From contig JAIXUN010000002.1 of the NCBI GenBank assembly GCA_027483535.1, positions 124,001-188,000 of the forward strand: a stretch of DNA of 64,000 bases, given 5' to 3'. The notes beneath the pieces are model-generated. The model saw only the letters and a list, made by a program, of their open reading frames with translations. It was not told the origin of the DNA and did no database searches. Below are positions 1 through 64,000 of this stretch, piece after piece. The translations under genes and the position numbers were made by a program. This DNA comes from a bacterium (GTDB taxonomy: Bacteria > Armatimonadota > Fimbriimonadia > Fimbriimonadales > Fimbriimonadaceae). Positions within the stretch are counted from its first letter, which is position 1. Every line of letters begins with the position of its first letter.

Positions 1-400
1 TCGGCATGAGTTGCCTAAGGGTTTGGACTCCATAGAACGCACCGGGCGTGTCCGTGGAAACAATCCTTATCCCATCGGAAGTTACGGCCAGTCGGTATCC
101 CTCTTTGCCAAGGTGCTTCAGGCTGGGGTCGATGGAGAGGGTGATGCTGTTTTTGCCCGCCTCCTTCCCGGCCGGAAGGGAGAGTCCGGTGCTGGGGGAG
201 AGGTAGCCACGAAGCTGATCGGCCACTTTGCTCAGCTTGCCGTTGGCGACAATCACGGTGTTTTGGTCGACCGTGAAGGTGCCTTCTTGCTCGATCAAGG
301 TTTTGGGTCGGGGTACAAGGCCCAGTTCGGGAGGGTTGGTGGGGGCGGCGTTCAGCTCGCTTCCCAAGGCGACGCTGGCTAGGGCGATGATTCCGATCAC
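1..400 (-). CDS. Beta-N-acetylhexosaminidase, GH20 family (N-terminal part only)
   Basis: The reading frame runs off the left edge, so only about 133 N-terminal residues are present. After a short hydrophobic leader come LVPRPKTLIEQEG, a GYLSPSTGLSLP segment and, at the edge, a GAFYGVQTLRQLMP motif. This is the pattern of the GH20b domain that precedes the catalytic barrel of exported hexosaminidases acting on terminal GlcNAc/GalNAc. The start is taken as GTG at 400, because an in-frame TAG lies five codons upstream. No clear Shine-Dalgarno sequence is seen and the signal peptide lacks basic residues. The gene diverges from the AraC-type regulator at 531, which could control it. The family call is good; catalytic residues lie outside the window. 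Confidence 0.8.
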   Translation of the reverse strand, partial: MIGIIALASVALGSELNAAPTNPPELGLVPRPKTLIEQEGTFTVDQNTVIVANGKLSKVADQLRGYLSPSTGLSLPAGKEAGKNSITLSIDPSLKHLGKEGYRLAVTSDGIRIVSTDTPGAFYGVQTLRQLMP

Positions 401-530
401 GGTGGTGTTATTCTAATCGGATTAGGCAAGACTTGCACGGGCATCAGCCCCTTGGCGGACGTAACGAACACGCATTACATGCAACGGTTCAGCGCCTTCT
501 TCGGTACAACCGCATGTCCCCGGGGATACC

Positions 531-1286
531 ATGGATGTTCACCCGATGAAAAACCAGACGGCTTGGTTGTTCGATTCCTTTCGGGTTTCGTTGCATTCGC
601 TCCATCGCGGAGATCGGCACGTTCGCGAGAGGTGTCCGCACTGGCAGCACTGGTTTTTGTTTTCCGGCGAGTGGGGGCTGAATCACGAAGGCGCGCGGAG
701 CGTTGTTCGCCCTGGCGATCCGGTGGTGCATGCTCCTGTCCGACCCTGCGTGCGATCCGTCGAGCAGGATGGATTTGCACTTAGCCTTCAACTCCTCAAT
801 GTGGATTTGCAGGTTCAAGAACCGACCGACGAGGTGCGGTGGCAGGCTAGCCGAACCCTTTGGCATTTGGCTTTCGAACTGCGCTCGCAACCTGTTCCCG
901 ATCCTTCGAGGATTGAATCGGCGGTGTGGCATTACACCGCCTCCCTGGCAACCGCTTCTCGCCCCGCCGCCGATTGGGCGAGGCAAGCCAAAGACCTCGT
1001 CTCCGATCTAGATACCGACCTCTCGATAGAGGCAATTGCGAACGCGGTGGGAATTTCGCCCAATCACCTTTGTGCTGGGTTCAAAAAGAGCTTTGGGGTT
1101 TCCATAGGTCGATTTCGCAGACGGCTGCGAGTGGAGCGGGCTCTTTCCGCGCTGAACGGACCGGAACCCGCCTGGCTTGTGGCGGGATTCTTTGACCCAA
1201 GTCACCTTCGCCGAGCGGTTCGTGAAGAACTTGGTCTCTCCACTGCGGAGTGTCGAGAGCTGTTAGGTGTCTCGGCAGATTCGTAA
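531..1286 (+). CDS. AraC-family transcriptional regulator
   Basis: 251 aa. The N-terminal part (about 1-150) resembles a cupin-like sensing domain with motifs such as WFLFSGEW and RPGDPVVHAP. The C-terminal about 100 residues form the paired helix-turn-helix of AraC/XylS proteins, with a recognisable first helix (LSIEAIANAVGISPNHLCAGFKK) and a second (FFDPSHLRRAVREELG). The start ATG at 531 has a GGGGAT purine stretch just upstream; ATG at 546 is an alternative. It diverges from the GH20 gene, which suggests local carbohydrate-responsive control, but the ligand cannot be read from sequence. Confidence 0.8.
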   Translation: MDVHPMKNQTAWLFDSFRVSLHSLHRGDRHVRERCPHWQHWFLFSGEWGLNHEGARSVVRPGDPVVHAPVRPCVRSVEQDGFALSLQLLNVDLQVQEPTDEVRWQASRTLWHLAFELRSQPVPDPSRIESAVWHYTASLATASRPAADWARQAKDLVSDLDTDLSIEAIANAVGISPNHLCAGFKKSFGVSIGRFRRRLRVERALSALNGPEPAWLVAGFFDPSHLRRAVREELGLSTAECRELLGVSADS

Positions 1287-1316
1287 TCTCGTACCCCCGG
1301 TTCGCCCCGGTCTGCA

Positions 1317-1841
1317 GTGAAGAATGAGCGTATGGTTGCGCTTCTGGTCGCCTCGCCGTTTTTCGGAATTCAAACTCTTTCGCCCATTGCCAAGCTCCCA
1401 TCTGGGGCCGTGCCTAGCCTTGTGACAAAGGTTTCTAATGGGGAAGAATCCGTCGAGATCAAAAAGACGATCGAGGCGTTTGTGCAAGCCACGATTAGGT
1501 TCGATGTGGAGTCTCTGCGGAAGCTCACACACCCCGATTTCGTGGAGATTTCTCCTTTGGGTGAGGTGGATCCTCGCGACAAGTTTTTAGGGTTTTACGA
1601 TGTGCCGCCGGAGAAGCGGAAGTCCCCGGTGACCGGATTCGAGATTCAAGACCTGCAAAGGCGGTCGCTTCGTAAGGATGTGGTGATCGCGCACTATCGC
1701 CAGGTGATGATGATCGGCTCGGCCGAAGCGGGGCGTAAGTTCCAGATCCAAGTCACCACGGTGTTGTCGTTGGAATCCGGTCGATGGGTGTTTTGTAGCA
1801 ACACGTTTACGCCCATCCAGAGAAAACCCGCGTCGGTTTAA
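1317..1841 (+). CDS. Secreted NTF2-like (SnoaL/DUF4440-type) protein
   Basis: 174 aa starting at GTG 1317. A hydrophobic N-terminal segment (residues about 5-25) looks like a signal peptide. The rest matches the NTF2-like cone fold: an N-terminal helix (EIKKTIEAFVQATIRFDVES), LTHPDFVEISPLGEV, then beta strands ending with GRWVFCSNTFTPI. Such domains bind small ligands or act as orphan enzymes, and no specific activity can be assigned. It lies 30 nt after the AraC gene on the same strand and may be co-transcribed. Confidence 0.6.
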   Translation: MKNERMVALLVASPFFGIQTLSPIAKLPSGAVPSLVTKVSNGEESVEIKKTIEAFVQATIRFDVESLRKLTHPDFVEISPLGEVDPRDKFLGFYDVPPEKRKSPVTGFEIQDLQRRSLRKDVVIAHYRQVMMIGSAEAGRKFQIQVTTVLSLESGRWVFCSNTFTPIQRKPASV

Positions 1842-2979
1842 GGTCGAGAGTAGCTCTTTATAACGAACTCGGCGGTCGTCACGACGTAGCGGCGTCCGGA
1901 TTCTCGGGAGCGGCAAGCAGCGCAGCCCATGGTTTCGATCCGAAGAAATGTTCCTTTAGGTCCCTCGCCCCTCCGGGGGAGAGGGTGGCCCAGAGAGCCG
2001 GGTGAGGGGTCCCGAACTTTGAAAACTCGGAGTATCTGGTCGGTCCTCCGGACCTTTCAACTTAAACGGCCTACTACCCAGACCTGTCGGTCTGGGCTAA
2101 CAGTCTGGTCGGTCCTCCGGACCTCTCGTAAGGAACTGACCCGTTAATATTCCCCTCCCCGATTTATCGGGGAAGGCAGTTTGGTCTGGACCTTTCATCG
2201 CAAGTTGTCTCATACCGAACCCTCGCCCCTCCGGGGGAGAGGGTGGCCTAGAAGGCCGGGTGAGGGGTCCCGAACTTTGAAAACTCAGTGTTTCTGGTCG
2301 GTCGTCCGGACCTTCCGGGAGGAACCGACTCGTTGAAATTCCCCTCCATAGAGGGGAATTTGGTTTGGATCTTCTTTCCGAAAGCGGCGGAGCCGCGGCA
2401 ATCATCGCAGCCCAGGGTTTTAACCCTGGGTAGACAGAATTGATTTAAGACCAGAAGGGCGGAGCCCTGGCAAGAGCATCCCTGCACTAGTGAGTTGTGT
2501 CGCGGAAACCACCCCGGCCTTTCAGGCCACCCCTCCCAGGAGGGGAATTAGGTTTGGACCTTCTTCCCCGAAGCGGCGGAGCCGCGACAATCATCGAAGC
2601 CCAGGGTTTTAACCCTGGGTAGACAGATTTGATCGAAGACGAGAACGGCGGAGCCGTGGCAATAGCATCCCTGAACGAGTGAGTTGTGTAGCGGAAACCA
2701 CCCCGGCCTTTCAGGCCACCCCTCCCAGGAGGGGAATTAGGTTTGGACCTTCTTCCCCGAAGCGGCGGAGCCGCGGCAAGCATCGCAGCCCAGGGTTTTA
2801 ACCCTGGGTAGACAGAATTGATTTAAGACCAGAAGGGCGGAGGCCTGGCAAGAGCATCCCGGCACTAGTGAGTTGTGTCGTGGAAACCACCCCGGCCTTT
2901 CAGGCCACCCCTCCAGTGCCTGCCCCGATTTATCGGGGAGGGGAATATCGGCCGAGGGCCGACAACCCAAGCCGCACCC
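1842..2979. repeat. Gene-free mosaic of hairpin-rich intergenic repeats
   Basis: About 1.1 kb with no credible gene. It is built from short dyads in recurring order: a CCCTCGCCCCTCCGGGGGA module (copies near 1961 and 2220), ggtcc-tcc-ggacc, CCCAGACC-tgtc-GGTCTGGG (about 2078-2097), ccccgat-tt-atcgggg (about 2156 and 2924), cccagggttttaaccctggg, gcggcggagccgc, ggcctttcaggcc and cccctcccaggagggg. A decayed copy of the core lies at about 1908-1935. Open frames here persist only because the unit length is divisible by three. I see no transposase or obvious end repeats. Confidence 0.85.
2382..2912. repeat. 189-bp tandem repeat, about 2.8 copies
   Basis: The sequence aagcggcggagccgc recurs at 2382, 2571 and 2760, exactly 189 bp apart. 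The third copy breaks off near 2912, just before a ccccgatttatcgggg dyad. Copies are nearly identical, with scattered substitutions such as the cctgcactag versus cctgaacgag segment. Each unit carries the same set of small hairpins. A diverged leading fragment (cccctccatagagggg) at about 2341 shows the array once extended to the left. Confidence 0.9.
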
Positions 2980-3555
2980 CTAACCCTGGGTCAACCGCCG
3001 AAGCGCGGCGAAGTACGTCTCGTGCTCCAGCTTCAGCACCTTGGCGGCGACCTTTTCCGCCGAATCCGACGGCAAAACCTCGCACCGGGCCTGCGCGATC
3101 ACCGCGCCTTCATCGTAATGCTCGGTCACAAAATGCACCGTGCAACCCGACTCGCGCTCGCCCGCCGCTACCACCGCTTCGTGAACGTGCATGCCGAACA
3201 TCCCCTTGCCGCCGAACTTGGGGAGCAATGCCGGGTGAATGTTGAGAACACGACCCGCGTGAGCCTCCAAAACCGAAGTGGGGAAGAGGCGAAGGTAGCC
3301 CGCCAAACAAATCCAATCCGCATCGGCAAGCGCCTCGGCAAGGCGAGAGTGGTAATCATCTCCGACGGGAACGACCCTCACCGGGAGATTCAGGGAGGAG
3401 GCCGTTTCTACGGCCGGGATATCGGCTTTAGGAGCAACCACGGCGACCACTTCTAAGTCCTGCGTCTCAGCGATTCGTTCCGCCAGCGCGCGCATGTTCG
3501 ACCCTCGACCCTTGCCGCCGACTACGATCGCGATTCTAGTTTTGCCGTTCGCCAT
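2980..3555 (-). CDS. purN: Phosphoribosylglycinamide formyltransferase
   Basis: 191 aa, the usual length for PurN. It transfers a formyl group from 10-formyl-THF to GAR in de novo purine synthesis, in the cytosol. The N-terminal GGKGRGSNMRAL phosphate-binding loop, the catalytic NIHPALLPKF block (Asn and His) and the downstream EHYDEGAVIAQ Asp are all present. The ATG at 3555 is preceded by AGTGGGGC. It lies 42 nt after the ADP-ribosylglycohydrolase on the same strand and directly before the repeat array, so the repeats occupy its 3' flank. Confidence 0.93.
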   Translation of the reverse strand: MANGKTRIAIVVGGKGRGSNMRALAERIAETQDLEVVAVVAPKADIPAVETASSLNLPVRVVPVGDDYHSRLAEALADADWICLAGYLRLFPTSVLEAHAGRVLNIHPALLPKFGGKGMFGMHVHEAVVAAGERESGCTVHFVTEHYDEGAVIAQARCEVLPSDSAEKVAAKVLKLEHETYFAALRRLTQG

Positions 3556-3597
3556 GCCCCACTCTGCGGTAAGAGCATATCTTCCGTGGAACCCCTT

Positions 3598-4587
3598 TCA
3601 GATCGGTTCGGCAAGAAGAAGGTCGGCGGTTTGCTCTGCGCAATCTCGAATCAGCTCGGCAAGCTCCAGTTGGGAAAGCCAGTCTGGTGGCAAGCAAACC
3701 GTCCCTAGCAGTGCGCCCAAAAGATTGCCCGCGATGGCGCCCGTCGAATCGGAATCGCCCGTATGGTTCACCGCGAATCTCAACGCTTCTTTGAGATCGG
3801 TTGGAGAGCGGAGCGCGGCAAGCAGACCCATGGCCCAGGCCTCTTCTGCCACCCAGCCACCGCTTCGACCATCGTTGGCGAACGCTTCGATCGGTGTGTT
3901 GGGGCTCGCCTCAAGAGCCTTCCGGGTGAGGGAAACGCTGAGCGTGGAACCGTGCCCTTGCGAGGATGCCATCTCTAGAGCGCGCTCGGCTGCAGGGAGA
4001 ATCTCCTCGCCCCGAATGAGGTGCCACAAGGTAACCGCCATGATTCCGGCAGAAACCTGACCCTCGATATGCCCGTGGGTCAGCGCGGCCCCGGCAATCG
4101 ACTCTTGCCAGGCTTCGTCCGCCGTGCTCAAGATCGCGTATGGCGCGGTGCGCATCACGGTACCGCAACCTTTGCTGTCGTTCTTTGCCGGGCTGCCATT
4201 CGAGACCCTCAGGGCGTTCAGGCAGGTCGTCCCCGGCGCCCTTCTCTGTCGTAACTGCGGTTGGTTCACCAAGTTGAACCTGCCGCTTCCCTTGGGAGTT
4301 GCCGTGGTGGGTGCCTCTTGCGTCTTCATCCAGCGAAGGTATGCCTGCCAAACATCGTTCGTGGTTGCGCCGTCCGCCAGCCCTTCCAGAGTGAAGAGCG
4401 TCATTTGGGTGTCGTCCGTAATCGACCCGTGAACGCCGTACGCCTTGGAAAAATCTTGAATGCCCGCCGGTCCGAACTGAGATTGGATTTGGTCGATCGA
4501 GAGGAACTCGACGGGCGCTCCGAGGGCGTCGCCCATTGCTCCCGCGAGGATGGAGGCGATGAATCGGTCCTTAACAGCGGGAGTCAT
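3598..4587 (-). CDS. ADP-ribosylglycohydrolase family protein
   Basis: 329 aa from ATG 4587. An upstream TTG at 4617 would add ten residues and overlap the preceding gene. The DraG-like fold is shown by AGAMGDALGAPVEF near the N-terminus, the metal-binding ITDDTQMT motif, and GDSDSTGAIAGNLLGALLG near the C-terminus. The family removes ADP-ribose from proteins or hydrolyses related N- or O-glycosidic bonds using two Mg ions. It follows a two-helix membrane protein by 10 nt and precedes purN by 42 nt. The substrate is unknown, and no ADP-ribosyltransferase partner is recognisable nearby. Confidence 0.87.
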   Translation of the reverse strand: MTPAVKDRFIASILAGAMGDALGAPVEFLSIDQIQSQFGPAGIQDFSKAYGVHGSITDDTQMTLFTLEGLADGATTNDVWQAYLRWMKTQEAPTTATPKGSGRFNLVNQPQLRQRRAPGTTCLNALRVSNGSPAKNDSKGCGTVMRTAPYAILSTADEAWQESIAGAALTHGHIEGQVSAGIMAVTLWHLIRGEEILPAAERALEMASSQGHGSTLSVSLTRKALEASPNTPIEAFANDGRSGGWVAEEAWAMGLLAALRSPTDLKEALRFAVNHTGDSDSTGAIAGNLLGALLGTVCLPPDWLSQLELAELIRDCAEQTADLLLAEPI

Positions 4588-4597
4588 CTCTTCGAAG

Positions 4598-5077
4598 TTA
4601 CCAAAGATCCGCCTCAAAGCGTTTTGCGTTGACCCTTATCGATTTGGATAGAAGCAGAATCAACGTTCCGGTAGCGACTAAAACAACTGCCAAGAAGAAC
4701 GTGCCCATCCCGCGGGTAAAGGCCCCTTGCATCAAACCCTGGGGACTTACAAGCTGGATTATTCCTGTTTGTACTTCGGATGCTTTCCGATATTCTTCAA
4801 TGATCCAATATAGGGGAGCCACCATTGAAATTGCGATGAAATACATTGAGAATCCGCAAAGGGTAAGGATCCTAATCAAAAGATCAGTAGAAATGGTGAT
4901 GCCTTTTAAGTCCAGTCTGTTCTCTGTATCCTCTGAAGGGTTCTTCTTCGCTTCTTGCTCGACAAACTGTGCCGGAGTCAAACCTTTCTTAAAGGCGACC
5001 GCCAACGAAAGTCGATCGATGCTTTTCGTTTCAAGGCCGCGCATCTCTATTTCTTCAAGCCACTTATCAAAGGTCAT
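4598..5077 (-). CDS. Small two-helix membrane protein, uncharacterised
   Basis: 159 aa. An N-terminal soluble helical part (residues 1-60, with LAVAFKKGLTPAQFVEQEAKK) is followed by a membrane segment at about 67-90, a linker with VSPQGLMQGAFTRGMG, and a second segment at about 125-145. The upstream gene ends only 3 nt before the ATG, and a GGAGG lies inside that gene's last codons, so translation is probably coupled. Family not recognised. Its place between the paralog 5081-5878 and the ADP-ribosylglycohydrolase hints at one transcriptional unit. Confidence 0.7.
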   Translation of the reverse strand: MTFDKWLEEIEMRGLETKSIDRLSLAVAFKKGLTPAQFVEQEAKKNPSEDTENRLDLKGITISTDLLIRILTLCGFSMYFIAISMVAPLYWIIEEYRKASEVQTGIIQLVSPQGLMQGAFTRGMGTFFLAVVLVATGTLILLLSKSIRVNAKRFEADLW

Positions 5078-5080
5078 GGT

Positions 5081-5878
5081 TTATTTAATCCTCCGGAACG
5101 GTTCCAGCATCTGTTTGTTGAACGCCCATCCGCGCTTTTTCACCGCTGCGTACTGCGCTGCAGTGGGTTCGGGTGGAGTAAAGCCCTTTTTGCGCAGATA
5201 GTTCGCCCAAGATAACGTCTCGGCACTTGTCTTGTAAGACGGGTTTACTAACTTCCTAGAGTAATCCCGTAGTTTCAAAGAGATCATCGCCTTCAGTCGC
5301 CGCTGCTCCCAAAGGCGGATATTCTTTTGCTCTTCCTTGTTGGGAATGCGATTCCGAACCGCCCACATTTCCAGCGCTATCGGGTGAGAATTGGTGAGCT
5401 TGTCGACCGCCCGCAACGATGCATCTACGTCCTTGGGGTACTTGCCATACACGTGCGAGGTGAGGGCGAAGCGATAGTGGGCCAGAAAGTCATGGGGATA
5501 CGCCTTCACCATCTGAGCGGCTCTTCCAAGAGAATCTCCAGGTTCGTTCATGAAGAATCGGCACCGTAGCAATTCCGCTTGCCCCCTTGTGGCGGGTGGG
5601 ACGCCTGGCTGATGTCGAAGTGACTGCTTTAAGTTCTCGATCAGTGAACTCTTGTCTTCTGCGATCGAAACGTACGTCAGAAGAAGCCCGACCTCCGACC
5701 AAGCGAGAGGGCTTCGCTCGGCGTCAATGATCCGCCGGGCTTCTTGGAGGCTGTCCTTTTGTAAGAAGACCCGCGCAAGCTCCGATCGAACTCGGCGCAC
5801 CGTGTCCTCTTCGACCTGCGTGAGGGCCCTATCTTGAGTGAGATGAACGAGCCCAAAAAGGGCACAAGAAACTATCAT
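5081..5878 (-). CDS. Uncharacterised paralog A with C-terminal AVKKRGWAFNKQML signature
   Basis: 265 aa with a short hydrophobic N-terminus (signal or anchor) and an otherwise helical body. Shared with 5949-6776 and 6937-7722 are three blocks in the same order: a YPHDF-type block (AYPHDFLAHYRF), a LTxxHPxxL block (LTNSHPIALEMW), and the C-terminal signature (PPEPTAAQYAAVKKRGW, then FNKQMLEPFRR). No catalytic motif is visible. The body could be a TPR-like helical repeat, which is inference. It is tightly coupled to the downstream membrane protein gene (3 nt). Confidence 0.72.
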   Translation of the reverse strand: MIVSCALFGLVHLTQDRALTQVEEDTVRRVRSELARVFLQKDSLQEARRIIDAERSPLAWSEVGLLLTYVSIAEDKSSLIENLKQSLRHQPGVPPATRGQAELLRCRFFMNEPGDSLGRAAQMVKAYPHDFLAHYRFALTSHVYGKYPKDVDASLRAVDKLTNSHPIALEMWAVRNRIPNKEEQKNIRLWEQRRLKAMISLKLRDYSRKLVNPSYKTSAETLSWANYLRKKGFTPPEPTAAQYAAVKKRGWAFNKQMLEPFRRIK

Positions 5879-5948
5879 CGGCTTGTTTGTCTGGTAACGG
5901 AGTTGGCTGCCATCCGAGATGTAGAACGGCCCTAGTGATCAGGGGGCG

Positions 5949-6776
5949 CTAATTGACTCTCCTAAACGGTTCGATCATCTGTGGAGTGAATCCCCATCCC
6001 CGGCGCTTGACCGCCAGATATTCGCTCGCGCTGGGTTCGGTGGGGGCCACGTTTCTCCCCCTCAGCCAGTTTGTGATGTACGTGACGGAATCGCTCATGT
6101 CGCGGCCTCGCCCTGTGTGTTTGCGAGCGTATTCGTAAAGCTTCAAACCGTGGAGCGCCTTCAGTTCCGATTCAATCTGTTCTGATTCCGGATTGGCGAA
6201 TTCTTCAAAACGGGCTCGATACATGACGGCTAATGGATGCTTGTCGGTCAGCACCTCGGCGCGTATCATCGCCTGTTTCGCACGCTCTGGGGCAGGGGTT
6301 CCAAGTCCGTAGCCCTGAGCAACAAATAGCCACTGCGCCGCAAAGTCGTGCGGATAAGTTTCGGCGAGCCTGATGTTTATGTATCCCTCTGTTCTGAAGT
6401 CTCCACCGCTTCGATTCGGAGACAAGTTAGCCCGGAGCGCGGTCAAGATCACTCGCGATCGCTCGGTGGAGCCTTCGTGATACTGCCTCGCTACTAGTGG
6501 CTCCAAAAGCTCCCCGGGGTTGTTTCGAAAGCCGACTGTTGCCATCAGCAGCAAATACTCGGCGGCGACGTCTTCTCGGTTGGTCCGGTTCAAGCGCTCC
6601 AGAAGTAGCTGAGGGGCGTCTTCCCGGCTCATGATCTGCCCGTACGCGGTCCGGATCTCCTGAACACTCGTCGCCCCTGCCTGTCGAAAGCCCACCACCG
6701 TACCAATGGCAACCACGCCCACCACCATCGCGATGGGAAGCGCTTCACGAAATCGAAAGGACGGGGTCGAGGGCAT
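5949..6776 (-). CDS. Uncharacterised paralog B, membrane-anchored
   Basis: 275 aa from ATG 6776; TTG at 6785 is an alternative. The N-terminus has a positively charged start and one hydrophobic helix (IAMVVGVVAIGTVVGF), so it is probably membrane-anchored with the body outside. It shares TYPHDFAAQWLF, LTDKHPLAVMYRARFE and the end block (TEPSASEYLAVKRRGWGF then QMIEPFRR) with its neighbours. It is the most diverged of the three. 70 nt separate it from paralog A and 160 nt from paralog C, enough for separate promoters. Confidence 0.72.
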   Translation of the reverse strand: MPSTPSFRFREALPIAMVVGVVAIGTVVGFRQAGATSVQEIRTAYGQIMSREDAPQLLLERLNRTNREDVAAEYLLLMATVGFRNNPGELLEPLVARQYHEGSTERSRVILTALRANLSPNRSGGDFRTEGYINIRLAETYPHDFAAQWLFVAQGYGLGTPAPERAKQAMIRAEVLTDKHPLAVMYRARFEEFANPESEQIESELKALHGLKLYEYARKHTGRGRDMSDSVTYITNWLRGRNVAPTEPSASEYLAVKRRGWGFTPQMIEPFRRVN

Positions 6777-6936
6777 AGGAATCAAAGGGAAACGCTTCTA
6801 TCACGTAGTATAAGACGTATGCCGATGAGAAAGGAGTATTAAAGATAGTCTTAACCGAAACGTGAACATTCTCGTTGCGCATGCAGGGTGACAAAACGAG
6901 GTCGGTTCTGCTCGCCGGTTTAGTCCTCCGAGACTT

Positions 6937-7722
6937 CTAATCCACCTTCTTGAAGGGCTCCAGCATTTGTTTGTTAAAGGCCCACCCGCGCTTCTTCACT
7001 GCAGCGTACTGCTCAGGCGTCGGCTCCGGTGGGGTGATACCCTTCTTCTTGAGAAAAGCTTCGAGCAGCTTGATCTCCTCATTCACTCTCTTTGCATCGC
7101 CGATCTGTAGCCTTGCCGATCGATACAACTTGTAGTAGACAAGTGCCTTTCCTAACCGGCCCTTATAGTTAGGGTCGTTGTCCGCAACGAAGTTTTCAAA
7201 AAGCGCACGTAGCGACAATGATAAAGGGTGGTTGTCGGTAAGCCTCTCGAGGACGGCTAGGGCCTGTCCTACTTCTTTCTCAATCTCCTCTTTGCCAAGA
7301 TTCAGAAAGATGAATCTAGCTTGAAATGCATAGTCCTCCGGATATCGATTCTTTAGTGTTCGAAAAAGTTTTCGATCAACCGAGGCATCATACGTCTGGA
7401 CAGCCAATACTCTTTCTCCTTTCTGATTGCTAAATCCCTTCGCTCTAAGTTGGTCCATCGTGGCAGAAACATCGAAGGGCAAAGGAGTCGAGGTGAGAAG
7501 TAACAGAAGCTCTGACCTCGCATGAATGTTGCCCGAGTCAACAACGGTCTGCATGTACTCCTTCAGGCGCTTGGGGTTCACATACCTCGTGGAGAATTCA
7601 AGTCGAGCCTGCTTGATTGCAAAACCGGGGTCGTTTTGCTGCCCTGCGGTGGATGTGAGTGTGAGCGCCTGAAGAAATCCAAGGGTGACTAATCCGCGCC
7701 TTAGAGATTGATAATTCTTCAT
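6937..7722 (-). CDS. Uncharacterised paralog C, secreted
   Basis: 261 aa with a classical signal peptide (basic start, hydrophobic core to about residue 26, then TAGQQND). It carries RYPEDYAFQARF, LTDNHPLSLSLRALFE and the end block PPEPTPEQYAAVKKRGW plus FNKQMLEPFKK, almost identical to paralog A at protein and DNA level in the last 35 codons. It starts 3 nt after the stop of the 49-codon gene at 7726-7875, with AAGGGA upstream, so the two are translationally coupled. No enzymatic motif was seen. Confidence 0.75.
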   Translation of the reverse strand: MKNYQSLRRGLVTLGFLQALTLTSTAGQQNDPGFAIKQARLEFSTRYVNPKRLKEYMQTVVDSGNIHARSELLLLLTSTPLPFDVSATMDQLRAKGFSNQKGERVLAVQTYDASVDRKLFRTLKNRYPEDYAFQARFIFLNLGKEEIEKEVGQALAVLERLTDNHPLSLSLRALFENFVADNDPNYKGRLGKALVYYKLYRSARLQIGDAKRVNEEIKLLEAFLKKKGITPPEPTPEQYAAVKKRGWAFNKQMLEPFKKVD

Positions 7723-7725
7723 GGA

Positions 7726-7875
7726 TTAGTTCCCTTTAGCCTCCCGAAGCAAATCTGCCAACTGGAATCGATTTGCCACCAGTTGAGTTTCGTGGTCTGT
7801 GTCGATTGCGCGTTGGGCGTTCGTCGTGTTTGCAGTTGACGGCTCATTCCTCTCTCGCGTGTCGTTCTTGTTCAT
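7726..7875 (-). CDS. 49-aa hydrophilic small protein, coupled to paralog C
   Basis: A short frame, ATG at 7875 and TAA at 7726-7728. It has a good AGGGA Shine-Dalgarno six bases upstream and ends 3 nt before the next start. The product is polar and charged (MNKNDTRERNEPS at the start, NRFQLADLLREAKGN at the end) with a likely C-terminal helix. No family is recognised. The ribosome-binding site and coupling are the evidence that it is translated; the length makes chance possible. Confidence 0.5.
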   Translation of the reverse strand: MNKNDTRERNEPSTANTTNAQRAIDTDHETQLVANRFQLADLLREAKGN

Positions 7876-7970
7876 TGTAATCCCTGAATGAACGCGAAAG
7901 GTAATAGAAATGCGCGTTCCTTAACCTAGGACAAAAAGTTGCAATTACCAGTACCGGACCCACAACTCGG

Positions 7971-8429
7971 GTGACCGCGACGAAACCGTCCCCGCCTGAT
8001 ACAATGCCTCCCATGGACATGCCTCCCATGGATACGCCTCGCGGGCCCAGCGTTGGATCTGCCTCTGCGACGTCGCAGGCAGGCGTACCGGAAACGATTG
8101 CGCACGAGACCGTTGCCCACCTCACGCAGCGGTTGATGAAACGACAAGTGAAGTTAAGCCTTGCCGTTGGGGCGGTGTTCGTGATTCTGCTGGTGGGTCT
8201 CCCGCTGCTGAACCAATTTGCAGTTCCAACCATGGCGACCCGCGTCGGACCCTTCACCATCACCTGGCTCATCCTGGCGATCTTGTTTTATCCGCTCACC
8301 TGGGCCCTCTCCTGGTGGTTTGTGAAGGGCTCGGAGGATATCGAGGAAGCGATTGTGACCGAAGAGCGGGCAAGGATCGCTGCCGACCAAAACGGTCGCC
8401 CCATCGACACCAACGGAGAGGTTCGCTAA
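7971..8429 (+). CDS. DUF485-family membrane protein, symporter partner
   Basis: 152 aa from GTG 7971; ATG 8004 is an alternative, and neither start has a strong ribosome site. The Met/Pro-rich N-terminal stretch contains a small internal repeat (MPPMDMPPMD). Two membrane helices (about 58-80 and 92-115) and a WWFVKGSEDIEE tail match the YjcH/DUF485 type, typically encoded just before ActP-like sodium:solute symporters. The symporter gene starts 3 nt downstream, confirming the pairing. Confidence 0.8.
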   Translation: MTATKPSPPDTMPPMDMPPMDTPRGPSVGSASATSQAGVPETIAHETVAHLTQRLMKRQVKLSLAVGAVFVILLVGLPLLNQFAVPTMATRVGPFTITWLILAILFYPLTWALSWWFVKGSEDIEEAIVTEERARIAADQNGRPIDTNGEVR

Positions 8430-8432
8430 CCC

Positions 8433-10391
8433 ATGGATACCAACTCGTTAGTCACATTTCTGTTTGTTATTGCGGTGACGGTGGCAACCGTCTGGCTCGG
8501 GGTTCGAGCCACGAAAGGGTCGAAGTCGACAGGCGATTTCTTCGTCGCGGGTCGATCCGTCAACGTCTTTTGGAACGCCTCCGCGATCTCTGGCGAGTAC
8601 CTCAGCGCGGCGAGTTTCATGGGCATTGCGGGCCTGGTGATGAAGAACGGCTACGACGCCCTTTGGTATCCGGTTGGGTACGCCGCGGGGTATCTGTTCT
8701 TGCTGCTGTTCATCGCCGGACCCCTGCGCAGATTCGGGGCCTACACCATTCCCGACTTCGCCGAGGGCCGCTTCGATAGTCCGGCGTTTCGAAAGATCGC
8801 GGTTTCGTTTGTCCTCTTCATTGGGTTCTTCTACACGATGCCCCAAATGAAAGGGGCGGGCATCACCATGGCGTCCATTCTCAATTGGCCGTACGCGGTG
8901 GGGATTCTCGTCGTCGGCGCGGTGATCACGTTCAACGTCGCGGTGGGCGGCATGAAGGGAATCACGCTGGTGCAGGCCTTCCAGTACTGGGTGAAGGTGT
9001 TCGCCATTGCGGTGCCATTCTTTGTGGTGTCGGCGATGATCCAGGGGAACACCCAGGCAATGGCTCACGCCGCAGAAGGGACCAAACCGCCGATGGTTGC
9101 CACCGATACGGTGGTCTCTTTGAAAGGAAAAACTGCCGCACCGAATAATGCTCTGTCTCTGCCCGTCGGCTCGATCGTGCTCACGTTCGAGACGGATACG
9201 GAGATCGGCAAGGTCGGTCCGGCTAAGAAGGGAACCGAGTTTGCCCCCATTCAGCCCGCCGACCCGAAAGGCACCGTCTTGCCAACCGATGCTGTCTCGT
9301 TCCCTTGGAAGATTCAAAAGGGTCAAAGCGTTCAGGTTCCCCTTGCGGTGGAGATGGTGAACGGCGAGCCAAGCGGCAAACCCGTGGCGCTCAAACTCGA
9401 GTTCGATAAACCCGCGAAGTTCAAGATCAGCGACGACCAAGGTCAAGCGGTGGCGGCTCCCAACGCGCCGAAAGATGCGGATTGGCTTAACCCGTTTGGA
9501 CCCATGACCGCCAAGCACGGATTCCCGCTGCTCACCACCTACTCGCTCATCATTGCGTTGGTATGCGGAACGGCGGGTCTGCCCCACATTCTGGTTCGGT
9601 TCTATACCAATCCAGATGGCAAATCGGCGAAGCGAACCACTTTGCTGGTGATGATCTTCCTGGGTGTGTTCTATGTGTTCACGCCTATGTGGGGAGCCAT
9701 TGGCAGATACACCATGCCCGCTCTCTACGCAGGCAACGTCACCGACAGCGTGGTCATCAAGCTACCGACCATGGTGGACAACCCGATGCTCGGGGCGATC
9801 TTGAGCGGTGTCACCAGTGCGGGTGCGTTCGCGGCGTTCATGTCCACCTTTTCAGGACTGCTGGTGAGCATGAGCAGCGCGTTCGCTCACGACATCTACG
9901 GCAAGATTCTGCGACCCGAGGCCTCCACCGAATCACGACTCAAAGCGTTCAAGGTGGCGGCGGTGGTCGTCGGCGTTGTATCCATGGGACTCGGCCTATT
10001 GGTGGAAACGTTTGATATCGCGACCATGGTCGGCTGGGCGTTTGCCATCGGTGCGGCGTCTTACTTCCCGCTGTTGCTTTTAGGTAGCTGGTGGAAGGGG
10101 CTGACCGCTAAGGGTGCGGCTACGGGCATGCTGGTCGGCGGTCTCACTTCGCTTGCGGCGATCGTCACCACCATGCTGGTCGATCGAAAGGTGATTCAGC
10201 TCGAGCTCCCCGGCTTGGCTAAGGCGCTGATGGAGCAACCCGCCATTTGGGGTGTGCCGCTCTCCATGGTGCTCATGTTCGTGGTGAGCAAAGCCACCGC
10301 GGGTGATGTGCCGAAGGATATCGACTGGAAGATGCTGCGGCTTCACGCTCCCGAGGCGCTGGGCTACAGCAAGAACTACGTCGATCACTAG
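8433..10391 (+). CDS. Sodium:solute symporter (ActP-like, monocarboxylate type) with large loop insert
   Basis: 652 aa. The SSS-family core is clear: STGDFFVAGRSVNVFWNASA near the N-terminus, then SGEYLSAASFMG, and GTAGLPHILVRFYTNPDGKS after the insert, with about 13 membrane helices. This subfamily imports acetate or related carboxylates with Na+. It differs from E. coli ActP by a soluble segment at roughly residues 206-350, predicted outside, rich in beta-forming residues and charged (for example LTFETDTEIGKVGPAKKGTE). The frame stays open across it and composition does not change. The gene overlaps functionally with DUF485 at 7971. Confidence 0.87.
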   Translation: MDTNSLVTFLFVIAVTVATVWLGVRATKGSKSTGDFFVAGRSVNVFWNASAISGEYLSAASFMGIAGLVMKNGYDALWYPVGYAAGYLFLLLFIAGPLRRFGAYTIPDFAEGRFDSPAFRKIAVSFVLFIGFFYTMPQMKGAGITMASILNWPYAVGILVVGAVITFNVAVGGMKGITLVQAFQYWVKVFAIAVPFFVVSAMIQGNTQAMAHAAEGTKPPMVATDTVVSLKGKTAAPNNALSLPVGSIVLTFETDTEIGKVGPAKKGTEFAPIQPADPKGTVLPTDAVSFPWKIQKGQSVQVPLAVEMVNGEPSGKPVALKLEFDKPAKFKISDDQGQAVAAPNAPKDADWLNPFGPMTAKHGFPLLTTYSLIIALVCGTAGLPHILVRFYTNPDGKSAKRTTLLVMIFLGVFYVFTPMWGAIGRYTMPALYAGNVTDSVVIKLPTMVDNPMLGAILSGVTSAGAFAAFMSTFSGLLVSMSSAFAHDIYGKILRPEASTESRLKAFKVAAVVVGVVSMGLGLLVETFDIATMVGWAFAIGAASYFPLLLLGSWWKGLTAKGAATGMLVGGLTSLAAIVTTMLVDRKVIQLELPGLAKALMEQPAIWGVPLSMVLMFVVSKATAGDVPKDIDWKMLRLHAPEALGYSKNYVDH

Positions 10392-10415
10392 GTTGGCGTA
10401 ACTAGGATGAGAAGG

Positions 10416-10448
10416 AAAGGGGCCGGCTTAATCGCCGACCCCTTCTTT
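10416..10448. terminator. Likely bidirectional terminator between symporter and Cys-rich gene
   Basis: A GC-rich hairpin (aaggggccggc, loop, gccgacccctt; one G-U type mismatch) sits between the convergent symporter (stop 10391) and the micro-protein gene ending at 10461. A T-rich stretch follows on the plus strand. Confidence 0.6.
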
Positions 10449-10460
10449 GTTGCAGTTACG

Positions 10461-10691
10461 CTATTCGCAGGCGCTGCACTTGTCGTAATAGAACGAGACT
10501 CCGCCGTTACCCGAGCACGCCGCCGAGCAGAGGGTTCCGTTGTAGTCGGACCCGTCGTTACAGCGGGCGCATGCCACTGGACAATCGGAATCGTCGCTTC
10601 CGCCACCGGGCGAACAGCCAGGTGCTTCGCCGCAACCGATGGTGATGATATAGGCCGAGATCAACCCGGCAAGGACGTAGATTTTCCTCAT
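10461..10691 (-). CDS. Cys-rich secreted micro-protein 1
   Basis: 76 aa. A signal peptide (MRKIYVLAGLISAYIITIG) is followed at once by Cys, so it may be a lipoprotein, although position -3 is not ideal. The mature part is small, acidic and Cys-rich: CPVACARCNDGSDY, then LCSAACSGNGGVSFYYDKC and CE at the end. The Cys pattern CxxC...CSxxC...CxxC suits disulfides or a small metal site. AGGGAG lies upstream of the ATG. It is a duplicate of the gene at 10833-11042. No modification or transport enzyme is adjacent. Family unknown. Confidence 0.75.
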   Translation of the reverse strand: MRKIYVLAGLISAYIITIGCGEAPGCSPGGGSDDSDCPVACARCNDGSDYNGTLCSAACSGNGGVSFYYDKCSACE

Positions 10692-10766
10692 TTTTTCTCC
10701 CTGAACCTCGCCGTTGTGACGGGTTCGTGCTTGGAACGGGTCGGGAGAGTGCGGGTTTCGTGGCCG

Positions 10767-10816
10767 AAAAAAGGAAAGGGTCGGAAGTCCCTTTCAGAAC
10801 TTCCGACCCTTTCCTT
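10767..10816 (-). terminator. Strong intrinsic terminator after Cys-rich gene 2
   Basis: A perfect 18-bp stem (10771-10788 pairing with 10799-10816) with a 10-nt loop. On the minus strand it is followed by six T (A-run 10767-10772). It lies 17 nt beyond the stop codon at 10833, so the two micro-protein genes are probably transcribed separately. Confidence 0.92.
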
Positions 10817-10832
10817 CACGTTTTCTGGCAGA

Positions 10833-11042
10833 TTACTCGGCGCAGAAATCGCACTTGTCGTAATAGAACGAAACGCCGCCGTTGCCGCTACAAGCGGAAG
10901 AGCACAGCGATCCTTCGTAGTCGGAACCGTCGTTGCAGCGAGCGCATCGCGAATCTGTGTCGGATCCCTGATCACAACCCTCGTTCCCCGCGAGGATCAT
11001 GAACGAGCCGATAAGCGCGGCCAAAATGTAAACCTTTCTCAT
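10833..11042 (-). CDS. Cys-rich secreted micro-protein 2
   Basis: 69 aa from ATG 11042, chosen because GGAGGG sits ideally upstream; the longer frame has no ribosome site. The signal peptide MRKVYILAALIGSFMILAG is followed by NEGC. The mature region repeats the core of its neighbour: CARCNDGSDYEGSLC, SSACSGNGGVSFYYDKC, then FCAE. Identity in the last 35 residues is high in protein and DNA, so this is a recent tandem duplication. It is divergent from the haloperoxidase-like gene at 11166. Confidence 0.77.
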   Translation of the reverse strand: MRKVYILAALIGSFMILAGNEGCDQGSDTDSRCARCNDGSDYEGSLCSSACSGNGGVSFYYDKCDFCAE

Positions 11043-11165
11043 ATTTCCCTCCACCCCAATTTCTTGGTGAATACAAAAACTTAGCATCTTCCGCTTTTCG
11101 TGTCAACGCAAAGCCCACGGCGAGTTCGATCTGCATTTGGCACGAATCCTGCAGCCTCCCTTTGC

Positions 11166-12491
11166 ATGAGCGGTTTCGCGAATGCTTTTTGGTATCGAAT
11201 TGGGCTTGGGGGCCTTGTGATGGGGGCCATCGTCACGTCTGCAGTTGCTTCCGACGAGGCGGTCTTCTGGAATCAGGTGGCACTGGAGACCATCAAGTCA
11301 ACCAATACTGCGCCCCCCATGGCGGCAAGAAACCTTGCCATTGCATCGATTGCCTCTTATGATGCGGTGAATTCCATCGAGCGAATCGGAAAGGCGTACG
11401 TTTTCAAAGACAACTACTCCGGAGCCGATGCACGAGCCGCCGTTGCCGAGGCGAACTACCGAACTCTGCGGACCCTTTTCCCCACCCGGGCAACTCAGCT
11501 CAGCCAGATCTATCAGCAGCGTCTCGACCTGCTCGGTTCGGGCACATCTATCGAACAAGGTCTAGAAGCGGGAAGACGCTCGGCCGCAGCCATTTTGAAC
11601 CGCCGAGACAATGACGGTGCGTATGTGAACCTGGGTCCGTACATGGGCTCGAACGATCCCGGGAAGTGGCGCCCAACGGATAACGGTCTCCCTGGCGCGC
11701 TGCCTCATTGGCGAGACGTTGCCACGTTTTCTATGAATTCGAATCGCCAATTTGATGGCGGAACGGCACCTATCCTAAGCAGCGCGAAGTACGCCGAGTC
11801 CCTGAGCGAGGTGAAGCTCCTCGGATCGGCCACGAGCGTTCTTCGAACCGCCGATCAGACGGAAACGGCGTACTTCTGGAGAGCGGGCGGGAACAGCTAC
11901 ACCCCTCCCGGTCAGTGGAATCAGGTCGCTCAGACCATCGGGCAGAATCGGGGGAACACCCTCGCCGATAACGTCCGAATGTTTGGCGCGCTCAACACCT
12001 CGCTTGCAGATGCGGGCATCGCAGCGTGGGAGGTGAAGTACTCCGACGAGATGTGGCGACCCGAAACCGCGATTCGGCTTGCCGATCAAGACGGCAACGG
12101 TGGCACCGCACCCGATCTCACCTGGAATCCGCTGTTGCCAACTCCCAATCACCCTTCATGCGTGAGCGGGCACTCCACCTTCTCTGGCGCGGCGGCGGCG
12201 AGCCTTGCCGCGTTGTACGGCGACAATCAGACGTTCTCGTTTACAGACGACACGTACGGCATCACCCGGCACTTCAACTCGTTTAGCCAAGCGATGGACG
12301 AGGCAGGGATGAGCCGGATTTACGGCGGCATTCACTTTTCGTTTGATAACGAGATTGGAAAGTCTTTGGGTTGGCAGATTGGGAAGCACGTTGTGGCAAC
12401 AACGTTCCAAGCCGTCCCAGAACCGATCACGATTCTTGGGCTAGGCTTGGCGACGGCAGGCGTTATCTCTCGTCGTCGCCGAAAGCGGTAG
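11166..12491 (+). CDS. Vanadium-haloperoxidase/PAP2-like protein with PEP-CTERM anchor
   Basis: 441 aa from ATG 11166; GTG 11100 is an alternative, and neither has a clear ribosome site. A signal peptide ends near VTSAVAS. Active-site blocks of the vanadium chloroperoxidase/acid phosphatase superfamily are in order: KYSDEMWRPETAIRL (Lys and Arg), PSCVSGHSTFSG (Ser-Gly-His) and SRIYGGIHFSFDNEIG (Arg and His). The C-terminus VPEPITILGLGLATAGVISR plus an Arg-rich tail is a PEP-CTERM sorting signal, removed by an exosortase encoded elsewhere. It is likely an envelope enzyme, either a phosphatase or a haloperoxidase. Confidence 0.88.
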   Translation: MSGFANAFWYRIGLGGLVMGAIVTSAVASDEAVFWNQVALETIKSTNTAPPMAARNLAIASIASYDAVNSIERIGKAYVFKDNYSGADARAAVAEANYRTLRTLFPTRATQLSQIYQQRLDLLGSGTSIEQGLEAGRRSAAAILNRRDNDGAYVNLGPYMGSNDPGKWRPTDNGLPGALPHWRDVATFSMNSNRQFDGGTAPILSSAKYAESLSEVKLLGSATSVLRTADQTETAYFWRAGGNSYTPPGQWNQVAQTIGQNRGNTLADNVRMFGALNTSLADAGIAAWEVKYSDEMWRPETAIRLADQDGNGGTAPDLTWNPLLPTPNHPSCVSGHSTFSGAAAASLAALYGDNQTFSFTDDTYGITRHFNSFSQAMDEAGMSRIYGGIHFSFDNEIGKSLGWQIGKHVVATTFQAVPEPITILGLGLATAGVISRRRRKR

Positions 12492-12544
12492 GCGTTCCCC
12501 CGGTTAGCGGCTGCGATAGGGGGCTTTGGGAGATACTGATCGCG

Positions 12545-12988
12545 ATGTCTCTCCCAGAGCCCTCTAATAGCGAGAGTCGGTTGCCACCCGTGGGCCAAAC
12601 CGTGATCTTCCTTCCCGTACCCTCGCTGGAAGATCAGCACGCGTTCTACCACGGGGTGCTCCAAATGGAACTCGCGTTGGACCAAGGAGTTTGTCGGATC
12701 TATCGGGCGAAGGCAGGATCGTTCTTTGGATTCTGCAGGCAGAGCGGGGCAGCCCCCGGTTCTCACGTAGGTTCTCCTGATGTGGTGACCGATGGTCCCA
12801 TCCTGACCCTCGTGTCAGAAGATGTGGACGGCTGGTACGACCACTGTTTAAAGAGTAGTGTTAAGGTCGACGGTCCGCCGCGCCTTAATGCGAAGTATCA
12901 GATTTACCATTTTTTTGCTTTTGATCCAGCGGGCTATCGAGTAGAGGTTCAACGTTTTGAAGATCCTCGGTGGAATTCGCAAGGCTAA
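12545..12988 (+). CDS. VOC/glyoxalase-superfamily protein
   Basis: 147 aa from ATG 12545; the longer open frame upstream overlaps the previous gene and was not used. Paired beta-alpha-beta-beta-beta modules are visible: TVIFLPVPSLEDQHAFYHGV with LQMELALDQG, and a second module ending FFAFDPAGYRVEVQRFEDP. The final Glu-type metal position (EVQRF) is kept. The family includes glyoxalases, dioxygenases and resistance proteins; the specific substrate cannot be told. The next gene is 103 nt downstream. Confidence 0.75.
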   Translation: MSLPEPSNSESRLPPVGQTVIFLPVPSLEDQHAFYHGVLQMELALDQGVCRIYRAKAGSFFGFCRQSGAAPGSHVGSPDVVTDGPILTLVSEDVDGWYDHCLKSSVKVDGPPRLNAKYQIYHFFAFDPAGYRVEVQRFEDPRWNSQG

Positions 12989-13069
12989 CGAACAATTAGT
13001 TTTGCTTTGCCTGAAAAGGATAAGTGTTAAGGCTTAAGGGATAAAGACCTAATCGGTAACGGGCGATCT

Positions 13070-13087
13070 CTGTGATAAGTATCACAG
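13070..13087. promoter_or_regulatory. CRP/FNR-type operator overlapping the ribosome-binding region
   Basis: A perfect dyad with 8-bp arms (CTGTGATA, 2-bp centre, TATCACAG). It contains the classical TGTGA-N6-TCACA consensus. It ends 3 nt before the ATG at 13091, where a repressor would block, or an RNA hairpin would mask, initiation. Confidence 0.55.
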
Positions 13088-13090
13088 TTC

Positions 13091-14083
13091 ATGAACCTTG
13101 GCACGGGTATCAAGATCATCGGGAACATCGGCGTCGTCGCCATCTTTTTTGGGGCGGTTCATGTTGTCAACCGGAGTCGGACCGCGTTCGATTTGTCCGG
13201 AAACGGGGGCGACTTCAAGCTTCCGGTACGATCCTCTCTGGCGTACCGCGTTCCTGCCAAGGCCTTTCAGTTTTTGAGCGTGGACGGTCCCTTTCGGGTG
13301 AAAGTGTCGCGTGGCAGCCACCTCCCGGTCAAAGTTGCGTTCCACCCAGAAGCGAGTCGATTGATCCAGTTCGAGCACTCCGACTCTGGGCTGAGAGTGA
13401 AATGGAAGGGCGCCCCGACTCGGTCTAAGTTGATTGAACTGGAGGTCTCGGCTCCTAATCTGGCTGAAATTCGGGTGAATGGACGCTCGGTTTTACAGAT
13501 GGAGCGAAGCGATTTTCCCACGCTGAGGGTCATTGGCGAGGGGTATTCGAAGATCGAGATCGGAGAGTCTAGAAACACGCTGTTGGCGGAGCTAACCGGA
13601 TACGCTCAGTTGAAGACGCATTGTCAACAGTCGGTTAATCTTGACCTAAAAATTCAAGATTCGGCCGCCGCTACCATCTCTGGATTCACCCAGAATCTCA
13701 CCGCAAAGTTAGACGGTAACGCGCAGCTAAAGGCTCAAAGCACGCCGTTATCTGTAGGCAGGGCAAACGTTCAGACCTTTGCCGATTCGCGAGCGAGGTT
13801 CAAGGAGATCGGTCGTCTAGATTCTTGGACATTTGGTAGATCTTGCATTGCCATAGATTCCAATCCTTCTGCTCTCACCTGTCGAGCGTACGAAGACGGA
13901 GTGTTGGTCGTGAAGGGAGAGCCCAAAGTGTGGGCCCACGATTCCAAGCTCCGGGCAACTTCAAAGAGCGTGGCCCGGTCTGTCGCCGAGAAGGTCAATC
14001 GGACCTTGAACCCGCTGCTCACGGCTCACAATGGCAAACCTGCGAGTCGCACAATGGCAAGCAAAGTGGGCCGAGCCGGCTAA
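13091..14083 (+). CDS. Secreted GIN-domain (DUF2807) protein, putative adhesin
   Basis: 330 aa. A membrane or signal helix spans about residues 8-25 (IIGNIGVVAIFFGAVHVV). The body is a beta-helix-like head-GIN domain: FQFLSVDGPFRVKVSRGS, HSDSGLRVKWKG, IELEVSAPNLAEIRVNGRS, then regular short strands (SKIEIGES, AQLKTHCQQS, AQLKAQST). These proteins are exported and may bind surface or matrix polymers. The C-terminus is basic and low complexity. There is no Shine-Dalgarno; instead the CRP-like dyad occupies that position. It converges with the HD-domain gene, 8 nt away. Confidence 0.75.
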   Translation: MNLGTGIKIIGNIGVVAIFFGAVHVVNRSRTAFDLSGNGGDFKLPVRSSLAYRVPAKAFQFLSVDGPFRVKVSRGSHLPVKVAFHPEASRLIQFEHSDSGLRVKWKGAPTRSKLIELEVSAPNLAEIRVNGRSVLQMERSDFPTLRVIGEGYSKIEIGESRNTLLAELTGYAQLKTHCQQSVNLDLKIQDSAAATISGFTQNLTAKLDGNAQLKAQSTPLSVGRANVQTFADSRARFKEIGRLDSWTFGRSCIAIDSNPSALTCRAYEDGVLVVKGEPKVWAHDSKLRATSKSVARSVAEKVNRTLNPLLTAHNGKPASRTMASKVGRAG

Positions 14084-14091
14084 GCAGTCTG

Positions 14092-14781
14092 TTAGGAAAG
14101 GGAAACGCCGTTGACCTGAAGCGTGAAGTCGTACCCAAGCGTTCTCGCGGCGGATCGGCACATCACCATACGGCTCAGGAAGATTTCGAAGTACTCCATC
14201 ACCGAAGCCTGCTTGGTGTCGATTTCGAGCGTGAGACAAATCTGGCGAGTCTCGTTGAGTAACTCCACACGGCTCTTTTGAACGGCGGCATTCACGCGGT
14301 CGTGAATGTCATAGGTTTCCAAGATGGGGTTTTGCACCCGGCTAAAGTGTACGTCCGACTTGTCGGCAATGATCAGGGCGGCGCTCATCGAGCTAATCGG
14401 CATTCCGGTCGACTCTTCGTGGTTACCGATCGCGCCGATCACGGGTGCAATCTCGGCCGCATCCATGCCCATCTCGTTCAGGATCGTCCACGCGATGACA
14501 CCACCATGCATCGGGTGATTGGTTCGGTGGACCACGTTGCCGATGTCGTGCAAGTAGGCCGCGATTTGACCCAGTTCGATGTCTCGGGGATCCGAGCCGA
14601 TGTTCTCCAAGATGTAGCGGGTGATGGACGAAACAATGCCCACGTGCCGATGACCGTGCTCGGTGTAACCCATTGCGCGCAGCACTTCGTTAGCGCCATC
14701 AATGAGTTTGCGCACCTTTGGATTCGCTTTAACCTCTTTAAGGGTAATCGGCTTCGGTCCAACAACGGCGATGGGTTCCAT
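14092..14781 (-). CDS. HD-domain phosphohydrolase
   Basis: 229 aa. Metal ligands of the HD superfamily can be followed: TEHGHRHVGIVSS, AAYLHDIGNVVHRTNHPMHG (the HD pair plus two further His), then IGNHEE and IIADKSDVHFSR (late Asp). The family contains nucleotide and cyclic-nucleotide phosphohydrolases. No GAF or receiver domain is fused here, and the substrate is unknown. It is last in a minus-strand set after the helicase and a lipoprotein, 54 nt from the latter. Confidence 0.82.
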   Translation of the reverse strand: MEPIAVVGPKPITLKEVKANPKVRKLIDGANEVLRAMGYTEHGHRHVGIVSSITRYILENIGSDPRDIELGQIAAYLHDIGNVVHRTNHPMHGGVIAWTILNEMGMDAAEIAPVIGAIGNHEESTGMPISSMSAALIIADKSDVHFSRVQNPILETYDIHDRVNAAVQKSRVELLNETRQICLTLEIDTKQASVMEYFEIFLSRMVMCRSAARTLGYDFTLQVNGVSLS

Positions 14782-14835
14782 ATTTGTGATTATGGGAAGT
14801 TCGCTCTAGATCGTTTCGATTGTTGACGAAATGTC

Positions 14836-15489
14836 CTAACGCGGGCGACTTTTTGCCATTGCCGGTGGGACCGTTTTTGAACTGATCAGTTGCAGAGCGA
14901 CAATAAGGTTCCGGTTGGTCCTTTGCTCTTGTTGAACAATCCCGTATCCCGGTCGAAACCAAGTGCGAAGTTCAATTTGAGCCGATTTCGACCGGATCAA
15001 GATATCGGTCCGGATGGCATCGATGGACTCTCCGGCAATGTCGACCTTCGTCTTCGACTGGGAGATCGTCGCCGAGGCGGGGCGATCGTAACCGAACGAT
15101 CTCAGGCTGCCTGTCCAGGCCCAGTTTTTGGGCTTCGATTCGTTCTTCAGTCGCGTATCGAGCAGGGGGAGGGGTGGTTCGAACGAGGAGTTGGCGAACT
15201 TGGACGCGATGAGCTTCCCATCCTCATAGACAAGGTGGGACGTTCCAAGTGGGCCTTCTAACTTGTATCCCTCGGTCTTGGAGACAGGGACTCTGCCAAC
15301 CACCCTCACGGGCTCCACAAACTTTTGAAAACCCGCACTTACGGCGTAGGTCCACTCTCTGCCCAGGTCGAGTGGCATCGGGTTTGGCGCCGCACTGCAA
15401 CCGTTGAGATTGAGCGCGATCCCAAAGAGCCCAAGCACAGCAACGTGCTGCTTGATTCTTGTGCGGAGGCTCGGGTGGTTGCGGTTCAT
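14836..15489 (-). CDS. Uncharacterised lipoprotein
   Basis: 217 aa. A basic N-terminus and hydrophobic helix lead to the lipobox LNGC (about residues 28-31), so it is exported and lipid-anchored. The mature part contains LGREWTYAVSAGFQKFVEP and strands resembling DUF-type periplasmic lipoproteins; no catalytic signature was seen. AAAGGG lies just upstream of ATG 15489. The gene starts 6 nt after the helicase stop, so it is probably co-transcribed. No functional link to the helicase is apparent. Confidence 0.72.
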   Translation of the reverse strand: MNRNHPSLRTRIKQHVAVLGLFGIALNLNGCSAAPNPMPLDLGREWTYAVSAGFQKFVEPVRVVGRVPVSKTEGYKLEGPLGTSHLVYEDGKLIASKFANSSFEPPLPLLDTRLKNESKPKNWAWTGSLRSFGYDRPASATISQSKTKVDIAGESIDAIRTDILIRSKSAQIELRTWFRPGYGIVQQEQRTNRNLIVALQLISSKTVPPAMAKSRPR

Positions 15490-15495
15490 GGCCCT

Positions 15496-17838
15496 TTACG
15501 CTTTTTCGAGTTTGGCAAACTTTTGCAAAAGTTTCTTGATTCCGGTGACGCCAGGGAAGGCGACGGTTACTTCCGCGTCGTCGGCGGCTTGAGAGCAGCT
15601 AAGGACCAATCCAACTCCGAACTTGGGGTGCTTGACCTTGTCGCCGGTGGAGAACGGAGCTTTCCATCCGGATGGTGCCGAGGCAGATTCGGCGGAAGAA
15701 GGTCGGGTGACGGAAGGGGCCTCCGGACGCGGATTCTCGGTGCGGTAGCTTCCGGTTCGATCTTGGCGAAGGGTCGGCATGCCCGCTCGTGCGTACGAGT
15801 TTGTGGTGCGATCATCCACCGACAAGCAGTCTGCCGGAATGTCTTCGAGAAACCTAGAGGGCATGTTGAAGTTGGGCATCCCGTAAAGCGACCTTCGGTG
15901 AGCGTGGGTCAGGTGAAGCTCTTGTTTAGCCCGAGTCATGCCCACGTAGCAAAGACGACGCTCCTCTTCCAACTGCGAATCCGAACCCAGCGACCGAGAG
16001 TGGGGAAAAACCCCTTCTTCCAGCCCTGCCAAGTACACGACCGGAAACTCCAGGCCCTTGGCGGTGTGCAAGGTCATGAGCGTCACGCCATCGCTGCCTT
16101 CTTCCAAACTGTCCACGTCGGCAACCAGAGCCACGCTTTCTAGGAATCCGCCCAGGGATCGCTCGTCGTCTTCGGTGGTGGCATCGTACTGCTGGGTGAC
16201 GGTTTGAAGCTCTTGAAGGTTTTCCAACCGACCCAAAGACTCTTCTGACCTCTCTGCTTTGAGTGCGTCTAGGTAGCCCGATTCAGTCATCACCGCCTTC
16301 AAGATCGGGGTGACGTCCTTGCCCGCAATGAGGTCCTGTCCAGACTGAATCGCGCCTAGATAGGCACGAAAAGCTCCGGCGGTCTTCTTCTGCATCGAGG
16401 CTTGGAACGCCTGATCGGAGGCCGCCTCGAAGAGCGACATCCCGCGCTGATTGGCGTAAACCTCAAGATTCGCCAAACTGGTGGCTCCAATGCCGCGCGT
16501 GGGCACGTTGACGCTGCGCTTAAAACTCACGTCGTCTCGCGGGTTGTGAACCAGCCGCAGGTAGGCGAGCATGTCCTTGATTTCCTTGCGCTCGTAGAAC
16601 CGCTGTCCGCCTACGAGGATGTGCGGGACACGCATGGTGAGGAACGCTTCTTCCAATGCCCGAGACTGAGCGTTGGTTCGGTAAAGAACCGCGCAGTCTT
16701 TGTAACTGCGTCTACCGGATCGGACGTCGCCCAAGATTCCGCTGGCAATGTGCATCGCCTCGTCTTGTTCGGTGCCACACATCGTGAGGTCGATCGGGAC
16801 GCCTTTTTCGTTTTCAGTCCAGAGCTCTTTCGCTGCGCGGGACCGGTTGTGGCGAATCACCGCGTTTGCGGCGGCGAGGATGGTTTGGGTGCACCGATAG
16901 TTCTGCTCCAGCTTGACAATCCGCGCGTCCGGATAGTCGCTGCCGAACTTTAGAATCAGACTCACGTCGGCTCCGCGCCAGGCGTAAATCGACTGGTCGT
17001 CATCACCCACCACAACGATGTTGCGGTGCTTTTCGGCGATCCGGTGGATCAGGCTGTATTGCGCGTAGTTGACGTCTTGATACTCGTCTACCAGCACGTG
17101 TTGGAACCGCTCTTGGTATTTCTCGCGAACGGTGCCGCTCTGTTCCAAAAGGCGATCGGCATAAAAAATGATGTCGTCGAAGTCGAGCGCGTTGGATTTG
17201 GTGAGACCCGCCTGGTACGCCTTGTAAACCTCAACCGCCACACGCTCGAAGAAGCCCGTTGCCCGCTCGGCGTACTTTTCGGGAGTGAGGAGCTTTTCTT
17301 TGGCTCGGGAGATTTCGCTCAGGACCGCCCGGGGCTGAATCGCTTTGTCGTCGATGTTCTTCTTTTTGAGGATGTCGCGAATGAGCGAAAGCTGATCGCC
17401 GTCGTCATAGACCACGAAATTGGGATCGAGTCCGATTGCCAATCCTTCCATGCGAAGCAATCGAGCGCAGAGGGAGTGGAAAGTTCCGATCCACATTCCC
17501 CGCGAGCTTGCGCCGACAAGGTGCTCCACCCGCTCGCGCATTTCGCGGGCGGCTTTGTTCGTGAACGTCACGGCCAGAATCCGACTGGGATAGGTGCCTT
17601 GCTCCAGAAGGCGGGCGATGCGAGCCGTGATCACCCTCGTTTTTCCCGATCCTGCCCCGGCGAAGATGAGCATTGGACCTCCGGAGTGGAGAACGGCCTC
17701 TTTTTGTTCGGGGTTGAGACTGTCTAGATCGAGCCTCGGTCGCGAACGAGCCAGATCTCCCCCTACTTCTTGTGATTGGGGTTCTTGGGCGAACAAAGAA
17801 GACTCTGGAGAGCTCATGGGGCAAAAAAGACTCGACAT
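15496..17838 (-). CDS. pcrA: UvrD/PcrA-type DNA helicase
   Basis: 780 aa; ATG 17817 is an equally plausible start giving 773 aa. A superfamily 1A 3'-5' helicase for mismatch and excision repair and replication restart. Motifs: Q-motif LNPEQKEAVLHS, Walker A AGAGSGKTRV, motif II VDEYQDVN, motif III GDDDQSIYAWRGA, motif IV LEQNYRCTQTIL, then TLHTAKGLEFPVVYL and VGMTRAKQELHL. The C-terminal end (GDKVKHPKFGVG then a beta segment) is the Tudor-like RNA polymerase-binding domain of PcrA/UvrD. A palindrome overlaps the first ATG. Confidence 0.94.
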   Translation of the reverse strand: MSSLFCPMSSPESSLFAQEPQSQEVGGDLARSRPRLDLDSLNPEQKEAVLHSGGPMLIFAGAGSGKTRVITARIARLLEQGTYPSRILAVTFTNKAAREMRERVEHLVGASSRGMWIGTFHSLCARLLRMEGLAIGLDPNFVVYDDGDQLSLIRDILKKKNIDDKAIQPRAVLSEISRAKEKLLTPEKYAERATGFFERVAVEVYKAYQAGLTKSNALDFDDIIFYADRLLEQSGTVREKYQERFQHVLVDEYQDVNYAQYSLIHRIAEKHRNIVVVGDDDQSIYAWRGADVSLILKFGSDYPDARIVKLEQNYRCTQTILAAANAVIRHNRSRAAKELWTENEKGVPIDLTMCGTEQDEAMHIASGILGDVRSGRRSYKDCAVLYRTNAQSRALEEAFLTMRVPHILVGGQRFYERKEIKDMLAYLRLVHNPRDDVSFKRSVNVPTRGIGATSLANLEVYANQRGMSLFEAASDQAFQASMQKKTAGAFRAYLGAIQSGQDLIAGKDVTPILKAVMTESGYLDALKAERSEESLGRLENLQELQTVTQQYDATTEDDERSLGGFLESVALVADVDSLEEGSDGVTLMTLHTAKGLEFPVVYLAGLEEGVFPHSRSLGSDSQLEEERRLCYVGMTRAKQELHLTHAHRRSLYGMPNFNMPSRFLEDIPADCLSVDDRTTNSYARAGMPTLRQDRTGSYRTENPRPEAPSVTRPSSAESASAPSGWKAPFSTGDKVKHPKFGVGLVLSCSQAADDAEVTVAFPGVTGIKKLLQKFAKLEKA

Positions 17839-17846
17839 TTGTCGAG
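17823..17846 (-). promoter_or_regulatory. Hairpin plus T-run at the start of pcrA
   Basis: CTCGACATTTGTCGAG (17831-17846) spans the first pcrA ATG. On the minus strand it is followed by six T, like a very small intrinsic terminator. If transcription starts upstream it could attenuate. As DNA it is a candidate operator. Function is inferred from shape only. Confidence 0.4.
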
Positions 17847-18043
17847 CGGTTTCAACATTATGGACCGACTTTTCCAGGAAAGAACGCTAGGCAGCAACGA
17901 TTTGCAAAGGCGTTGAAGACGGTTCAGCGGAGAGATTCGATCCGCAAAAAACGATCATTTAGGGTTGAACTGGAGGGAATTGTTTGGAAAGGTTGCCCTT
18001 TCTTGTGACATCGCCGTAAAATGCCCCGTCAGAACCATTGTAA

Positions 18044-18063
18044 ACACCCATCTTTTTGGGTGT
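18044..18063 (+). promoter_or_regulatory. Leader hairpin ahead of the Gly-rich protein gene
   Basis: A 7-bp stem (ACACCCA / TGGGTGT) with a U-rich loop, 27 nt before the start codon at 18091. It has no T-run, so it is probably a 5'-UTR stabilising element rather than a terminator. Confidence 0.35.
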
Positions 18064-18090
18064 CTGCTTTAGTTGGAGAACGTACATCAG

Positions 18091-19638
18091 ATGAAGCGAC
18101 GCCTCGCGAATCTCGTTTTGGTCACCACCTTCGCCGCCTTGTCGGTGCAATCCGTGGCGGCACAAGGCTCGTTCAACATTGTCCGACCCTTCGATGGTGC
18201 GAAGGTTAAGGAGAAAGTTCGAATCCTCATGCCGAAGAACAGCGTGCCCTCGTCTGGGTACGTCGGTCTCTTCATCGACAACAAGTTTGTAGAGGCCTTT
18301 GAGCCGAAGCTCGACGCGAAGGGGCAGTACTACGAATATCTGCTCGACACGAAGGCTCGCGGAATCAAAGATGGCAATCGAAAGATTGAGCTGAAGCTTT
18401 ACGTTGACTACAGCAGCCAACCGCGAATCACCGACACCTCGTCGATCGACGTGGTTGTCGCCAACTCCAGCGGAATCGCCATCCCCGAGGACGGTGTCGC
18501 CATGCGATACAGCTTCACTTCGGGCCAAGAGTCGATCTACCGACTGAAGCAGCGCACGATCGTAAGTACTTCGACCAACGAGACGAACAAGGAAGGCATG
18601 AAGGCCGCCCAGTTCGAGTTCGATGGTGAGTCGATCAAGCTTCTGTACGCTTGCGACAACGCTTATCCGAACGGAGACGGTCTCCTTCGACTGCAAGTCA
18701 TTCCGGATCGAGGTCAATTCAACCGCGAATACGCGTTCTTGACCACGAGCGAAGCTTCCGAGCCTCAGCGCTACTACAAAGATTCGATGGCTCCGCTTTA
18801 CATGCGGGTGACGCCAACGGGACGTGAAGTCTTTGGTGCGATTCCGGAGTTCTTTGGTCTTGAGGGAATGGCATCCAGCCGCCCGCAAACGCTTTTGTTC
18901 GCCGCATTCCCGCTCCCGATCTTGCCCACCAAGCGAGTACGAGAGGGTGAGTCGTGGCCGTCCAGCTTCCAACTTGGCGCCATCGACCTGAACAACATCG
19001 GCAAGGTCAACACGGTTGTCGAAACCGCCCCGGCGCGCGGAGAGTTTCTTGGAGCGGAGTGGGAAGCAAACCACCCTTGCATCAAGATTCGAAACATCAT
19101 CGAAGTCGGCGCATCGACGGTTATGAAGGGCAACACCCTTGGCCAAAACCGATCCGGCGCTCAAAACATCGCTGATCGAAAGGTTTCGGTCGAAGAGATC
19201 ATCTGGTTCGCTACGGACATCCGCAAGGTCATCCGAATCAACCGCGACATCACCATCGAAGGCAAGGCTAACGTAGGCTTCGCCGGCGGAGCGGGTGGTC
19301 CTGGCGGTGCAGGCGGTCCTGGCGGCGGCGGAAACATGAGCGGCGGTGGCATGATGCCTCCTCCCGGTGGCGGCCGAGGTGCAGACGACTTCAGCATCCG
19401 ACCGGACAAGAACAGCGGTCTCATCGGAATCAGCTCTTCGCTCCTTCAGCAAGGTCGTGGCGGTAAGGGTGGCGGTTTCGCTCCTCCTCAAGGCGGCCCT
19501 GGTGGACGACAAGGTGGCCCTGGTGGTCCCGGTGGCTTTGGACCGGGTGGTCCTGGCGGAATGGGTCCAGGAGCAGGTGCTTCTCAGGACGTCTTCATCA
19601 AGACCCGCATCCAGTACATCATCACCCTCGAAAAGTAA
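18091..19638 (+). CDS. Secreted protein with Gly/Pro-rich C-terminal region, uncharacterised
   Basis: 515 aa from ATG 18091, selected because GGAGAA lies 10 nt upstream; the longer frame begins inside that site. The signal peptide ends near SVQSVAAQG. Residues about 25-130 look like an Ig-like sandwich (FNIVRPFDGAKVKEKVRI, SGYVGLFIDNKFVEAF). The middle is beta-rich. From about residue 400 to 500 it turns into GGP/GGPGG repeats interrupted by a DDFSIRPDKNSGLIG block, ending IKTRIQYIITLEK. It is probably a cell-surface or structural protein. Not recognised as a named family. Confidence 0.78.
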   Translation: MKRRLANLVLVTTFAALSVQSVAAQGSFNIVRPFDGAKVKEKVRILMPKNSVPSSGYVGLFIDNKFVEAFEPKLDAKGQYYEYLLDTKARGIKDGNRKIELKLYVDYSSQPRITDTSSIDVVVANSSGIAIPEDGVAMRYSFTSGQESIYRLKQRTIVSTSTNETNKEGMKAAQFEFDGESIKLLYACDNAYPNGDGLLRLQVIPDRGQFNREYAFLTTSEASEPQRYYKDSMAPLYMRVTPTGREVFGAIPEFFGLEGMASSRPQTLLFAAFPLPILPTKRVREGESWPSSFQLGAIDLNNIGKVNTVVETAPARGEFLGAEWEANHPCIKIRNIIEVGASTVMKGNTLGQNRSGAQNIADRKVSVEEIIWFATDIRKVIRINRDITIEGKANVGFAGGAGGPGGAGGPGGGGNMSGGGMMPPPGGGRGADDFSIRPDKNSGLIGISSSLLQQGRGGKGGGFAPPQGGPGGRQGGPGGPGGFGPGGPGGMGPGAGASQDVFIKTRIQYIITLEK

Positions 19639-19657
19639 TTCGAAGGCAATAAGAGCG

Positions 19658-19690
19658 AAGGGTTCCTATTCAAAATCGGGACCCTTTTTT
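19658..19690 (+). terminator. Intrinsic terminator of the Gly-rich protein gene
   Basis: Stem AAGGGTTCC / GGGACCCTT with imperfect pairing near the loop, followed by six T (19685-19690). It begins 20 nt after the stop codon. Confidence 0.8.
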
Positions 19691-19787
19691 CTTTTCGCAG
19701 AATGGGTGGCGATTTTCAGGGACTTGAACTCAATCGGGCTGCTTTCAACGCTGACTGAAAGTTCCAAAGAGCGTAGAATAGAGCGGT

Positions 19788-21704
19788 ATGGCTGCGCAAA
19801 GAACCGTGGCGGTTGTCGGTGGTGGATTGGCAGGCCTCATGGCAACCATGAAGCTCGCTGAGGCTGGGCACAAAGTTAAGCTCTTTAGTCTCGTCCCCGT
19901 GAAGCGATCACACTCCGTGTGTGCGCAAGGTGGCATCAACGGTGCCGTGAACCTTCGAGGAGAAGGGGACTCTCCGTATTTGCACTTTGAAGATACGATT
20001 ACGGGCGGAGACTTTTTGAACCACCAGCCCCCGGTGATGCGCATGGCAGAGCGTGCTCCGGCGGTGATCTACTTGCTGGACCGAATGGGCGTTCCGTTCA
20101 ACCGAACTGCCGAAGGTCTTCTCAGCTTCCGCCGATTCGGTGGCACGCTAAAGCACCGAACCGCATACGCAGGCGCAACCACCGGACAGCAGCTTCTCTA
20201 CGCCCTGGACGAGCAAGTCCGTCGTTGGGAAGCCCTTGGCCGAGTTGAGAAGTATGAAGGCTGGGAGTTCCTTGGCCTCATCAAGGACTCGGAGGGTCGT
20301 TGCCGCGGTCTGAGCTGTCAAGACCTCAAGTCCATGAAGATCGAGGCGTTCGCAACCGACTCGGTCATTATGGCCACGGGTGGAAACGGACTGATCTTTG
20401 GTAAGTCCACCAACTCCATCATCAACACGGGCGCGGCGGTTTCCATCTGCTACCAAGCGGGTGTCCACTACGGCAACCCCGAAATGGTTCAAATTCACCC
20501 GACGGCTATTCCGGGCGAAGACAAGTGCCGTCTGATCTCCGAATCCGTTCGCGGTGAGGGTGGCCGAATCTGGGTCCCTCGCGATCCGATGGATGCCCGA
20601 CCTCCGGTCGACATCCCCGAGAATGATCGCTGGTACGTCTGCGAAGAGATGGACTCGAAGTACGGCAACCTCCTTAGCCGAGACATCGTCAGCTTCATCA
20701 TCTACTGCGTCTGCCGAATGAATCGCGGTATCAAGGGTCGCCAACAGGTCTACCTGGACATCACCCAGCTTCACAACGAGCGCGGTGGTCCTTACAGCCG
20801 AGACCAAATCAACGACAAGTTGGAAGGCGTTCTCGAGATTTACGAGAAGTTCATGCGCGAGGATCCGATTGCGACTCCGATGCGCATCTACCCGGCAGTC
20901 CACTACACGATGGGCGGCCTTTGGGTGGACTACGAAACCAACGGCGACAACACGTGGGATCCCGATTCTCCTCGCAACCAAATGACCAACATCCCTGGTC
21001 TGTACGCGGCGGGCGAGTGCGAATTCCAATACCACGGTGCCAACCGTCTCGGAGCCAACGCTCTTCTAGCCTGTCTGGTGGGCGGCGAGATCGCAGCCGA
21101 AGGCGTCATGTCTTACCTCTCCAAGGGTGACGTGGCCGCCGATTCGCTCTCTTCTGCAGTCGTCGAAGAGGCGCAGCGAGAGAAGCAAGCCGAATACGAT
21201 CAGCTTCGACAAAGCAACGGTAAGGAGAACCCTTATCAGCTTCACGCCGAGCTTGCTGAAGTCATGTGGAACAACTGCGGTATCTGGCGGGTTCAAAACG
21301 ACCTGTTCGCCGCACGCGAGAAGCTTGACGAGCTCACGATTCGGGCACGCCAGTGCGACCTCGTGGACAACAGCGGCTGGACGAACCAAGCGGTTCCGTT
21401 CGCTCGTGCGGTGATCCACATGATCGAAGCCTCTAAGGCGATCGTCGGCGGTGCCATCGATCGACAAGAGAGCCGTGGCGCTCACTTCAAGATGGACACG
21501 CCGGAACGAGACGACACCAACTGGTTGAAGTCCACCCTGGCGACCTGGACTCCGCAAGGACCTCAGTTCAGCTACGAGCCGATCGACTGCCGATTCCTTC
21601 CGCCGCGCGCACGCAAGTACGCGGTCAACCAGGTCGGAATCGTGAAGAAGCTCCTCGGCGACAACTACCTCAGCGGATTCGAAGCCGTCGAAGCGAAGGT
21701 CTAA
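19788..21704 (+). CDS. sdhA: Succinate dehydrogenase/fumarate reductase flavoprotein subunit
   Basis: 638 aa. Oxidises succinate to fumarate on a covalent FAD. The dinucleotide-binding motif VAVVGGGLAGLMATMKLAEAG, the SHSVCAQGGINGAVN loop with the His expected to bind FAD, and HYTMGGLWVDYETN (substrate site) plus GLYAAGECEFQYHGANRLGANALLACLVGG are present. Length and the RQQVYLDITQLH segment resemble the B. subtilis/Bacteroidota type. A strong terminator follows directly and no sdhB or sdhC is adjacent, so the other subunits must be encoded elsewhere. Confidence 0.95.
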   Translation: MAAQRTVAVVGGGLAGLMATMKLAEAGHKVKLFSLVPVKRSHSVCAQGGINGAVNLRGEGDSPYLHFEDTITGGDFLNHQPPVMRMAERAPAVIYLLDRMGVPFNRTAEGLLSFRRFGGTLKHRTAYAGATTGQQLLYALDEQVRRWEALGRVEKYEGWEFLGLIKDSEGRCRGLSCQDLKSMKIEAFATDSVIMATGGNGLIFGKSTNSIINTGAAVSICYQAGVHYGNPEMVQIHPTAIPGEDKCRLISESVRGEGGRIWVPRDPMDARPPVDIPENDRWYVCEEMDSKYGNLLSRDIVSFIIYCVCRMNRGIKGRQQVYLDITQLHNERGGPYSRDQINDKLEGVLEIYEKFMREDPIATPMRIYPAVHYTMGGLWVDYETNGDNTWDPDSPRNQMTNIPGLYAAGECEFQYHGANRLGANALLACLVGGEIAAEGVMSYLSKGDVAADSLSSAVVEEAQREKQAEYDQLRQSNGKENPYQLHAELAEVMWNNCGIWRVQNDLFAAREKLDELTIRARQCDLVDNSGWTNQAVPFARAVIHMIEASKAIVGGAIDRQESRGAHFKMDTPERDDTNWLKSTLATWTPQGPQFSYEPIDCRFLPPRARKYAVNQVGIVKKLLGDNYLSGFEAVEAKV

Positions 21705-21719
21705 GGCCGACCAAAGAGA

Positions 21720-21753
21720 AAGCCCCTAACCCGAAAGGGTTGGGGGCTTTTTT
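21720..21753. terminator. Bidirectional terminator between sdhA and the DegT gene
   Basis: A 13-bp stem (aagcccctaaccc, GAAA loop, gggttgggggctt; one G-U type mismatch) with T6 on the plus strand. The A-rich left flank suits the minus gene ending at 21777. Confidence 0.9.
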
Positions 21754-21776
21754 GTTGCTGAACGGAGTCGGCGAAG

Positions 21777-22913
21777 TTACGCGCCGACCGTGCTCTGCGC
21801 AAACTCCTTGATGGAGGCGCATACGTGCCGAATCTGGTCCTTATTGAGGTGCGGGTGGATCGGAAGGGCAAGAATCTCGTTGGACACACGCTCGGTGATT
21901 GCCAAGGGTCCGTTCACTCGATCCTCCGAACCTTCCGGAGCGAACTTCAGGTACGGCGAGTGGTGATGAATCGGCACCGGGTAGTAAATCATCGAATCGA
22001 TCTCGCGCTCTTTCAGGAAAGCCTGTAGGGCATCGCGTCGATCGCTGAGGATGTTGAACTGGTGGTAGGTGTGGTTGTTGCCCGGAAGCGTGTACGGCAA
22101 CTGCAGATCCAGACCCTCTAGCTCTTCAAAGTAGATCGCGGCGAACTCGGCGCGTCGAGCGGTCCACTCTGGGAGCTTCGGAAGCTTCACACGAAGCACG
22201 GCGGCTTGGATTTCGTCGAGACGAGCGGTGTAGCCAAGGTGGTCGTAGTAGTACCGCTCTCGACCCATGCCGTGAATCCGGATCGATCGGCAACGCTCGG
22301 CAATGTCGTCGTAGTTGGTGACGATCATGCCACCGTCGCCTGCGGCGCCCAAGTTCTTGGTGACGTAGAAGCTGAATCCGGCGGCGACACTGAAGTTGCC
22401 TGCGGGCTTGCCCTCATGGGTCGATTCAATGGCTTGAGCCGCGTCTTCAAGAATGATGAGTTCTCGCTCGCAGGCTAGCTCCATCAGGGGCTTGACATCG
22501 ACGAGCTGTCCAAACAGGTGAACGGGAAGGATCGCCTTGGTGCGCGGCGTGATCGCGGCGCGGACCTTCTCGACATCGATGTTAAACGTTCTTGGATCGA
22601 TATCGACGAAAACAGGAGTCGCGCCGGTTTGGACGATGGTCTCTACGCTCGCAACGAAGGTGAACGGGGTCGTGATGACCTCATCGCCCGGGCCCACGCC
22701 TGCCGCATCCATGATGATCCGCAGGGCATCGGTTCCGCTGTGAACGGCAATCGCATGTTTGGTTTGGTGGAGGGCGGCAAACTCAGCCTCGAACGCCTTG
22801 TTGTGTTTCCCAAGGACGTACCCACCGCTGCGCATCACGTCTAAGACGGTGCTCTCCATCTCCTGGGCCAGTTCGTCGTACTGGGCCTTTACATCGTAAA
22901 AGGGAACCCTCAT
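21777..22913 (-). CDS. DegT/DnrJ/EryC1/StrS-type aminotransferase
   Basis: 378 aa from ATG 22913 (MRVPFYDVKAQYDEL); a TTG 30 nt upstream is less likely. PLP-dependent transfer of an amino group to a keto-sugar. Visible are SGTDALRIIMDAAGVGPGDE, the TTPFTFVASVETI segment, LEDAAQAIES with the Asp that pairs PLP, and SFYVTKNLGAAGDGGM with the catalytic Lys. The dimer-interface HGMGRERYYYDHLGYTARLD is also present. No other nucleotide-sugar genes lie nearby, so the sugar product is unknown; envelope polysaccharide or glycosylation is plausible. Confidence 0.88.
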   Translation of the reverse strand: MRVPFYDVKAQYDELAQEMESTVLDVMRSGGYVLGKHNKAFEAEFAALHQTKHAIAVHSGTDALRIIMDAAGVGPGDEVITTPFTFVASVETIVQTGATPVFVDIDPRTFNIDVEKVRAAITPRTKAILPVHLFGQLVDVKPLMELACERELIILEDAAQAIESTHEGKPAGNFSVAAGFSFYVTKNLGAAGDGGMIVTNYDDIAERCRSIRIHGMGRERYYYDHLGYTARLDEIQAAVLRVKLPKLPEWTARRAEFAAIYFEELEGLDLQLPYTLPGNNHTYHQFNILSDRRDALQAFLKEREIDSMIYYPVPIHHHSPYLKFAPEGSEDRVNGPLAITERVSNEILALPIHPHLNKDQIRHVCASIKEFAQSTVGA

Positions 22914-23033
22914 GCGTTGTGCTACCTTGACGGCCGCTCCCAAGGGTCAAAGCTCTGATCTTGGGCTTGGTCGTGTGAAACCTTGCGAGTCTCACTCTTA
23001 ACGTATTTTGACTCATCGCACAATCCGGGAGAT

Positions 23034-23068
23034 AAAAAAAGGGCTGGATGTAGCATCCAGCCCTCATT
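23034..23068. terminator. Strong bidirectional terminator
   Basis: A perfect 10-bp stem GGGCTGGATG-TAG-CATCCAGCCC with A7 on the left and T5 on the right. On the minus strand it lies 24 nt past the PEP-CTERM gene stop. Confidence 0.93.
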
Positions 23069-23091
23069 TTTAAGCTTTCCGAGACGAGAAG

Positions 23092-23784
23092 TTACTTGCC
23101 GTTCTTGCGTCGTCGAACGAGCCCTGCCAATGCTGCACCAAGCGCAATCATCGTGCCGGGCTCGGGAACAGCCGCGAAGCGACCGTAGGCCGTGCCTGGG
23201 TTGATGTTATTACCGTTGATGAAGTTGTAGTTGTAGGCTTGAACCGTTCGGAACTGGACTTCAGAGCCCGGGGTCACATCGGGGAAACCAACGCCTTGAG
23301 GATCGTTGAGGAAGTAAGCCCACGGCACTGCAAACTCGTACCCGGCGACCACTCCAGAGGAGTACGTCGTCGGAAGATCGTTCGCCCAGCGGACGCCTTG
23401 GCTGAAGATGTCGTTGTAGTATCCGGAAACGCCTGGCTTGAAGGCTCGGTTGTTGCCGAGTTCAAATCCAAGGTCAGAACCCGTCCCAGGGTTCGTATCG
23501 AAGTAGACGTTGGCGAAGTTCACTGCGCCAAGCCCGGTGAGACCTGCCTGATCTTCGGGAAGAGCTAGGATCAACCCGTAAAAATAGCTTGCGTCCGATC
23601 TGGAGTAGACCTCCAGGGCGTAAAGGTCTGCACTGGAGCTTGGAGAAGAACCTTTTGGAACTAATACAGGACTGATACCCGTCCACTCGGAGCCTTTCAA
23701 TCCGTCAACGGAGATTTGGGCACTGGAAACGGCCGATAACGAAAGGGCAGCAACTGCCCCAAGAAACCCTTTAGATAATCTCAT
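23092..23784 (-). CDS. PEP-CTERM surface protein
   Basis: 230 aa from ATG 23784; an upstream ATG at 23817 would add 11 residues. A signal peptide (LSKGFLGAVAALSLSAVSSA) leads into a beta-rich body with a SEWTGISPVLVPKG block and aromatic strands (YDIFSQ-like GYYNDIFSQGVRW, AGYEFAVPWAYF), similar to secreted proteins assigned DUF-type sandwich folds. It ends AAVPEPGTMIALGAALAGLV then RRRKNGK, the exosortase-processed PEP-CTERM signal. Ligand or role unknown. Confidence 0.82.
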   Translation of the reverse strand: MRLSKGFLGAVAALSLSAVSSAQISVDGLKGSEWTGISPVLVPKGSSPSSSADLYALEVYSRSDASYFYGLILALPEDQAGLTGLGAVNFANVYFDTNPGTGSDLGFELGNNRAFKPGVSGYYNDIFSQGVRWANDLPTTYSSGVVAGYEFAVPWAYFLNDPQGVGFPDVTPGSEVQFRTVQAYNYNFINGNNINPGTAYGRFAAVPEPGTMIALGAALAGLVRRRKNGK

Positions 23785-23978
23785 TGGAATACACCATGAC
23801 CGTAAGGTCAATTTCATTGTAAGAAATTAAAATCTATATAGTCCTCTCTCTATGCATTACTGGTAAATGTAACGAGTGAAAGTACCCAAAAAGGGAGTTG
23901 CTTGATCGAGTGATTTCAATGAAGTTGCGCGTCGAAACCGACCTCGCCGTCGTACGTCCCTATAAGACAGAACGCTAG

Positions 23979-25031
23979 ATGCTGCAGTCGCTCTCGGTTT
24001 TGATGCTCGTTACGGCAGGCTCCTTGCAAGGAGTCGCCCCCTCCGCTGGAATCAGAAATTCCGGTCCGTACATCATTGCTGACCTTTCTAAGTCGCAGCG
24101 TGCCATCTTTGCGTTCAACGAGAAAGCATCTTTCTCGGCTCGGTCCCTGAGCAACTGGGGCGTCGATCGTCCGCGACCCGTCTCGGAGTGCCCGGTTCGA
24201 GAGGTGGTGGATAGCCGTGCCGATATTCTCTCGCCCGTCTCTGGTCCGAATGTGCTTGTGGGCAGAGACATCTTGGACAAGTACGACTGGGTCTACGATG
24301 CAACAAACGATGCGGTGAAGCTGGTCGAAGGCTACGCGGATCGGATAAAGGAAGACGACCCGGCTTGGGAGCGCTCCCGAATACTCGTGGAGCCGGATGG
24401 CACGCTCGCCTTCCGAGTTCCGTTGGGATCCGACCGGCCCTCCATTCAGCTCCAAGCCATCCGGGTTTGGGCAACCGGAAAACCCATTCCTCCGAGCTTA
24501 AGGGAAAGCCCAATCTCGCTTTGGTCCGGTTCGGGCAGTTCTTACCGAGGCACCTCGATTGTTGATCTCCCAAGCGGAGTGACCGAGACCGGCGAGCGCC
24601 TGAGTAGGTGGACGCTGTTTACGACCTCGCTCCAGGAGGACTATCCGCACGACTTCCTATTCGCCCCCACCCTCCTCGCTTCTCATGAGATCATCGTCTC
24701 GTTGAAACGAAAGGAGGTTTTGTACCGACCGATGACGGAACTGGAGTCGGTGGGCCGTATTGTGACGATGCTGTGCGGCGTGCCCCTTAAAACCGATCCA
24801 AGCGGTCGCAAACTGCTGGTGGATGGGTCTCGCGTGATGGATGCGAAGCGGCGTGCCGCGGTGGCGGGCGCGGAGTTAGTCGCCATCAACGATTTCGCCC
24901 TGGACGTGGTGATCGGAATGTTTCGGACCCAAGACGCAGGTCGTATCGGGCGGCTGTTTGCGGCTATCCCGAACGAGGTGTGGGTGAAAACTCCAACGGG
25001 TCGCCGAGTGATGCTCCGCAAGAAATCGTAG
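23979..25031 (+). CDS. Secreted protein: degenerate retropepsin-like plus PDZ-like region
   Basis: 350 aa with a signal peptide (residues about 1-22). Around residue 33 IADLSKSQRAIFAF sits where clan AA peptidases have DTGAS. SGPNVLVGRDILDKYDWVYD (about 87-106) closely resembles the second conserved block (xxxGxDxLxxYDVxID) of retroviral-type aspartic peptidases. The last 55 residues (GAELVAINDFALD then VKTPTGRRVML) resemble a PDZ fold. The catalytic Gly is replaced, so activity is doubtful. Assignment rests on motif similarity only. It lies between convergent and divergent single genes, with no operon partner. Confidence 0.5.
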   Translation: MLQSLSVLMLVTAGSLQGVAPSAGIRNSGPYIIADLSKSQRAIFAFNEKASFSARSLSNWGVDRPRPVSECPVREVVDSRADILSPVSGPNVLVGRDILDKYDWVYDATNDAVKLVEGYADRIKEDDPAWERSRILVEPDGTLAFRVPLGSDRPSIQLQAIRVWATGKPIPPSLRESPISLWSGSGSSYRGTSIVDLPSGVTETGERLSRWTLFTTSLQEDYPHDFLFAPTLLASHEIIVSLKRKEVLYRPMTELESVGRIVTMLCGVPLKTDPSGRKLLVDGSRVMDAKRRAAVAGAELVAINDFALDVVIGMFRTQDAGRIGRLFAAIPNEVWVKTPTGRRVMLRKKS

Positions 25032-25034
25032 AGC

Positions 25035-25601
25035 TTAGCGGGCCCGGATGCCCGCAGCGGCCTTCTCCACCGTTTCTCGAATGCGATTGGCTCGGGTTTC
25101 TGGCTTCTTAGCCATCAGAATCCACTCCAAAATCGCTCTTCGGCTGGAAGGTGGGAAGGTTTTCCAGTTTGCGATTGCTGCTTCCGACGCGCTCAGGGCA
25201 TCCAGAAAGTCCTTTGGCGGTTCGTCGGTCGTAGCTTGATCGATCCGTTCCCACGAACCATTCGCCTTGGCGATCTCAATCGCCCGCAAGCCGGACGGTT
25301 GCATGCGATTTTCGGCAAAAAGCCGCTCCAGTCGGTCTTTGTTGATTCGCGACCAGGCCGATTTTGGCTTTCGCGGCGAGAAGAGCAACATCGATCGGTT
25401 CTCATCGAGTTTTGCGGGGCGACTATCGATCCACCCGAAGCAGAGACCCTCGTCCACGATGTCCCAATGGTTCACGTGCTTATCGGCAACGTGTTTTTTG
25501 TACACCACCAACCACACGCTCTCGGTACGAGTGTGGTTCTCCAGAAGCCATCCGTGGAGTTCTTTTCGCGAGGCGATTTCAACCTTCTCGTACCGATCCA
25601 T
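25035..25601 (-). CDS. YdeI/OmdA-family protein
   Basis: 188 aa. Typical family pattern: SRKELHGWLLENHTRTESVW, VVYKKHVADKHV, VDEGLCFGWIDSRP, SMLLFSPRKPKSAWSRINK, then a C-terminal helical YdeI domain with LDALSASEAAIANWKTFPPS and RRAILEWILMAKKPETRANR. E. coli YdeI and OmdA are linked to resistance to envelope stress or peptides; the biochemical role is not established. It starts 11 nt after maf and is probably co-transcribed. Confidence 0.8.
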   Translation of the reverse strand: MDRYEKVEIASRKELHGWLLENHTRTESVWLVVYKKHVADKHVNHWDIVDEGLCFGWIDSRPAKLDENRSMLLFSPRKPKSAWSRINKDRLERLFAENRMQPSGLRAIEIAKANGSWERIDQATTDEPPKDFLDALSASEAAIANWKTFPPSSRRAILEWILMAKKPETRANRIRETVEKAAAGIRAR

Positions 25602-25612
25602 GCCTTAACCAA

Positions 25613-26221
25613 CTAGCTTTGCGCGTAGGCGGCGACCATCCCTTGAACGAGGTCGACTGGTAGGCCGATTACGGTGTCCATTCGACCATCCAGGCTCTCG
25701 AGAAAGTCAAATCGAGGGTCGTTGGTGAGAACCTGAGCGCCATACGCTCCGGCTTTGTCCATTGGGTTGCCCGTGCGAATGTATTCCCAAACCGCCTCCG
25801 GCTCCAAGTGCTTGAACGTCACTCCTGTGGAGTCGCTGGAAACATGCGATCCTAACGGTCCCACCACCGCGACTCCGGTGATTACCCAGTGAGTTTTGCC
25901 GCTGAGAGTGGTGAGGATCCGGAAAGCGTCGTCGGCATCAGCGGGCTTGGCGTATTGAACCCAGCCGTTTTCGGTTTCTAGGGCCACCACGGTGTCACTG
26001 CCGATGACGAGGGCTTCGGGGTGTCGCTTAGCCACTTCCTGCGCCTTGGCGAGAGCTAGGCTTTCTGCGGTTTCGGTCGGGTCAGAGGTGGTTAGGGCGT
26101 CCTCGTCGATGTCGGCCGGATCGACGGTGAAGGTGTCGAACAACTGTTTCAGAAGTTCTTGTCGCCGGGGCGATGAACTCGCAAGGACGATGGGGAAGGA
26201 GGGCTGTTCGACCATCCGCAT
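25613..26221 (-). CDS. maf: Maf-family nucleoside triphosphate pyrophosphatase
   Basis: 202 aa. Hydrolyses dTTP/UTP or modified nucleotides to monophosphates. N-terminal LASSSPRRQELLKQL is the family signature. PADIDED, VIGSDTVVAL (catalytic Asp) and the FLESLDGRMDTVIGLPVDLV tail follow. Length is normal. First in a two-gene set with the YdeI-like gene. Confidence 0.92.
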   Translation of the reverse strand: MRMVEQPSFPIVLASSSPRRQELLKQLFDTFTVDPADIDEDALTTSDPTETAESLALAKAQEVAKRHPEALVIGSDTVVALETENGWVQYAKPADADDAFRILTTLSGKTHWVITGVAVVGPLGSHVSSDSTGVTFKHLEPEAVWEYIRTGNPMDKAGAYGAQVLTNDPRFDFLESLDGRMDTVIGLPVDLVQGMVAAYAQS

Positions 26222-26264
26222 AGTTTACGTAAGCAGCTCTACAGCCAAAAGGAAAACTTGATTT

Positions 26265-26555
26265 TCAAGAGATACCGTCGGCGCCTTTTTTGCTCGTGCC
26301 CTTGGATTCGAATCGAGCCTTCGCTTCTGCTACGAACTGAACGGCTGAGAATTCCTCGCCCTCACCATTGAGCGCTTGGGTAAGGCCAATCTCAATCTCT
26401 TTTCGCAAAGCTAGCAGTCTGGCTTCCTTTCGGGCCTCTTGTTCGGTGAGCAATTGGATGGCTGCGCTTACGACCTCTTCGGGGGTTCTGTACCGTCCCG
26501 AGGACACCAGTCTCAAGACATCCACTTCTAGTTCCTTGTCGATCTGTAAATCCAT
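26265..26555 (-). CDS. ParD-like ribbon-helix-helix antitoxin, no toxin adjacent
   Basis: 96 aa. The N-terminal pattern LVSSGRYRTPEEVVSAAIQLLTEQEA matches the ribbon-helix-helix dimer of ParD/CC2985 antitoxins, and VQFVAEAKARFES matches the C-terminal toxin-binding helix. The following gene is maf, not parE. The other side carries a divergent small membrane protein frame. It may be an orphan antitoxin, or the toxin may lie elsewhere. Confidence 0.78.
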   Translation of the reverse strand: MDLQIDKELEVDVLRLVSSGRYRTPEEVVSAAIQLLTEQEARKEARLLALRKEIEIGLTQALNGEGEEFSAVQFVAEAKARFESKGTSKKGADGIS

Positions 26556-26655
26556 CTCTTAGATTCAACTTTGCGGCTGGGTGCCGATAGCTCCGAGTAT
26601 CACAAAAACCAATTTATTGTTTATTACTTTCTGGGAAATCGATGCGATACTTTGC

Positions 26656-26910
26656 ATGGGGCCCGTCGAGAGTGTGCTGCGAATGGAAATGACAATTTTG
26701 ATTGCTTCGGTTGGGTTGACCATTCTTGGCCTGTGCCTATGCCATCGATTTTTTCCAGACAACTCCATCCCGAAAGCACGGCAAGTCCGGTATGTGCTCA
26801 GCGTCATTTGCTGCTTCTGCCTTTTTTCCTCGATCTCAAAGTTCACGACAGCCGAGCACACCCGAGATTCGGAGGCGCTCAAACGGGCCTTAGAGCGAGC
26901 GATTCGATAA
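26656..26910 (+). CDS. Small two-helix membrane protein, hypothetical
   Basis: 84 aa from ATG 26656; GTG 26581 and ATG 26683 also fit. Two hydrophobic stretches (TILIASVGLTILGLCLC and VRYVLSVICCFCLFSSI) are separated by HRFFPDNSIPK. The end is charged. No ribosome site or family recognised. Coding potential is supported mainly by the membrane pattern. Confidence 0.4.
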   Translation: MGPVESVLRMEMTILIASVGLTILGLCLCHRFFPDNSIPKARQVRYVLSVICCFCLFSSISKFTTAEHTRDSEALKRALERAIR

Positions 26911-27006
26911 AGAGGTGACGCGTCCGGGCGGACTGTATGCAAGAACACAAGCTTCGCCCCGCCCTGTAAAACGGACGGTCGGGTGTGGGGCGTAGAATGA
27001 TATGTA

Positions 27007-28212
27007 ATGCAGTTTGCCTCCATTCCTGAAGCGATCCAAGAGCTGAAAGCGGGTCGAATGATCATCGTCATCGACGATCCGGACCGCGAAAATGAAGGCG
27101 ATCTGGTCTGCGCGGGCGAATCCTGCACTCCCGAGATCATGAATTTCATGATCAAATACGGTCGAGGCGTACCGTTCATCCCGACCACCGCCGAACGGCT
27201 GGCTGAGCTTCAGATTCCGATGATGACGAAGAACAACACCGCTCGTCATGGAACGGCCATGGCCGAAACGGTGGACGCGATTCACGGTGCCACCACGGGT
27301 GTTTCCGCATTCGATCGCGCCCTTACGGTGAAGGTTTTCGTGGATGACAACGCCCAACCCAGCGACCTCGGTCGCCCGGGTCACATCATCCCGCTCCGAG
27401 CCGAAAAGGGAGGCGTTCTCCGACGCGCGGGTCACACCGAAGCGATTGTGGATCTCGTCAGCATGGCGGGCTTCAAGCCGGTGGGTCTGGGCTGCGAAAT
27501 CCTAAACGAGGACGGCACCATGATGCGCCTGCCCGACCTCATTCCGTTTGCCGAAGAGCACGGACTCAAGATCGTTACCATCGCTTCGCTCATCGAATAC
27601 CGCCGCCACCACGAGCAACTCATCGAGCGGAAAGCGGGTCCCATCGACTTCCCGACCAAGCACGGACATTTCAAGCTGTACGCCTACGAGCCCACGGTCG
27701 AGCGTGATCCGTACGTGGCGATCGTTAAGGGAGATGTCGCGGGAGACGATCCTGTCATCGTTCGGATGCACAGTTCTTGCCTCACCGGAGACCTCCTGGG
27801 CTCCCTGCGGTGCGATTGCGGCGACCAACTCTCCTTGGCGCTTCAAACCATTGAGAAGGAAGGCAAGGGCGTCGTGGTTTACATCCAGCAAGAGGGTCGA
27901 GGCATCGGTCTCATCAACAAGCTGCGAGCCTACGAACTCCAAGATCAGGGCATGGACACCGTCGAGGCGAACCTGGCGCTCGGCTTCAAGGCCGATCAGA
28001 GGGACTACTCCCTCGGGGCGCAACTCCTCGCTGATCTCGGCATCTCCAAGATTCGTCTCATGACGAACAATCCTGCCAAGCGAGCGGGTCTGGAAGGATT
28101 CGGCCTAGAGATCGTGGAGTACGTTCCGGTGGTCGCCGAGGCAGACGAGCATCGCGAGGTGTACATGAACACCAAGCGAGACAAGATGGGTCACATATTG
28201 CCCAGCGAGTAA
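27007..28212 (+). CDS. ribBA: Bifunctional 3,4-DHBP synthase / GTP cyclohydrolase II
   Basis: 401 aa, both first steps of riboflavin synthesis. RibB half: IVIDDPDRENEGDLV (Mg/substrate acids), HGTAMAETVDAIHGATTGVSA, GRPGHIIPLRAE, GHTEAIVDL. RibA half from about residue 205: HSSCLTGDLLGSLRCDCGDQ (zinc Cys), QEGRGIGLINKLRAYELQDQ, GFKADQRDYSLGAQ, TNNPAKRAGL. No FMN riboswitch is visible in the 96-nt upstream space and no ribosome site is clear. Confidence 0.96.
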   Translation: MQFASIPEAIQELKAGRMIIVIDDPDRENEGDLVCAGESCTPEIMNFMIKYGRGVPFIPTTAERLAELQIPMMTKNNTARHGTAMAETVDAIHGATTGVSAFDRALTVKVFVDDNAQPSDLGRPGHIIPLRAEKGGVLRRAGHTEAIVDLVSMAGFKPVGLGCEILNEDGTMMRLPDLIPFAEEHGLKIVTIASLIEYRRHHEQLIERKAGPIDFPTKHGHFKLYAYEPTVERDPYVAIVKGDVAGDDPVIVRMHSSCLTGDLLGSLRCDCGDQLSLALQTIEKEGKGVVVYIQQEGRGIGLINKLRAYELQDQGMDTVEANLALGFKADQRDYSLGAQLLADLGISKIRLMTNNPAKRAGLEGFGLEIVEYVPVVAEADEHREVYMNTKRDKMGHILPSE

Positions 28213-28221
28213 GAGAGTCGT

Positions 28222-28809
28222 TTAAACCGATTCAGCCCGAGGCTCCGGAACTTCTTCCGGAGCCTCGTCTTTTGTTTCCGTCACACCGCTCTCAGCCTCT
28301 TTCCCTTCCCGCAACCAAGTCCAGGCGAGGAAGATCATTGCGACGGTGATGCAGGCGTCGGCGACGTTGAAGACCGGAAAATCGGGGAGGTGGAACGGCC
28401 ACTTCTCGGTGATGTTCGCCAGCCGGATGAGGAACATGTCCGTCACCCCGCGAGGATCGAACAAGCGATCGATCAGGTTCCCGATCGCTCCGCTGAACAG
28501 CAGGCTCATGGCAATCACTCCGGGCACGCCATCGTTTTTGATCCCCTCTTTACTGTGCTTATGAATGTGGCGAGCCGCCATGTAAGCAATGACCACGGCG
28601 ATGGGCGCCATGAGCACCGCAAACCCCTTGAACATTCCAAAAGCGATTCCCTTGTTAAAGGTGAGGGTGAGCTCGAAGTAGCCGGGAATGGGTCCGCCCT
28701 GCCAAAATTGACCCTCAACCAGATTCGCCCGAACCCACGCCTTCACGCCCTGGTCTAGAGCCAGGGTGCCGATGGCGAGGGCCCAAAACGAAAGGATCCG
28801 CTTATTCAT
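28222..28809 (-). CDS. lspA: Prolipoprotein signal peptidase (signal peptidase II)
   Basis: 195 aa. Cleaves the diacylglyceryl-modified prolipoproteins such as those at 14836 and 33163. Four membrane helices; catalytic blocks GNLIDRLFDPRGVTDMF and FPVFNVADACITVAMI carry the two Asp residues, with FNKGIAFGMFKGF before them. The C-terminal tail (about 30 residues, Glu-rich) is longer than usual and its DNA forms the ribBA terminator. It starts 4 nt after the ileS stop and so is co-transcribed. Confidence 0.92.
   Translation of the reverse strand: MNKRILSFWALAIGTLALDQGVKAWVRANLVEGQFWQGGPIPGYFELTLTFNKGIAFGMFKGFAVLMAPIAVVIAYMAARHIHKHSKEGIKNDGVPGVIAMSLLFSGAIGNLIDRLFDPRGVTDMFLIRLANITEKWPFHLPDFPVFNVADACITVAMIFLAWTWLREGKEAESGVTETKDEAPEEVPEPRAESV
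28238..28274 (+). terminator. ribBA terminator nested in the lspA 3' end
   Basis: A perfect 13-bp stem (28238-28250 with 28255-28267, CTTC loop), then TCTTTTG on the plus strand, 26 nt past the ribBA stop. It encodes the PEPRA-like tail of lspA on the opposite strand. Confidence 0.85.
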
Positions 28810-28813
28810 TCGA

Positions 28814-31609
28814 TTAAGCGTTCACCAACTTGCGAACCACTTCGTAATCGCGAGCCGTGAGTTTGATCGTCTCCTCGCCAAAGGTGTAAGCCTGAACGTC
28901 GGGACGTCGAAGACGAGAACGTTCGCACTCTTCGTACGCACTGGGTCGGAAGGTGATATTTAACTCTCCCTGAGAGAGTTCGACCCAACTGACTTTCAGG
29001 AGGATCGAAAGATCTTCGGTCGAGAACTCGCGCAGGGTGTCTAGGAAGTCGCCTTCGGCCGCGATCTGTGCGATCGCGTTCTGACTGTTCTTCACCTCTC
29101 CGGTCGCCTTGTACGCTTCAAAAGCGGTGTTCAAGACCGCTCGGATCTCAAGCAATCGCGCGAACCGAATTTGCAGGGCCGAACCTTCGATCTCCTCCAT
29201 CCGGTCGTCGCTCGGGGCGGTGAATTCGGCCACGTGGATCGAATCCGTTTCTTCGCCAAGCACTTCGTAGAGCTTGATCCAGGTCTCCTCGGCGGTGTGA
29301 ACCAAGATCGGAGCCAGAAGCTTGAGCAGCGACTCAACGACATAAAGCGAAGCCGCCTGACCCGATCGTCGCGCCTCAGAATCTTCGGCATCGCAGTACA
29401 TCCGATCTTTGATGACGTCCATGTAGAAGTTGGAAAGCTGCTGGCGAGTGAACGCGTACACGTCTCCAATCACCTTGCCAAAGTCGTAAGCCTGGTAAGC
29501 CGCAATCGAATCGTTCACCAACAGGTCGACCTGCTCGACAATCCATTCATCGAGCGGAAGCAACTCTGCGGGAGCCATCGATCGCTTGTAGCCCTTGAGG
29601 TTGCCAACAAGGAATCGAAGGGCGTTTCGAACGTTGCGATAGTGCTCGCCAAACTGCTTCAGAATCGCATCCGAGCACGGGACGTCGTTGGCGTAGTCAA
29701 CGCTGGCAACCCAGTAGCGGAGGATATCGGCGCCGTACTGGTCGGAGGCGGCAACCGGGTCGATGACGTTGCCAAGTCGCTTCGACATCTTACGACCCTG
29801 TTCGTCAGTCACAAAGCCGTGAGTGACAACCGTCTTGTACGGAGCCGCGCCTCGGCAGGCATGACCAAGAATGAGCGATGTGTTGAACCAACCTCGGTGC
29901 TGGTCGGAACCTTCCAGATACAGGTCGGCGGGCCAGTTCTCTTTCCACGAAGGCTCGACGTTGCCTTCCAGGACGCACAAAGAAGAAGAGCCGCTGTCGA
30001 ACCAAACGTCTAGGACGTCGGTCTCCTTGCGGAAGGTTGTTTCGCCCGTCTCCGGGTGGGTGTAGCCGTGCGGAACGATGTCTTCTACAGGGGTGCTCCA
30101 CCATGCTTCCGAGCCGTGTTGCTCAACCAACTGGGCAACTGCTTCAATGATCTCCGGATCGAGAACGGGCTTACCGGAATCCAGTCCGTAGATGACGGGG
30201 ATTCCAACGCCCCACGGTCTTTGTCGCGAGATGCACCAGTCCGGGCGGTTGCGGATCATGGCTTCGATTCGGTTCTGGCCCTGGGCTGGGAGCCACTGAA
30301 CGTTTTCGATGCTGTGCAGCATGTTCGAGCGCAGCTCGTTGTGCTCAAGCGAGATGAACCACTGCTCGGTGGCGCGGAAGATGACGGGCTTGTCGTCGCG
30401 CTCGGCGTACGGGTACGAGTGAACGTAGTCTCGAACGTCTAGCAGGGCCCCAACTTCTTGGAGCCGCTCGACCACAACTTTGTCGCAGTCCTTGAAGTAG
30501 ACCCCCTCGAACTCGCCTGCTTCCTCGGTGAGCACACCCTTCGGGTTCACCGTGTTGGGTACAGGCAGGCCGTATTTCTGACCCGTGAAGAAGTCGTCTC
30601 GTCCATGGCTGGGGGCGGTATGCACCACGCCGGTTCCGTCTTCGGTGGTGACGTAGTCGGCCATCACCGCGATAGACGGGCGACCAAAGATCGGATGGTG
30701 GAAAGTCATGTGCTCGAAGTTGATACCGAGCATCTCTTTCACAACCGTAGGACCTTCCCATCCAAGAGCGGACGCGACCTTTTCGACCAACGCGCTTCCG
30801 ATGAGATAGTGGTCTTCGCCAACCTTCACCAGCGAGTACTCGAAATCGGGGTGGAAGGCACAGGCCAGGTTTGCCGGAATCGTCCAGGGGGTCGTGGTCC
30901 AGATGATGGTGTAGATGTTCTCGATGCCCTCGAACAACTGATTCGGATCGGTGCCGAGGGGGAATCGAACATAGATTGCCTTCGAGACGTGGTCGTCGTG
31001 ATAGACGATCTCGGTGTCGGCGAGCGCGGTTTGGCTGGTAGGTGACCAGAGGGTCGGTCGCAGACCCTTGTAGATGAATCCGCCTTCTACAAGTCGCTTG
31101 AAGGTGCGGATCAGCTCGGCCTCGTACTTGTAGGCCATGGTTCGGTAGGGAAGCTCCCACTGACCGTGGATTCCCAGCCTTCGAAACTGATCGGTTTGAA
31201 CCTGAATGTAGCCCTGAGCGTGCTCCCGGCAGGCCTTCACAAGCTCCACAACGGTGGGAGTTTGCTTCTTCTCGGCGAACTTCTTTTGAACGGCTTGTTC
31301 GATCGGCAGGCCGTGGTTGTCGAAACCAGGAACGTAAGGGGCTCGATAGCCCATCATGGTTCGGCTCTTGACCACGAAGTCCTTGAGGATCTTGTTCAGC
31401 GCGGTGCCGAGGTGGATACCCGAGTTTGTGTAGGGCGGACCATCGTGCAACACAAAGGTCGGCGCTGCTTGGCGCTTGCTTTGAATGTGGTTGTAAAGAT
31501 GTTTCTCGTTCCAAATGGCCTGAATCGACGGCTCCAGTTGAGGCAGGTTGGCCTTCATTGGAATGGTCGCATCGGCGTCCGGCAGCAGAAGAGTGCTCTT
31601 AAGGTCCAT
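28814..31609 (-). CDS. ileS: Isoleucyl-tRNA synthetase
   Basis: 931 aa. Charges tRNA-Ile and edits Val-tRNA-Ile. HDGPPYTNSGIHLGTALNK (HIGH block), the DWCISRQRPWGVGIPV block, DVLDVWFDSGSSS, and KMSKRLGNVIDP (KMSKS) are all present. The C-terminal end (EECERSRLRRPDVQAYTFGE) shows only one Cys, so the usual four-Cys zinc finger is missing or degenerate. It is followed by lspA and preceded by an unusual 300-nt leader. Confidence 0.95.
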   Translation of the reverse strand: MDLKSTLLLPDADATIPMKANLPQLEPSIQAIWNEKHLYNHIQSKRQAAPTFVLHDGPPYTNSGIHLGTALNKILKDFVVKSRTMMGYRAPYVPGFDNHGLPIEQAVQKKFAEKKQTPTVVELVKACREHAQGYIQVQTDQFRRLGIHGQWELPYRTMAYKYEAELIRTFKRLVEGGFIYKGLRPTLWSPTSQTALADTEIVYHDDHVSKAIYVRFPLGTDPNQLFEGIENIYTIIWTTTPWTIPANLACAFHPDFEYSLVKVGEDHYLIGSALVEKVASALGWEGPTVVKEMLGINFEHMTFHHPIFGRPSIAVMADYVTTEDGTGVVHTAPSHGRDDFFTGQKYGLPVPNTVNPKGVLTEEAGEFEGVYFKDCDKVVVERLQEVGALLDVRDYVHSYPYAERDDKPVIFRATEQWFISLEHNELRSNMLHSIENVQWLPAQGQNRIEAMIRNRPDWCISRQRPWGVGIPVIYGLDSGKPVLDPEIIEAVAQLVEQHGSEAWWSTPVEDIVPHGYTHPETGETTFRKETDVLDVWFDSGSSSLCVLEGNVEPSWKENWPADLYLEGSDQHRGWFNTSLILGHACRGAAPYKTVVTHGFVTDEQGRKMSKRLGNVIDPVAASDQYGADILRYWVASVDYANDVPCSDAILKQFGEHYRNVRNALRFLVGNLKGYKRSMAPAELLPLDEWIVEQVDLLVNDSIAAYQAYDFGKVIGDVYAFTRQQLSNFYMDVIKDRMYCDAEDSEARRSGQAASLYVVESLLKLLAPILVHTAEETWIKLYEVLGEETDSIHVAEFTAPSDDRMEEIEGSALQIRFARLLEIRAVLNTAFEAYKATGEVKNSQNAIAQIAAEGDFLDTLREFSTEDLSILLKVSWVELSQGELNITFRPSAYEECERSRLRRPDVQAYTFGEETIKLTARDYEVVRKLVNA

Positions 31610-31660
31610 GGAACTGGATTGAGTTTACCGGTCTATGGGTGAGACGCTTTCGACAGGCAC

Positions 31661-31711
31661 GGGTCGGTGTAAAAAACGGGTCGGTGTAAAAAACGGGCCG
31701 GTTAAAAAAAT
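31661..31711. repeat. 17-bp tandem repeats with phased A/T runs
   Basis: gggtcggtgtaaaaaac occurs twice in perfect tandem (31661, 31678), followed by a degenerate gggccggttaaaaaaat from 31695. The A-runs are spaced about 17 bp apart. Confidence 0.85.
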
Positions 31712-31740
31712 GGCGCCGGTCGGGAAGTTGACCGGTCGCC
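31704..31740 (-). terminator. Terminator-like hairpin in the ileS leader
   Basis: Stem ggcgccggtc/gaccggtcgcc (one internal mismatch) with T7 on the minus strand immediately after (A-run 31704-31710). The OYE gene already has its own terminator at 31901, so this may be an attenuator. Confidence 0.65.
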
Positions 31741-31900
31741 AATGTTGGGTGCCCTCTCCCAAGGGACCTCTGAGATGCCGTCGAGCATTTGCATGCTCCA
31801 GTCGCGATATCCTCCGCGATCCAATAGAGAGTATTGACAACTTTGGGACGAATTGGTATCCCCATTTTTGGGGATTCTCATAAGTATTTAAGCAGGTATC

Positions 31901-31926
31901 AAAAAGGGACTAATCTGTTAGTCCCT
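31901..31926 (-). terminator. Terminator overlapping the OYE gene stop
   Basis: A perfect 9-bp stem AGGGACTAA/TTAGTCCCT with a 4-nt loop, followed on the minus strand by T5. It contains the stop codon region of 31918-33018. Confidence 0.9.
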
Positions 31927-33018
31927 ATCAAACCATCCCTCGACTAAATTGATTTTCTCCACAAGACCCCTAGAAACGGTGAGTGACTCTGCAAAATCGC
32001 CCTTAGGAATCTTGGTCCTAATTTCTTCGCCGCTTTGCGCTTTGAGACCCCATTCCGGTTCGGAGATCGCGGTTCGGCCGATGGCAATGGAGTCGTAACC
32101 CAACGCGAGGGCTCGTTCGGCATCCGCCGCCGACTTGACTCCTCCGACTCCGATCAGCGGAATCTTTCCACCGATCCAACCCAGAATCGTTTTACCAACG
32201 GGCTCGGAGTCAGCGTCGTGCAAGCTTGGCTGATCGAACTTGCCCAGGCTGATATGTAGCCAAGACAATGGGTAGTTAATGAGCGCCTTAATCAACTTTT
32301 CGGTGTGATCAAGGCGAATACCTGGCACTTCGTTTTCCTCGGGCGAGAATCGGTAACCCACCGGATAGTCGGGACCGACCGCCGCCAGAACGGCCTCCAC
32401 GAGTTCAATGGGGAATCGCAGATCGGCCGCGTTCCAGTAATCGGTTCGTCGGTTGCTGTGCGGGCTCACGAATTGCTGGATCAGATACGTGTTCGCGCCG
32501 TGAATCTCCACCCCGTCGAAACCTGCCTCTTTGGCGCGTCTTGCGGCTTGAGCAAAGTCATCGATCGTTCGTCGAATCTCTTCATCGGTCATTTCGCGAG
32601 GGACCACCGCGTTGGGACGATCTGCCGCGATGGCGGATGCCGAAATCGGCTCACCGCCGCAAAGATCGGGCGGGCACTGTCGACCGCCGTGGTGAATCTG
32701 GAGGACCGACTTGGCGCCTCCGTCTCGAATCGTATCGGCGACAGACTTCAGGCTGGGTAGAAATCGGTCGTCGGAGCAGGCCCATTGACCACGAAACGCG
32801 TGTCCGGATTCGTGAACGTAGCAAGCGGCGGTCATGATCAGTCCGATCCCACCCTTGGCGCGTCGATGCAGGTAGGGAAGTTCATCGGGCGAAATGTTCC
32901 CATCCTCCAAACTGGAATAAGTAGTCATCGGCGCAAGCACCAGCCGATTCGGGGCGATCAGGGAAGGTCGATCTTGATGAGAAGGCTTGTAGTCGATGGG
33001 GTCAAAGATTCCAGGCAC
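31918..33018 (-). CDS. NADH:flavin oxidoreductase (old yellow enzyme family)
   Basis: 366 aa FMN TIM barrel that reduces activated alkenes with NAD(P)H. IAPNRLVLAPMTTYSSLEDG, LQIHHGGRQCPPD (active-site His region), FDGVEIHGANTYLIQQFVSP with HSNRRTDYW, IPLIGVGGVKSAADAERAL (phosphate loop) and SIAIGRTAISEPEW are the family blocks. Single domain, without the 4Fe-4S/FAD extension of dienoyl-CoA reductases. A dyad lies in the upstream divergent region. Confidence 0.92.
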   Translation of the reverse strand: MPGIFDPIDYKPSHQDRPSLIAPNRLVLAPMTTYSSLEDGNISPDELPYLHRRAKGGIGLIMTAACYVHESGHAFRGQWACSDDRFLPSLKSVADTIRDGGAKSVLQIHHGGRQCPPDLCGGEPISASAIAADRPNAVVPREMTDEEIRRTIDDFAQAARRAKEAGFDGVEIHGANTYLIQQFVSPHSNRRTDYWNAADLRFPIELVEAVLAAVGPDYPVGYRFSPEENEVPGIRLDHTEKLIKALINYPLSWLHISLGKFDQPSLHDADSEPVGKTILGWIGGKIPLIGVGGVKSAADAERALALGYDSIAIGRTAISEPEWGLKAQSGEEIRTKIPKGDFAESLTVSRGLVEKINLVEGWFDRD

Positions 33019-33066
33019 GCTTTTTCTATTCTCCCCTTATCCGCCAAGCGTTCCACTACATGCAAA

Positions 33067-33088
33067 TATCTTGAATGTATTCCAGATA
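33067..33088. promoter_or_regulatory. Imperfect operator-like dyad upstream of the OYE gene
   Basis: 22 bp with 9 of 10 arm positions paired (TATCTtGAAT / ATTCcAGATA), 49 bp before the OYE start and 75 bp before the divergent lipoprotein. A candidate site for a local repressor. Confidence 0.35.
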
Positions 33089-33162
33089 ATTGCTTGGTCA
33101 ATGGTATAACGCAAAAGGGATAGTCGCTCACGCGAAAGTCCCAAATTAGGAACACAGAAACC

Positions 33163-33462
33163 ATGAAAAAAGTGATTTCACTTTTCGTCGCCGCTTCGGT
33201 GGCAACCGTACTGCTCGCAGGATGCGGCGCTCCCCCTGCAGAGGGTGAGACCAACAACGGCGCAAGCACCACCTCCACTGCGGCTCCCAAGACTGAGGGC
33301 GGCCAACAAGCAGCTCCGTCTCCTGACGAGGCCGGCGCTTCCACCGAGAACAAGCCTGCTGAGACCAACGCTGCACCTGAGACCAACGCTGCTGCTCCGG
33401 CTGCAACCGAAGGTGAGAAGAAGGACGGCGAGCACAGCAAAGACGACGGCCACGGCCACTAA
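33163..33462 (+). CDS. Low-complexity lipoprotein with His-containing tail
   Basis: 99 aa. Signal MKKVISLFVAASVATVLLAGC gives a clear lipobox LLAGC. The mature part is Ala/Thr/Glu/Asn/Pro-rich and probably disordered (repeats like ETNAAPETNAA), ending KDDGHGH, a short possible metal-binding tail. AGGAAC lies 12 nt upstream. A strong terminator follows. Function unknown. Confidence 0.8.
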   Translation: MKKVISLFVAASVATVLLAGCGAPPAEGETNNGASTTSTAAPKTEGGQQAAPSPDEAGASTENKPAETNAAPETNAAAPAATEGEKKDGEHSKDDGHGH

Positions 33463-33481
33463 TCTTTAGCTAATTGACCAG

Positions 33482-33515
33482 AAACCACCTTGAGACACGA
33501 CAAGGTGGTTTTTTC
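33482..33515 (+). terminator. Intrinsic terminator after the small lipoprotein
   Basis: A 10-bp stem AAACCACCTT/AAGGTGGTTT with T6, 20 nt past the stop codon. Confidence 0.92.
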
Positions 33516-33605
33516 TTGCCTGGAGCGTTCTGAATTCCCGTAAACCGATGCCCATTCTAGGATGCGAATATCCCTTCGGAGGGTCTTCCTGGGTAACGTT
33601 TTTAA

Positions 33606-35270
33606 ATGGCTCGCTACGCGATCGGTGTGGACTACGGCACAAATTCTTGCCGTGCCCTTTTGGTGGATATTGACAACGGAAACGAAGTCGTTGCTTCAGT
33701 GTTCCCCTACCCTTCGGGCGATGATGGCATTCTGCTCGATCCCAAGGATCCGAACCTTGCTCGTCAGAACGCGCAAGACTATATCGACGGTTTCTTAACC
33801 ACGGTTGCCGAAGTGGTGAGCAAGTCCGGCGTGGACCCCAACTCGGTGGTCGGCATCGGCGTCGATACCACGGGATCGAGTCCTATCCCCGTCGACAAAA
33901 ACGGTCGAGCCCTCTCTCTGGACCCCCAGTTCAAAGATCACCTAGCTTCGTACTGCTGGCTCTGGAAGGACCACACCTCCTTTGCGGAGGCGGCCGAAAT
34001 CACCGAGAAAGCTGACGCGATGGGTCGACCGTTCCTTGCCAAGTGCGGTGGAACGTACAGCAGCGAATGGTTCTGGTCGAAGATTCTGCACTGCGCTCGA
34101 GTCGCTCCCGAGGTGTTCGAAGCCGCCTATTCTTGGGTGGAACTTTGCGATTTCGTGCCCGCCTACATCACGGGCAATACCGACCCTTTGACGCTCAAGC
34201 GAAGCATTTGCGCCGCCGGTCATAAGGCAATGTTCTCGGATGAGTGGGGAGGCTTGCCGGACAAGGAGTTCTTGACGGCCCTCGATCCTCGCCTCGCCGA
34301 TCTGCGCGATCGCCTCTACACGGCGGCTTACCCATCGGATGAGCCGATGGGTGGTCTTACCGACGAAGTCGCGGCAAAGGTTGGACTCCGACCGGGCACC
34401 GTTGTCGCGGTTGGCGCTTTCGATGCTCACATGGGCGCGGTTGGGTCTGGAATCAAGCCGGGTGTTCTGGTGAAGATCATGGGCACCTCCACCTGCGATT
34501 GCATGATCGCTCCTGAAGGAGCCAAGGTTGCCGATATCCCCGGTGTTTGCGGCATCGTTCCCGGTTCGGTGGTTCCGAGTCGCATCGGCATCGAGGCGGG
34601 GCAATCCGCAGTCGGCGACATCTTCAACTGGTTCGTCGACCACTTGAACCCGGAAGAGTTCGGCGGCGAGAACGCTCACGCGAAGCTCACCGAAGTGGCG
34701 GCACAACTCAAGCCGGGCGAATCGGGTCTGCTCGCGCTGGATTGGAACAATGGCAACCGAACGATCTTGGTCGACCCGCTTCTATCCGGTTTGTTGATCG
34801 GTCAGACCCTGCACACCTCTGCGCCAGAAGTGTTTCGAGCCCTTGTGGAGGCGACCGCTTACGGCGCGCTCACCATCATTAAGCGAATCGAAGAGTACGG
34901 GGTGATGATCGATGAGGTCGTCAACTGCGGAGGCATCGCCGAGAAGAACCCGATGGTCATGCAGATTTACGCCGATGTCTGTAACCGACCGATGCGCATC
35001 AGCCGATCCGCTCAAACTCCAGCCCTCGGTGCAGCGATCTTCGGTGCGGTTGCGGCGGGCGCGGTGGAAGATATCTCGGCGGCGCAGGCGAAGATGACGG
35101 GCACGAAGGACGTTGTCTATCACCCCATCCCGGAGAATGTCGCCGTCTACGAGCGACTTTACGCCCTGTACCTTGCTCTGCACGATGCGTTCGGCGGCGT
35201 GAACAAGGCGGCCGATCTGAGTGGCGTGATGAAAGAGTTGATCTCCATCCGGCAAGCCGCTCGAAACTGA
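33606..35270 (+). CDS. araB: Ribulokinase
   Basis: 554 aa FGGY-family kinase phosphorylating L-ribulose at C5 in arabinose catabolism. GVDYGTNSCRALLVDI (ATP-binding start), GVDTTGSSPIPVD, KCGGTYSSEWFWSKILH, VGAFDAHMGAVGSG, MGTSTCDCMIAPEG, and the C-terminal NCGGIAEKNPMVMQIYADVC block are the AraB signature. No araA or araD is adjacent. The AraC-type regulator at 531 is far away and need not be related. Confidence 0.93.
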   Translation: MARYAIGVDYGTNSCRALLVDIDNGNEVVASVFPYPSGDDGILLDPKDPNLARQNAQDYIDGFLTTVAEVVSKSGVDPNSVVGIGVDTTGSSPIPVDKNGRALSLDPQFKDHLASYCWLWKDHTSFAEAAEITEKADAMGRPFLAKCGGTYSSEWFWSKILHCARVAPEVFEAAYSWVELCDFVPAYITGNTDPLTLKRSICAAGHKAMFSDEWGGLPDKEFLTALDPRLADLRDRLYTAAYPSDEPMGGLTDEVAAKVGLRPGTVVAVGAFDAHMGAVGSGIKPGVLVKIMGTSTCDCMIAPEGAKVADIPGVCGIVPGSVVPSRIGIEAGQSAVGDIFNWFVDHLNPEEFGGENAHAKLTEVAAQLKPGESGLLALDWNNGNRTILVDPLLSGLLIGQTLHTSAPEVFRALVEATAYGALTIIKRIEEYGVMIDEVVNCGGIAEKNPMVMQIYADVCNRPMRISRSAQTPALGAAIFGAVAAGAVEDISAAQAKMTGTKDVVYHPIPENVAVYERLYALYLALHDAFGGVNKAADLSGVMKELISIRQAARN

Positions 35271-35293
35271 CCCATCGTCGGTAAACTCTCGGT

Positions 35294-35752
35294 GTGATCG
35301 CGTTCGTCAAAGATTTGTCAATCATCTTGGCGGGTGCGATCGCGCTCATCACGTTTGTTACCGGTACGTACCAATATTTCCGGCAAAACCGATACACCCG
35401 GGTTCAACACTTCGTGGATATGCGGCGCCGGTTCCTGGAGAATCCGACCTTTCGCGAACTTCTGGAGTTGCTTGCAACGGACGATGCGAAGTTGAATCAA
35501 ATGCCCGTTCAGGATCGCCGTAACCTAGTGGGCTTCTTTGAGGAAGTCGCGCTCCTCATGAACAGCGGCATTTTGCAGCCACAGGTCACCCGGTATATGT
35601 TCGGCTACTACGTCCGGCTCATCGATCGCAGCGAGCACTTTTGGGAAGGGCTCGACAAGGGGAGCATGTATTGGACGGTCTTTCGGGACCTCGCCTCGCA
35701 ACTCGAGGCCCTCAAGATCGGGCCCCGAAATGCGCGTGAACTGAAGTTCTAG
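35294..35752 (+). CDS. Single-pass membrane protein, uncharacterised
   Basis: 152 aa from GTG 35294. One N-terminal membrane helix (SIILAGAIALITFVTGTYQYF) is followed by a helical cytosolic part: HFVDMRRRFLENPTFRELLE, RRNLVGFFEEVALLMNSGI, and YYVRLIDRSEHFWEGLDKGS. This resembles small DUF4760-like membrane proteins, but I do not claim a family. It starts 23 nt after araB on the same strand and converges with ychF. Confidence 0.65.
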   Translation: MIAFVKDLSIILAGAIALITFVTGTYQYFRQNRYTRVQHFVDMRRRFLENPTFRELLELLATDDAKLNQMPVQDRRNLVGFFEEVALLMNSGILQPQVTRYMFGYYVRLIDRSEHFWEGLDKGSMYWTVFRDLASQLEALKIGPRNARELKF

Positions 35753-35762
35753 GGACTGTGCT

Positions 35763-36854
35763 TTAGACGTTGAACCGGAACAGCATGACATCGCCTTCTT
35801 GAACGATGTAATCGCGACCTTCCGACCGAACCAAGCCCTTTTCCTTCGCCGCGTTCATGGATCCGTTTTCAGAAAGATCCTTGTAAGCGACCGTTTCGGC
35901 CCGAATGAAGCCGCGCTCGAAGTCGCTATGAATGACGCCAGCCGCTTGTGGAGCGGTCATGCCCTTGACAATCGTCCACGCTCGAGTCTCTTTAGGACCC
36001 GTGGTGAAGTAGGTCTGCAATCCGAGAAGGTCGTACGTGGCTCGAATGAGCGACTTCAATCCGCCTTCGTCCACGCCAAGAGCCTTTAGGAATTCGTCTC
36101 GCTCGTCTTCAGCCAGTTCGACCAGTTCAGCCTCAACCTGTGCCGAAACACGCACCACTTGCGCTCCCGAATCTGCCGCGAACTTGGTGACCTCTTCCGT
36201 CCACTTGTTGCCCGTTGCGAGTTCATCTTCAGAGACGTTGGTGGCGTAGATCATCGGCTTGCCAGTGAGCAATCCGAGCGACTTGATGGAAAGCGCTTCG
36301 TCTTCGGTGAGTGTCACCGATCGAGCCGATCCGCCTTCACTGAGAACCGGAACAACCTTCTCAAGCGCATCCACTTCAACCTGGGCTTCCTTCTTGGTCT
36401 TCAGGTCTTTTCGAGCCCGTTCTAATCGCTTCTCTGCTTGTGCAAGGTCGGCAAGGGTCAGCTCCATGTTGATGATCTCGATGTCTCGCATCGGATCAAC
36501 CGAGCCGACAACATGGATGATATCGTCGTTCTCGAAGCAACGAACGACGTGAACGATGGCATCGACCTCGCGGATGTTGGCGAGGAACTGGTTGCCCAGA
36601 CCTTCACCTTGGCTCGCGCCCTTCACCAATCCTGCAATGTCAACAAACTCGATTCGAGCCGGAAGGATCTGCTCCGAGCCAGAAATCTTGGCCAGAACAT
36701 CCAAACGAGGATCAGGAACGCTCACCACACCGACGTTTGGTTCGATGGTGCAGAACGGGAAGTTAGCCGCCTGAGCGACCGCGTTCGCAACAACCGCGTT
36801 GAACAACGTCGACTTGCCGACGTTAGGAAGACCTACAATTCCAGCCCTTAACAT
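35763..36854 (-). CDS. ychF: YchF/OLA1-type ribosome-associated ATPase/GTPase
   Basis: 363 aa, the standard YchF length. G1 loop [37 protein letters not shown] (switch/G3), a NVSED-type G4 position in place of NKxE as in OLA1 proteins that prefer ATP, then the TGS domain ending [20 protein letters not shown] and VMLFRFNV. It acts in translation and stress control. The hairpin immediately upstream may mask the start. Confidence 0.95.
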
Positions 36855-36856
36855 GA

Positions 36857-36882
36857 GAGAAGCCCGACCTAGCGGGCTTCTC
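36857..36882 (-). promoter_or_regulatory. Hairpin abutting the ychF start codon
   Basis: A perfect 10-bp stem GAGAAGCCCG/CGGGCTTCTC with a 6-nt loop, ending 2 nt before the ATG at 36854. It lies between the receptor gene stop (36939) and ychF. No T-run follows, so translational masking is more likely than termination. Confidence 0.55.
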
Positions 36883-36938
36883 CATGGTACCTGCGCACAG
36901 GGGAGGCACAGAGTTCTTGAACTTGAGCGGCAGTTGCC

Positions 36939-38888
36939 TTAGGCGGCAATTCTCAGATTGCCCTGGGACGAAGCGCTCTCCTCGAACTTGAACTGGTTGA
37001 CAAGCGACTTCAGATCGCCAGCGAGGCTGTTCAGGTCGTTGGAGAGTTTGCTCACCTCTTCAATCTTTCGCGATTGCTGAGCCACGGCAGTGGTGACCTC
37101 TTGCGAAGCAGCGCTCATCTCCTCCGCCCCCGCATTCATCTGTTCGGCGCCTGCGGCGGTTTCTTGGGAAATCGACGCCACCGAACTGACCGCTTCCTCC
37201 ACCTTAGTCGCGTTTTTCTTCATCTCTACGACCAAGGCATCGTTTGCTCCGGCGAGGGTGCTCACCTTTCCGATGGCTCCCAAGATCTCCCGAAGTGCCG
37301 ATTGGGCGTCGGAGCTAAAGGATGCTCCCCGGTTGACCTCGCCCGCACTTGCTTCCATAGACAGGATGGCGTTTTCCACCCCCTGGTTGACGGTCTCAAT
37401 GAGGGACGCGATCTCCTTTGTTGCTTCCGAACTTCGCTCGGCCAGTTTGCGAACTTCATCGGCGACAACCGCGAATCCGCGACCTTGCTCGCCGGCTCTG
37501 GCGGCTTCAATGGCAGCATTCAGGGCGAGAAGATTTGTTTGCGCGGCGATGTCGTCGATCGTGCTGACGATCGCCTGAATTTGGGCTTGCTTTTCGCCGA
37601 GCTCCTTAACCGCGTGACTGCTCTTGGAGACCTGATCTTCAATCGCGGCCATGCTCTCGATCGTCTTCTCGACAGCGACACCACCTTGCGCGGCCACCTC
37701 TGAAGCAGTTTGAGCCGCCGATTTTTGCGTGGTACTAGCATCCGCAACTTGGTCAATTCCAAGCCGCAGAGTATTCATGGCGCTGGCCGCGTTCTGCGCA
37801 CTCACCGCAAGTTGCTCGGCGGCACCGGCAATCTCATCGCTGGTCTTGCTGGTTTCAACAACCGCTTGACCCACCTCGCTCATGCTTCGAGCGATCTCCA
37901 CGGCGGAGTGGGCCGCATCGTTGGAGGATTCTCGGAGAGTGGATCCGGCATGGCTGACATGCTGAGCCTTTCCGGCAAGATTCACCATGAGCGTGTTCAT
38001 TCCATCCATGGAGGTGTTGAACGACTGAATGGTGGTTTGGAGCTTGCCCAGCATCTCGTTGAAGGTTCCCGCGAGCATTCCTATCTCATCCTTACTCTCC
38101 ACCGTAAGCGGGGTGGATCTAGGTTGAATGCGCTGAGTCAGGTCGCCGTTTGCAACGGCTGCGATGCCATTCTCAAGATCGGTCAGGCACCACTCTTTCA
38201 GCTTGCTGAGTTTTTCGATGAGCGCCTGAATCCCCGGAACAATCGAGCGGGTGATCCCGATTCCGGCGACAATCGCAAGGAGGATCGCTCCGACAGTCGC
38301 CCCGATGATCAGTGATCGACTCTGCTCGGCCGTACCCGTTGCGATGGCAAGCTGTTCTTTCGCCTGTTTGCTGTTTTGATCAAGGATGTCCTCGATGGAT
38401 TTGATGATCCCCTCGTCGTAGCTCTCCTTCATCGGAGTCTTCATCAACTCCGTTGCCGCGACCTCGTTCTTCACCTTCAAGAGACCGTTCAGCTCGTCGG
38501 TCTGATCAAAGTAGGATTTCAAGCCCGCTTGAAGCTGAGAAACCTTCTCTGAACTGCCCCCGGGAGCGGCCAACTTTTCCATGACCTTCATCTCGTTCTG
38601 GAGAGTTGCGCGGAGTTCGTTGATGTTTCGGAACGTCGCTAACCTCTCTGACGGCTTCAGTCCAAGAAGTCGCCACTGCTGAAGGCGTAGCTCGGTGGCA
38701 ATGTAGCGAAGCTTGCCCGCTTGTTGGGTGCTTTTCGCTCCATGCTCGACGCGCGATGTCGTCGCCGCGATACTTGAGGCGGCGTTGATGGCGATAGCTC
38801 CCAAAACCAGGAGCAAACAAATGATAAGCCCGAAGCCGAAGCCGAGCTTTCGCCCGACCGACTGATGTGCCAACAGTTTTGAAACCAT
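36939..38888 (-). CDS. Methyl-accepting chemotaxis protein 1 (4-helix-bundle sensor)
   Basis: 649 aa. Membrane helix about 13-36, a periplasmic four-helix-bundle ligand domain (about 37-190), second membrane helix about 190-215, HAMP ([16 protein letters not shown] region), and a long coiled-coil signalling domain with the hairpin tip [42 protein letters not shown] (described here in parts). Ends NLRIAA. Relays ligand binding to CheA/CheW. It is a tandem paralog of 39123-41069, with GAGGT before the start. Confidence 0.93.
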
Positions 38889-39012
38889 ATGAACCTCGAA
38901 AGGTGTTTTGCCTGTACCGGAATGGGGGGACAGGTCCAGGCAACCTTAAAAAACATCATTGGTTTTTAACTTGTTCAATTTAAGGATTCTTTTTCGCAAA
39001 ATTTGGATTTAT

Positions 39013-39023
39013 CCCTTAAAGGG
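39013..39023. promoter_or_regulatory. CCCTTAAAGGG dyad upstream of receptor 1
   Basis: An 11-bp dyad 124 nt upstream of the receptor 1 start. The reverse-complement form CCCTTTAAGGG lies upstream of receptor 2. Function unknown. Confidence 0.3.
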
Positions 39024-39035
39024 TCTCCTTGAAAC

Positions 39036-39077
39036 GAAAAGCAGTCAGCCCCCGATTCCTAGGAATCGGAGGCTGAC
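39036..39077 (-). terminator. Probable terminator of chemoreceptor 2
   Basis: Arms 39044-39060 and 39061-39077 form a 17-bp near-perfect dyad (one mismatch), then a short T run on the minus strand, 45 nt after the gene at 39123. Confidence 0.7.
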
Positions 39078-39122
39078 TTTGGATGGTGTTTCTACCGTCG
39101 AAGTTCGGCTACAACGTTGGAC

Positions 39123-41069
39123 CTAGGCGGCGAGTTTCAGATTCGGCTTCGAGGTGGTGGACTCGTCGAACTTGAACTGACCGACCAGTTCTTTCAGCTC
39201 TACCGCAAGGCCATTCAGCTCGCTGGAAAGTTCGTTGACCTCTTGGATCTTCGCGGATTGCTGGGTGACCGCGCTGGAAACTTCTTGCGAAGACGCACTC
39301 ATTTCCTCGGCACCCGCGTTCATCTCTTGAGCCCCCGCGGCCGTTTCCTCCGCAATCGACGCGACGGAGCTAACCGACTCTTCGACTCGCGAAGCGTTCT
39401 GGATCATCTCCACCACAAGACCTTCGTTTTCGGCGGCGAGGACTCGGACCCTTTCGATGGAAGAAAGAATATCGGCGAGTGCAGTTTGGGCTTCCGAGCT
39501 GTAGGCCGCTCCCTTCGTCACTTCATCGGCGCTTTCGTCCATCGAGTTCATCGCCTCTTCAACACCCTGGTTCACCGTTTCGATCAGGGCGGCAATCTCC
39601 TTAGTCGCTTGAGAGCTTCGCTCGGCAAGTTTGCGAACTTCGTCGGCAACAACCGCAAAGCCGCGCCCATGCTCACCTGCTCGCGCCGCTTCAATGGCTG
39701 CATTCAAGGCGAGGAGGTTGGTTTGACCCGCAATATCGTCGATGGTGCTGACGATGGCTTGAATCTGAGCTTGCTTCTCGCCCAACTCTCGCACCGCTGA
39801 GGTGCTCTTGGTCACCTGATGCTCAATGGCGGCCATGCTCTGAATGGTTTTCTCAACGGCGACTCCGCCCTGAGAAGCGACCTCGGCGGCTTGTTGAGCT
39901 GCCGACCGCTGATCCGTACTGGATGCGGACACCTGGTCGATTCCGGAGCGCAGGGTGTTCATTGCGCTGGCGGCATTTTGCGCGCTCATGGCGAGTTGCT
40001 CAGCCGCTCCGGCGATCTCGTCGCTGGTCTTGCTGGTTTCGCTGACTGCCTGACCCACTTCCTTCATATTTCGAGCAATCTCAGCGGCGGACTTTGCGGT
40101 TTCCTCGGCGGCTTCGCCAAGAACAGAACCAGATCGGCTCACGTCGTTCGAACGGTTCGCGACCGTCGACATCAAGTGGCTCAAGTTGTACATGGACTGG
40201 TTGAATGCGACAACCGTTGCCTGAACCTTTTCTAAGGTTGAATTGAACGTAGCGGCAAGGAGTCCGACCTCATCCTTCTGATCGATATTGAGCGGAGTCG
40301 ACCGCGGGATCACCCGTTCAGTGAGGTCGCCGTTGGAAACTTTAACGACTGCGTTCTGGAGGTCGTTGATGCAAAGGTTGCAGAGCGTCTGCAGCTTCTC
40401 AACTGTCGCTTTCACGCCAGGCACAATGGATTTGCTGACGGCAAAGGCAATTCCAATGGCAAACGCGGTCGCGGCAAGCATCAGCGTAATCAGAACATTG
40501 CTCGTTTGCTTGGCAACTGCTTCCGCGTTGTTTACAAGGGACTGGGCGTTCTTCACGTTCCACTCCGTGATCTCTTCAACCACCTTCACGAGACCGTCGT
40601 CGTAGGCGGCCTTCATAGAGGTCTTCATCAGAGTTGTGGCGGCAGCTTCGTTGTTGGCCTTGAGGAAGCTCTCCAACTTATCGCTTTGCGCGAGATACTT
40701 CTTCAGGTTTTCGTCGAATTTGGCAAGGTTGTTCTTGTCCTCTTCAGCCACCGCATTCTTGGCGTACTCCTCTTGCTCTTTCTTCAACTCTGATCGAATA
40801 GAGTCGATTCGTTCAAAGGTCGACTGTCTATCGGATGCTTGTAGCTCCAGAAGCTTCCACTGCTGAAGGCGCATCTCCGTAGACAGATATCGCAGATCCC
40901 CGGCGCTATCGGTTGAGATTGTCCCTTCTTGGTAAATCTTTTTTGCCCCAGCGGATAGCTCGGACGCGGCACGATACGCTACGACACCTTGAACAACCAA
41001 AAAGGCGGTGACGACTCCAAAGCCGACGCCAAGTTTTTTGCCAATCGGCAGGTTTCTAAACAGATCCAT
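39123..41069 (-). CDS. Methyl-accepting chemotaxis protein 2 (4-helix-bundle sensor)
   Basis: 648 aa, same architecture as receptor 1: N-terminal helix ([17 protein letters not shown]), four-helix-bundle sensor with [16 protein letters not shown], second helix, HAMP, then the signalling domain with [25 protein letters not shown] pair at the membrane-HAMP junction is absent from its sibling. Ends NLKLAA. AGGAAGAG precedes the ATG. Ligand unknown. Confidence 0.93.
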
Positions 41070-41110
41070 AACTCTTCCTTTCCCCGAGACCTCGCGACAT
41101 TGCCCGATCT

Positions 41111-41121
41111 CCCTTTAAGGG
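41111..41121. promoter_or_regulatory. CCCTTTAAGGG dyad upstream of receptor 2
   Basis: 42 nt upstream of the receptor 2 start; the mirror of the element upstream of receptor 1. Confidence 0.3.
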
Positions 41122-41289
41122 TGTGCGTGCTCTCAAATAGATCATCGGAAACTGATATGTTGTTTCCCAAGAGTCATTCACGGAAAAGTGTGATCAAGCA
41201 GAGAAAAGTTTTTGGAGCATCTCGACAAAAAAGTCCTCAAAGGCGACGTCGGGCTGCCGGGTGAGGTTCGCTGAGTAAACTCACTGAAT

Positions 41290-43251
41290 ATGCGGACCAC
41301 GATCGTCACCGCAATCCCGTACGTCAACAGCACCCCGCACATCGGGAACATTCTCACCACTCTTTCAGGTGATGTTTCCTCGCGCTACCACCGTGCTCGA
41401 GGCGAGGATGTGTTCTTTGTTGCCGGAACGGACGAGAACGGCCAAAAGATAAAAGAAGCCGCAGAGGCTCAAGGGCGAGAGGTCAACGAGTTCGTCCAGG
41501 AGATCGCCGGACGGTTTGAGTCCATCTTCGCGGGGATGAACATCCGGTACGACGGCTTTGTTCGCACTTCGCTGGAACGACACCGATTTGTCAGCCAAGA
41601 GTTTTTCCGCATCCTGAAAGAGAAGGGCTATATCTACCAAGCCACTTACGAGGGTTGGTACGACGTCTCTACCGAAACCTACTTCAAAGAGTCGGACCTG
41701 GTCGATGGGAAGAGCCCGGACGGAAACGAGGTTCGGTGGGTGTCTGAAACCAATTACTTCTTCAAGCTCAGCGCCTTCCAAGATCGGTTGCTGGAGCACA
41801 TCGAGAACAACCCCGGATTCATCGTTCCTGAAACTCGGAAGAACGAGGTGGTTTCGTTCATCAAGCAGGGTCTTCGAGACCAAGCGGTGAGTCGCCAAAA
41901 CAACGGGTGGGGCATCCCCGTGCCTGGCGATGAAGGTCAGGTGATTTACGTTTGGTTCGATGCTCTCATCAACTACGTCACCGCAACGGGATGGCCAGAT
42001 GCAGGTTGGGAAGAGAAATGGCCCGCCTTGGCGCAGTGGCTCGGTAAGGACATTCTCACCCGGTTCCACGCGACCCTTTGGCCCGCGATGCTGATGGGTG
42101 TCGGTTTGCCTCTGCCGAAGCATGTTGTGGCTCACGCATGGGTGCTTCTAGATGGCGAGAAGATCAGCAAGTCCAAGGGGAATGTGATCAAGCCGATCGA
42201 ACTCAGCGAAGAACTGGCCCAACGAGCCAACTGCGCGCCGATGGTTGCGGTGGATGCCGTTCGCTACTACTTGATCTCGACGATGGGCTATGAGAACGAC
42301 TCGATCTACTCCGACGTGGAGTTCGACCGCAAGTTCAACGTCGACTTGGCGAACGATCTTGGAAACGCGCTGAATCGATCGTTGGCCATGACCCACAAGT
42401 TCTTGAGTGGAGTCATTCCTGAGGGAGAGATCGAAGCGGATGTCGCTCAGGCGATTGCGAACGCAAAGTCAGCTTACGAAACTGCCATGGCGGGCTTCCG
42501 ATTGGAGAAAGCTTCCACGGCGGCGAGCGATCTGATCCGGTTCCTGAACAAGTACATCGACACCGCTGCCCCTTGGGCATTGGCAAAGAATCAAGACCCC
42601 CGATTGGGATCGGTTTTAAGGTCGATGCTGATGTGTCTCCGCTCGGCGGAAACCATGTTCCGACCTATCATGCCGACCGCTGCCGATGCGATTGCCGATC
42701 AACTCGGGCTGGCACCTGCCGTCGCGTGGGATTCCATTGGCACGCCAGAGTCGTTGCCTGCGGGGACCTTAACCAAGACCCCAACGCCGATTTTCCCGCG
42801 ACTGGAAGCACCCGCGAAAGCCGATCCCGCGAACGTCGCCCCCAAGCCAGAAAAGGCAAAAGCTAAGGACACCAAACCTGTGGAAACCACCGAAACCAAG
42901 ACCGAAAAGCCGGAAGGCGTGATCGACCTGATCTCCATCGACGACTTCGCCAAAGTTCAAATGCGCGTGGGTCGAGTTTTTGAAGCCGAATTCCACGAGA
43001 ACAGCGACAAACTCCTGAAGCTTCAGGTGCACATCGGCGAGGAGAAGCGGCAGATCGTTGCCGGGATTCGCAACAACTACTCGCCGGAAGACCTTATCGG
43101 TCGCCAGGTGGTGGTGGTGTACAACTTGAAGCCTGCGAAATTGCGCGGAGTCGAGAGTCAGGGAATGCTTCTGGCGGCGACCAATGCCGAAGGTGGCGCG
43201 ATCCTTCTTCAACCCGATAAAGAAGCCCCCGAAGGCGCCCAGGTTCGATAA
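41290..43251 (+). CDS. metG: Methionyl-tRNA synthetase with C-terminal tRNA-binding domain
   Basis: 653 aa. TAIPYVNSTPHIGNILTTL (HIGH), WFDALINYVTATGWPD, and KISKSKGNVIKP (KMSKS). The connective peptide keeps the usual layout (FKESDLVDGKSPDGNEVRWV) but zinc-binding Cys pairs are replaced (DVST and KSPDG), so it is a zinc-free type. A Pro/Lys-rich linker precedes a Trbp111/EMAP-II-like OB domain (KVQMRVGRVFEAEFHENSD to VESQGMLLAA). Followed by an M48 protease gene. Confidence 0.95.
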   Translation: MRTTIVTAIPYVNSTPHIGNILTTLSGDVSSRYHRARGEDVFFVAGTDENGQKIKEAAEAQGREVNEFVQEIAGRFESIFAGMNIRYDGFVRTSLERHRFVSQEFFRILKEKGYIYQATYEGWYDVSTETYFKESDLVDGKSPDGNEVRWVSETNYFFKLSAFQDRLLEHIENNPGFIVPETRKNEVVSFIKQGLRDQAVSRQNNGWGIPVPGDEGQVIYVWFDALINYVTATGWPDAGWEEKWPALAQWLGKDILTRFHATLWPAMLMGVGLPLPKHVVAHAWVLLDGEKISKSKGNVIKPIELSEELAQRANCAPMVAVDAVRYYLISTMGYENDSIYSDVEFDRKFNVDLANDLGNALNRSLAMTHKFLSGVIPEGEIEADVAQAIANAKSAYETAMAGFRLEKASTAASDLIRFLNKYIDTAAPWALAKNQDPRLGSVLRSMLMCLRSAETMFRPIMPTAADAIADQLGLAPAVAWDSIGTPESLPAGTLTKTPTPIFPRLEAPAKADPANVAPKPEKAKAKDTKPVETTETKTEKPEGVIDLISIDDFAKVQMRVGRVFEAEFHENSDKLLKLQVHIGEEKRQIVAGIRNNYSPEDLIGRQVVVVYNLKPAKLRGVESQGMLLAATNAEGGAILLQPDKEAPEGAQVR

Positions 43252-43320
43252 TCTGCATCCAGTTGTCCGATCTGTTCGTAATGGAATCGGACAACGCGTC
43301 TTTAGAAGAATCCAAAGATC

Positions 43321-44289
43321 ATGGCAAGAAGACTCACTCTGAAGGAGCAGATTCAGAAGAACAAGCGCGGGAGCGCAGTTTTTGTGAGTCTCATGGTGCT
43401 GCTTCTGGCAGCTCTCACCACTTGCGTGGTCGGTTACTTCGCGCCGAAGCAGTGGTACTTCGGGACAGCCGGAGGACTTGGTTTGGGTCTGCTGGCGGGT
43501 GTGATCGCTCGGTACATGGGTTCGAAAATCGTTCTTTCCATCACCCACGCTCGAGAGGCAACGGATATGGAGCACCGACGGCTGAAAAACGTCGTTGAAG
43601 AGATGGCGATTGCGGGCGGAGTGCCCGTGCCTAAGATTTACGTCATTGACGACAGCGCGCCCAATGCTTTCGCAACAGGTGGCGATCCCAAGTCGGGCAT
43701 CGTTGCGATCACCACGGGCTTGCTGGACAAACTCGATCGCGACGAATTGCAGGGAGTCATGGCCCACGAGATCGCCCACATCCGCAACTACGACATTCGG
43801 TACATGACCACCGTTTCCATCCTTGCGGGGATGATCGCTTTGATTGCCGACCTCTTTCGAGAGATGTCTTGGCGGGGCGCACGGCGTCGATCCGGTGATC
43901 GGGACGAGAACAATCTCGGCATCATCTTCCTGGTTGTCGGCCTGATCCTCTCGATCTTGGCTCCCCTTGCAGCCGTGCTCCTTCAGATGGCAGTGAGTCG
44001 AAAACGGGAATTCCTCGCCGATTCAACCGCGGCGGCAATGACCCGGTACCCCGAAGGTTTGGCAAGGGCGCTTGAGAAGATCGCCCATGATCAAGATCAC
44101 TTAGAGAGCGCCAATCGGGCAACCCAGCACATGTATATCATCAATCCGCTCAAACTTGGGGGCGGTGGATCCGATCTCTTCAGCACTCACCCGGATACGG
44201 GGGAGCGGATCAAGGCTTTGATGGGTCTGGCGGGCAACTATCAGACCGAAAGAAAGCTTGGCCTTTCCCCGAAACCGCTTAACGATTAA
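43321..44289 (+). CDS. htpX: M48-family membrane zinc metalloprotease (HtpX-like)
   Basis: 322 aa. Two N-terminal membrane helices, zinc motif VMAHEIAHIRNYD (HExxH), two further helices (SILAGMIALIADL and LVVGLILSILAPLAAVLL), then REFLADSTAAAMT with the third ligand Glu and FSTHPDTGERIKAL. Membrane protein quality control with the catalytic site facing the cytosol. It lies 69 nt after metG. The symbol is by family, and other M48 groups are possible. Confidence 0.88.
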   Translation: MARRLTLKEQIQKNKRGSAVFVSLMVLLLAALTTCVVGYFAPKQWYFGTAGGLGLGLLAGVIARYMGSKIVLSITHAREATDMEHRRLKNVVEEMAIAGGVPVPKIYVIDDSAPNAFATGGDPKSGIVAITTGLLDKLDRDELQGVMAHEIAHIRNYDIRYMTTVSILAGMIALIADLFREMSWRGARRRSGDRDENNLGIIFLVVGLILSILAPLAAVLLQMAVSRKREFLADSTAAAMTRYPEGLARALEKIAHDQDHLESANRATQHMYIINPLKLGGGGSDLFSTHPDTGERIKALMGLAGNYQTERKLGLSPKPLND

Positions 44290-44295
44290 CGGTGC

Positions 44296-44427
44296 CCTGA
44301 ATATTCAGGACTCGGTTTTCGCAAAAACCGGCTGATACTGTGGAATAAGCCCCGTACCCGCAAGGGTGCGGACAACGACGTCAGTGGGGCAAATATGAAC
44401 AGTTATCTTCGAACCAACGGAGGTTCG
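44296..44427 (+). ncRNA. Candidate structured leader RNA (class unknown)
   Basis: About 130 nt with four consecutive hairpins before the start at 44430: CCTGAATATTCAGG (44296-44309); CGGTTTT/AAAACCG (44313-44330); a closed GCCCC...GGGGC stem (44349-44390) enclosing cgtaccc-GCAA-gggtgcg with a GNRA loop; and CGAACC-aacgga-GGTTCG (44410-44427), whose loop and stem include the GGAGG ribosome site. It fits no riboswitch class I know. Confidence 0.5.
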
Positions 44428-44429
44428 CA

Positions 44430-45233
44430 GTGAGTCGCGGTGATTTTTCCGACGCGCTGCGCAAGGCGACGCAGGTCGCCCTCTCCGATATCGCCAAACT
44501 AGTCGGGTCCTCTTCTGAGGCCGTCATCGTCGGGGGACTTGCTCCGCAACTTCACTTTCCAACCGCGGATGAACGCTTTGTTGGAACGGGAGATATCAAT
44601 GTGCTCGTTTCCGAAGACTTCGGAGTCATTGAGCCGATGGTGCCGCTCCACTCCAAATTCGCCGCGAAAGGCTTTGAGCCGGATCCGCTACAGCCCCACC
44701 GATACTTTCGCTGTCTTCAGGACGGTGTTCACATGGCGACCGTGATTGTGGAGTTTCTCTCGCCCGATCGGGACGGGGTCGGCGGTCTTCGCCGAATTCC
44801 CAAAGAGGAAATCTACGCGGTGCGCCATTCGGGCCTCGAGAAGGTTTTCGATCACCCCGTTCTGTGCCGCGTGGATGATCGTCATTCGGTACAGGTTTGC
44901 GACCTAGCAACCTTTTTCGTTCTGAAGGCGACCGTGTTTGAAAACCACGATCCGCAGAGGCAGGCTAAGGACGCATACGACATGCTCTACTGCCTGCGAA
45001 TGTCTTGCGATGGCGGCGAAAGCATTGCCGAAAGCCTTCTTGCGCGAGCGGACGATCCCTTTTACCGGGAGGGTATCGATCACTTGGTCGAGTTATTCGA
45101 TTCGGTCGATGGCAACGGGCTGGTGGCTTACATCCGCTGGTGCGAGTCTTGTGAGGATAGCGGCTCTACGCTGGACGCAGGGCTGCGCGCCGCGCAACAG
45201 TTTGTCGCTCACCTGACCGCCGTTCGAGCCTAA
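44430..45233 (+). CDS. Nucleotidyltransferase-like protein (AbiEii-like fold), orphan
   Basis: 267 aa from GTG 44430. GG-containing start EAVIVGGLAPQLHF and VGTGDINVLVSEDFG lie where nucleotidyltransferases have GG...S/D.D.D; the second Asp is Asn (DIN). Later VQVCDLATFFVLKATVF and QAKDAYDMLYCLRM match the helical part of AbiEii-type proteins. No antitoxin (AbiEi) gene is adjacent. Either a minimal or a degenerate member. A GGAGG ribosome site sits in a hairpin. Confidence 0.55.
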   Translation: MSRGDFSDALRKATQVALSDIAKLVGSSSEAVIVGGLAPQLHFPTADERFVGTGDINVLVSEDFGVIEPMVPLHSKFAAKGFEPDPLQPHRYFRCLQDGVHMATVIVEFLSPDRDGVGGLRRIPKEEIYAVRHSGLEKVFDHPVLCRVDDRHSVQVCDLATFFVLKATVFENHDPQRQAKDAYDMLYCLRMSCDGGESIAESLLARADDPFYREGIDHLVELFDSVDGNGLVAYIRWCESCEDSGSTLDAGLRAAQQFVAHLTAVRA

Positions 45234-45253
45234 GGGGCTCGAAGCGTTAGGCT

Positions 45254-46276
45254 CTAGCCTTTGCGAGGAGGAGCCGTGCTCTCTCGAAGGTCCATTTGCA
45301 CGGGGTGAATCCGCATTCGCCCCGATTCCGCCTTCTCTTCGATCACTTCGATCAACATTTGAACGGCCTCTTCCGCCATCTCTTCGATGGGTTGGGCGAT
45401 CGCGGTGAGTTTCGGCGTGAGCGAATTGCAGTATTCGGTGCTGTCAAAACCGATGACAGAAAGGTCTCCGGGAATGCAGATTCCCAACCGATCCGCTGCG
45501 GCGTAAATCTGGGTCGCCAAAGACTCGGTCCGAAGAATCACGGCGGTTACGAGGCGATTCTTCTTGAGCCAGGCTTCTGCCTCCGACCCATCCAGGCTAA
45601 CGCTGTCAACCTTCGTATGTGCGGGATCAAATCCTAAGTCGTTTGCAATCACCGAGAACTGTTCGGCGCGATACGCGGTTTCCAGGGTGTTCAGGTTTTC
45701 GCGCTCGTTGATCAGCGCTACGCGGGTGTGTCCAAGATCTTTCAAGTGCTGCAAGGCAAGCGTCATCGCCTGCACGTTATCGCAGCAGACGTAATCTCCA
45801 CCCTTCAAATTGGCAAGGCTTGGCGGAACGTGGATGTGGACAATCTTGACCTTCGAACGTTGGGCGGCTTGAACCGCATCTTCGTCGACGTTGCTCTTCG
45901 CGTAGACAACCCCGTCGAATCGGCCATCGCCAATGTAACCCGCCGCTGAGTGAGACAAGTGTGGGCAGATGGTGAGGGAATAGCCGTGCTCAAAGGCGGC
46001 CTTTGTGATTCCGTCTAGTAGCAGACCCATGTACCGGGAACCCTTTCCAACCGGACCGAACTGGTCGAACATCAATCCGATGGTTTTGGTCTTTCCGCCG
46101 CGCAGGCTTCGCGCCAGATTGTTAGGGGTGTAGTTCATCTCCGCCGCGACTCGGCGGATGATCTCGGCCTTGGCAATGCTCACACGAACATTGCCACCCT
46201 TGTCATGGAGCACTTTACTAACGGCGATCGGAGAAACTCCAACCGCTCTCGCCACGTCGCGAAGGGTTACGGCCAT
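45254..46276 (-). CDS. LacI-family transcriptional regulator
   Basis: 340 aa from ATG 46276; the longer frame begins in a palindrome and has no ribosome site. The N-terminal HTH (TLRDVARAVGVSPIAVSKVL, then hinge YTPNNLARSLRGGKTKTIGL) and a periplasmic-binding-like sugar domain with LGICIPGDLSVIGFDSTEYC are clear. It follows the GH36-like and GH2 genes on the same strand, so it likely controls them and itself in response to a mannose- or galactose-containing sugar. An 18-bp palindrome lies 42 nt upstream. Confidence 0.9.
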   Translation of the reverse strand: MAVTLRDVARAVGVSPIAVSKVLHDKGGNVRVSIAKAEIIRRVAAEMNYTPNNLARSLRGGKTKTIGLMFDQFGPVGKGSRYMGLLLDGITKAAFEHGYSLTICPHLSHSAAGYIGDGRFDGVVYAKSNVDEDAVQAAQRSKVKIVHIHVPPSLANLKGGDYVCCDNVQAMTLALQHLKDLGHTRVALINERENLNTLETAYRAEQFSVIANDLGFDPAHTKVDSVSLDGSEAEAWLKKNRLVTAVILRTESLATQIYAAADRLGICIPGDLSVIGFDSTEYCNSLTPKLTAIAQPIEEMAEEAVQMLIEVIEEKAESGRMRIHPVQMDLRESTAPPRKG

Positions 46277-46317
46277 ATTTCCAAGCTTCCTTTGAACATC
46301 AATCTCATCATTGGGGT

Positions 46318-46335
46318 TGATGTACATGTACATCA
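46318..46335. promoter_or_regulatory. 18-bp perfect palindrome, candidate LacI-type operator
   Basis: TGATGTACATGTACATCA is a perfect palindrome 42 nt before the LacI start and 88 nt after the GH36-like gene. It suits autoregulation. LacI operators are typically even palindromes of this size. Confidence 0.55.
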
Positions 46336-46422
46336 TAACCCGAAAATCTTGATTCGGGGGCGAATTTGGTTGATCGTTAAATTAACCTCGCAAAGGCGCG
46401 ATTAAAAAATTAGAGACTTGCA

Positions 46423-48567
46423 TTAATGACTCGCTCGGAAGACGATCTTGACGCTCGCGAACTGAGGCGAAGATGACTTCATGGGCGCGATGACGAGGGT
46501 CGCAAGCCGGGTCTTTTCATCGAAGCTCAGCCCCGGCTGAGCTTCCGGCGTGACCGTTTCCGGGACCGCGATCAAAATCGATACCGACCTATCCGGTGCG
46601 GTGAGCGCCTCGAACTCCAGCGCGCCCACCTCCCACTTCTCGGCGCGGATCGCTTGTCCTCTTTGAAGCAGGTGGCGATTCGAGCCGATGACGAGAGGTC
46701 TGTTCTGAGCGGGGACGAAGCAAACCGACTGAACGTCTCCTTCCGCCACCTCTGGCAGCGTAATCGCGGTTTGCGAATTCACCGGACCGAGAAACTCACC
46801 TTTGACGGCGTCGTACACAAGGTAAGTCTTGTTGAGCAGAAGGCCAAGAGTAGCGGGAAGGAGATCAACCGCTCCAGTCGCTTTCTGTGCGATCCGTGTG
46901 AGTTGGGCTCCATGATCGGTGCTCGGGCGACCGTTCGCCGATTTGTCGTTTTGCACCTCGAACGGATGAAGGAGATAACCCGAGAACGGCAGCTCGCCAA
47001 CGTTTCCTCCGTGCTGATCGGCGGAAATGGGGAGACACTTTTTGAGAAAATCTACTTTCTCTGGGGCGACCCCTGCAAAGTTGTTGGTCGCATCGATTTT
47101 GCCCGTGAGCATGACTCTGTGACCGAGCAGGGAAGCGAATGCGACCGTGGATCGGAACAAGGGAGTCGGCAGATTGAGGTCGATCGGGGCGAACTCGGTT
47201 TGCCATAGGTGACCCTGAAACGAGTGAAATCGTGCGGCGTTGCCCACGGCTGCTTGCTGAGAAACCTCATCTTTTATGGTTCCTGGTTCGACCCGCATGG
47301 TTTTGACCGCTCCGACCATTTCCGGCAAGATGCCTCCTAAGACGGTTTCGTCCTTGGAGAGGGCACTGATTGCTTCCCGAACGGCCGCGTCCGGTTCCGA
47401 TTTTCGGCGTTTCCAGAAGTCGGGAGGGGCCAATCTGTACGCGCCGTACAGCCACGGGGTAAGCGAGTTCCAACCCGCAAACTCCCATCCCGCCTTGGCG
47501 AGTGATTCCCTGGGCGTTAGAAAGGCGGTAGCGAACGCAACTTTCGACTTGGGGTCGGGGAGCGTCCCGAACTCGGAAACCGTTAGAGGCTCGCCGGGTT
47601 TCTCTTCGATGAGTTGCTCGATGGGGAGCAGCTTCAAAGGGGCGAACGGCTCACCGGAAATTTCTGGGACGGCACCGAGGTCTCGCAACTGTCTGGCTAA
47701 GCCGGCGAGCCCACTCGGAAAGCGATCGTTCGTCTCAATGAGTCGACTCGGCCAGACTTCTCCAGATTCAAGAGCGACCGATCCCGGTGCCTCGTACTTG
47801 AGGTGTCCACCCTCTAAGCGAATACGCTCGAATCCGTATCCCGAAAGGCGATCCTTGAGAAAGCCCGCCGCGTTGAGAAGGTCTTCTTCGGTGATCTCCT
47901 TCGAATCGATCCCGGCCGAGGTCCAGCCGCCCGTGGCAGCTCTTAGGGCGGTACTTTGTGGAATCTTTTTGGCATCGTAGGCGAAGAGGCCCTGGTGATC
48001 GCGGCGCCAGTTTTGAAACCTTGTGACCGCCACCTGGTTGCGAGCAAATACCCGCAGCCCTCGACTGTCGCGCTCGAATCCGATGAGCTCGCCCGCAAAC
48101 CGGATCAGGCAGTCTCGCTCGATGTCGTAAATCGAATCGATCCAAGCGTTCGGAATCGGCAGCAGGTCGCCATCGATCACGGGCTGTTGAAAGCTGAGAA
48201 TAGGCGCATCGTTCCGCGAAGCTAGGGCGAGGAAGGGTCCCTTTGATTCGATTCGGAAGCCCATCGGCGTGTCGTAAGTGGACCGAACGGTGACGGTTTC
48301 ACCATCCGCGGTCCGTTTGAGCGGCACGAACGGACTCTTGGCGGGCGCGCCCGAATAGTCCATAGCCATCCCTTTCGCGTCTCGGCTGAATGGCTCTCGG
48401 CTCTGAACCAAGCCGTAAGACCCGGCTAGCAGAACGATCGCGGGCAAATTCTTGCCCGTGGGAAAGAGGATCATATCCTTGGGGCGATCAACCGATTGCG
48501 CCGAGCCCACCGATACCGATGAAATCAGACCGACGGACACGATGGATCGACCCAGGATGCGCTTCAT
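46423..48567 (-). CDS. Secreted GH36/GH27-like (clan GH-D) glycoside hydrolase
   Basis: 714 aa from ATG 48567 with AGAGGG upstream. Signal peptide to about residue 23 (SVGSAQS). The TIM-barrel region resembles melibiases: GGWTSAGIDSKEITEEDLLN, YGFERIRLEGGH, then DRFPSGLAGLARQLRDLGAV and PEISGEPFAPL. A C-terminal beta domain follows. The usual Asp-Gly in the LDDG block reads LEGG, so catalytic residues are uncertain. It is encoded 78 nt after the GH2 gene and before lacI. Predicted to act on alpha-linked galactosyl side chains (inference). Confidence 0.55.
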   Translation of the reverse strand: MKRILGRSIVSVGLISSVSVGSAQSVDRPKDMILFPTGKNLPAIVLLAGSYGLVQSREPFSRDAKGMAMDYSGAPAKSPFVPLKRTADGETVTVRSTYDTPMGFRIESKGPFLALASRNDAPILSFQQPVIDGDLLPIPNAWIDSIYDIERDCLIRFAGELIGFERDSRGLRVFARNQVAVTRFQNWRRDHQGLFAYDAKKIPQSTALRAATGGWTSAGIDSKEITEEDLLNAAGFLKDRLSGYGFERIRLEGGHLKYEAPGSVALESGEVWPSRLIETNDRFPSGLAGLARQLRDLGAVPEISGEPFAPLKLLPIEQLIEEKPGEPLTVSEFGTLPDPKSKVAFATAFLTPRESLAKAGWEFAGWNSLTPWLYGAYRLAPPDFWKRRKSEPDAAVREAISALSKDETVLGGILPEMVGAVKTMRVEPGTIKDEVSQQAAVGNAARFHSFQGHLWQTEFAPIDLNLPTPLFRSTVAFASLLGHRVMLTGKIDATNNFAGVAPEKVDFLKKCLPISADQHGGNVGELPFSGYLLHPFEVQNDKSANGRPSTDHGAQLTRIAQKATGAVDLLPATLGLLLNKTYLVYDAVKGEFLGPVNSQTAITLPEVAEGDVQSVCFVPAQNRPLVIGSNRHLLQRGQAIRAEKWEVGALEFEALTAPDRSVSILIAVPETVTPEAQPGLSFDEKTRLATLVIAPMKSSSPQFASVKIVFRASH

Positions 48568-48589
48568 TAACCCTCTTGCTTCAGAAGAA

Positions 48590-48622
48590 CGACCCAAGCG
48601 GAAGTTGCATCCACTTGGGTCG
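48590..48622 (-). terminator. Intercistronic hairpin between GH2 and GH36-like genes
   Basis: A 13-bp stem (48590-48602 with 48610-48622, one G-U pair), followed on the minus strand by a weak T-rich run. It may partly terminate or stabilise the upstream GH2 message. Confidence 0.65.
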
Positions 48623-48645
48623 AATTGCGTACTTTTTGCCTTTAT

Positions 48646-51132
48646 TTACAATTTGGCAGCCAGAGGAGAGCGCGAGACGCGGGTTGCGTGCTCGCCGCTG
48701 AGGGACCGCGCTTCGAAACTCGTGATCGGTCGCTTGACCTTGACGGTGTACACACCCGGCTCCACGAACGTTAGGAAGTTATCTTCGAAGGGCTCTGGGT
48801 CACCATCGACGGTGAGCATCAGGTCTACGACGGGCGCGTCGACTCGAATATCGAAATAGCCCGTTTCGTGCGCTCGAAGCATGGACCGATTGGTGCCAAG
48901 AATCGGGAGCGCCTCGGCAAAGCGAGAGTCCTTCGGTTCTGCGAGCAACGTCCACGTTTCGTTGGCGGCGGTTCCCCAGGCACGCAAGATGGTGTCTGGC
49001 GTCGAGAGGCCGGAAAGATCGATCTCACCAACCACGGCTCGCTCGTTGAACTTGACGTTTCCTTCGAACTCCCACGTTTTGAGCGACTCGCCCGTTGTCA
49101 GCGAGTGAGCTTCTACGGTGACCCCAAAAGACCTCTCCCCAGTGTTCGGCTCATCGTTGACAACCCAAACCGAGACCTTCTCGTTCTTGCGAGCGAGTGA
49201 CACCAGTGAGTTGGCGTAGAGTCGTCGCATCTCGTACGCCGCTGCTTTGTATCGACCCCAGGAGTCGATCACTGCCCAGCTCTGAACCGGCCAGCAGTCG
49301 TTGAGCTGCCAGATCAAGGAGCCTCGGCAGAACGAAGTGCGTCGGAAGTGCTCGACACCAAACCGAAGCGCGTCTCGTTGGTTGAGTTGGCTGTAGTACA
49401 CCAAGTCTTCCAGGCTCTCAAACTCGGGATAGTGGAGTCTCACGTAACCAAGGTAGGTTTCGTAGCCCTTCAGAGTCTTGTCGTGCCAACGCACCGCCAG
49501 CGATCGGTGGTGCCAATCGAAATCTGTAAGCACCGACTCCCAGACCGGAAGCGAACACGATGCCACGAAGCCGTACTCGCTAGAGAACCGCGCTTCCGAA
49601 TCTTGGTAGTGCTTCCAGTCGCCGCGACCGTGCCACACATCCCAATAGTGCTGGTCTCCAACTCGACCGTCGTTGGCGCCCTTGTCGAACACACCTGTCG
49701 GGGAAGAATCGATGTAGTGAGTATCCGGGTCGAGCTCAGCAAGAACTTCGGGGATGGTCTTGAGATACAGATTCTCGCCGTAGTAGCGTGCGGGTGAGAA
49801 TTCGGCACCGCCCCACTTTTGATCCCACATGGTGTTGTTCTCGTTGTTTCCGCACCAAAGGGCAAGACAGGGATAGTTGCGGAGTCGCTTGATGTTCGCC
49901 GCCGCTTCGAGTTTCATCACCTCTTGAGCTTCAGGACCGTCTGGATAGTAAGAGCAAGCGAACATAAAGTCTTGCCAAACCATTAAACCAAGCCGAGAGC
50001 AGAGGCTGTAGAAGTCGTTGGACTCGTACAAACCACCGCCCCAAATGCGGATCATGTTCGACCCCAGGTCGACTGCCTGATTCAAACGCCCTTCTAACTG
50101 CTCACGCTCGATGGAAGCGGGGAAGGAGGAGTCCGGGATCCAGTTGAAGCCGCGAGCGTAGCACGGCACACCGTTGACAAAGAACTCGAACGACTCGCCG
50201 AAGGAGTCTTTCTCGCGCTTCAGTTCGATCTTGCAGAGGCCCAGTTCGATCGACTTGGAATCGTAAACGTAAGCATCCTCATCGCTTAGAGTGACGAGCA
50301 GCGGGAACACCTTGCCCACCTCTTCGGCCATGCCAACCGGCCACCAAAGGTCGGGATTTTGGATATGGAACGAGCCGTTGAATCCTTGGAAGGAAGGTTC
50401 GTCGCCGTGCAAGAAGGTGACGTTGGCGTGAAGCTTTTGATCTGATGCCGACTCGTGCTCAACATCCACGTGCAGGGTGACCGATCCGTCCTCGTGCCAC
50501 TCTTGTCGGGTGCGAACGTCGGTGATTCGAGCCGCGAATTCGAGGAGCTTGGCGGGCTTCCAGATGCCGCAAGAGATGAGCGAGGGGCCCCAATCCCAGC
50601 CGTACATATATTGGGACTTTCGCACGAACGCTCTTGGGTCGAATCGCGAGACGTCGTCCTGAATGCCTTCTTTGGCAAAGTATGCGTTTCGTCGCTCAAT
50701 GCCGACGTTCAGTGCCGATGCGAATTCGATGAGCAGACGGTTATCGCCTTCCACCAGTTTGTCGGTGACGTCTAGCTCCAGCGGAACAAACATGTTGTCG
50801 TGCTCGCCGACGAGTTCGTCGTTTAGGAAGATCTTACAGACGGTGTCGAGGCCTTCGAATCGCAGGACTCGGCGGGGAAGGTCTTCGCTGGCGCTCCAGG
50901 TAAACGAGGTTCGGTAGCACCAGCTTTTCTCATCGATCCAGTGGCAACCAAGTTCGTTGAGACGCTCGTACGGGTCTGCAATGACGCCGTTGTGGACGAG
51001 ATCCAAGTGGACGTGGCCCGGAACATCGGCCTTCATCCACTCCATCACCCAGTAGCCGAACTTGGCCCCAGGAGTTGTCCAGGATTTCTCCGCAAATTCC
51101 CATCCGTCGTTCAAGTAAGTCTCAAGCAGCAC
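48646..51132 (-). CDS. Beta-mannosidase, GH2 family
   Basis: 828 aa from GTG 51132 without signal peptide, so it is probably cytosolic. Domain order is the GH2 sugar-binding fold (GWDWGPSLISCGIWKPA), Ig-like region, TIM barrel. MIRIWGGGLYESNDFYSLCS and GLMVWQDFMFACSYYPDGPEA are the mannosidase-type barrel blocks. Acid/base Glu is expected near 431 in LWCGNNENN, and the nucleophile Glu near 519 in RFSSEYGF. Removes terminal beta-mannose from oligosaccharides. Upstream is the long palindrome at 51178. Confidence 0.93.
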   Translation of the reverse strand: MLLETYLNDGWEFAEKSWTTPGAKFGYWVMEWMKADVPGHVHLDLVHNGVIADPYERLNELGCHWIDEKSWCYRTSFTWSASEDLPRRVLRFEGLDTVCKIFLNDELVGEHDNMFVPLELDVTDKLVEGDNRLLIEFASALNVGIERRNAYFAKEGIQDDVSRFDPRAFVRKSQYMYGWDWGPSLISCGIWKPAKLLEFAARITDVRTRQEWHEDGSVTLHVDVEHESASDQKLHANVTFLHGDEPSFQGFNGSFHIQNPDLWWPVGMAEEVGKVFPLLVTLSDEDAYVYDSKSIELGLCKIELKREKDSFGESFEFFVNGVPCYARGFNWIPDSSFPASIEREQLEGRLNQAVDLGSNMIRIWGGGLYESNDFYSLCSRLGLMVWQDFMFACSYYPDGPEAQEVMKLEAAANIKRLRNYPCLALWCGNNENNTMWDQKWGGAEFSPARYYGENLYLKTIPEVLAELDPDTHYIDSSPTGVFDKGANDGRVGDQHYWDVWHGRGDWKHYQDSEARFSSEYGFVASCSLPVWESVLTDFDWHHRSLAVRWHDKTLKGYETYLGYVRLHYPEFESLEDLVYYSQLNQRDALRFGVEHFRRTSFCRGSLIWQLNDCWPVQSWAVIDSWGRYKAAAYEMRRLYANSLVSLARKNEKVSVWVVNDEPNTGERSFGVTVEAHSLTTGESLKTWEFEGNVKFNERAVVGEIDLSGLSTPDTILRAWGTAANETWTLLAEPKDSRFAEALPILGTNRSMLRAHETGYFDIRVDAPVVDLMLTVDGDPEPFEDNFLTFVEPGVYTVKVKRPITSFEARSLSGEHATRVSRSPLAAKL

Positions 51133-51177
51133 GATGCGAGAGAGTTTATCCGTGCTGAAGGTTCTCGAACCCGGTTC

Positions 51178-51224
51178 TGGTGCTCATTCGCTATTCGCGA
51201 TTCGCGAATAGCGAATGAGCACCA
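51178..51224. repeat. 47-bp near-perfect palindrome between GH2 and gatB
   Basis: Two perfect 23-bp arms around one central base. The core is cgctattcgcga / tcgcgaatagcg, flanked by tggtgctcatt / aatgagcacca. It lies 46 nt upstream of the GH2 start and 69 nt before the gatB ATG. No T-run follows. It may be an operator, a cruciform or a mobile-repeat relic. Confidence 0.9.
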
Positions 51225-51292
51225 CGTCTATGTGCGGGGATGAGTCGATCGTTTGGGTTCAACCGTGGTGTATCGGTAAACTGAAAGCTCGC

Positions 51293-52735
51293 ATGGCCAA
51301 TTACATCACCAGCGTCGGCATGGAAGTCCACGCCGAATTGATGACGCGCTCGAAAATGTTCTGCCGCTGCCAAGTTGGCTTTGGCGGAGAGCCCAATACG
51401 CGCGTTTGCCCGATCTGCCTTGGATTGCCCGGCACCCTCCCCGTGCCCAACCGAGCCGCGATCGAGATGGTGCTGAAGACCTCCCTCGCTTTGAATTGCA
51501 AGATCGCCATGCGCAGCTTCTTCCACCGGAAGAACTACTTCTATCCCGACCTTCCCAAGGGCTACCAAGTAAGCCAGTACGGAGAAGAGAACCCGCTCGG
51601 CTTCCATGGCTATCTCGAGATTCCTACCGCCGACGGCGGTACCAAGCGCATCAGCATTCGACGAGTGCACTTGGAAGAGGACACAGGCAAGTTGATGCAC
51701 CTTCCCAGCGGTGGATCCGGGATCGACTACAACCGGGCAGGAACTCCGCTCATGGAGATCGTTACCGGCTTCCCGCCCGATATCGAATCGCCGGAAGACG
51801 CCAAGGAGTACTTGACGCAACTTCGCCAGATCCTCATCTACCTAGAGGTTTGCGACGGCAAGATGGAAGAGGGCTCCATGCGCTGCGAGCCGAACATCTC
51901 GGTGCGTAAAGACACCGACACTCAACTAGGCACGAAATCGGAGCTGAAGAACCTCAACTCCATCCGATCGGTCCAGCTTGGTATTGGGTTCGAAACTCGG
52001 CGACAGATCGCGGTGCTGGAAGGTGGCGGAAAGGTTCTGCAAGAGACTCGCGGCTGGAACGAGCAAAAGGAATCTTCTTACGCGATGCGGACCAAGGAAA
52101 CGGAGAACGACTATCGTTACTTCCCGTGTCCAGACCTGGTTCCGATGGAGTTCACCGAGGAGTACATCGAGTCTCTGAGAGCTTCTTTGCCCGAGCTTCC
52201 GCTCGCCAAGTATCGCCGCTATCGCGACAACTACGGCCTCAGCGACTACGACGCCAACTGGCTGATTGCAGACAAGGAGTGGGCTTACTACTTCGAGGAA
52301 GCGGTCACGACGGGCGGCGACCCCAAGGCCGTTTACAACTGGATGAGCAGCGACTTCTCGGGTCTTTTGAACGAGGACGGACTCACCCCGCGCACTTCCA
52401 AGATCACCCCGGCACACCTGGTGGAACTCACCAAGCTCGTCACCGAGGGCACCATCAGCGGCAAGATGGCGAAGACGCTCTTTAAGGATGCGTACAAGTC
52501 GGGCAAGATGCCCGCCGACCTCGTGAAGGAGTCGGGCGCGACCCAGATCTCAGACGAGGGAGCGATCAAGGAAATCGTCGCTAACGTGCTTTCTGCCAAC
52601 CCAGACGTGGTCGCCAAGTTGCAATCGGGCCAGGCGGGCGTCAAGGGCTTCTTGGTGGGTCAGGTCATGAAGCAAAGCCAGGGTCGAGCCAACCCGGGCA
52701 TGGTTCAAAAGCTGCTCGACGAAATGCTCGGCTAA
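51293..52735 (+). CDS. gatB: Aspartyl/glutamyl-tRNA amidotransferase subunit B
   Basis: 480 aa from ATG 51293 ([20 protein letters not shown]). Transamidates Glu-tRNA-Gln and/or Asp-tRNA-Asn with GatA and Gat[17 protein letters not shown], the [16 protein letters not shown] zinc-type block, [49 protein letters not shown], and the C-terminal YqeY-type tail ([20 protein letters not shown]) are all present. gatA and gatC are not in the window. Confidence 0.96.
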
Positions 52736-53283
52736 AGACTGACTTTGACGACCTGACGCTCAGTCGGGTCGTCAATCTCCCAACTCTCTCGGGGCGATTT
52801 GTCGCCCTTCAGCATCGACCCCGGAAACGTCTCGATTGCGATATTGAAGTCGCGAACGTTTGCGTTGTAGAAACGACGAGCGGCGGCGATGCGATCTTCC
52901 GTCATCGCCAGTTCCTTCTGCAGTTCCAAGAAGTTGACGCTGCTTCGAAGGTCCGGATAAGCCTCTGCCCTGGCGACCAATCCGCTCATTGCCGCGGCGA
53001 GCATGGTCTCGGTTTCAATTCGGGCGTGGACATCGCGCGAAACGGACGCTTGGTTGCGCAGTTGAATCACCTTTTCGAAGGTCTCTTGCTCGTGCTTGGC
53101 GAACGCCTTCACCGTCTCAACGAGGTTCGGAATGAGGTCGTACCGACGCTTCAACGCAACGTCGATCCCCGCCCAGGCGTTGTCGCACAGGCGGTTCAAA
53201 CGCACGATGTTGTTGCTGACCGAGATCAGCCACGCGCCAATGAACAGCGGGATGAGGATCAGGACGATGAGGATGGGGCCCAT
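52732..53283 (-). CDS. lemA: LemA-family protein
   Basis: 183 aa. An N-terminal membrane helix and [20 protein letters not shown], then [40 protein letters not shown] and TFPGSML are the LemA signature. The helical part is outside the membrane; function poorly known. The gene overlaps the gatB end by 4 nt in a tail-to-tail arrangement. Confidence 0.9.
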
Positions 53284-53390
53284 TCCAATCGTATTGTAAC
53301 GATCTCGCCTCGAAACGGTTGCATGTCTGCACTGTCCTGAAAATGAGTGAAGCGTGTCACTGACCGGTGCGTTCGGGTTAAGATAACTCC

Positions 53391-54926
53391 ATGGACTTCA
53401 AGATCGCGATTTTGGGTGCGGGTAGCGTCGGCTTCACCCGAGGCATGGTGAGAGACATCCTTTGCGTGCCCGAGCTACGCAACATTGAAATTGCATTCCA
53501 CGACATCAACGAACACAACTTATCGATGGTGGAGCAGTTGGTGCGACGCGATATTGAGTCTGCCGGACTTCCGACCAAGATCTCCTCGCATCTCGATCGC
53601 AGAAAGGCTATCGAAGGGGCTCGTTACGTGTTCTCCTTCGTGCGAGTCGGTGGGCTCGAGGCGTTCCAGCACGATGTGGACATCCCGCTCAAGTACGGCG
53701 TGGATCAGTGCGTGGGCGACACCCTCGGCCCGGGTGGAATCATGTACGCCCAGCGCGGAATTCCCGTGCTACTCGACTTCTGCAAGGACATTGATGAATT
53801 AGCCGAAGACGGGGCGCTGTTCCTCAACTACTCCAACCCCATGGCGATGCTCACGTGGGCGTGCAACGCCTTTACCGATGTCCACACCATTGGTTTGTGC
53901 CACGGAGTCATAGGTGGTCACAACCAGATTTGCAGCGTCATCGAACTGCTTGCCAAAGAAGATGGCGTCCTGGAACCCGATGCCAAGCTCACTCGGGACG
54001 ATGTCGACATTATCTGCGCGGGCATCAACCACCAAACTTGGTACGTTCAAGTGCGCTGGCGAGGCGAAGACTGGACAGGCCGACTGCTGGAAGGGTTCGA
54101 GAAGCATCCCACCTACAGCAAGACGGAAAAGGTGCGAATCGACATGCTTCGCCGGTTCGGGTTCTACTCCACCGAATCCAACGGACACCTTTCCGAGTAC
54201 GTGCCGTGGTACCGCAAGCGTCCGGGCGAAATCGCCGAGTGGATCGATCTGAGTAGCTGGATCAACGGAGAAACGGGTGGCTATCTGCGCGTTTGCACCG
54301 AGGGTCGAAACTGGTTCGAGCACGACTTCCCGAACTGGATGAAGGACAAGCCGTTTACGTTCAATCCCGAGGATCGGGGCAATGAACACGGCTCGTACAT
54401 CTTGGAATCGCTCGAGACGGGGCGCATCTATCGCGGGCACTTCAACACGGTGAACGCAGGGGTCATTACCAACCTGCCAGACGACTGCATCATCGAAGCA
54501 CCGGGCTTTGTGGATAGGAACGGAATCTCGATGCCCGTGGTCGGTGATTTGCCTCTTGGGGCGGCGGCGGTTTGCTCGGCTTCGGTTCATGTGCAGCGAC
54601 TGGGAGTGCTCGCGGCATTGACGGGCGACGTTCAGGCGTTGAAGCAGGCGATGATGCTCGACCCGCTCACGGCGGCGGTCTGCAACCCGAAGGAGATTTG
54701 GCAGATGGCAGACGAGATGCTGGTGGCGCTCGAACCGTGGCTACCGCAGTTCGCGGGCGAGATTCCCAAGGCTAAGGAGCGACTCGCGACTGGGCCGCTC
54801 GTGCCGGTTCAAGAGGGTTACAAGGGTGCGGCGAGATTGCACACCCGGTCGGTGGAAGAGATCGAACAGGATCGAGAGGCAAAGGCGGCCGCGAAGGAAT
54901 CCGACAAAGCGGGTCTTTCTAAGTAG
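53391..54926 (+). CDS. GH4-family NAD-dependent glycosidase (alpha-galactosidase/glucosidase type)
   Basis: 511 aa. Rossmann start KIAILGAGSVGFTRGMVRDI, VRVGGLEAFQHDVDIPLKYGV, NYSNPMAMLTWAC, the metal-binding GLCHGVIGGH and GINHQTWYVQV (Cys and His ligands), and later VNAGVITNLPDDCIIEAPGF. It uses NAD+ and Mn2+ for redox-assisted hydrolysis of alpha- or beta-linked sugars. With GH2 and GH36-like genes it fits galactomannan or oligosaccharide use. Stands alone on the plus strand. Confidence 0.9.
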   Translation: MDFKIAILGAGSVGFTRGMVRDILCVPELRNIEIAFHDINEHNLSMVEQLVRRDIESAGLPTKISSHLDRRKAIEGARYVFSFVRVGGLEAFQHDVDIPLKYGVDQCVGDTLGPGGIMYAQRGIPVLLDFCKDIDELAEDGALFLNYSNPMAMLTWACNAFTDVHTIGLCHGVIGGHNQICSVIELLAKEDGVLEPDAKLTRDDVDIICAGINHQTWYVQVRWRGEDWTGRLLEGFEKHPTYSKTEKVRIDMLRRFGFYSTESNGHLSEYVPWYRKRPGEIAEWIDLSSWINGETGGYLRVCTEGRNWFEHDFPNWMKDKPFTFNPEDRGNEHGSYILESLETGRIYRGHFNTVNAGVITNLPDDCIIEAPGFVDRNGISMPVVGDLPLGAAAVCSASVHVQRLGVLAALTGDVQALKQAMMLDPLTAAVCNPKEIWQMADEMLVALEPWLPQFAGEIPKAKERLATGPLVPVQEGYKGAARLHTRSVEEIEQDREAKAAAKESDKAGLSK

Positions 54927-54961
54927 GGCAGGGCTATCTAAGTAGGTAGCTCAGCCCTGCC
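54927..54961. terminator. Convergent hairpin between GH4 and the Y-family gene
   Basis: Arms ggcagggct and agccctgcc (9 bp) with a 17-nt loop; no T-run. It overlaps the last codons of the minus gene. Confidence 0.5.
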
Positions 54962-56141
54962 ATCCGGTCGACTCTTTCCAAACGCGTAGCACCTTGCGAC
55001 GACGCGGTTCGGGCTTTTGGGCGGCGGAAATCACCGCCCGATCCCCGAACACCTCTCGAACCGCGTGAATAGCGTGGTTCAGGTTGTTTTTACGCTGAGC
55101 CACGCTCACTTCGCCTTGTAACGATCGTTGACCCAACTCCACCGGACCCAGGTCTAGCAACCGAACGCTCACAGCGACGATCGGGATGGTTGGGTACGGC
55201 CTTGCCACTAGCCCTATGGCTTTCTCAATCCACTTCGACGCGTAGAACGGTCTTTGAAAAGTGCGTTCGCGGGGCAGAATCACGCCGTCTTCTGTTTCTA
55301 CCGACCACCGCAGTCGGCGAGCGCTTTGCTCCAATCGAGAGAGTTCTTTGGCGAGTTCCACCGAAAGGTGCTGAATCGCCGCTTCTAGGGGTGCTTCTTC
55401 CTCCACCGGAGATTCGAACCGGAACTGCCGTTGAATCGCGCCTTTGGGGTGTAAGGGAAGCACATCGCCATCGCCTAAGCCCTGCACGCAGGATCGAATC
55501 AGGTGCGCCTCTTCGCCGAACTGACGACGCAAGGAAGGGAAGGGCACCTGGGCGAGATCACCCACGCGTCGATAACCCAAAAACGCCAATCTTGCCCTGG
55601 TTTCTTGTAAGAGCGGCAGCATCTTATCGATCGGCAAATCGTGGACAAAGCCCGCCGGATCAGAAGCGGCGATTCCCAGCGGGGCGCCACAAGAGACCTC
55701 GGCCACCCACCTAGCCGGCGCGACTCCCACCCTAACCGTAACCGGAACATCTTGGTGACACACCTGCCTCAAAGCGGTGCTTTCAATGAGCTGAAGGGCT
55801 TCGTCGATCAGGTCGAAACAGCGAGCATGCGCGCTGAAGTCGGCGAACGCGCGATGCGGCTCGATGGGTTCGATCACCGAGGTGTATCGGGCAAGAACAT
55901 CCAGCCACGCTTCCATGGCGGGTTCCATTTCTTCAGCCCGATAGTCAACGTATCGACCGTTGGGCAGCAACGCTCTTGCGTCGGACTTGGAACGCCCAAC
56001 CGTTACCTTTCGCGACCGAGCAGCGGGATCGGCGTCTAGAACGGTTTTGTTGTGCAGAACCACTAAGCCGTCTTCGGCGGAATCTAGTCGGTGCCTATAA
56101 GCGGCGGCGTACAAGCCGTCGCATTCAAAGTAAGCGATCAT
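54951..56141 (-). CDS. Y-family DNA polymerase-like protein, ImuB-like, probably inactive
   Basis: 396 aa. Start IAYFECDGLYAAAYRHRL aligns with the DinB VDMDCFFA block and keeps one Asp. RYTSVIEPIEPHRAFADFS aligns with RYTSRIEPLSLDEAYLDVT of DinB, where the catalytic Asp-Glu are His-Arg. Later LGYRRVGDLAQVPFPSLRRQ resembles the helix-hairpin-helix thumb, and the C-terminal part the little-finger domain. Catalytic loss is typical of ImuB, a scaffold for DnaE2 in mutagenic repair, but no imuA or dnaE2 is near. A 20-bp dyad lies on the ATG. Confidence 0.72.
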   Translation of the reverse strand: MIAYFECDGLYAAAYRHRLDSAEDGLVVLHNKTVLDADPAARSRKVTVGRSKSDARALLPNGRYVDYRAEEMEPAMEAWLDVLARYTSVIEPIEPHRAFADFSAHARCFDLIDEALQLIESTALRQVCHQDVPVTVRVGVAPARWVAEVSCGAPLGIAASDPAGFVHDLPIDKMLPLLQETRARLAFLGYRRVGDLAQVPFPSLRRQFGEEAHLIRSCVQGLGDGDVLPLHPKGAIQRQFRFESPVEEEAPLEAAIQHLSVELAKELSRLEQSARRLRWSVETEDGVILPRERTFQRPFYASKWIEKAIGLVARPYPTIPIVAVSVRLLDLGPVELGQRSLQGEVSVAQRKNNLNHAIHAVREVFGDRAVISAAQKPEPRRRKVLRVWKESTGWQG

Positions 56142-56159
56142 GTAGAAATTTGTCTACAT
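56140..56159. promoter_or_regulatory. Dyad ATGTAGA-N6-TCTACAT on the polymerase start codon, candidate SOS box
   Basis: Perfect 7-bp arms spaced by 6 bp, overlapping the initiation ATG at 56141. The length suits a LexA dimer, though it is not a known LexA consensus. A bound repressor here would block initiation. Confidence 0.5.
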
Positions 56160-56200
56160 AAATTATTGACTGTTTCGACGAAGAAGCCAAGGCTTTGGCA

Positions 56201-56238
56201 AAGAAAAATCCCCTCAGATTTGGGGAAATCTGGGGGAT
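56201..56238 (-). terminator. Intrinsic terminator for the 56300-56593 gene
   Basis: Stem ATCCCC-tcagattt with its partner aaatct-gggggat, then T4-C-T3 on the minus strand, 61 nt past the stop. Confidence 0.75.
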
Positions 56239-56299
56239 CTTCGGGGAGGGAGTCAGTTTGAACCGAGCCGGATTAATGGGATGCAGTCGAGAGGAAAAC

Positions 56300-56593
56300 T
56301 TAGCGGGAAACCTTCACTTGATCGCGGCGAAGGTGAACGACCTTGCCTGAACCAAGACCAGAAACGTTCAGTTTGTCGCCGGTCTTGAACTCGGCAACCT
56401 TGCCGCACGCGGTGTGAGCCGGTGCAAGCACCAAAACTACTTCTTCGCCACCGACCTTCACCGTAACTCGATCTCGAACCGTTTGACCGAGGCGGAAGGT
56501 GTGAGCAACCGTGCGGTCCGCCTTTACGACCTCAACGGTTTGAAGGGCGATGGGCTGAGCGACGACGGCAACAAGAGCAAGGGAAGGGATCAT
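56300..56593 (-). CDS. Small secreted beta-rich protein, uncharacterised
   Basis: 97 aa with a short signal peptide (ending near VAQPIALQ). The body reads as beta strands: VTVKVGGEEVVLVLAP, FKTGDKLNVSGLGSGKVV. One Cys. May be an OB-like or SH3-like envelope protein. No family recognised, weak ribosome site. It diverges from the chemoreceptor at 56726. Confidence 0.6.
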   Translation of the reverse strand: MIPSLALVAVVAQPIALQTVEVVKADRTVAHTFRLGQTVRDRVTVKVGGEEVVLVLAPAHTACGKVAEFKTGDKLNVSGLGSGKVVHLRRDQVKVSR

Positions 56594-56725
56594 GGTTTGA
56601 TTCTTTTTACGGCAAATATCAGACCACGATTGAACCTACTGATATGAACCCAATGATAAATAGTGGAAATACGGGCTCCATTCGCCGATATCTCTCAAAG
56701 AGAGCACTTTCTTGGCGGAAAGGTT

Positions 56726-58639
56726 ATGACTATCAAACAACTTCTATTTGGTTCAGCCATCTTCACAGTTGCGGCAACGGGGATTGTTGGGGGCATTGGA
56801 ATATGGTCTTCCAAAGCACTTTCAACTGCCCATGAGCTGTCGCGAGTGAATTCCGAAGCCCTTCGCAATCACCTCGAGGGCGACATGATGCACGACGCTT
56901 TGCGGGGCGACGTTCTCAACGCTTTTCTACTGGCGTCTGAGAAAAAGCCCGCTGATTCGGTTCAAACCGATCTCAAGGACCACGCCGAGTGGTTCCGAAA
57001 AATGATGAAGGAGAACGCAGACCTTCCCCTATCTGCGAACATCAAAACACTTTTGAGCGAGGCAGAACCTGCCCTTGAATCCTATATCGCTTCTGCTGAG
57101 TCGGTTGTCGAACTTGCCTTTACCAACCCCGCAAAGGCGAAGAAGGAGATGGTGGAGTTCAACAGAGCTTTCGAGGAGCTAGAAGAAGCCAACGAAAAGC
57201 TCTCCGATCAGATTGAGTCGGCGAATAAGGAAGCGACGGCTGAGGCGAACGCGGTTTTCAACCGCTCTAGTTTGCTTCTCGTCGTTGGAATGATCGTTGC
57301 CGCCCTGGTCGGCCTTTCCGGATCGTTCCTGGTGAACCGAAGAGTCATGAGCGGTCTGTCCGTACTGGTCAGCGGTGCAGGAACCGTCCGCGACAAAGGT
57401 TTGGAGCCGATGGCGGCGGTGTTGCGAACCCTTTCCAAGGGCGACCTCACTCAGCGCATCCAAAGCGAGTCGGAAACCATCCAGTGGAATTCCAAGGATG
57501 AGTTCCTGAGCGTCGTTCAGGAATTCAACGAGATGCTTCAATCTTCTCACGCAGGTTCACGAGACCTCAACGAGGCGCTCGATTCCCTTGAAGGCGTCTT
57601 GGGTCGCGTTTCCGAAAGCACCCACGTGGTGAGCGAATCAAGCGACACCGTTCAGCAAGCCACCCGACAAGCCGCGATCAGCGCCACCCAGATTGCGACC
57701 GATGCTGAGCAACTTTCGCGAGCCACGCTCGACATCCAAAGTGCAACGGGCAGCATCCGGCAAGGAATTGAGGTCATCGCCATGGGCTCAGAACGACAAG
57801 GAGATGCCATCAAGAGCGTCGAAAACTCGTTCGAGGAGATCAGTTCCAACCTCAAGAAACTTGGTGAAGAAGGCGAAGTGGTTGCCGGACACGTTCAAGC
57901 CGGTTCCAAGTCTGCAGGCGAGACCCTGAAGGGAATGCGCTTGATCTCGGAGAAGGCCGCCGAGTCTTCTGACAAGGTTCTCGAACTCGACGCAAAGGGA
58001 CGCCAAATCGGCGAGATCGTGCAAACCATCGATAGCATCGCCAGCCAAACCAACTTGCTCGCGCTCAACGCAGCGATCGAAGCGGCACGGGCTGGGGAGC
58101 ACGGTCGAGGTTTTGCGGTTGTTGCCGATGAGGTCCGAAAGCTAGCGGAGCAGTCTAGTAACGCGGCGAAGGAAATCGCCGACCTGATCGGTGCAGTGCG
58201 ATCCACCGTTACCCAGGCGGTAGAAGCCATTTCGGAAACCAACGAGTACATCTCCAAGGGTCAGAAGCTCACCGAGGAAACGGGCGAACGGTTTGAGGCG
58301 ATTGCCGAAGCCGTCGATCAAGTCGTATCTGAATTGGGTCGAGCAAAGGCGACCATCAGTGCAACGGGTCGGTCGATGACAACGTTGGGGACCGTTTACC
58401 AAGAAAACAGCTCGGCGACCGAAACCATCCACGGTGAGATTGAAGTGCTGGGAGATCGATTCGGATCCGTCGCTCGGATGGTGGAAAACACCGCTGCGGG
58501 CGCCGAGGAACTGAGTGCGATCACCGAAGAGGTCAACGCTTCGTCGGTAGAGCTGGAACAACTTTCGGCAGAACTCCGCAAGCAGATCGGGCACTTCAAG
58601 ATCGCCTCATCGAAGAATCACCTGAAGTTGGCTGCCTAA
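56726..58639 (+). CDS. Methyl-accepting chemotaxis protein 3
   Basis: 637 aa from ATG 56726, with AAAGG just upstream; the longer frame lacks a site. N-terminal helix ([12 protein letters not shown]), helical-bundle sensor (about 30-200), second membrane helix, HAMP with GDLTQRIQ, and a signalling domain whose tip contains [20 protein letters not shown]. Ends HLKLAA, like the other two receptors. A GCCGATAT sequence at about 56686 resembles a flagellar sigma-28 -10 element, though no good -35 was found. Confidence 0.92.
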
Positions 58640-58655
58640 GAAGGCGAACAGTTAG

Positions 58656-58688
58656 GCGAGCCCTCCGGATCGGAGGGCTCGCTCTTTT
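58656..58688 (+). terminator. Terminator of chemoreceptor 3
   Basis: A perfect 12-bp stem GCGAGCCCTCCG/CGGAGGGCTCGC with a 3-nt loop, then TCTTTTG, 17 nt past the stop. Confidence 0.93.
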
Positions 58689-58694
58689 GTTGCT

Positions 58695-59843
58695 TCAGTT
58701 CGCCATCACTGCATTTCGAATGCGCTGGAAGATCGAGACCTTTCCGTTGTTGCTGCTCGATTCGTACTCGCCTATGAATCGACCCTTCATGTAATCCTTG
58801 GGCGTCTTCCCGAAAGCGTCCTTTTCATCGGCAAGGCCCTTCGCCTTGGGATCGGCACAGAGAATCTCGATCATCTCTGCCCAACTATCGGTGAACGAAA
58901 TTCGCAGTTCGCTGCTGGGTCGATCCATGTTGGAATACAGGGTGTAGTCCTTCAACATGAAGTGAAGCACGTTATCGCCGTTCGGATACTTGAACTTGTA
59001 GTTGAGGACTCCGTTCTTCAACAGAACTCGGAACAACTTCGGACGGGGCGTCTGATACACCGATCCGAGTGCTTGACCCCAGTTCACGCCCGGCTGACGA
59101 ATCGCCCAATCGTAGAAGTCCACGAGGGCATCGTAATTGGCGAGCCCGGGATCTCGGCGACCAATCTCTTGAATCACTCCATCCACGTAAGAGGCAGGAA
59201 TTCCTTGAGCCAAGGCTTGCTCAGCCTTCTTCTTATCTAACGTTTTGAGAGCGTCGGCCCAGAGAGCCTCACGCTGTTCCTTCTTGAGATTCTCCTTTTG
59301 GACCTCTTGGAGTCGCTGGGCTTCCGTTTGGAGCACCTTCACCGTGCAACCCTTGAGTGTGTAGATCGTCCAGGTGCGGGTGACGGTGCCGCCGTTGATG
59401 GAGCCACCGCCGCCGCTTCCGTTGTAGCTTCCGCCAATGTAGCCACCAATTTGGACTTCGTCTTTGCTAAAGACCTCTCTCTTCGAAAAGATGCCCGAGA
59501 CTCGCAAGCGGTCACCTGGCTTCAAATCCATCGCGGTCTTGAACGCCTTCGGGTCGAGCTGGGCGTTGCAGAAGTAGGTTCCGCCCGCGTTATCGTTGAA
59601 TCGAATGCTGGTCTCTACAAACGGCTTGCCGTTGTTGGCCCGGACGGTTCCGACAAACAGCTCCCAGCTAACCGGCTTGCCGCGATAGGAGGTATCTGCC
59701 TTGAGCTCGTTCTCCTGATACTTCCAGTCCATCAACCGAATGTTGGTGGTGGGACCTTCTGGGGCTCGGCCGGCAGCATTGTCGGCGGAGGCAATCGCAG
59801 TGAAGGCGGCAAGAGCGGCTATGGAAAGGGCGATCCGGTTCAT
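58695..59843 (-). CDS. Secreted protein, uncharacterised, with ankyrin-like end
   Basis: 382 aa from ATG 59843; the longer frame is non-conserved in type. The signal peptide ends near AIASADNA. The first half is beta-rich (VSWELFVGTVRANNGKPFVE, DLKPGDRLRVSGIFSKRE) with an OB-fold feel and a Gly/Ser spacer (NGSGGGGSING). A Lys/Gln coiled region follows (about 200-250). The C-terminal part has ankyrin-like wording (NGDNVLHFMLKDYT, DAFGKTPKDYM). A CRP-type box lies 96 nt upstream. No name assigned. Confidence 0.65.
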   Translation of the reverse strand: MNRIALSIAALAAFTAIASADNAAGRAPEGPTTNIRLMDWKYQENELKADTSYRGKPVSWELFVGTVRANNGKPFVETSIRFNDNAGGTYFCNAQLDPKAFKTAMDLKPGDRLRVSGIFSKREVFSKDEVQIGGYIGGSYNGSGGGGSINGGTVTRTWTIYTLKGCTVKVLQTEAQRLQEVQKENLKKEQREALWADALKTLDKKKAEQALAQGIPASYVDGVIQEIGRRDPGLANYDALVDFYDWAIRQPGVNWGQALGSVYQTPRPKLFRVLLKNGVLNYKFKYPNGDNVLHFMLKDYTLYSNMDRPSSELRISFTDSWAEMIEILCADPKAKGLADEKDAFGKTPKDYMKGRFIGEYESSSNNGKVSIFQRIRNAVMAN

Positions 59844-59938
59844 GTTTCTTCTCAGTCTTTGTCGGAAGGGTGTTCCGATTGGATTGAGTTGATTGTCGAA
59901 CAGGAAGCGCTTTGCGGTCTTTGGCGCGATCACCGCTG

Positions 59939-59960
59939 GGGTGTGATCTGCATCACACCC
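59939..59960. promoter_or_regulatory. CRP/FNR-type operator with 9-bp arms
   Basis: Arms GGGTGTGAT and ATCACACCC around a 4-bp centre, containing TGTGA-N6-TCACA. It lies 96 nt upstream of the gene at 58695-59843 and 13 nt past the ABM gene. Confidence 0.6.
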
Positions 59961-59972
59961 GCAGGCGAGAGT

Positions 59973-60566
59973 CTATTTGTTGGCGTGAAGCCAGCCGTGC
60001 AAAAGCTTCTGAAGCGGCGGAATCACGAAGTACCCCGCGATAGGCACCACCAGACCGGAGAGAACGAACCCGCGAACGGGAATGGGAGCCTCAAAGTTGA
60101 CGGCTTTCAGAAGGTAGCTCACCACAACAACGGTCGGGAAGATTCCGAACCACGTCACGCTCACGAGCTTCCACTTTGGAGGTGCCGGGGCGGTCGGTGG
60201 AAGGCTAGGGTCCACCCAAAGGGCTAAAACGTCGGTCGTTTCGAATCGGTCCTCGGAGATGTGGGGCGAGACCGCGTTCATCAATTCAGCACGCTCTTCA
60301 CTGGAGTGCCAGGCCACCATGTGCTCACCGGTGTCGAACCGATAGACAAATCGATAGAGATCGGAGCCTCCGGTTGGACGAATGATGGTGACCCCCAGGT
60401 GTCCGGGATAGGTGAGCGCCTTATCCATCAGCGCTTTCATCGAACTTTCGAACTCGGCTTCGTGACCTTTCTTCACCCGAAACTCGCGGGAGACGGTTAC
60501 GGGTCCGAGGGCGTCCTTTTGTTCAGGTGCGACCCTTTGCCCAGATGCATCGACTGATTCGTTCAT
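59973..60566 (-). CDS. Antibiotic-biosynthesis-monooxygenase (ABM) domain membrane protein
   Basis: 197 aa. The soluble N-terminal ABM ferredoxin-like fold (EFRVKKGHEAEFESSMKALM, YPGHLGVTIIRP, FVYRFDTGEHMVAW) is fused to two C-terminal membrane helices (TWFGIFPTVVVVSYLL and RGFVLSGLVVPIAGYF). This arrangement is typical of YqjZ-like proteins often grouped with DoxX and amidohydrolases. Starts in a 4-nt overlap (ATGA) with the DoxX-like gene. Confidence 0.85.
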   Translation of the reverse strand: MNESVDASGQRVAPEQKDALGPVTVSREFRVKKGHEAEFESSMKALMDKALTYPGHLGVTIIRPTGGSDLYRFVYRFDTGEHMVAWHSSEERAELMNAVSPHISEDRFETTDVLALWVDPSLPPTAPAPPKWKLVSVTWFGIFPTVVVVSYLLKAVNFEAPIPVRGFVLSGLVVPIAGYFVIPPLQKLLHGWLHANK

Positions 60567-60928
60567 AGCGATCCCACCACCAGCAGCCCGCCTATCATGG
60601 CGGTGTTCTTGAAGAAGTTAATGACGTGCGTCTCTCGGCGTTCGGGATCCTTCTCGCTCCAGAACGGATGCGCGGCATAGGTTGCGCCTACAAGGAAACC
60701 CGTTAGGGCCAACGCCGCCCAAATCTTCGTGCTTGGCAAGAACAGAAGAGGCACACAGGCCATTTGCAACGCTCGACCGCCCCATACCGAGAGGTGGACG
60801 AGATTCTCCGGGAGTCCGAGACGACTGAGGTCTTTGTAAGCTCGATTGGGAGGCACAATGCCAACCGCATTGGCGAAGAAAATGAGCGCCAGTAGCCCGG
60901 TTCCGATGAGCCTTAGAGTGTCCAACAT
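60563..60928 (-). CDS. DoxX-like four-helix membrane protein
   Basis: 121 aa from ATG 60928. About four membrane helices (LIGTGLLALIFFANAVGIV, ALQMACVPLLFLP, IWAALALTGFLVGATYAA, NTAMIGGLLVVGSL) in the DoxX pattern, with HPFWSEKDPERRETHV between. The gene overlaps the end of the amidohydrolase by 16 nt and the ABM gene by 4 nt, so translation is coupled. Role unknown. Confidence 0.75.
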   Translation of the reverse strand: MLDTLRLIGTGLLALIFFANAVGIVPPNRAYKDLSRLGLPENLVHLSVWGGRALQMACVPLLFLPSTKIWAALALTGFLVGATYAAHPFWSEKDPERRETHVINFFKNTAMIGGLLVVGSL

Positions 60929-62796
60929 GCGCACCCCGAACCCCACAGGTCGAATCCAAGCGGACGATCACCCTTATTGAGGCCAATGCCGTGAAGAAGG
61001 TTGTGCACCTGATCTGCCGATGGTGAGGAGCAAGAGGGACAAGCACAGGTTGCGGGGTGGCTAGACCCCGTTGCTTGCGACCATTGCGGAGCGCCGGGAG
61101 CTCCCCATCCGCCGTAAGTGGCCACGGGCGACCAGCTCGGAGAAACCTTTGGCAAGGCGGGAGACAGGTCGGAGAAATCTCCGGACCCGTGAACAATCTG
61201 ACCGTCCATCACCGTTAGTTCGCTCTGGATAGTGCGAATCTCAGAATCGGAAACGCTGAAGTAGTCCTTACTCAGAACGGCAAAGTCGGCGTACTGGCCC
61301 GGCGACAGAGTCCCCTTCACGGTTTCCTCTCCGCTGAACCAGGCACTCCCGGCGGTGTACAACCGGAGCGCTTCTTCTCTAGAAACGAGATTCTCGTCCC
61401 CGTAAAGCGTGAGTCCGCCGACGGTTTGCCCCGTCGCCAGCCAAGAGAGAGCCACCCACGGGTTGTAACTGGCGACTCGGGTTGCGTCGGTCCCCGCTCC
61501 TACGGGCACCCCTTCTTGAAGGAGTCGACGGATGGGCGGGGTCTGTTTGGCGGCTTCCGCGCCGTATCGATGAGTGAAGTATTCGCCTTGGTACGCCATT
61601 CGATGTTGAACGGCCACGCCGCCCCCAAGGGCACGAATGCGCTCGATGTTTCGAGGCTGAAGGGTCTCAGCGTGGTCGAACCACCATCGAAGTCCGTTGA
61701 ACGGAATCGCCGCATTGACTCTTTCAAAGACATCAAGGAATCGCGAGATGGACTCGTCGTAAGTAGCATGAAGGCGGAACGGCCAACGGTTAGCGGCGAG
61801 CACGCTCACCACCTGCTCCAATTCTGCTTCCAAGTTTTCGGAGAGATCGGGGCGAGGTTCGAGGAAGTCCTCAAAGTCGGCCGCCGAGAAAACAAGCATC
61901 TCGCCCGCTCCGTTCATGCGGAATTTGCCGTCGCCGTCGCCGGGCTTTACGATCTTCGCCCAGTTCACAAAGTCTTCTTTCTCGGCTCCCGCTTTTTGAG
62001 TGAAGAGGTTGTAGGCGATCCGAACCGTTAGCTCACCGTCGCCGTGAAGCTTTCGAATGATCGCGTAGTCGTCGGGATAGTTCTGGAACCCGCCTCCGGC
62101 GTCGATACAAGAGGTCACGCCCAGCCGATTCAGCTCTCGCATGAAGTGGCGGGTCGAGTTCACTTGATCATCCGGGTCCAACTTGGGCCCCATGGAAAGA
62201 GTCTTGTAAAGAATGAAGGCGTTGGGACGGGCAATGAGCATGCCCGTGGGGTTGCCCTGGGTATCGCGTTGAATCTCCGCACCGGGTAGGTCCGGAGTGT
62301 CTTTCGTGTACCCAACAGCCTGCAACGCGGCTCGATTCAAAAGGGCGCGGTCGTACAGGTGCAAGATGAACACCGGGACGTCGCCGCTCACCGCGTTGAT
62401 CTCGTCCAGAGTTGGCATGCGCCGCTCTTTGAATTGGAACTCGCTCCAGCCGCCAACCACTCGCACCCATTGCGGCGCGGGGGTTCGGATCGCCTGGTTC
62501 CTCAGCATCGCAAGGGCATCGGCAAGACTATCGACGCCGTCCCAGCGAAGTTCCAAGTTGTAGTTGAGACCCGCACGGATGAGGTGCAGGTGGGAGTCGT
62601 TGAGCCCCGGAATGATCGTCTTTTGCTTGGCGTCGATCACCTTCGTTGTTGAACCTGCAAGGGATCGAATCTCGGCGTCGGTGCCTGTCGCAACGATCTT
62701 GCCATCAAGGCACGCGATCGCTTCGACCAAAGGCTTTGCCTGATCCAACGTGTGGATTTTGGCGTTGGTGACAATCAGGTCCGGGGCAGTGCTCAT
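60913..62796 (-). CDS. YtcJ-like amidohydrolase with Cys-rich C-terminal extension
   Basis: 627 aa. IIPGLNDSHLHLIRAG (HxH metal site), RLHATYDESISRFLDVFE, WWFDHAETLQPRNIER, GAGTDATRVASYNPWVALSW with the metal Asp, and SPGQYADFAVLSKDYF are the amidohydrolase-3 blocks. The last about 45 residues carry a Cys cluster (TCACPSCSSP...GCACW), unusual for the enzyme body and perhaps a metal- or redox-binding tail. It follows the isochorismatase by 6 nt in the HxlR-divergent operon. Confidence 0.9.
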   Translation of the reverse strand: MSTAPDLIVTNAKIHTLDQAKPLVEAIACLDGKIVATGTDAEIRSLAGSTTKVIDAKQKTIIPGLNDSHLHLIRAGLNYNLELRWDGVDSLADALAMLRNQAIRTPAPQWVRVVGGWSEFQFKERRMPTLDEINAVSGDVPVFILHLYDRALLNRAALQAVGYTKDTPDLPGAEIQRDTQGNPTGMLIARPNAFILYKTLSMGPKLDPDDQVNSTRHFMRELNRLGVTSCIDAGGGFQNYPDDYAIIRKLHGDGELTVRIAYNLFTQKAGAEKEDFVNWAKIVKPGDGDGKFRMNGAGEMLVFSAADFEDFLEPRPDLSENLEAELEQVVSVLAANRWPFRLHATYDESISRFLDVFERVNAAIPFNGLRWWFDHAETLQPRNIERIRALGGGVAVQHRMAYQGEYFTHRYGAEAAKQTPPIRRLLQEGVPVGAGTDATRVASYNPWVALSWLATGQTVGGLTLYGDENLVSREEALRLYTAGSAWFSGEETVKGTLSPGQYADFAVLSKDYFSVSDSEIRTIQSELTVMDGQIVHGSGDFSDLSPALPKVSPSWSPVATYGGWGAPGAPQWSQATGSSHPATCACPSCSSPSADQVHNLLHGIGLNKGDRPLGFDLWGSGCACWTL

Positions 62797-62802
62797 GATG
62801 GG

Positions 62803-63450
62803 TTAGGCGCCTGCCTCGGAAGCGTGCGCCCCAAGCACTTGCTTGGCGTACTTGAGACCAATGCCGTAAGCGCCCGCGTGCTCCATGGCGATTCCGGTGG
62901 TGCCGGCGTAGGTTTCGCCTCGAGCCCAGTCTCGCTGGAGTTCCAACAGATACTGAAGCCAGGTGAGCGGCACACCGCCCGCTTGAACAATCCGATCAAT
63001 GGCGTACTTGTGCGCATCGTTGCTGGTGCCACCAGAAGCATCGACCACCACGTGCACGTCCCATCCCTCGCGGATCGCGTCGATGGCGGGGAAGGCGAGG
63101 CAGACTTCGGTCCAAAGGGCGGCCATGACGATGCGCTTCTTGCCGTAAGACTTGAGGAGATCGACCACTCGGGCGTCTTCCCAGGTGTTCATCGTGGTGC
63201 GGTCGATCGGGGTTTGCTCAGGAAAGACCTCTTGGATCTCGGGCCAGATGTGGCCGCTGAACGTTTCGGCGGCGACGGTGGTGAGCACGGTCGGAACATT
63301 GAAAACCTTTGCCGACTTTGCCAGACCGACGGTGTTGTTGAGGAGGGTCTGCCGGTCGATCGACTGCACCCCGAAAGCCATCTGCGGCTGGTGATCGATG
63401 AGGAGCAAGACGTGGTCGGTTGGAGTAAGCAGAGTTCGAGCGTCGTTCAT
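62803..63450 (-). CDS. Isochorismatase-superfamily hydrolase (YcaC-like)
   Basis: 215 aa. VLLLIDHQPQMAFGV holds the catalytic Asp; KKRIVMAALWTEVCLAFPAI holds the catalytic Cys; WDVHVVVDASGGTSNDAHK matches the YcaC type. It acts on small amide or carboxyl compounds, identity unknown. First in the operon and divergent from hxlR with 132 nt between. Confidence 0.88.
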   Translation of the reverse strand: MNDARTLLTPTDHVLLLIDHQPQMAFGVQSIDRQTLLNNTVGLAKSAKVFNVPTVLTTVAAETFSGHIWPEIQEVFPEQTPIDRTTMNTWEDARVVDLLKSYGKKRIVMAALWTEVCLAFPAIDAIREGWDVHVVVDASGGTSNDAHKYAIDRIVQAGGVPLTWLQYLLELQRDWARGETYAGTTGIAMEHAGAYGIGLKYAKQVLGAHASEAGA

Positions 63451-63582
63451 GGTAGGTTTCCAAAGACCCGGTCGGGTTCCCCCGTTCTACGCGAAGAAGT
63501 GAGCGACCTAAACGATTGGATGAAAAAACCTACTAACCCCCAACAGAGGTTTGGAGTAACGTTTGGAGTCTAAAGAGCAATC

Positions 63583-63957
63583 ATGTCAGCACGAGAATTC
63601 AAACGAGCACGTGTCGTAGAAGAGGCGGTACTCCGTAACGATGGCTGTGAAGTGGCGGGGCTCTTTCACCTCCTTGCAGGAAGATGGATACTACCAACCC
63701 TGTGGGAGCTTCATCGGCAAGACGGTTCGATTCGGTTTAGCGAACTCAAAAAGAACCTTAAAGAGGTCACAAATTCCGAGCTTTCACGCGCATTGCGACT
63801 GTTGGAATCCGCCCACTTAATCGATAAGAAAATCTACGCGGAAAAACCTCCCCGAGTGGAGTATTTTTGCACCGACCTTGGTCGATCTATCCGTGCGCCA
63901 ATCGATGAACTAGCGAAGTGGCAATCCGAGCACTTGGACAAGATTCTTGGTCGATAA
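63583..63957 (+). CDS. HxlR-family transcriptional regulator
   Basis: 124 aa winged helix: CEVAGLFHLLAGRWILPTLW, IRFSELKKNLKEVTNSELSR, LRLLESAHLIDKKIYAEKPP, VEYFCTDLGRSIRAPIDEL. AAAGAG precedes the ATG. It probably senses electrophiles or a substrate of the divergent operon 59973-63450, and binds the intergenic region. One Cys at residue 22 and one near 97 could sense aldehydes or electrophiles (inference). Confidence 0.88.
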   Translation: MSAREFKRARVVEEAVLRNDGCEVAGLFHLLAGRWILPTLWELHRQDGSIRFSELKKNLKEVTNSELSRALRLLESAHLIDKKIYAEKPPRVEYFCTDLGRSIRAPIDELAKWQSEHLDKILGR

Positions 63958-64000
63958 AATGGATAAAGTGTCGCTATTCGCAAAATGAATGGCTTGCTGC

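Follow-up and report, generated by a model that had tools for sequence, protein, structure and literature searches.

Two short open reading frames lie next to each other on the minus strand of a 64,000-nucleotide stretch of a Fimbriimonadaceae genome (contig JAIXUN010000002.1, positions 124,001 to 188,000; hereafter the window), and both encode small, cysteine-rich products. The questions raised by this locus are whether the two are real genes, where their products would act, and whether these products belong to any known family. The earlier note on this DNA had described them as duplicated, exported mini-proteins stabilised by disulfides or metal, and had implied that no known family matches them. 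The features of the locus are as follows.

10419 to 10442, no strand assigned: hairpin with a GC-rich stem of 9 bp, in the interval that separates P0001 from the convergent symporter gene (folding z -6.3)
10461 to 10691, minus strand: P0001 gene, 76 aa; predicted signal peptide with a PROSITE-type lipobox (LISAYIITIG-C20), linker, and DUF3761-like cysteine core at residues 41-75
10498 to 10562, minus strand: P0001 core motif DNA, C-x-DG-x7-C-x3-C-S-x2-GG-V, from a pattern scan
10772 to 10815, minus strand: intrinsic terminator, 20-bp stem followed by TTTTTTC, after P0002 and before P0001 (terminator scan and folding z -8.0)
10833 to 11042, minus strand: P0002 gene, 69 aa; predicted signal peptide without a lipobox (..MILAG-NEGC), linker, and DUF3761-like cysteine core at residues 33-67
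10873 to 10937, minus strand: P0002 core motif DNA, C-x-DG-x7-C-x3-C-S-x2-GG-V, from a pattern scan
11078 to 11106, minus strand: promoter-like site before P0002, TTGACA (11106-11101), 17-nt spacer ending in TGC, then TAAGTT (consensus match by eye only)

The two adjacent reading frames of 69 and 76 aa were confirmed at these positions, and the strings that they had been reported to share, CARCNDGSDYxGxLCSxAC and GNGGVSFYYDKCxxC, are exact in both proteins. P0001 and P0002 are 66% identical overall, and their six-cysteine cores, which run from CARC to the last CxxC, are almost the same. Across 68 aligned codons the genes differ at 76 nucleotides (20, 17, and 39 at codon positions 1, 2, and 3, respectively), with a dN of 0.34, a dS of ~2.1, which is near saturation, and a dN/dS of ~0.16. 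Given the excess of third-position changes and the values of dN and dS, the two code for proteins, go back to an old duplication, and have been under purifying selection; a chance pair of ORFs is ruled out. P0001 and P0002 are real genes, and the proposed duplication is supported; judged by a dS of ~2, the copies are old and do not represent a recent dosage duplication. A scan for the three-cysteine core pattern gave two occurrences in the window and none in 100 shuffles. Horizontal insertion of the pair was rejected on base composition, the GC content (0.53-0.59) being similar to that of the surroundings.

Shine-Dalgarno-like GGAGG and GGGAG sequences lie upstream of the two ATGs, and these purine-rich stretches bear out the earlier description of good ribosome sites ahead of both start codons. 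The strong terminator described after P0002 is real. Since it stands between P0002 and P0001, P0002 probably has a transcript of its own, and the sequence suggests that transcription starts from the TTGACA-containing region near 11101; P0001 may be expressed by read-through or from a separate promoter. The promoter-like site found there by eye was not listed by the scan that listed the terminator, and its second hexamer matches the consensus at 3 of 6 positions. The hairpin 3' of P0001 is strong, has no clear T-tract on the P0001 strand (a weak one at best), and is absent from the terminator scan list, so the wording "probable" that had been applied to a terminator after this gene was fair; it is possible that the hairpin serves as a shared terminator for P0001 and the symporter gene.

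Both proteins begin with MRK followed by a hydrophobic stretch, and the claim that they are exported agrees with the export signals found in both sequences. P0001 passes the PROSITE-type lipobox rule, and P0002 fails it, with N at the position of the lipobox cysteine. P0001 is therefore predicted to be lipid-anchored at Cys20 and P0002 to be released; this split into an anchored and a free paralogue holds only if the lipobox has been read correctly. P0001 has eight cysteines besides that of the lipobox, six of them in the core (C41, C44, C55, C59, C72, and C75). P0002 has seven in its mature part, and given this odd number they could not all be paired within one chain; at least one would be free, bridging two chains, or metal-binding. 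Scanning of the genes from 4.6 to 15.5 kb of the window revealed no peptide-modifying enzyme, in line with the earlier note.

The implication that no known family matches the pair was not supported. When Pfam was scanned with the signal peptides removed, DUF3761 (PF12587) was the only family reported for either core up to an E-value of 10 (0.052 and 0.36). The scores, 12.9 bits for whole P0001 and 14.5 and 11.8 bits for the cores, lie below the gathering cut-off of 29. The spacing of the cores matches the DUF3761 motif C-x-DG-[ST]-x10-C-S-x-H-GG-[VI], which is carried by at least 120 viral stretches, and in the form C-x-D-G-[ST]-x10-C-S-x2-G-G-[VI] it is present in both cores. The cores aligned without gaps to 42 viral DUF3761 members, with C, DG, C, S, and GG invariant across the alignment. 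In a profile-profile comparison by HHalign, the two-sequence core matched 92 viral DUF3761 sequences with a probability of 89.6%, a P of 1.9e-6, and a score of 28.6, and matched eight DUF3761-like sequences that were not chosen by spacing with 94.6% and a P of 7e-8, these P-values being per comparison for a lead picked by scanning ~25,000 Pfam families. In 300 column shuffles for the 92-sequence comparison, half of them with the cysteines kept in place, the score was at most 17.1; for the eight sequences, 3 of which had been found with a profile (A3) that contained P0001 and P0002, 0 of 200 shuffles reached the score, so that none of the 500 shuffles did in the two tests combined. Profile A3 carried small typing errors in two rows; profile A4 and the 92-sequence viral set are exact. 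An HMM built from DUF3761 only ranked P0001 and P0002 first and second among 1,256 ORFs taken from all six frames of the window. At a profile-profile probability of 90-95%, the core thus matches the DUF3761 motif in divergent form.

The histidine of the DUF3761 HGG motif is Asn in both P0001 and P0002. No viral contig carried the Asn version of the motif, compared with at least 120 for the His version, and none carried the three-cysteine core pattern. Since the His-to-Asn change is found in both copies and the scores fall under the Pfam cut-off, P0001 and P0002 are classed, by sequence, as a divergent variant of DUF3761 and not as members. The extra cysteine at motif position +11 is also found in a protein of the same genus (genome G002, CNDGWLSHAANCQGQCSHHFGV) and in one from a more distant genome (G108, CNDGTLSYSNNCQGTCSHHGGV). 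On this likeness, the two DUF3761-like proteins are plausible relatives of the pair within the phylum.

The host genome contains exactly two copies, P0001 and P0002. Full-length homologues of the pair were found in none of 60 relatives, none was convincing in the 290 other genomes searched of the phylum, and none was present in contigs of 84,980 species (genome_contigs), in viral contigs, or in phages. A plasmid search with P0001 and P0002 gave matches at chance level only, and the defence libraries gave no match. The pair is absent from every other genome searched here. Four weak genome matches (G179, G036, G246, and G015) were judged to be chance after they had been read. A match to phrog_36135 (E 8.9e-4) came from the leader and not the core, and was dismissed as a leader artefact because it was gone once the signal peptide was removed.

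The genes on either side of the pair occur in relatives. Of the 19 other genomes of the genus, 15 have the symporter gene conserved; no relative of the pair lies in the 1.5 kb downstream of this gene, a stretch that varies between same-genus genomes. Relatives of the haloperoxidase-like gene occur in 7 of 20 same-genus genomes including its own, that is, in 6 of the 19 others, and co-conservation of this gene with the pair, raised in the earlier note, was refuted, as the 1.5-kb flanks in all 6 other carriers contain no Cys-rich small ORF. Given that both neighbours occur in relatives without the pair, the pair is not functionally tied by conservation to either of them.

Several genes of this genome were observed in passing. 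The product of the haloperoxidase-like gene (window 11166-12491, plus strand) would be an exported protein that resembles PAP2/vanadium haloperoxidases and carries a PEP-CTERM sorting signal at its C-terminus. At window 7971-10391 (plus strand), a DUF485 protein is followed by a sodium/solute symporter of the VC_2705 type; the family match of this symporter falls into two separate parts, which suggests that a large segment is inserted between helices. Three consecutive paralogues of 261-278 aa, 28-35% identical and with a conserved AxKKRGWxFxxQMxEPFRRx tail, lie at window 5081-7722 (minus strand); they gave at most one weak TPR match and otherwise no Pfam family. Elsewhere in the genome (C1:1203000-1207000; L102, 110-2406, plus strand), at least five small genes are arranged head to tail, and most of their products start with MTCPNCG, followed by a second C..C pair and then hydrophobic stretches.

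The AlphaFold model from the two-sequence alignment had a mean pLDDT of 44.5 and was too poor for use, while mature P0001 with a family alignment gave a mean pLDDT of 66.5, with a moderate-confidence core (blocks at 74-83) and two short strands. A Foldseek search of the viral library placed a DUF3761 protein model among the matches (1.3 A over 31 columns, E 0.72), a result that is partly circular, as the query was built with the family alignment.

These results were weighed against other readings of the pair. P0001 and P0002 may form an unrelated, lineage-specific (orphan) family of disulfide-rich secreted peptides, perhaps a small secreted antagonist or signal, that resembles DUF3761 through convergence on a short Cys/Gly motif. 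The lack of full-length homologues in the 290 other phylum genomes, genome_contigs, viral contigs, and phages, with plasmid matches at chance level only, would fit such a family, as would the sub-threshold DUF3761 scores and the replacement of the histidine by Asn. However, the gapless motif match lies well above shuffled controls with the cysteines in place, and the phylum has DUF3761-like proteins with an extra cysteine at the very same position; we consider an orphan family possible but rather unlikely. A species-specific pair derived from a phage-associated DUF3761 module that lost the histidine and gained disulfides, and whose lipid-anchored and released copies work as a surface receptor with a soluble partner in, for example, phage exclusion or self-recognition, appears quite improbable.

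A metal-binding mini-protein of the zinc-ribbon or DnaJ/anti-TRAP type, CxxC-x10-CxxxC, is suggested by the two CxxC pairs, by the odd number of cysteines in P0002, and by anti-TRAP as the best PDB sequence match (E 0.038), which has a similar cysteine spacing. The export signals, however, lower the likelihood of a structural zinc site, the second pair of this spacing is CxxxC and not CxxC, the pair was unlisted up to E 10 in a PF00684 search of the genome, and HHalign against DnaJ Cys-rich domains gave a probability of 3% that was matched by 34 of 100 shuffles. Kinship with DnaJ_CXXCXGXG (PF00684) or anti-TRAP was rejected, as neither CxxCxGxG repeats nor a profile match was found and the comparison did not stand out from the shuffle controls, and a metal-binding role of this type is unlikely. 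The case for a non-classical, bacterial Kazal-type protease inhibitor, like the leech tryptase inhibitor, comes from a Foldseek search in which 1an1_I was the sole PDB match and from the C-x10-C-x3-C spacing and DGxxY, which resemble LDTI by eye. That Foldseek match had an E of 9.7 and a probability of 0.02, no VIA-align Z reached 2, HHalign against a Kazal set gave a probability of 0.9% that was matched by 55 of 150 Cys-fixed shuffles, and no Kazal model was among the Pfam matches up to E 10. A profile match to CGSDGxTYxNxC with six cysteines was not found, Kazal identity was rejected, and we regard an inhibitor of this kind as very improbable.

The reading that we favour, with moderate confidence, is that P0001 and P0002 stem from an old duplication of an exported mini-protein with a cysteine-enriched, divergent DUF3761 motif as its core, and that this core would bind at the envelope, one copy being probably anchored and the other probably released. 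Both would be made as precursors with a signal peptide; a lipid would then probably anchor P0001 at Cys20, and P0002 would probably be set free. The fold of the core is probably a short knuckle resembling a beta-hairpin, fastened by the two cysteines that are constant in DUF3761 (C44 and C59 of P0001), and the further cysteines (C41, C55, C72, and C75) could provide extra disulfides or a metal site. The conserved face, DGS-DY and GNGGVSFYYDK, may bind something at the cell envelope, and a disulfide-stapled envelope binding module in anchored and released versions is our best guess. With Asn in place of the HGG histidine, the pair would lack any activity of DUF3761 proteins that depends on this residue. 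A duplicated variant that lacks the family histidine and has kept and added cysteines separates a structural role of the cysteines from a role of the histidine, and this separation could help to find what DUF3761 does.

DUF3761 is, to our knowledge, a very small, widespread domain without a known function. No consistent theme was seen among 89 neighbours of DUF3761 genes in viral contigs. In one viral contig (L094, 1196-1803, plus strand), the gene of a secreted DUF3761 protein overlaps an M15-peptidase-like gene, an arrangement that resembles the lysis-cassette position described in a Halomonas prophage, where DUF3761 receives a passing mention as lying between the holin and endolysin genes (PMC11131426).

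The likeness of the pair to the zinc domains of anti-TRAP and DnaJ consists of a CxxC-x10-Cx(2-3)C spacing and SGxG; unlike the pair, those domains are cytoplasmic, and their profile comparison with the pair fails. Cys-enriched DUF3761 variants in two viral contigs (L185, 318-461, plus strand; L200, 6037-6162, minus strand) share with the pair extra cysteines around the motif, e.g. ARCNDGTWSCSQNRSGTCSSHGGVRCWVC, but keep the histidine and carry the extra cysteines at other positions, indicating that extra cysteines near the motif arise elsewhere too. The G002 and G108 proteins have the CNDG-x7-C-x3-CS of the pair, that is, the cysteine at +11, and differ from it in being single-copy, in an apparent N-terminal membrane segment, in the retained histidine, in the lack of the C-terminal CxxC, and in their locus. 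Although the pair departs from DUF3761 in its Asn for the HGG histidine, its score under the cut-off, its tandem arrangement, and four additional core cysteines (CARC at the start, +11, and the C-terminal CxxC extension), it resembles the DUF3761 proteins of bacteria and phages in being small and exported or membrane-anchored, in carrying the motif at or near the C-terminus, and in the equal spacing of C, DG, CS, and GGV over ~30 residues.
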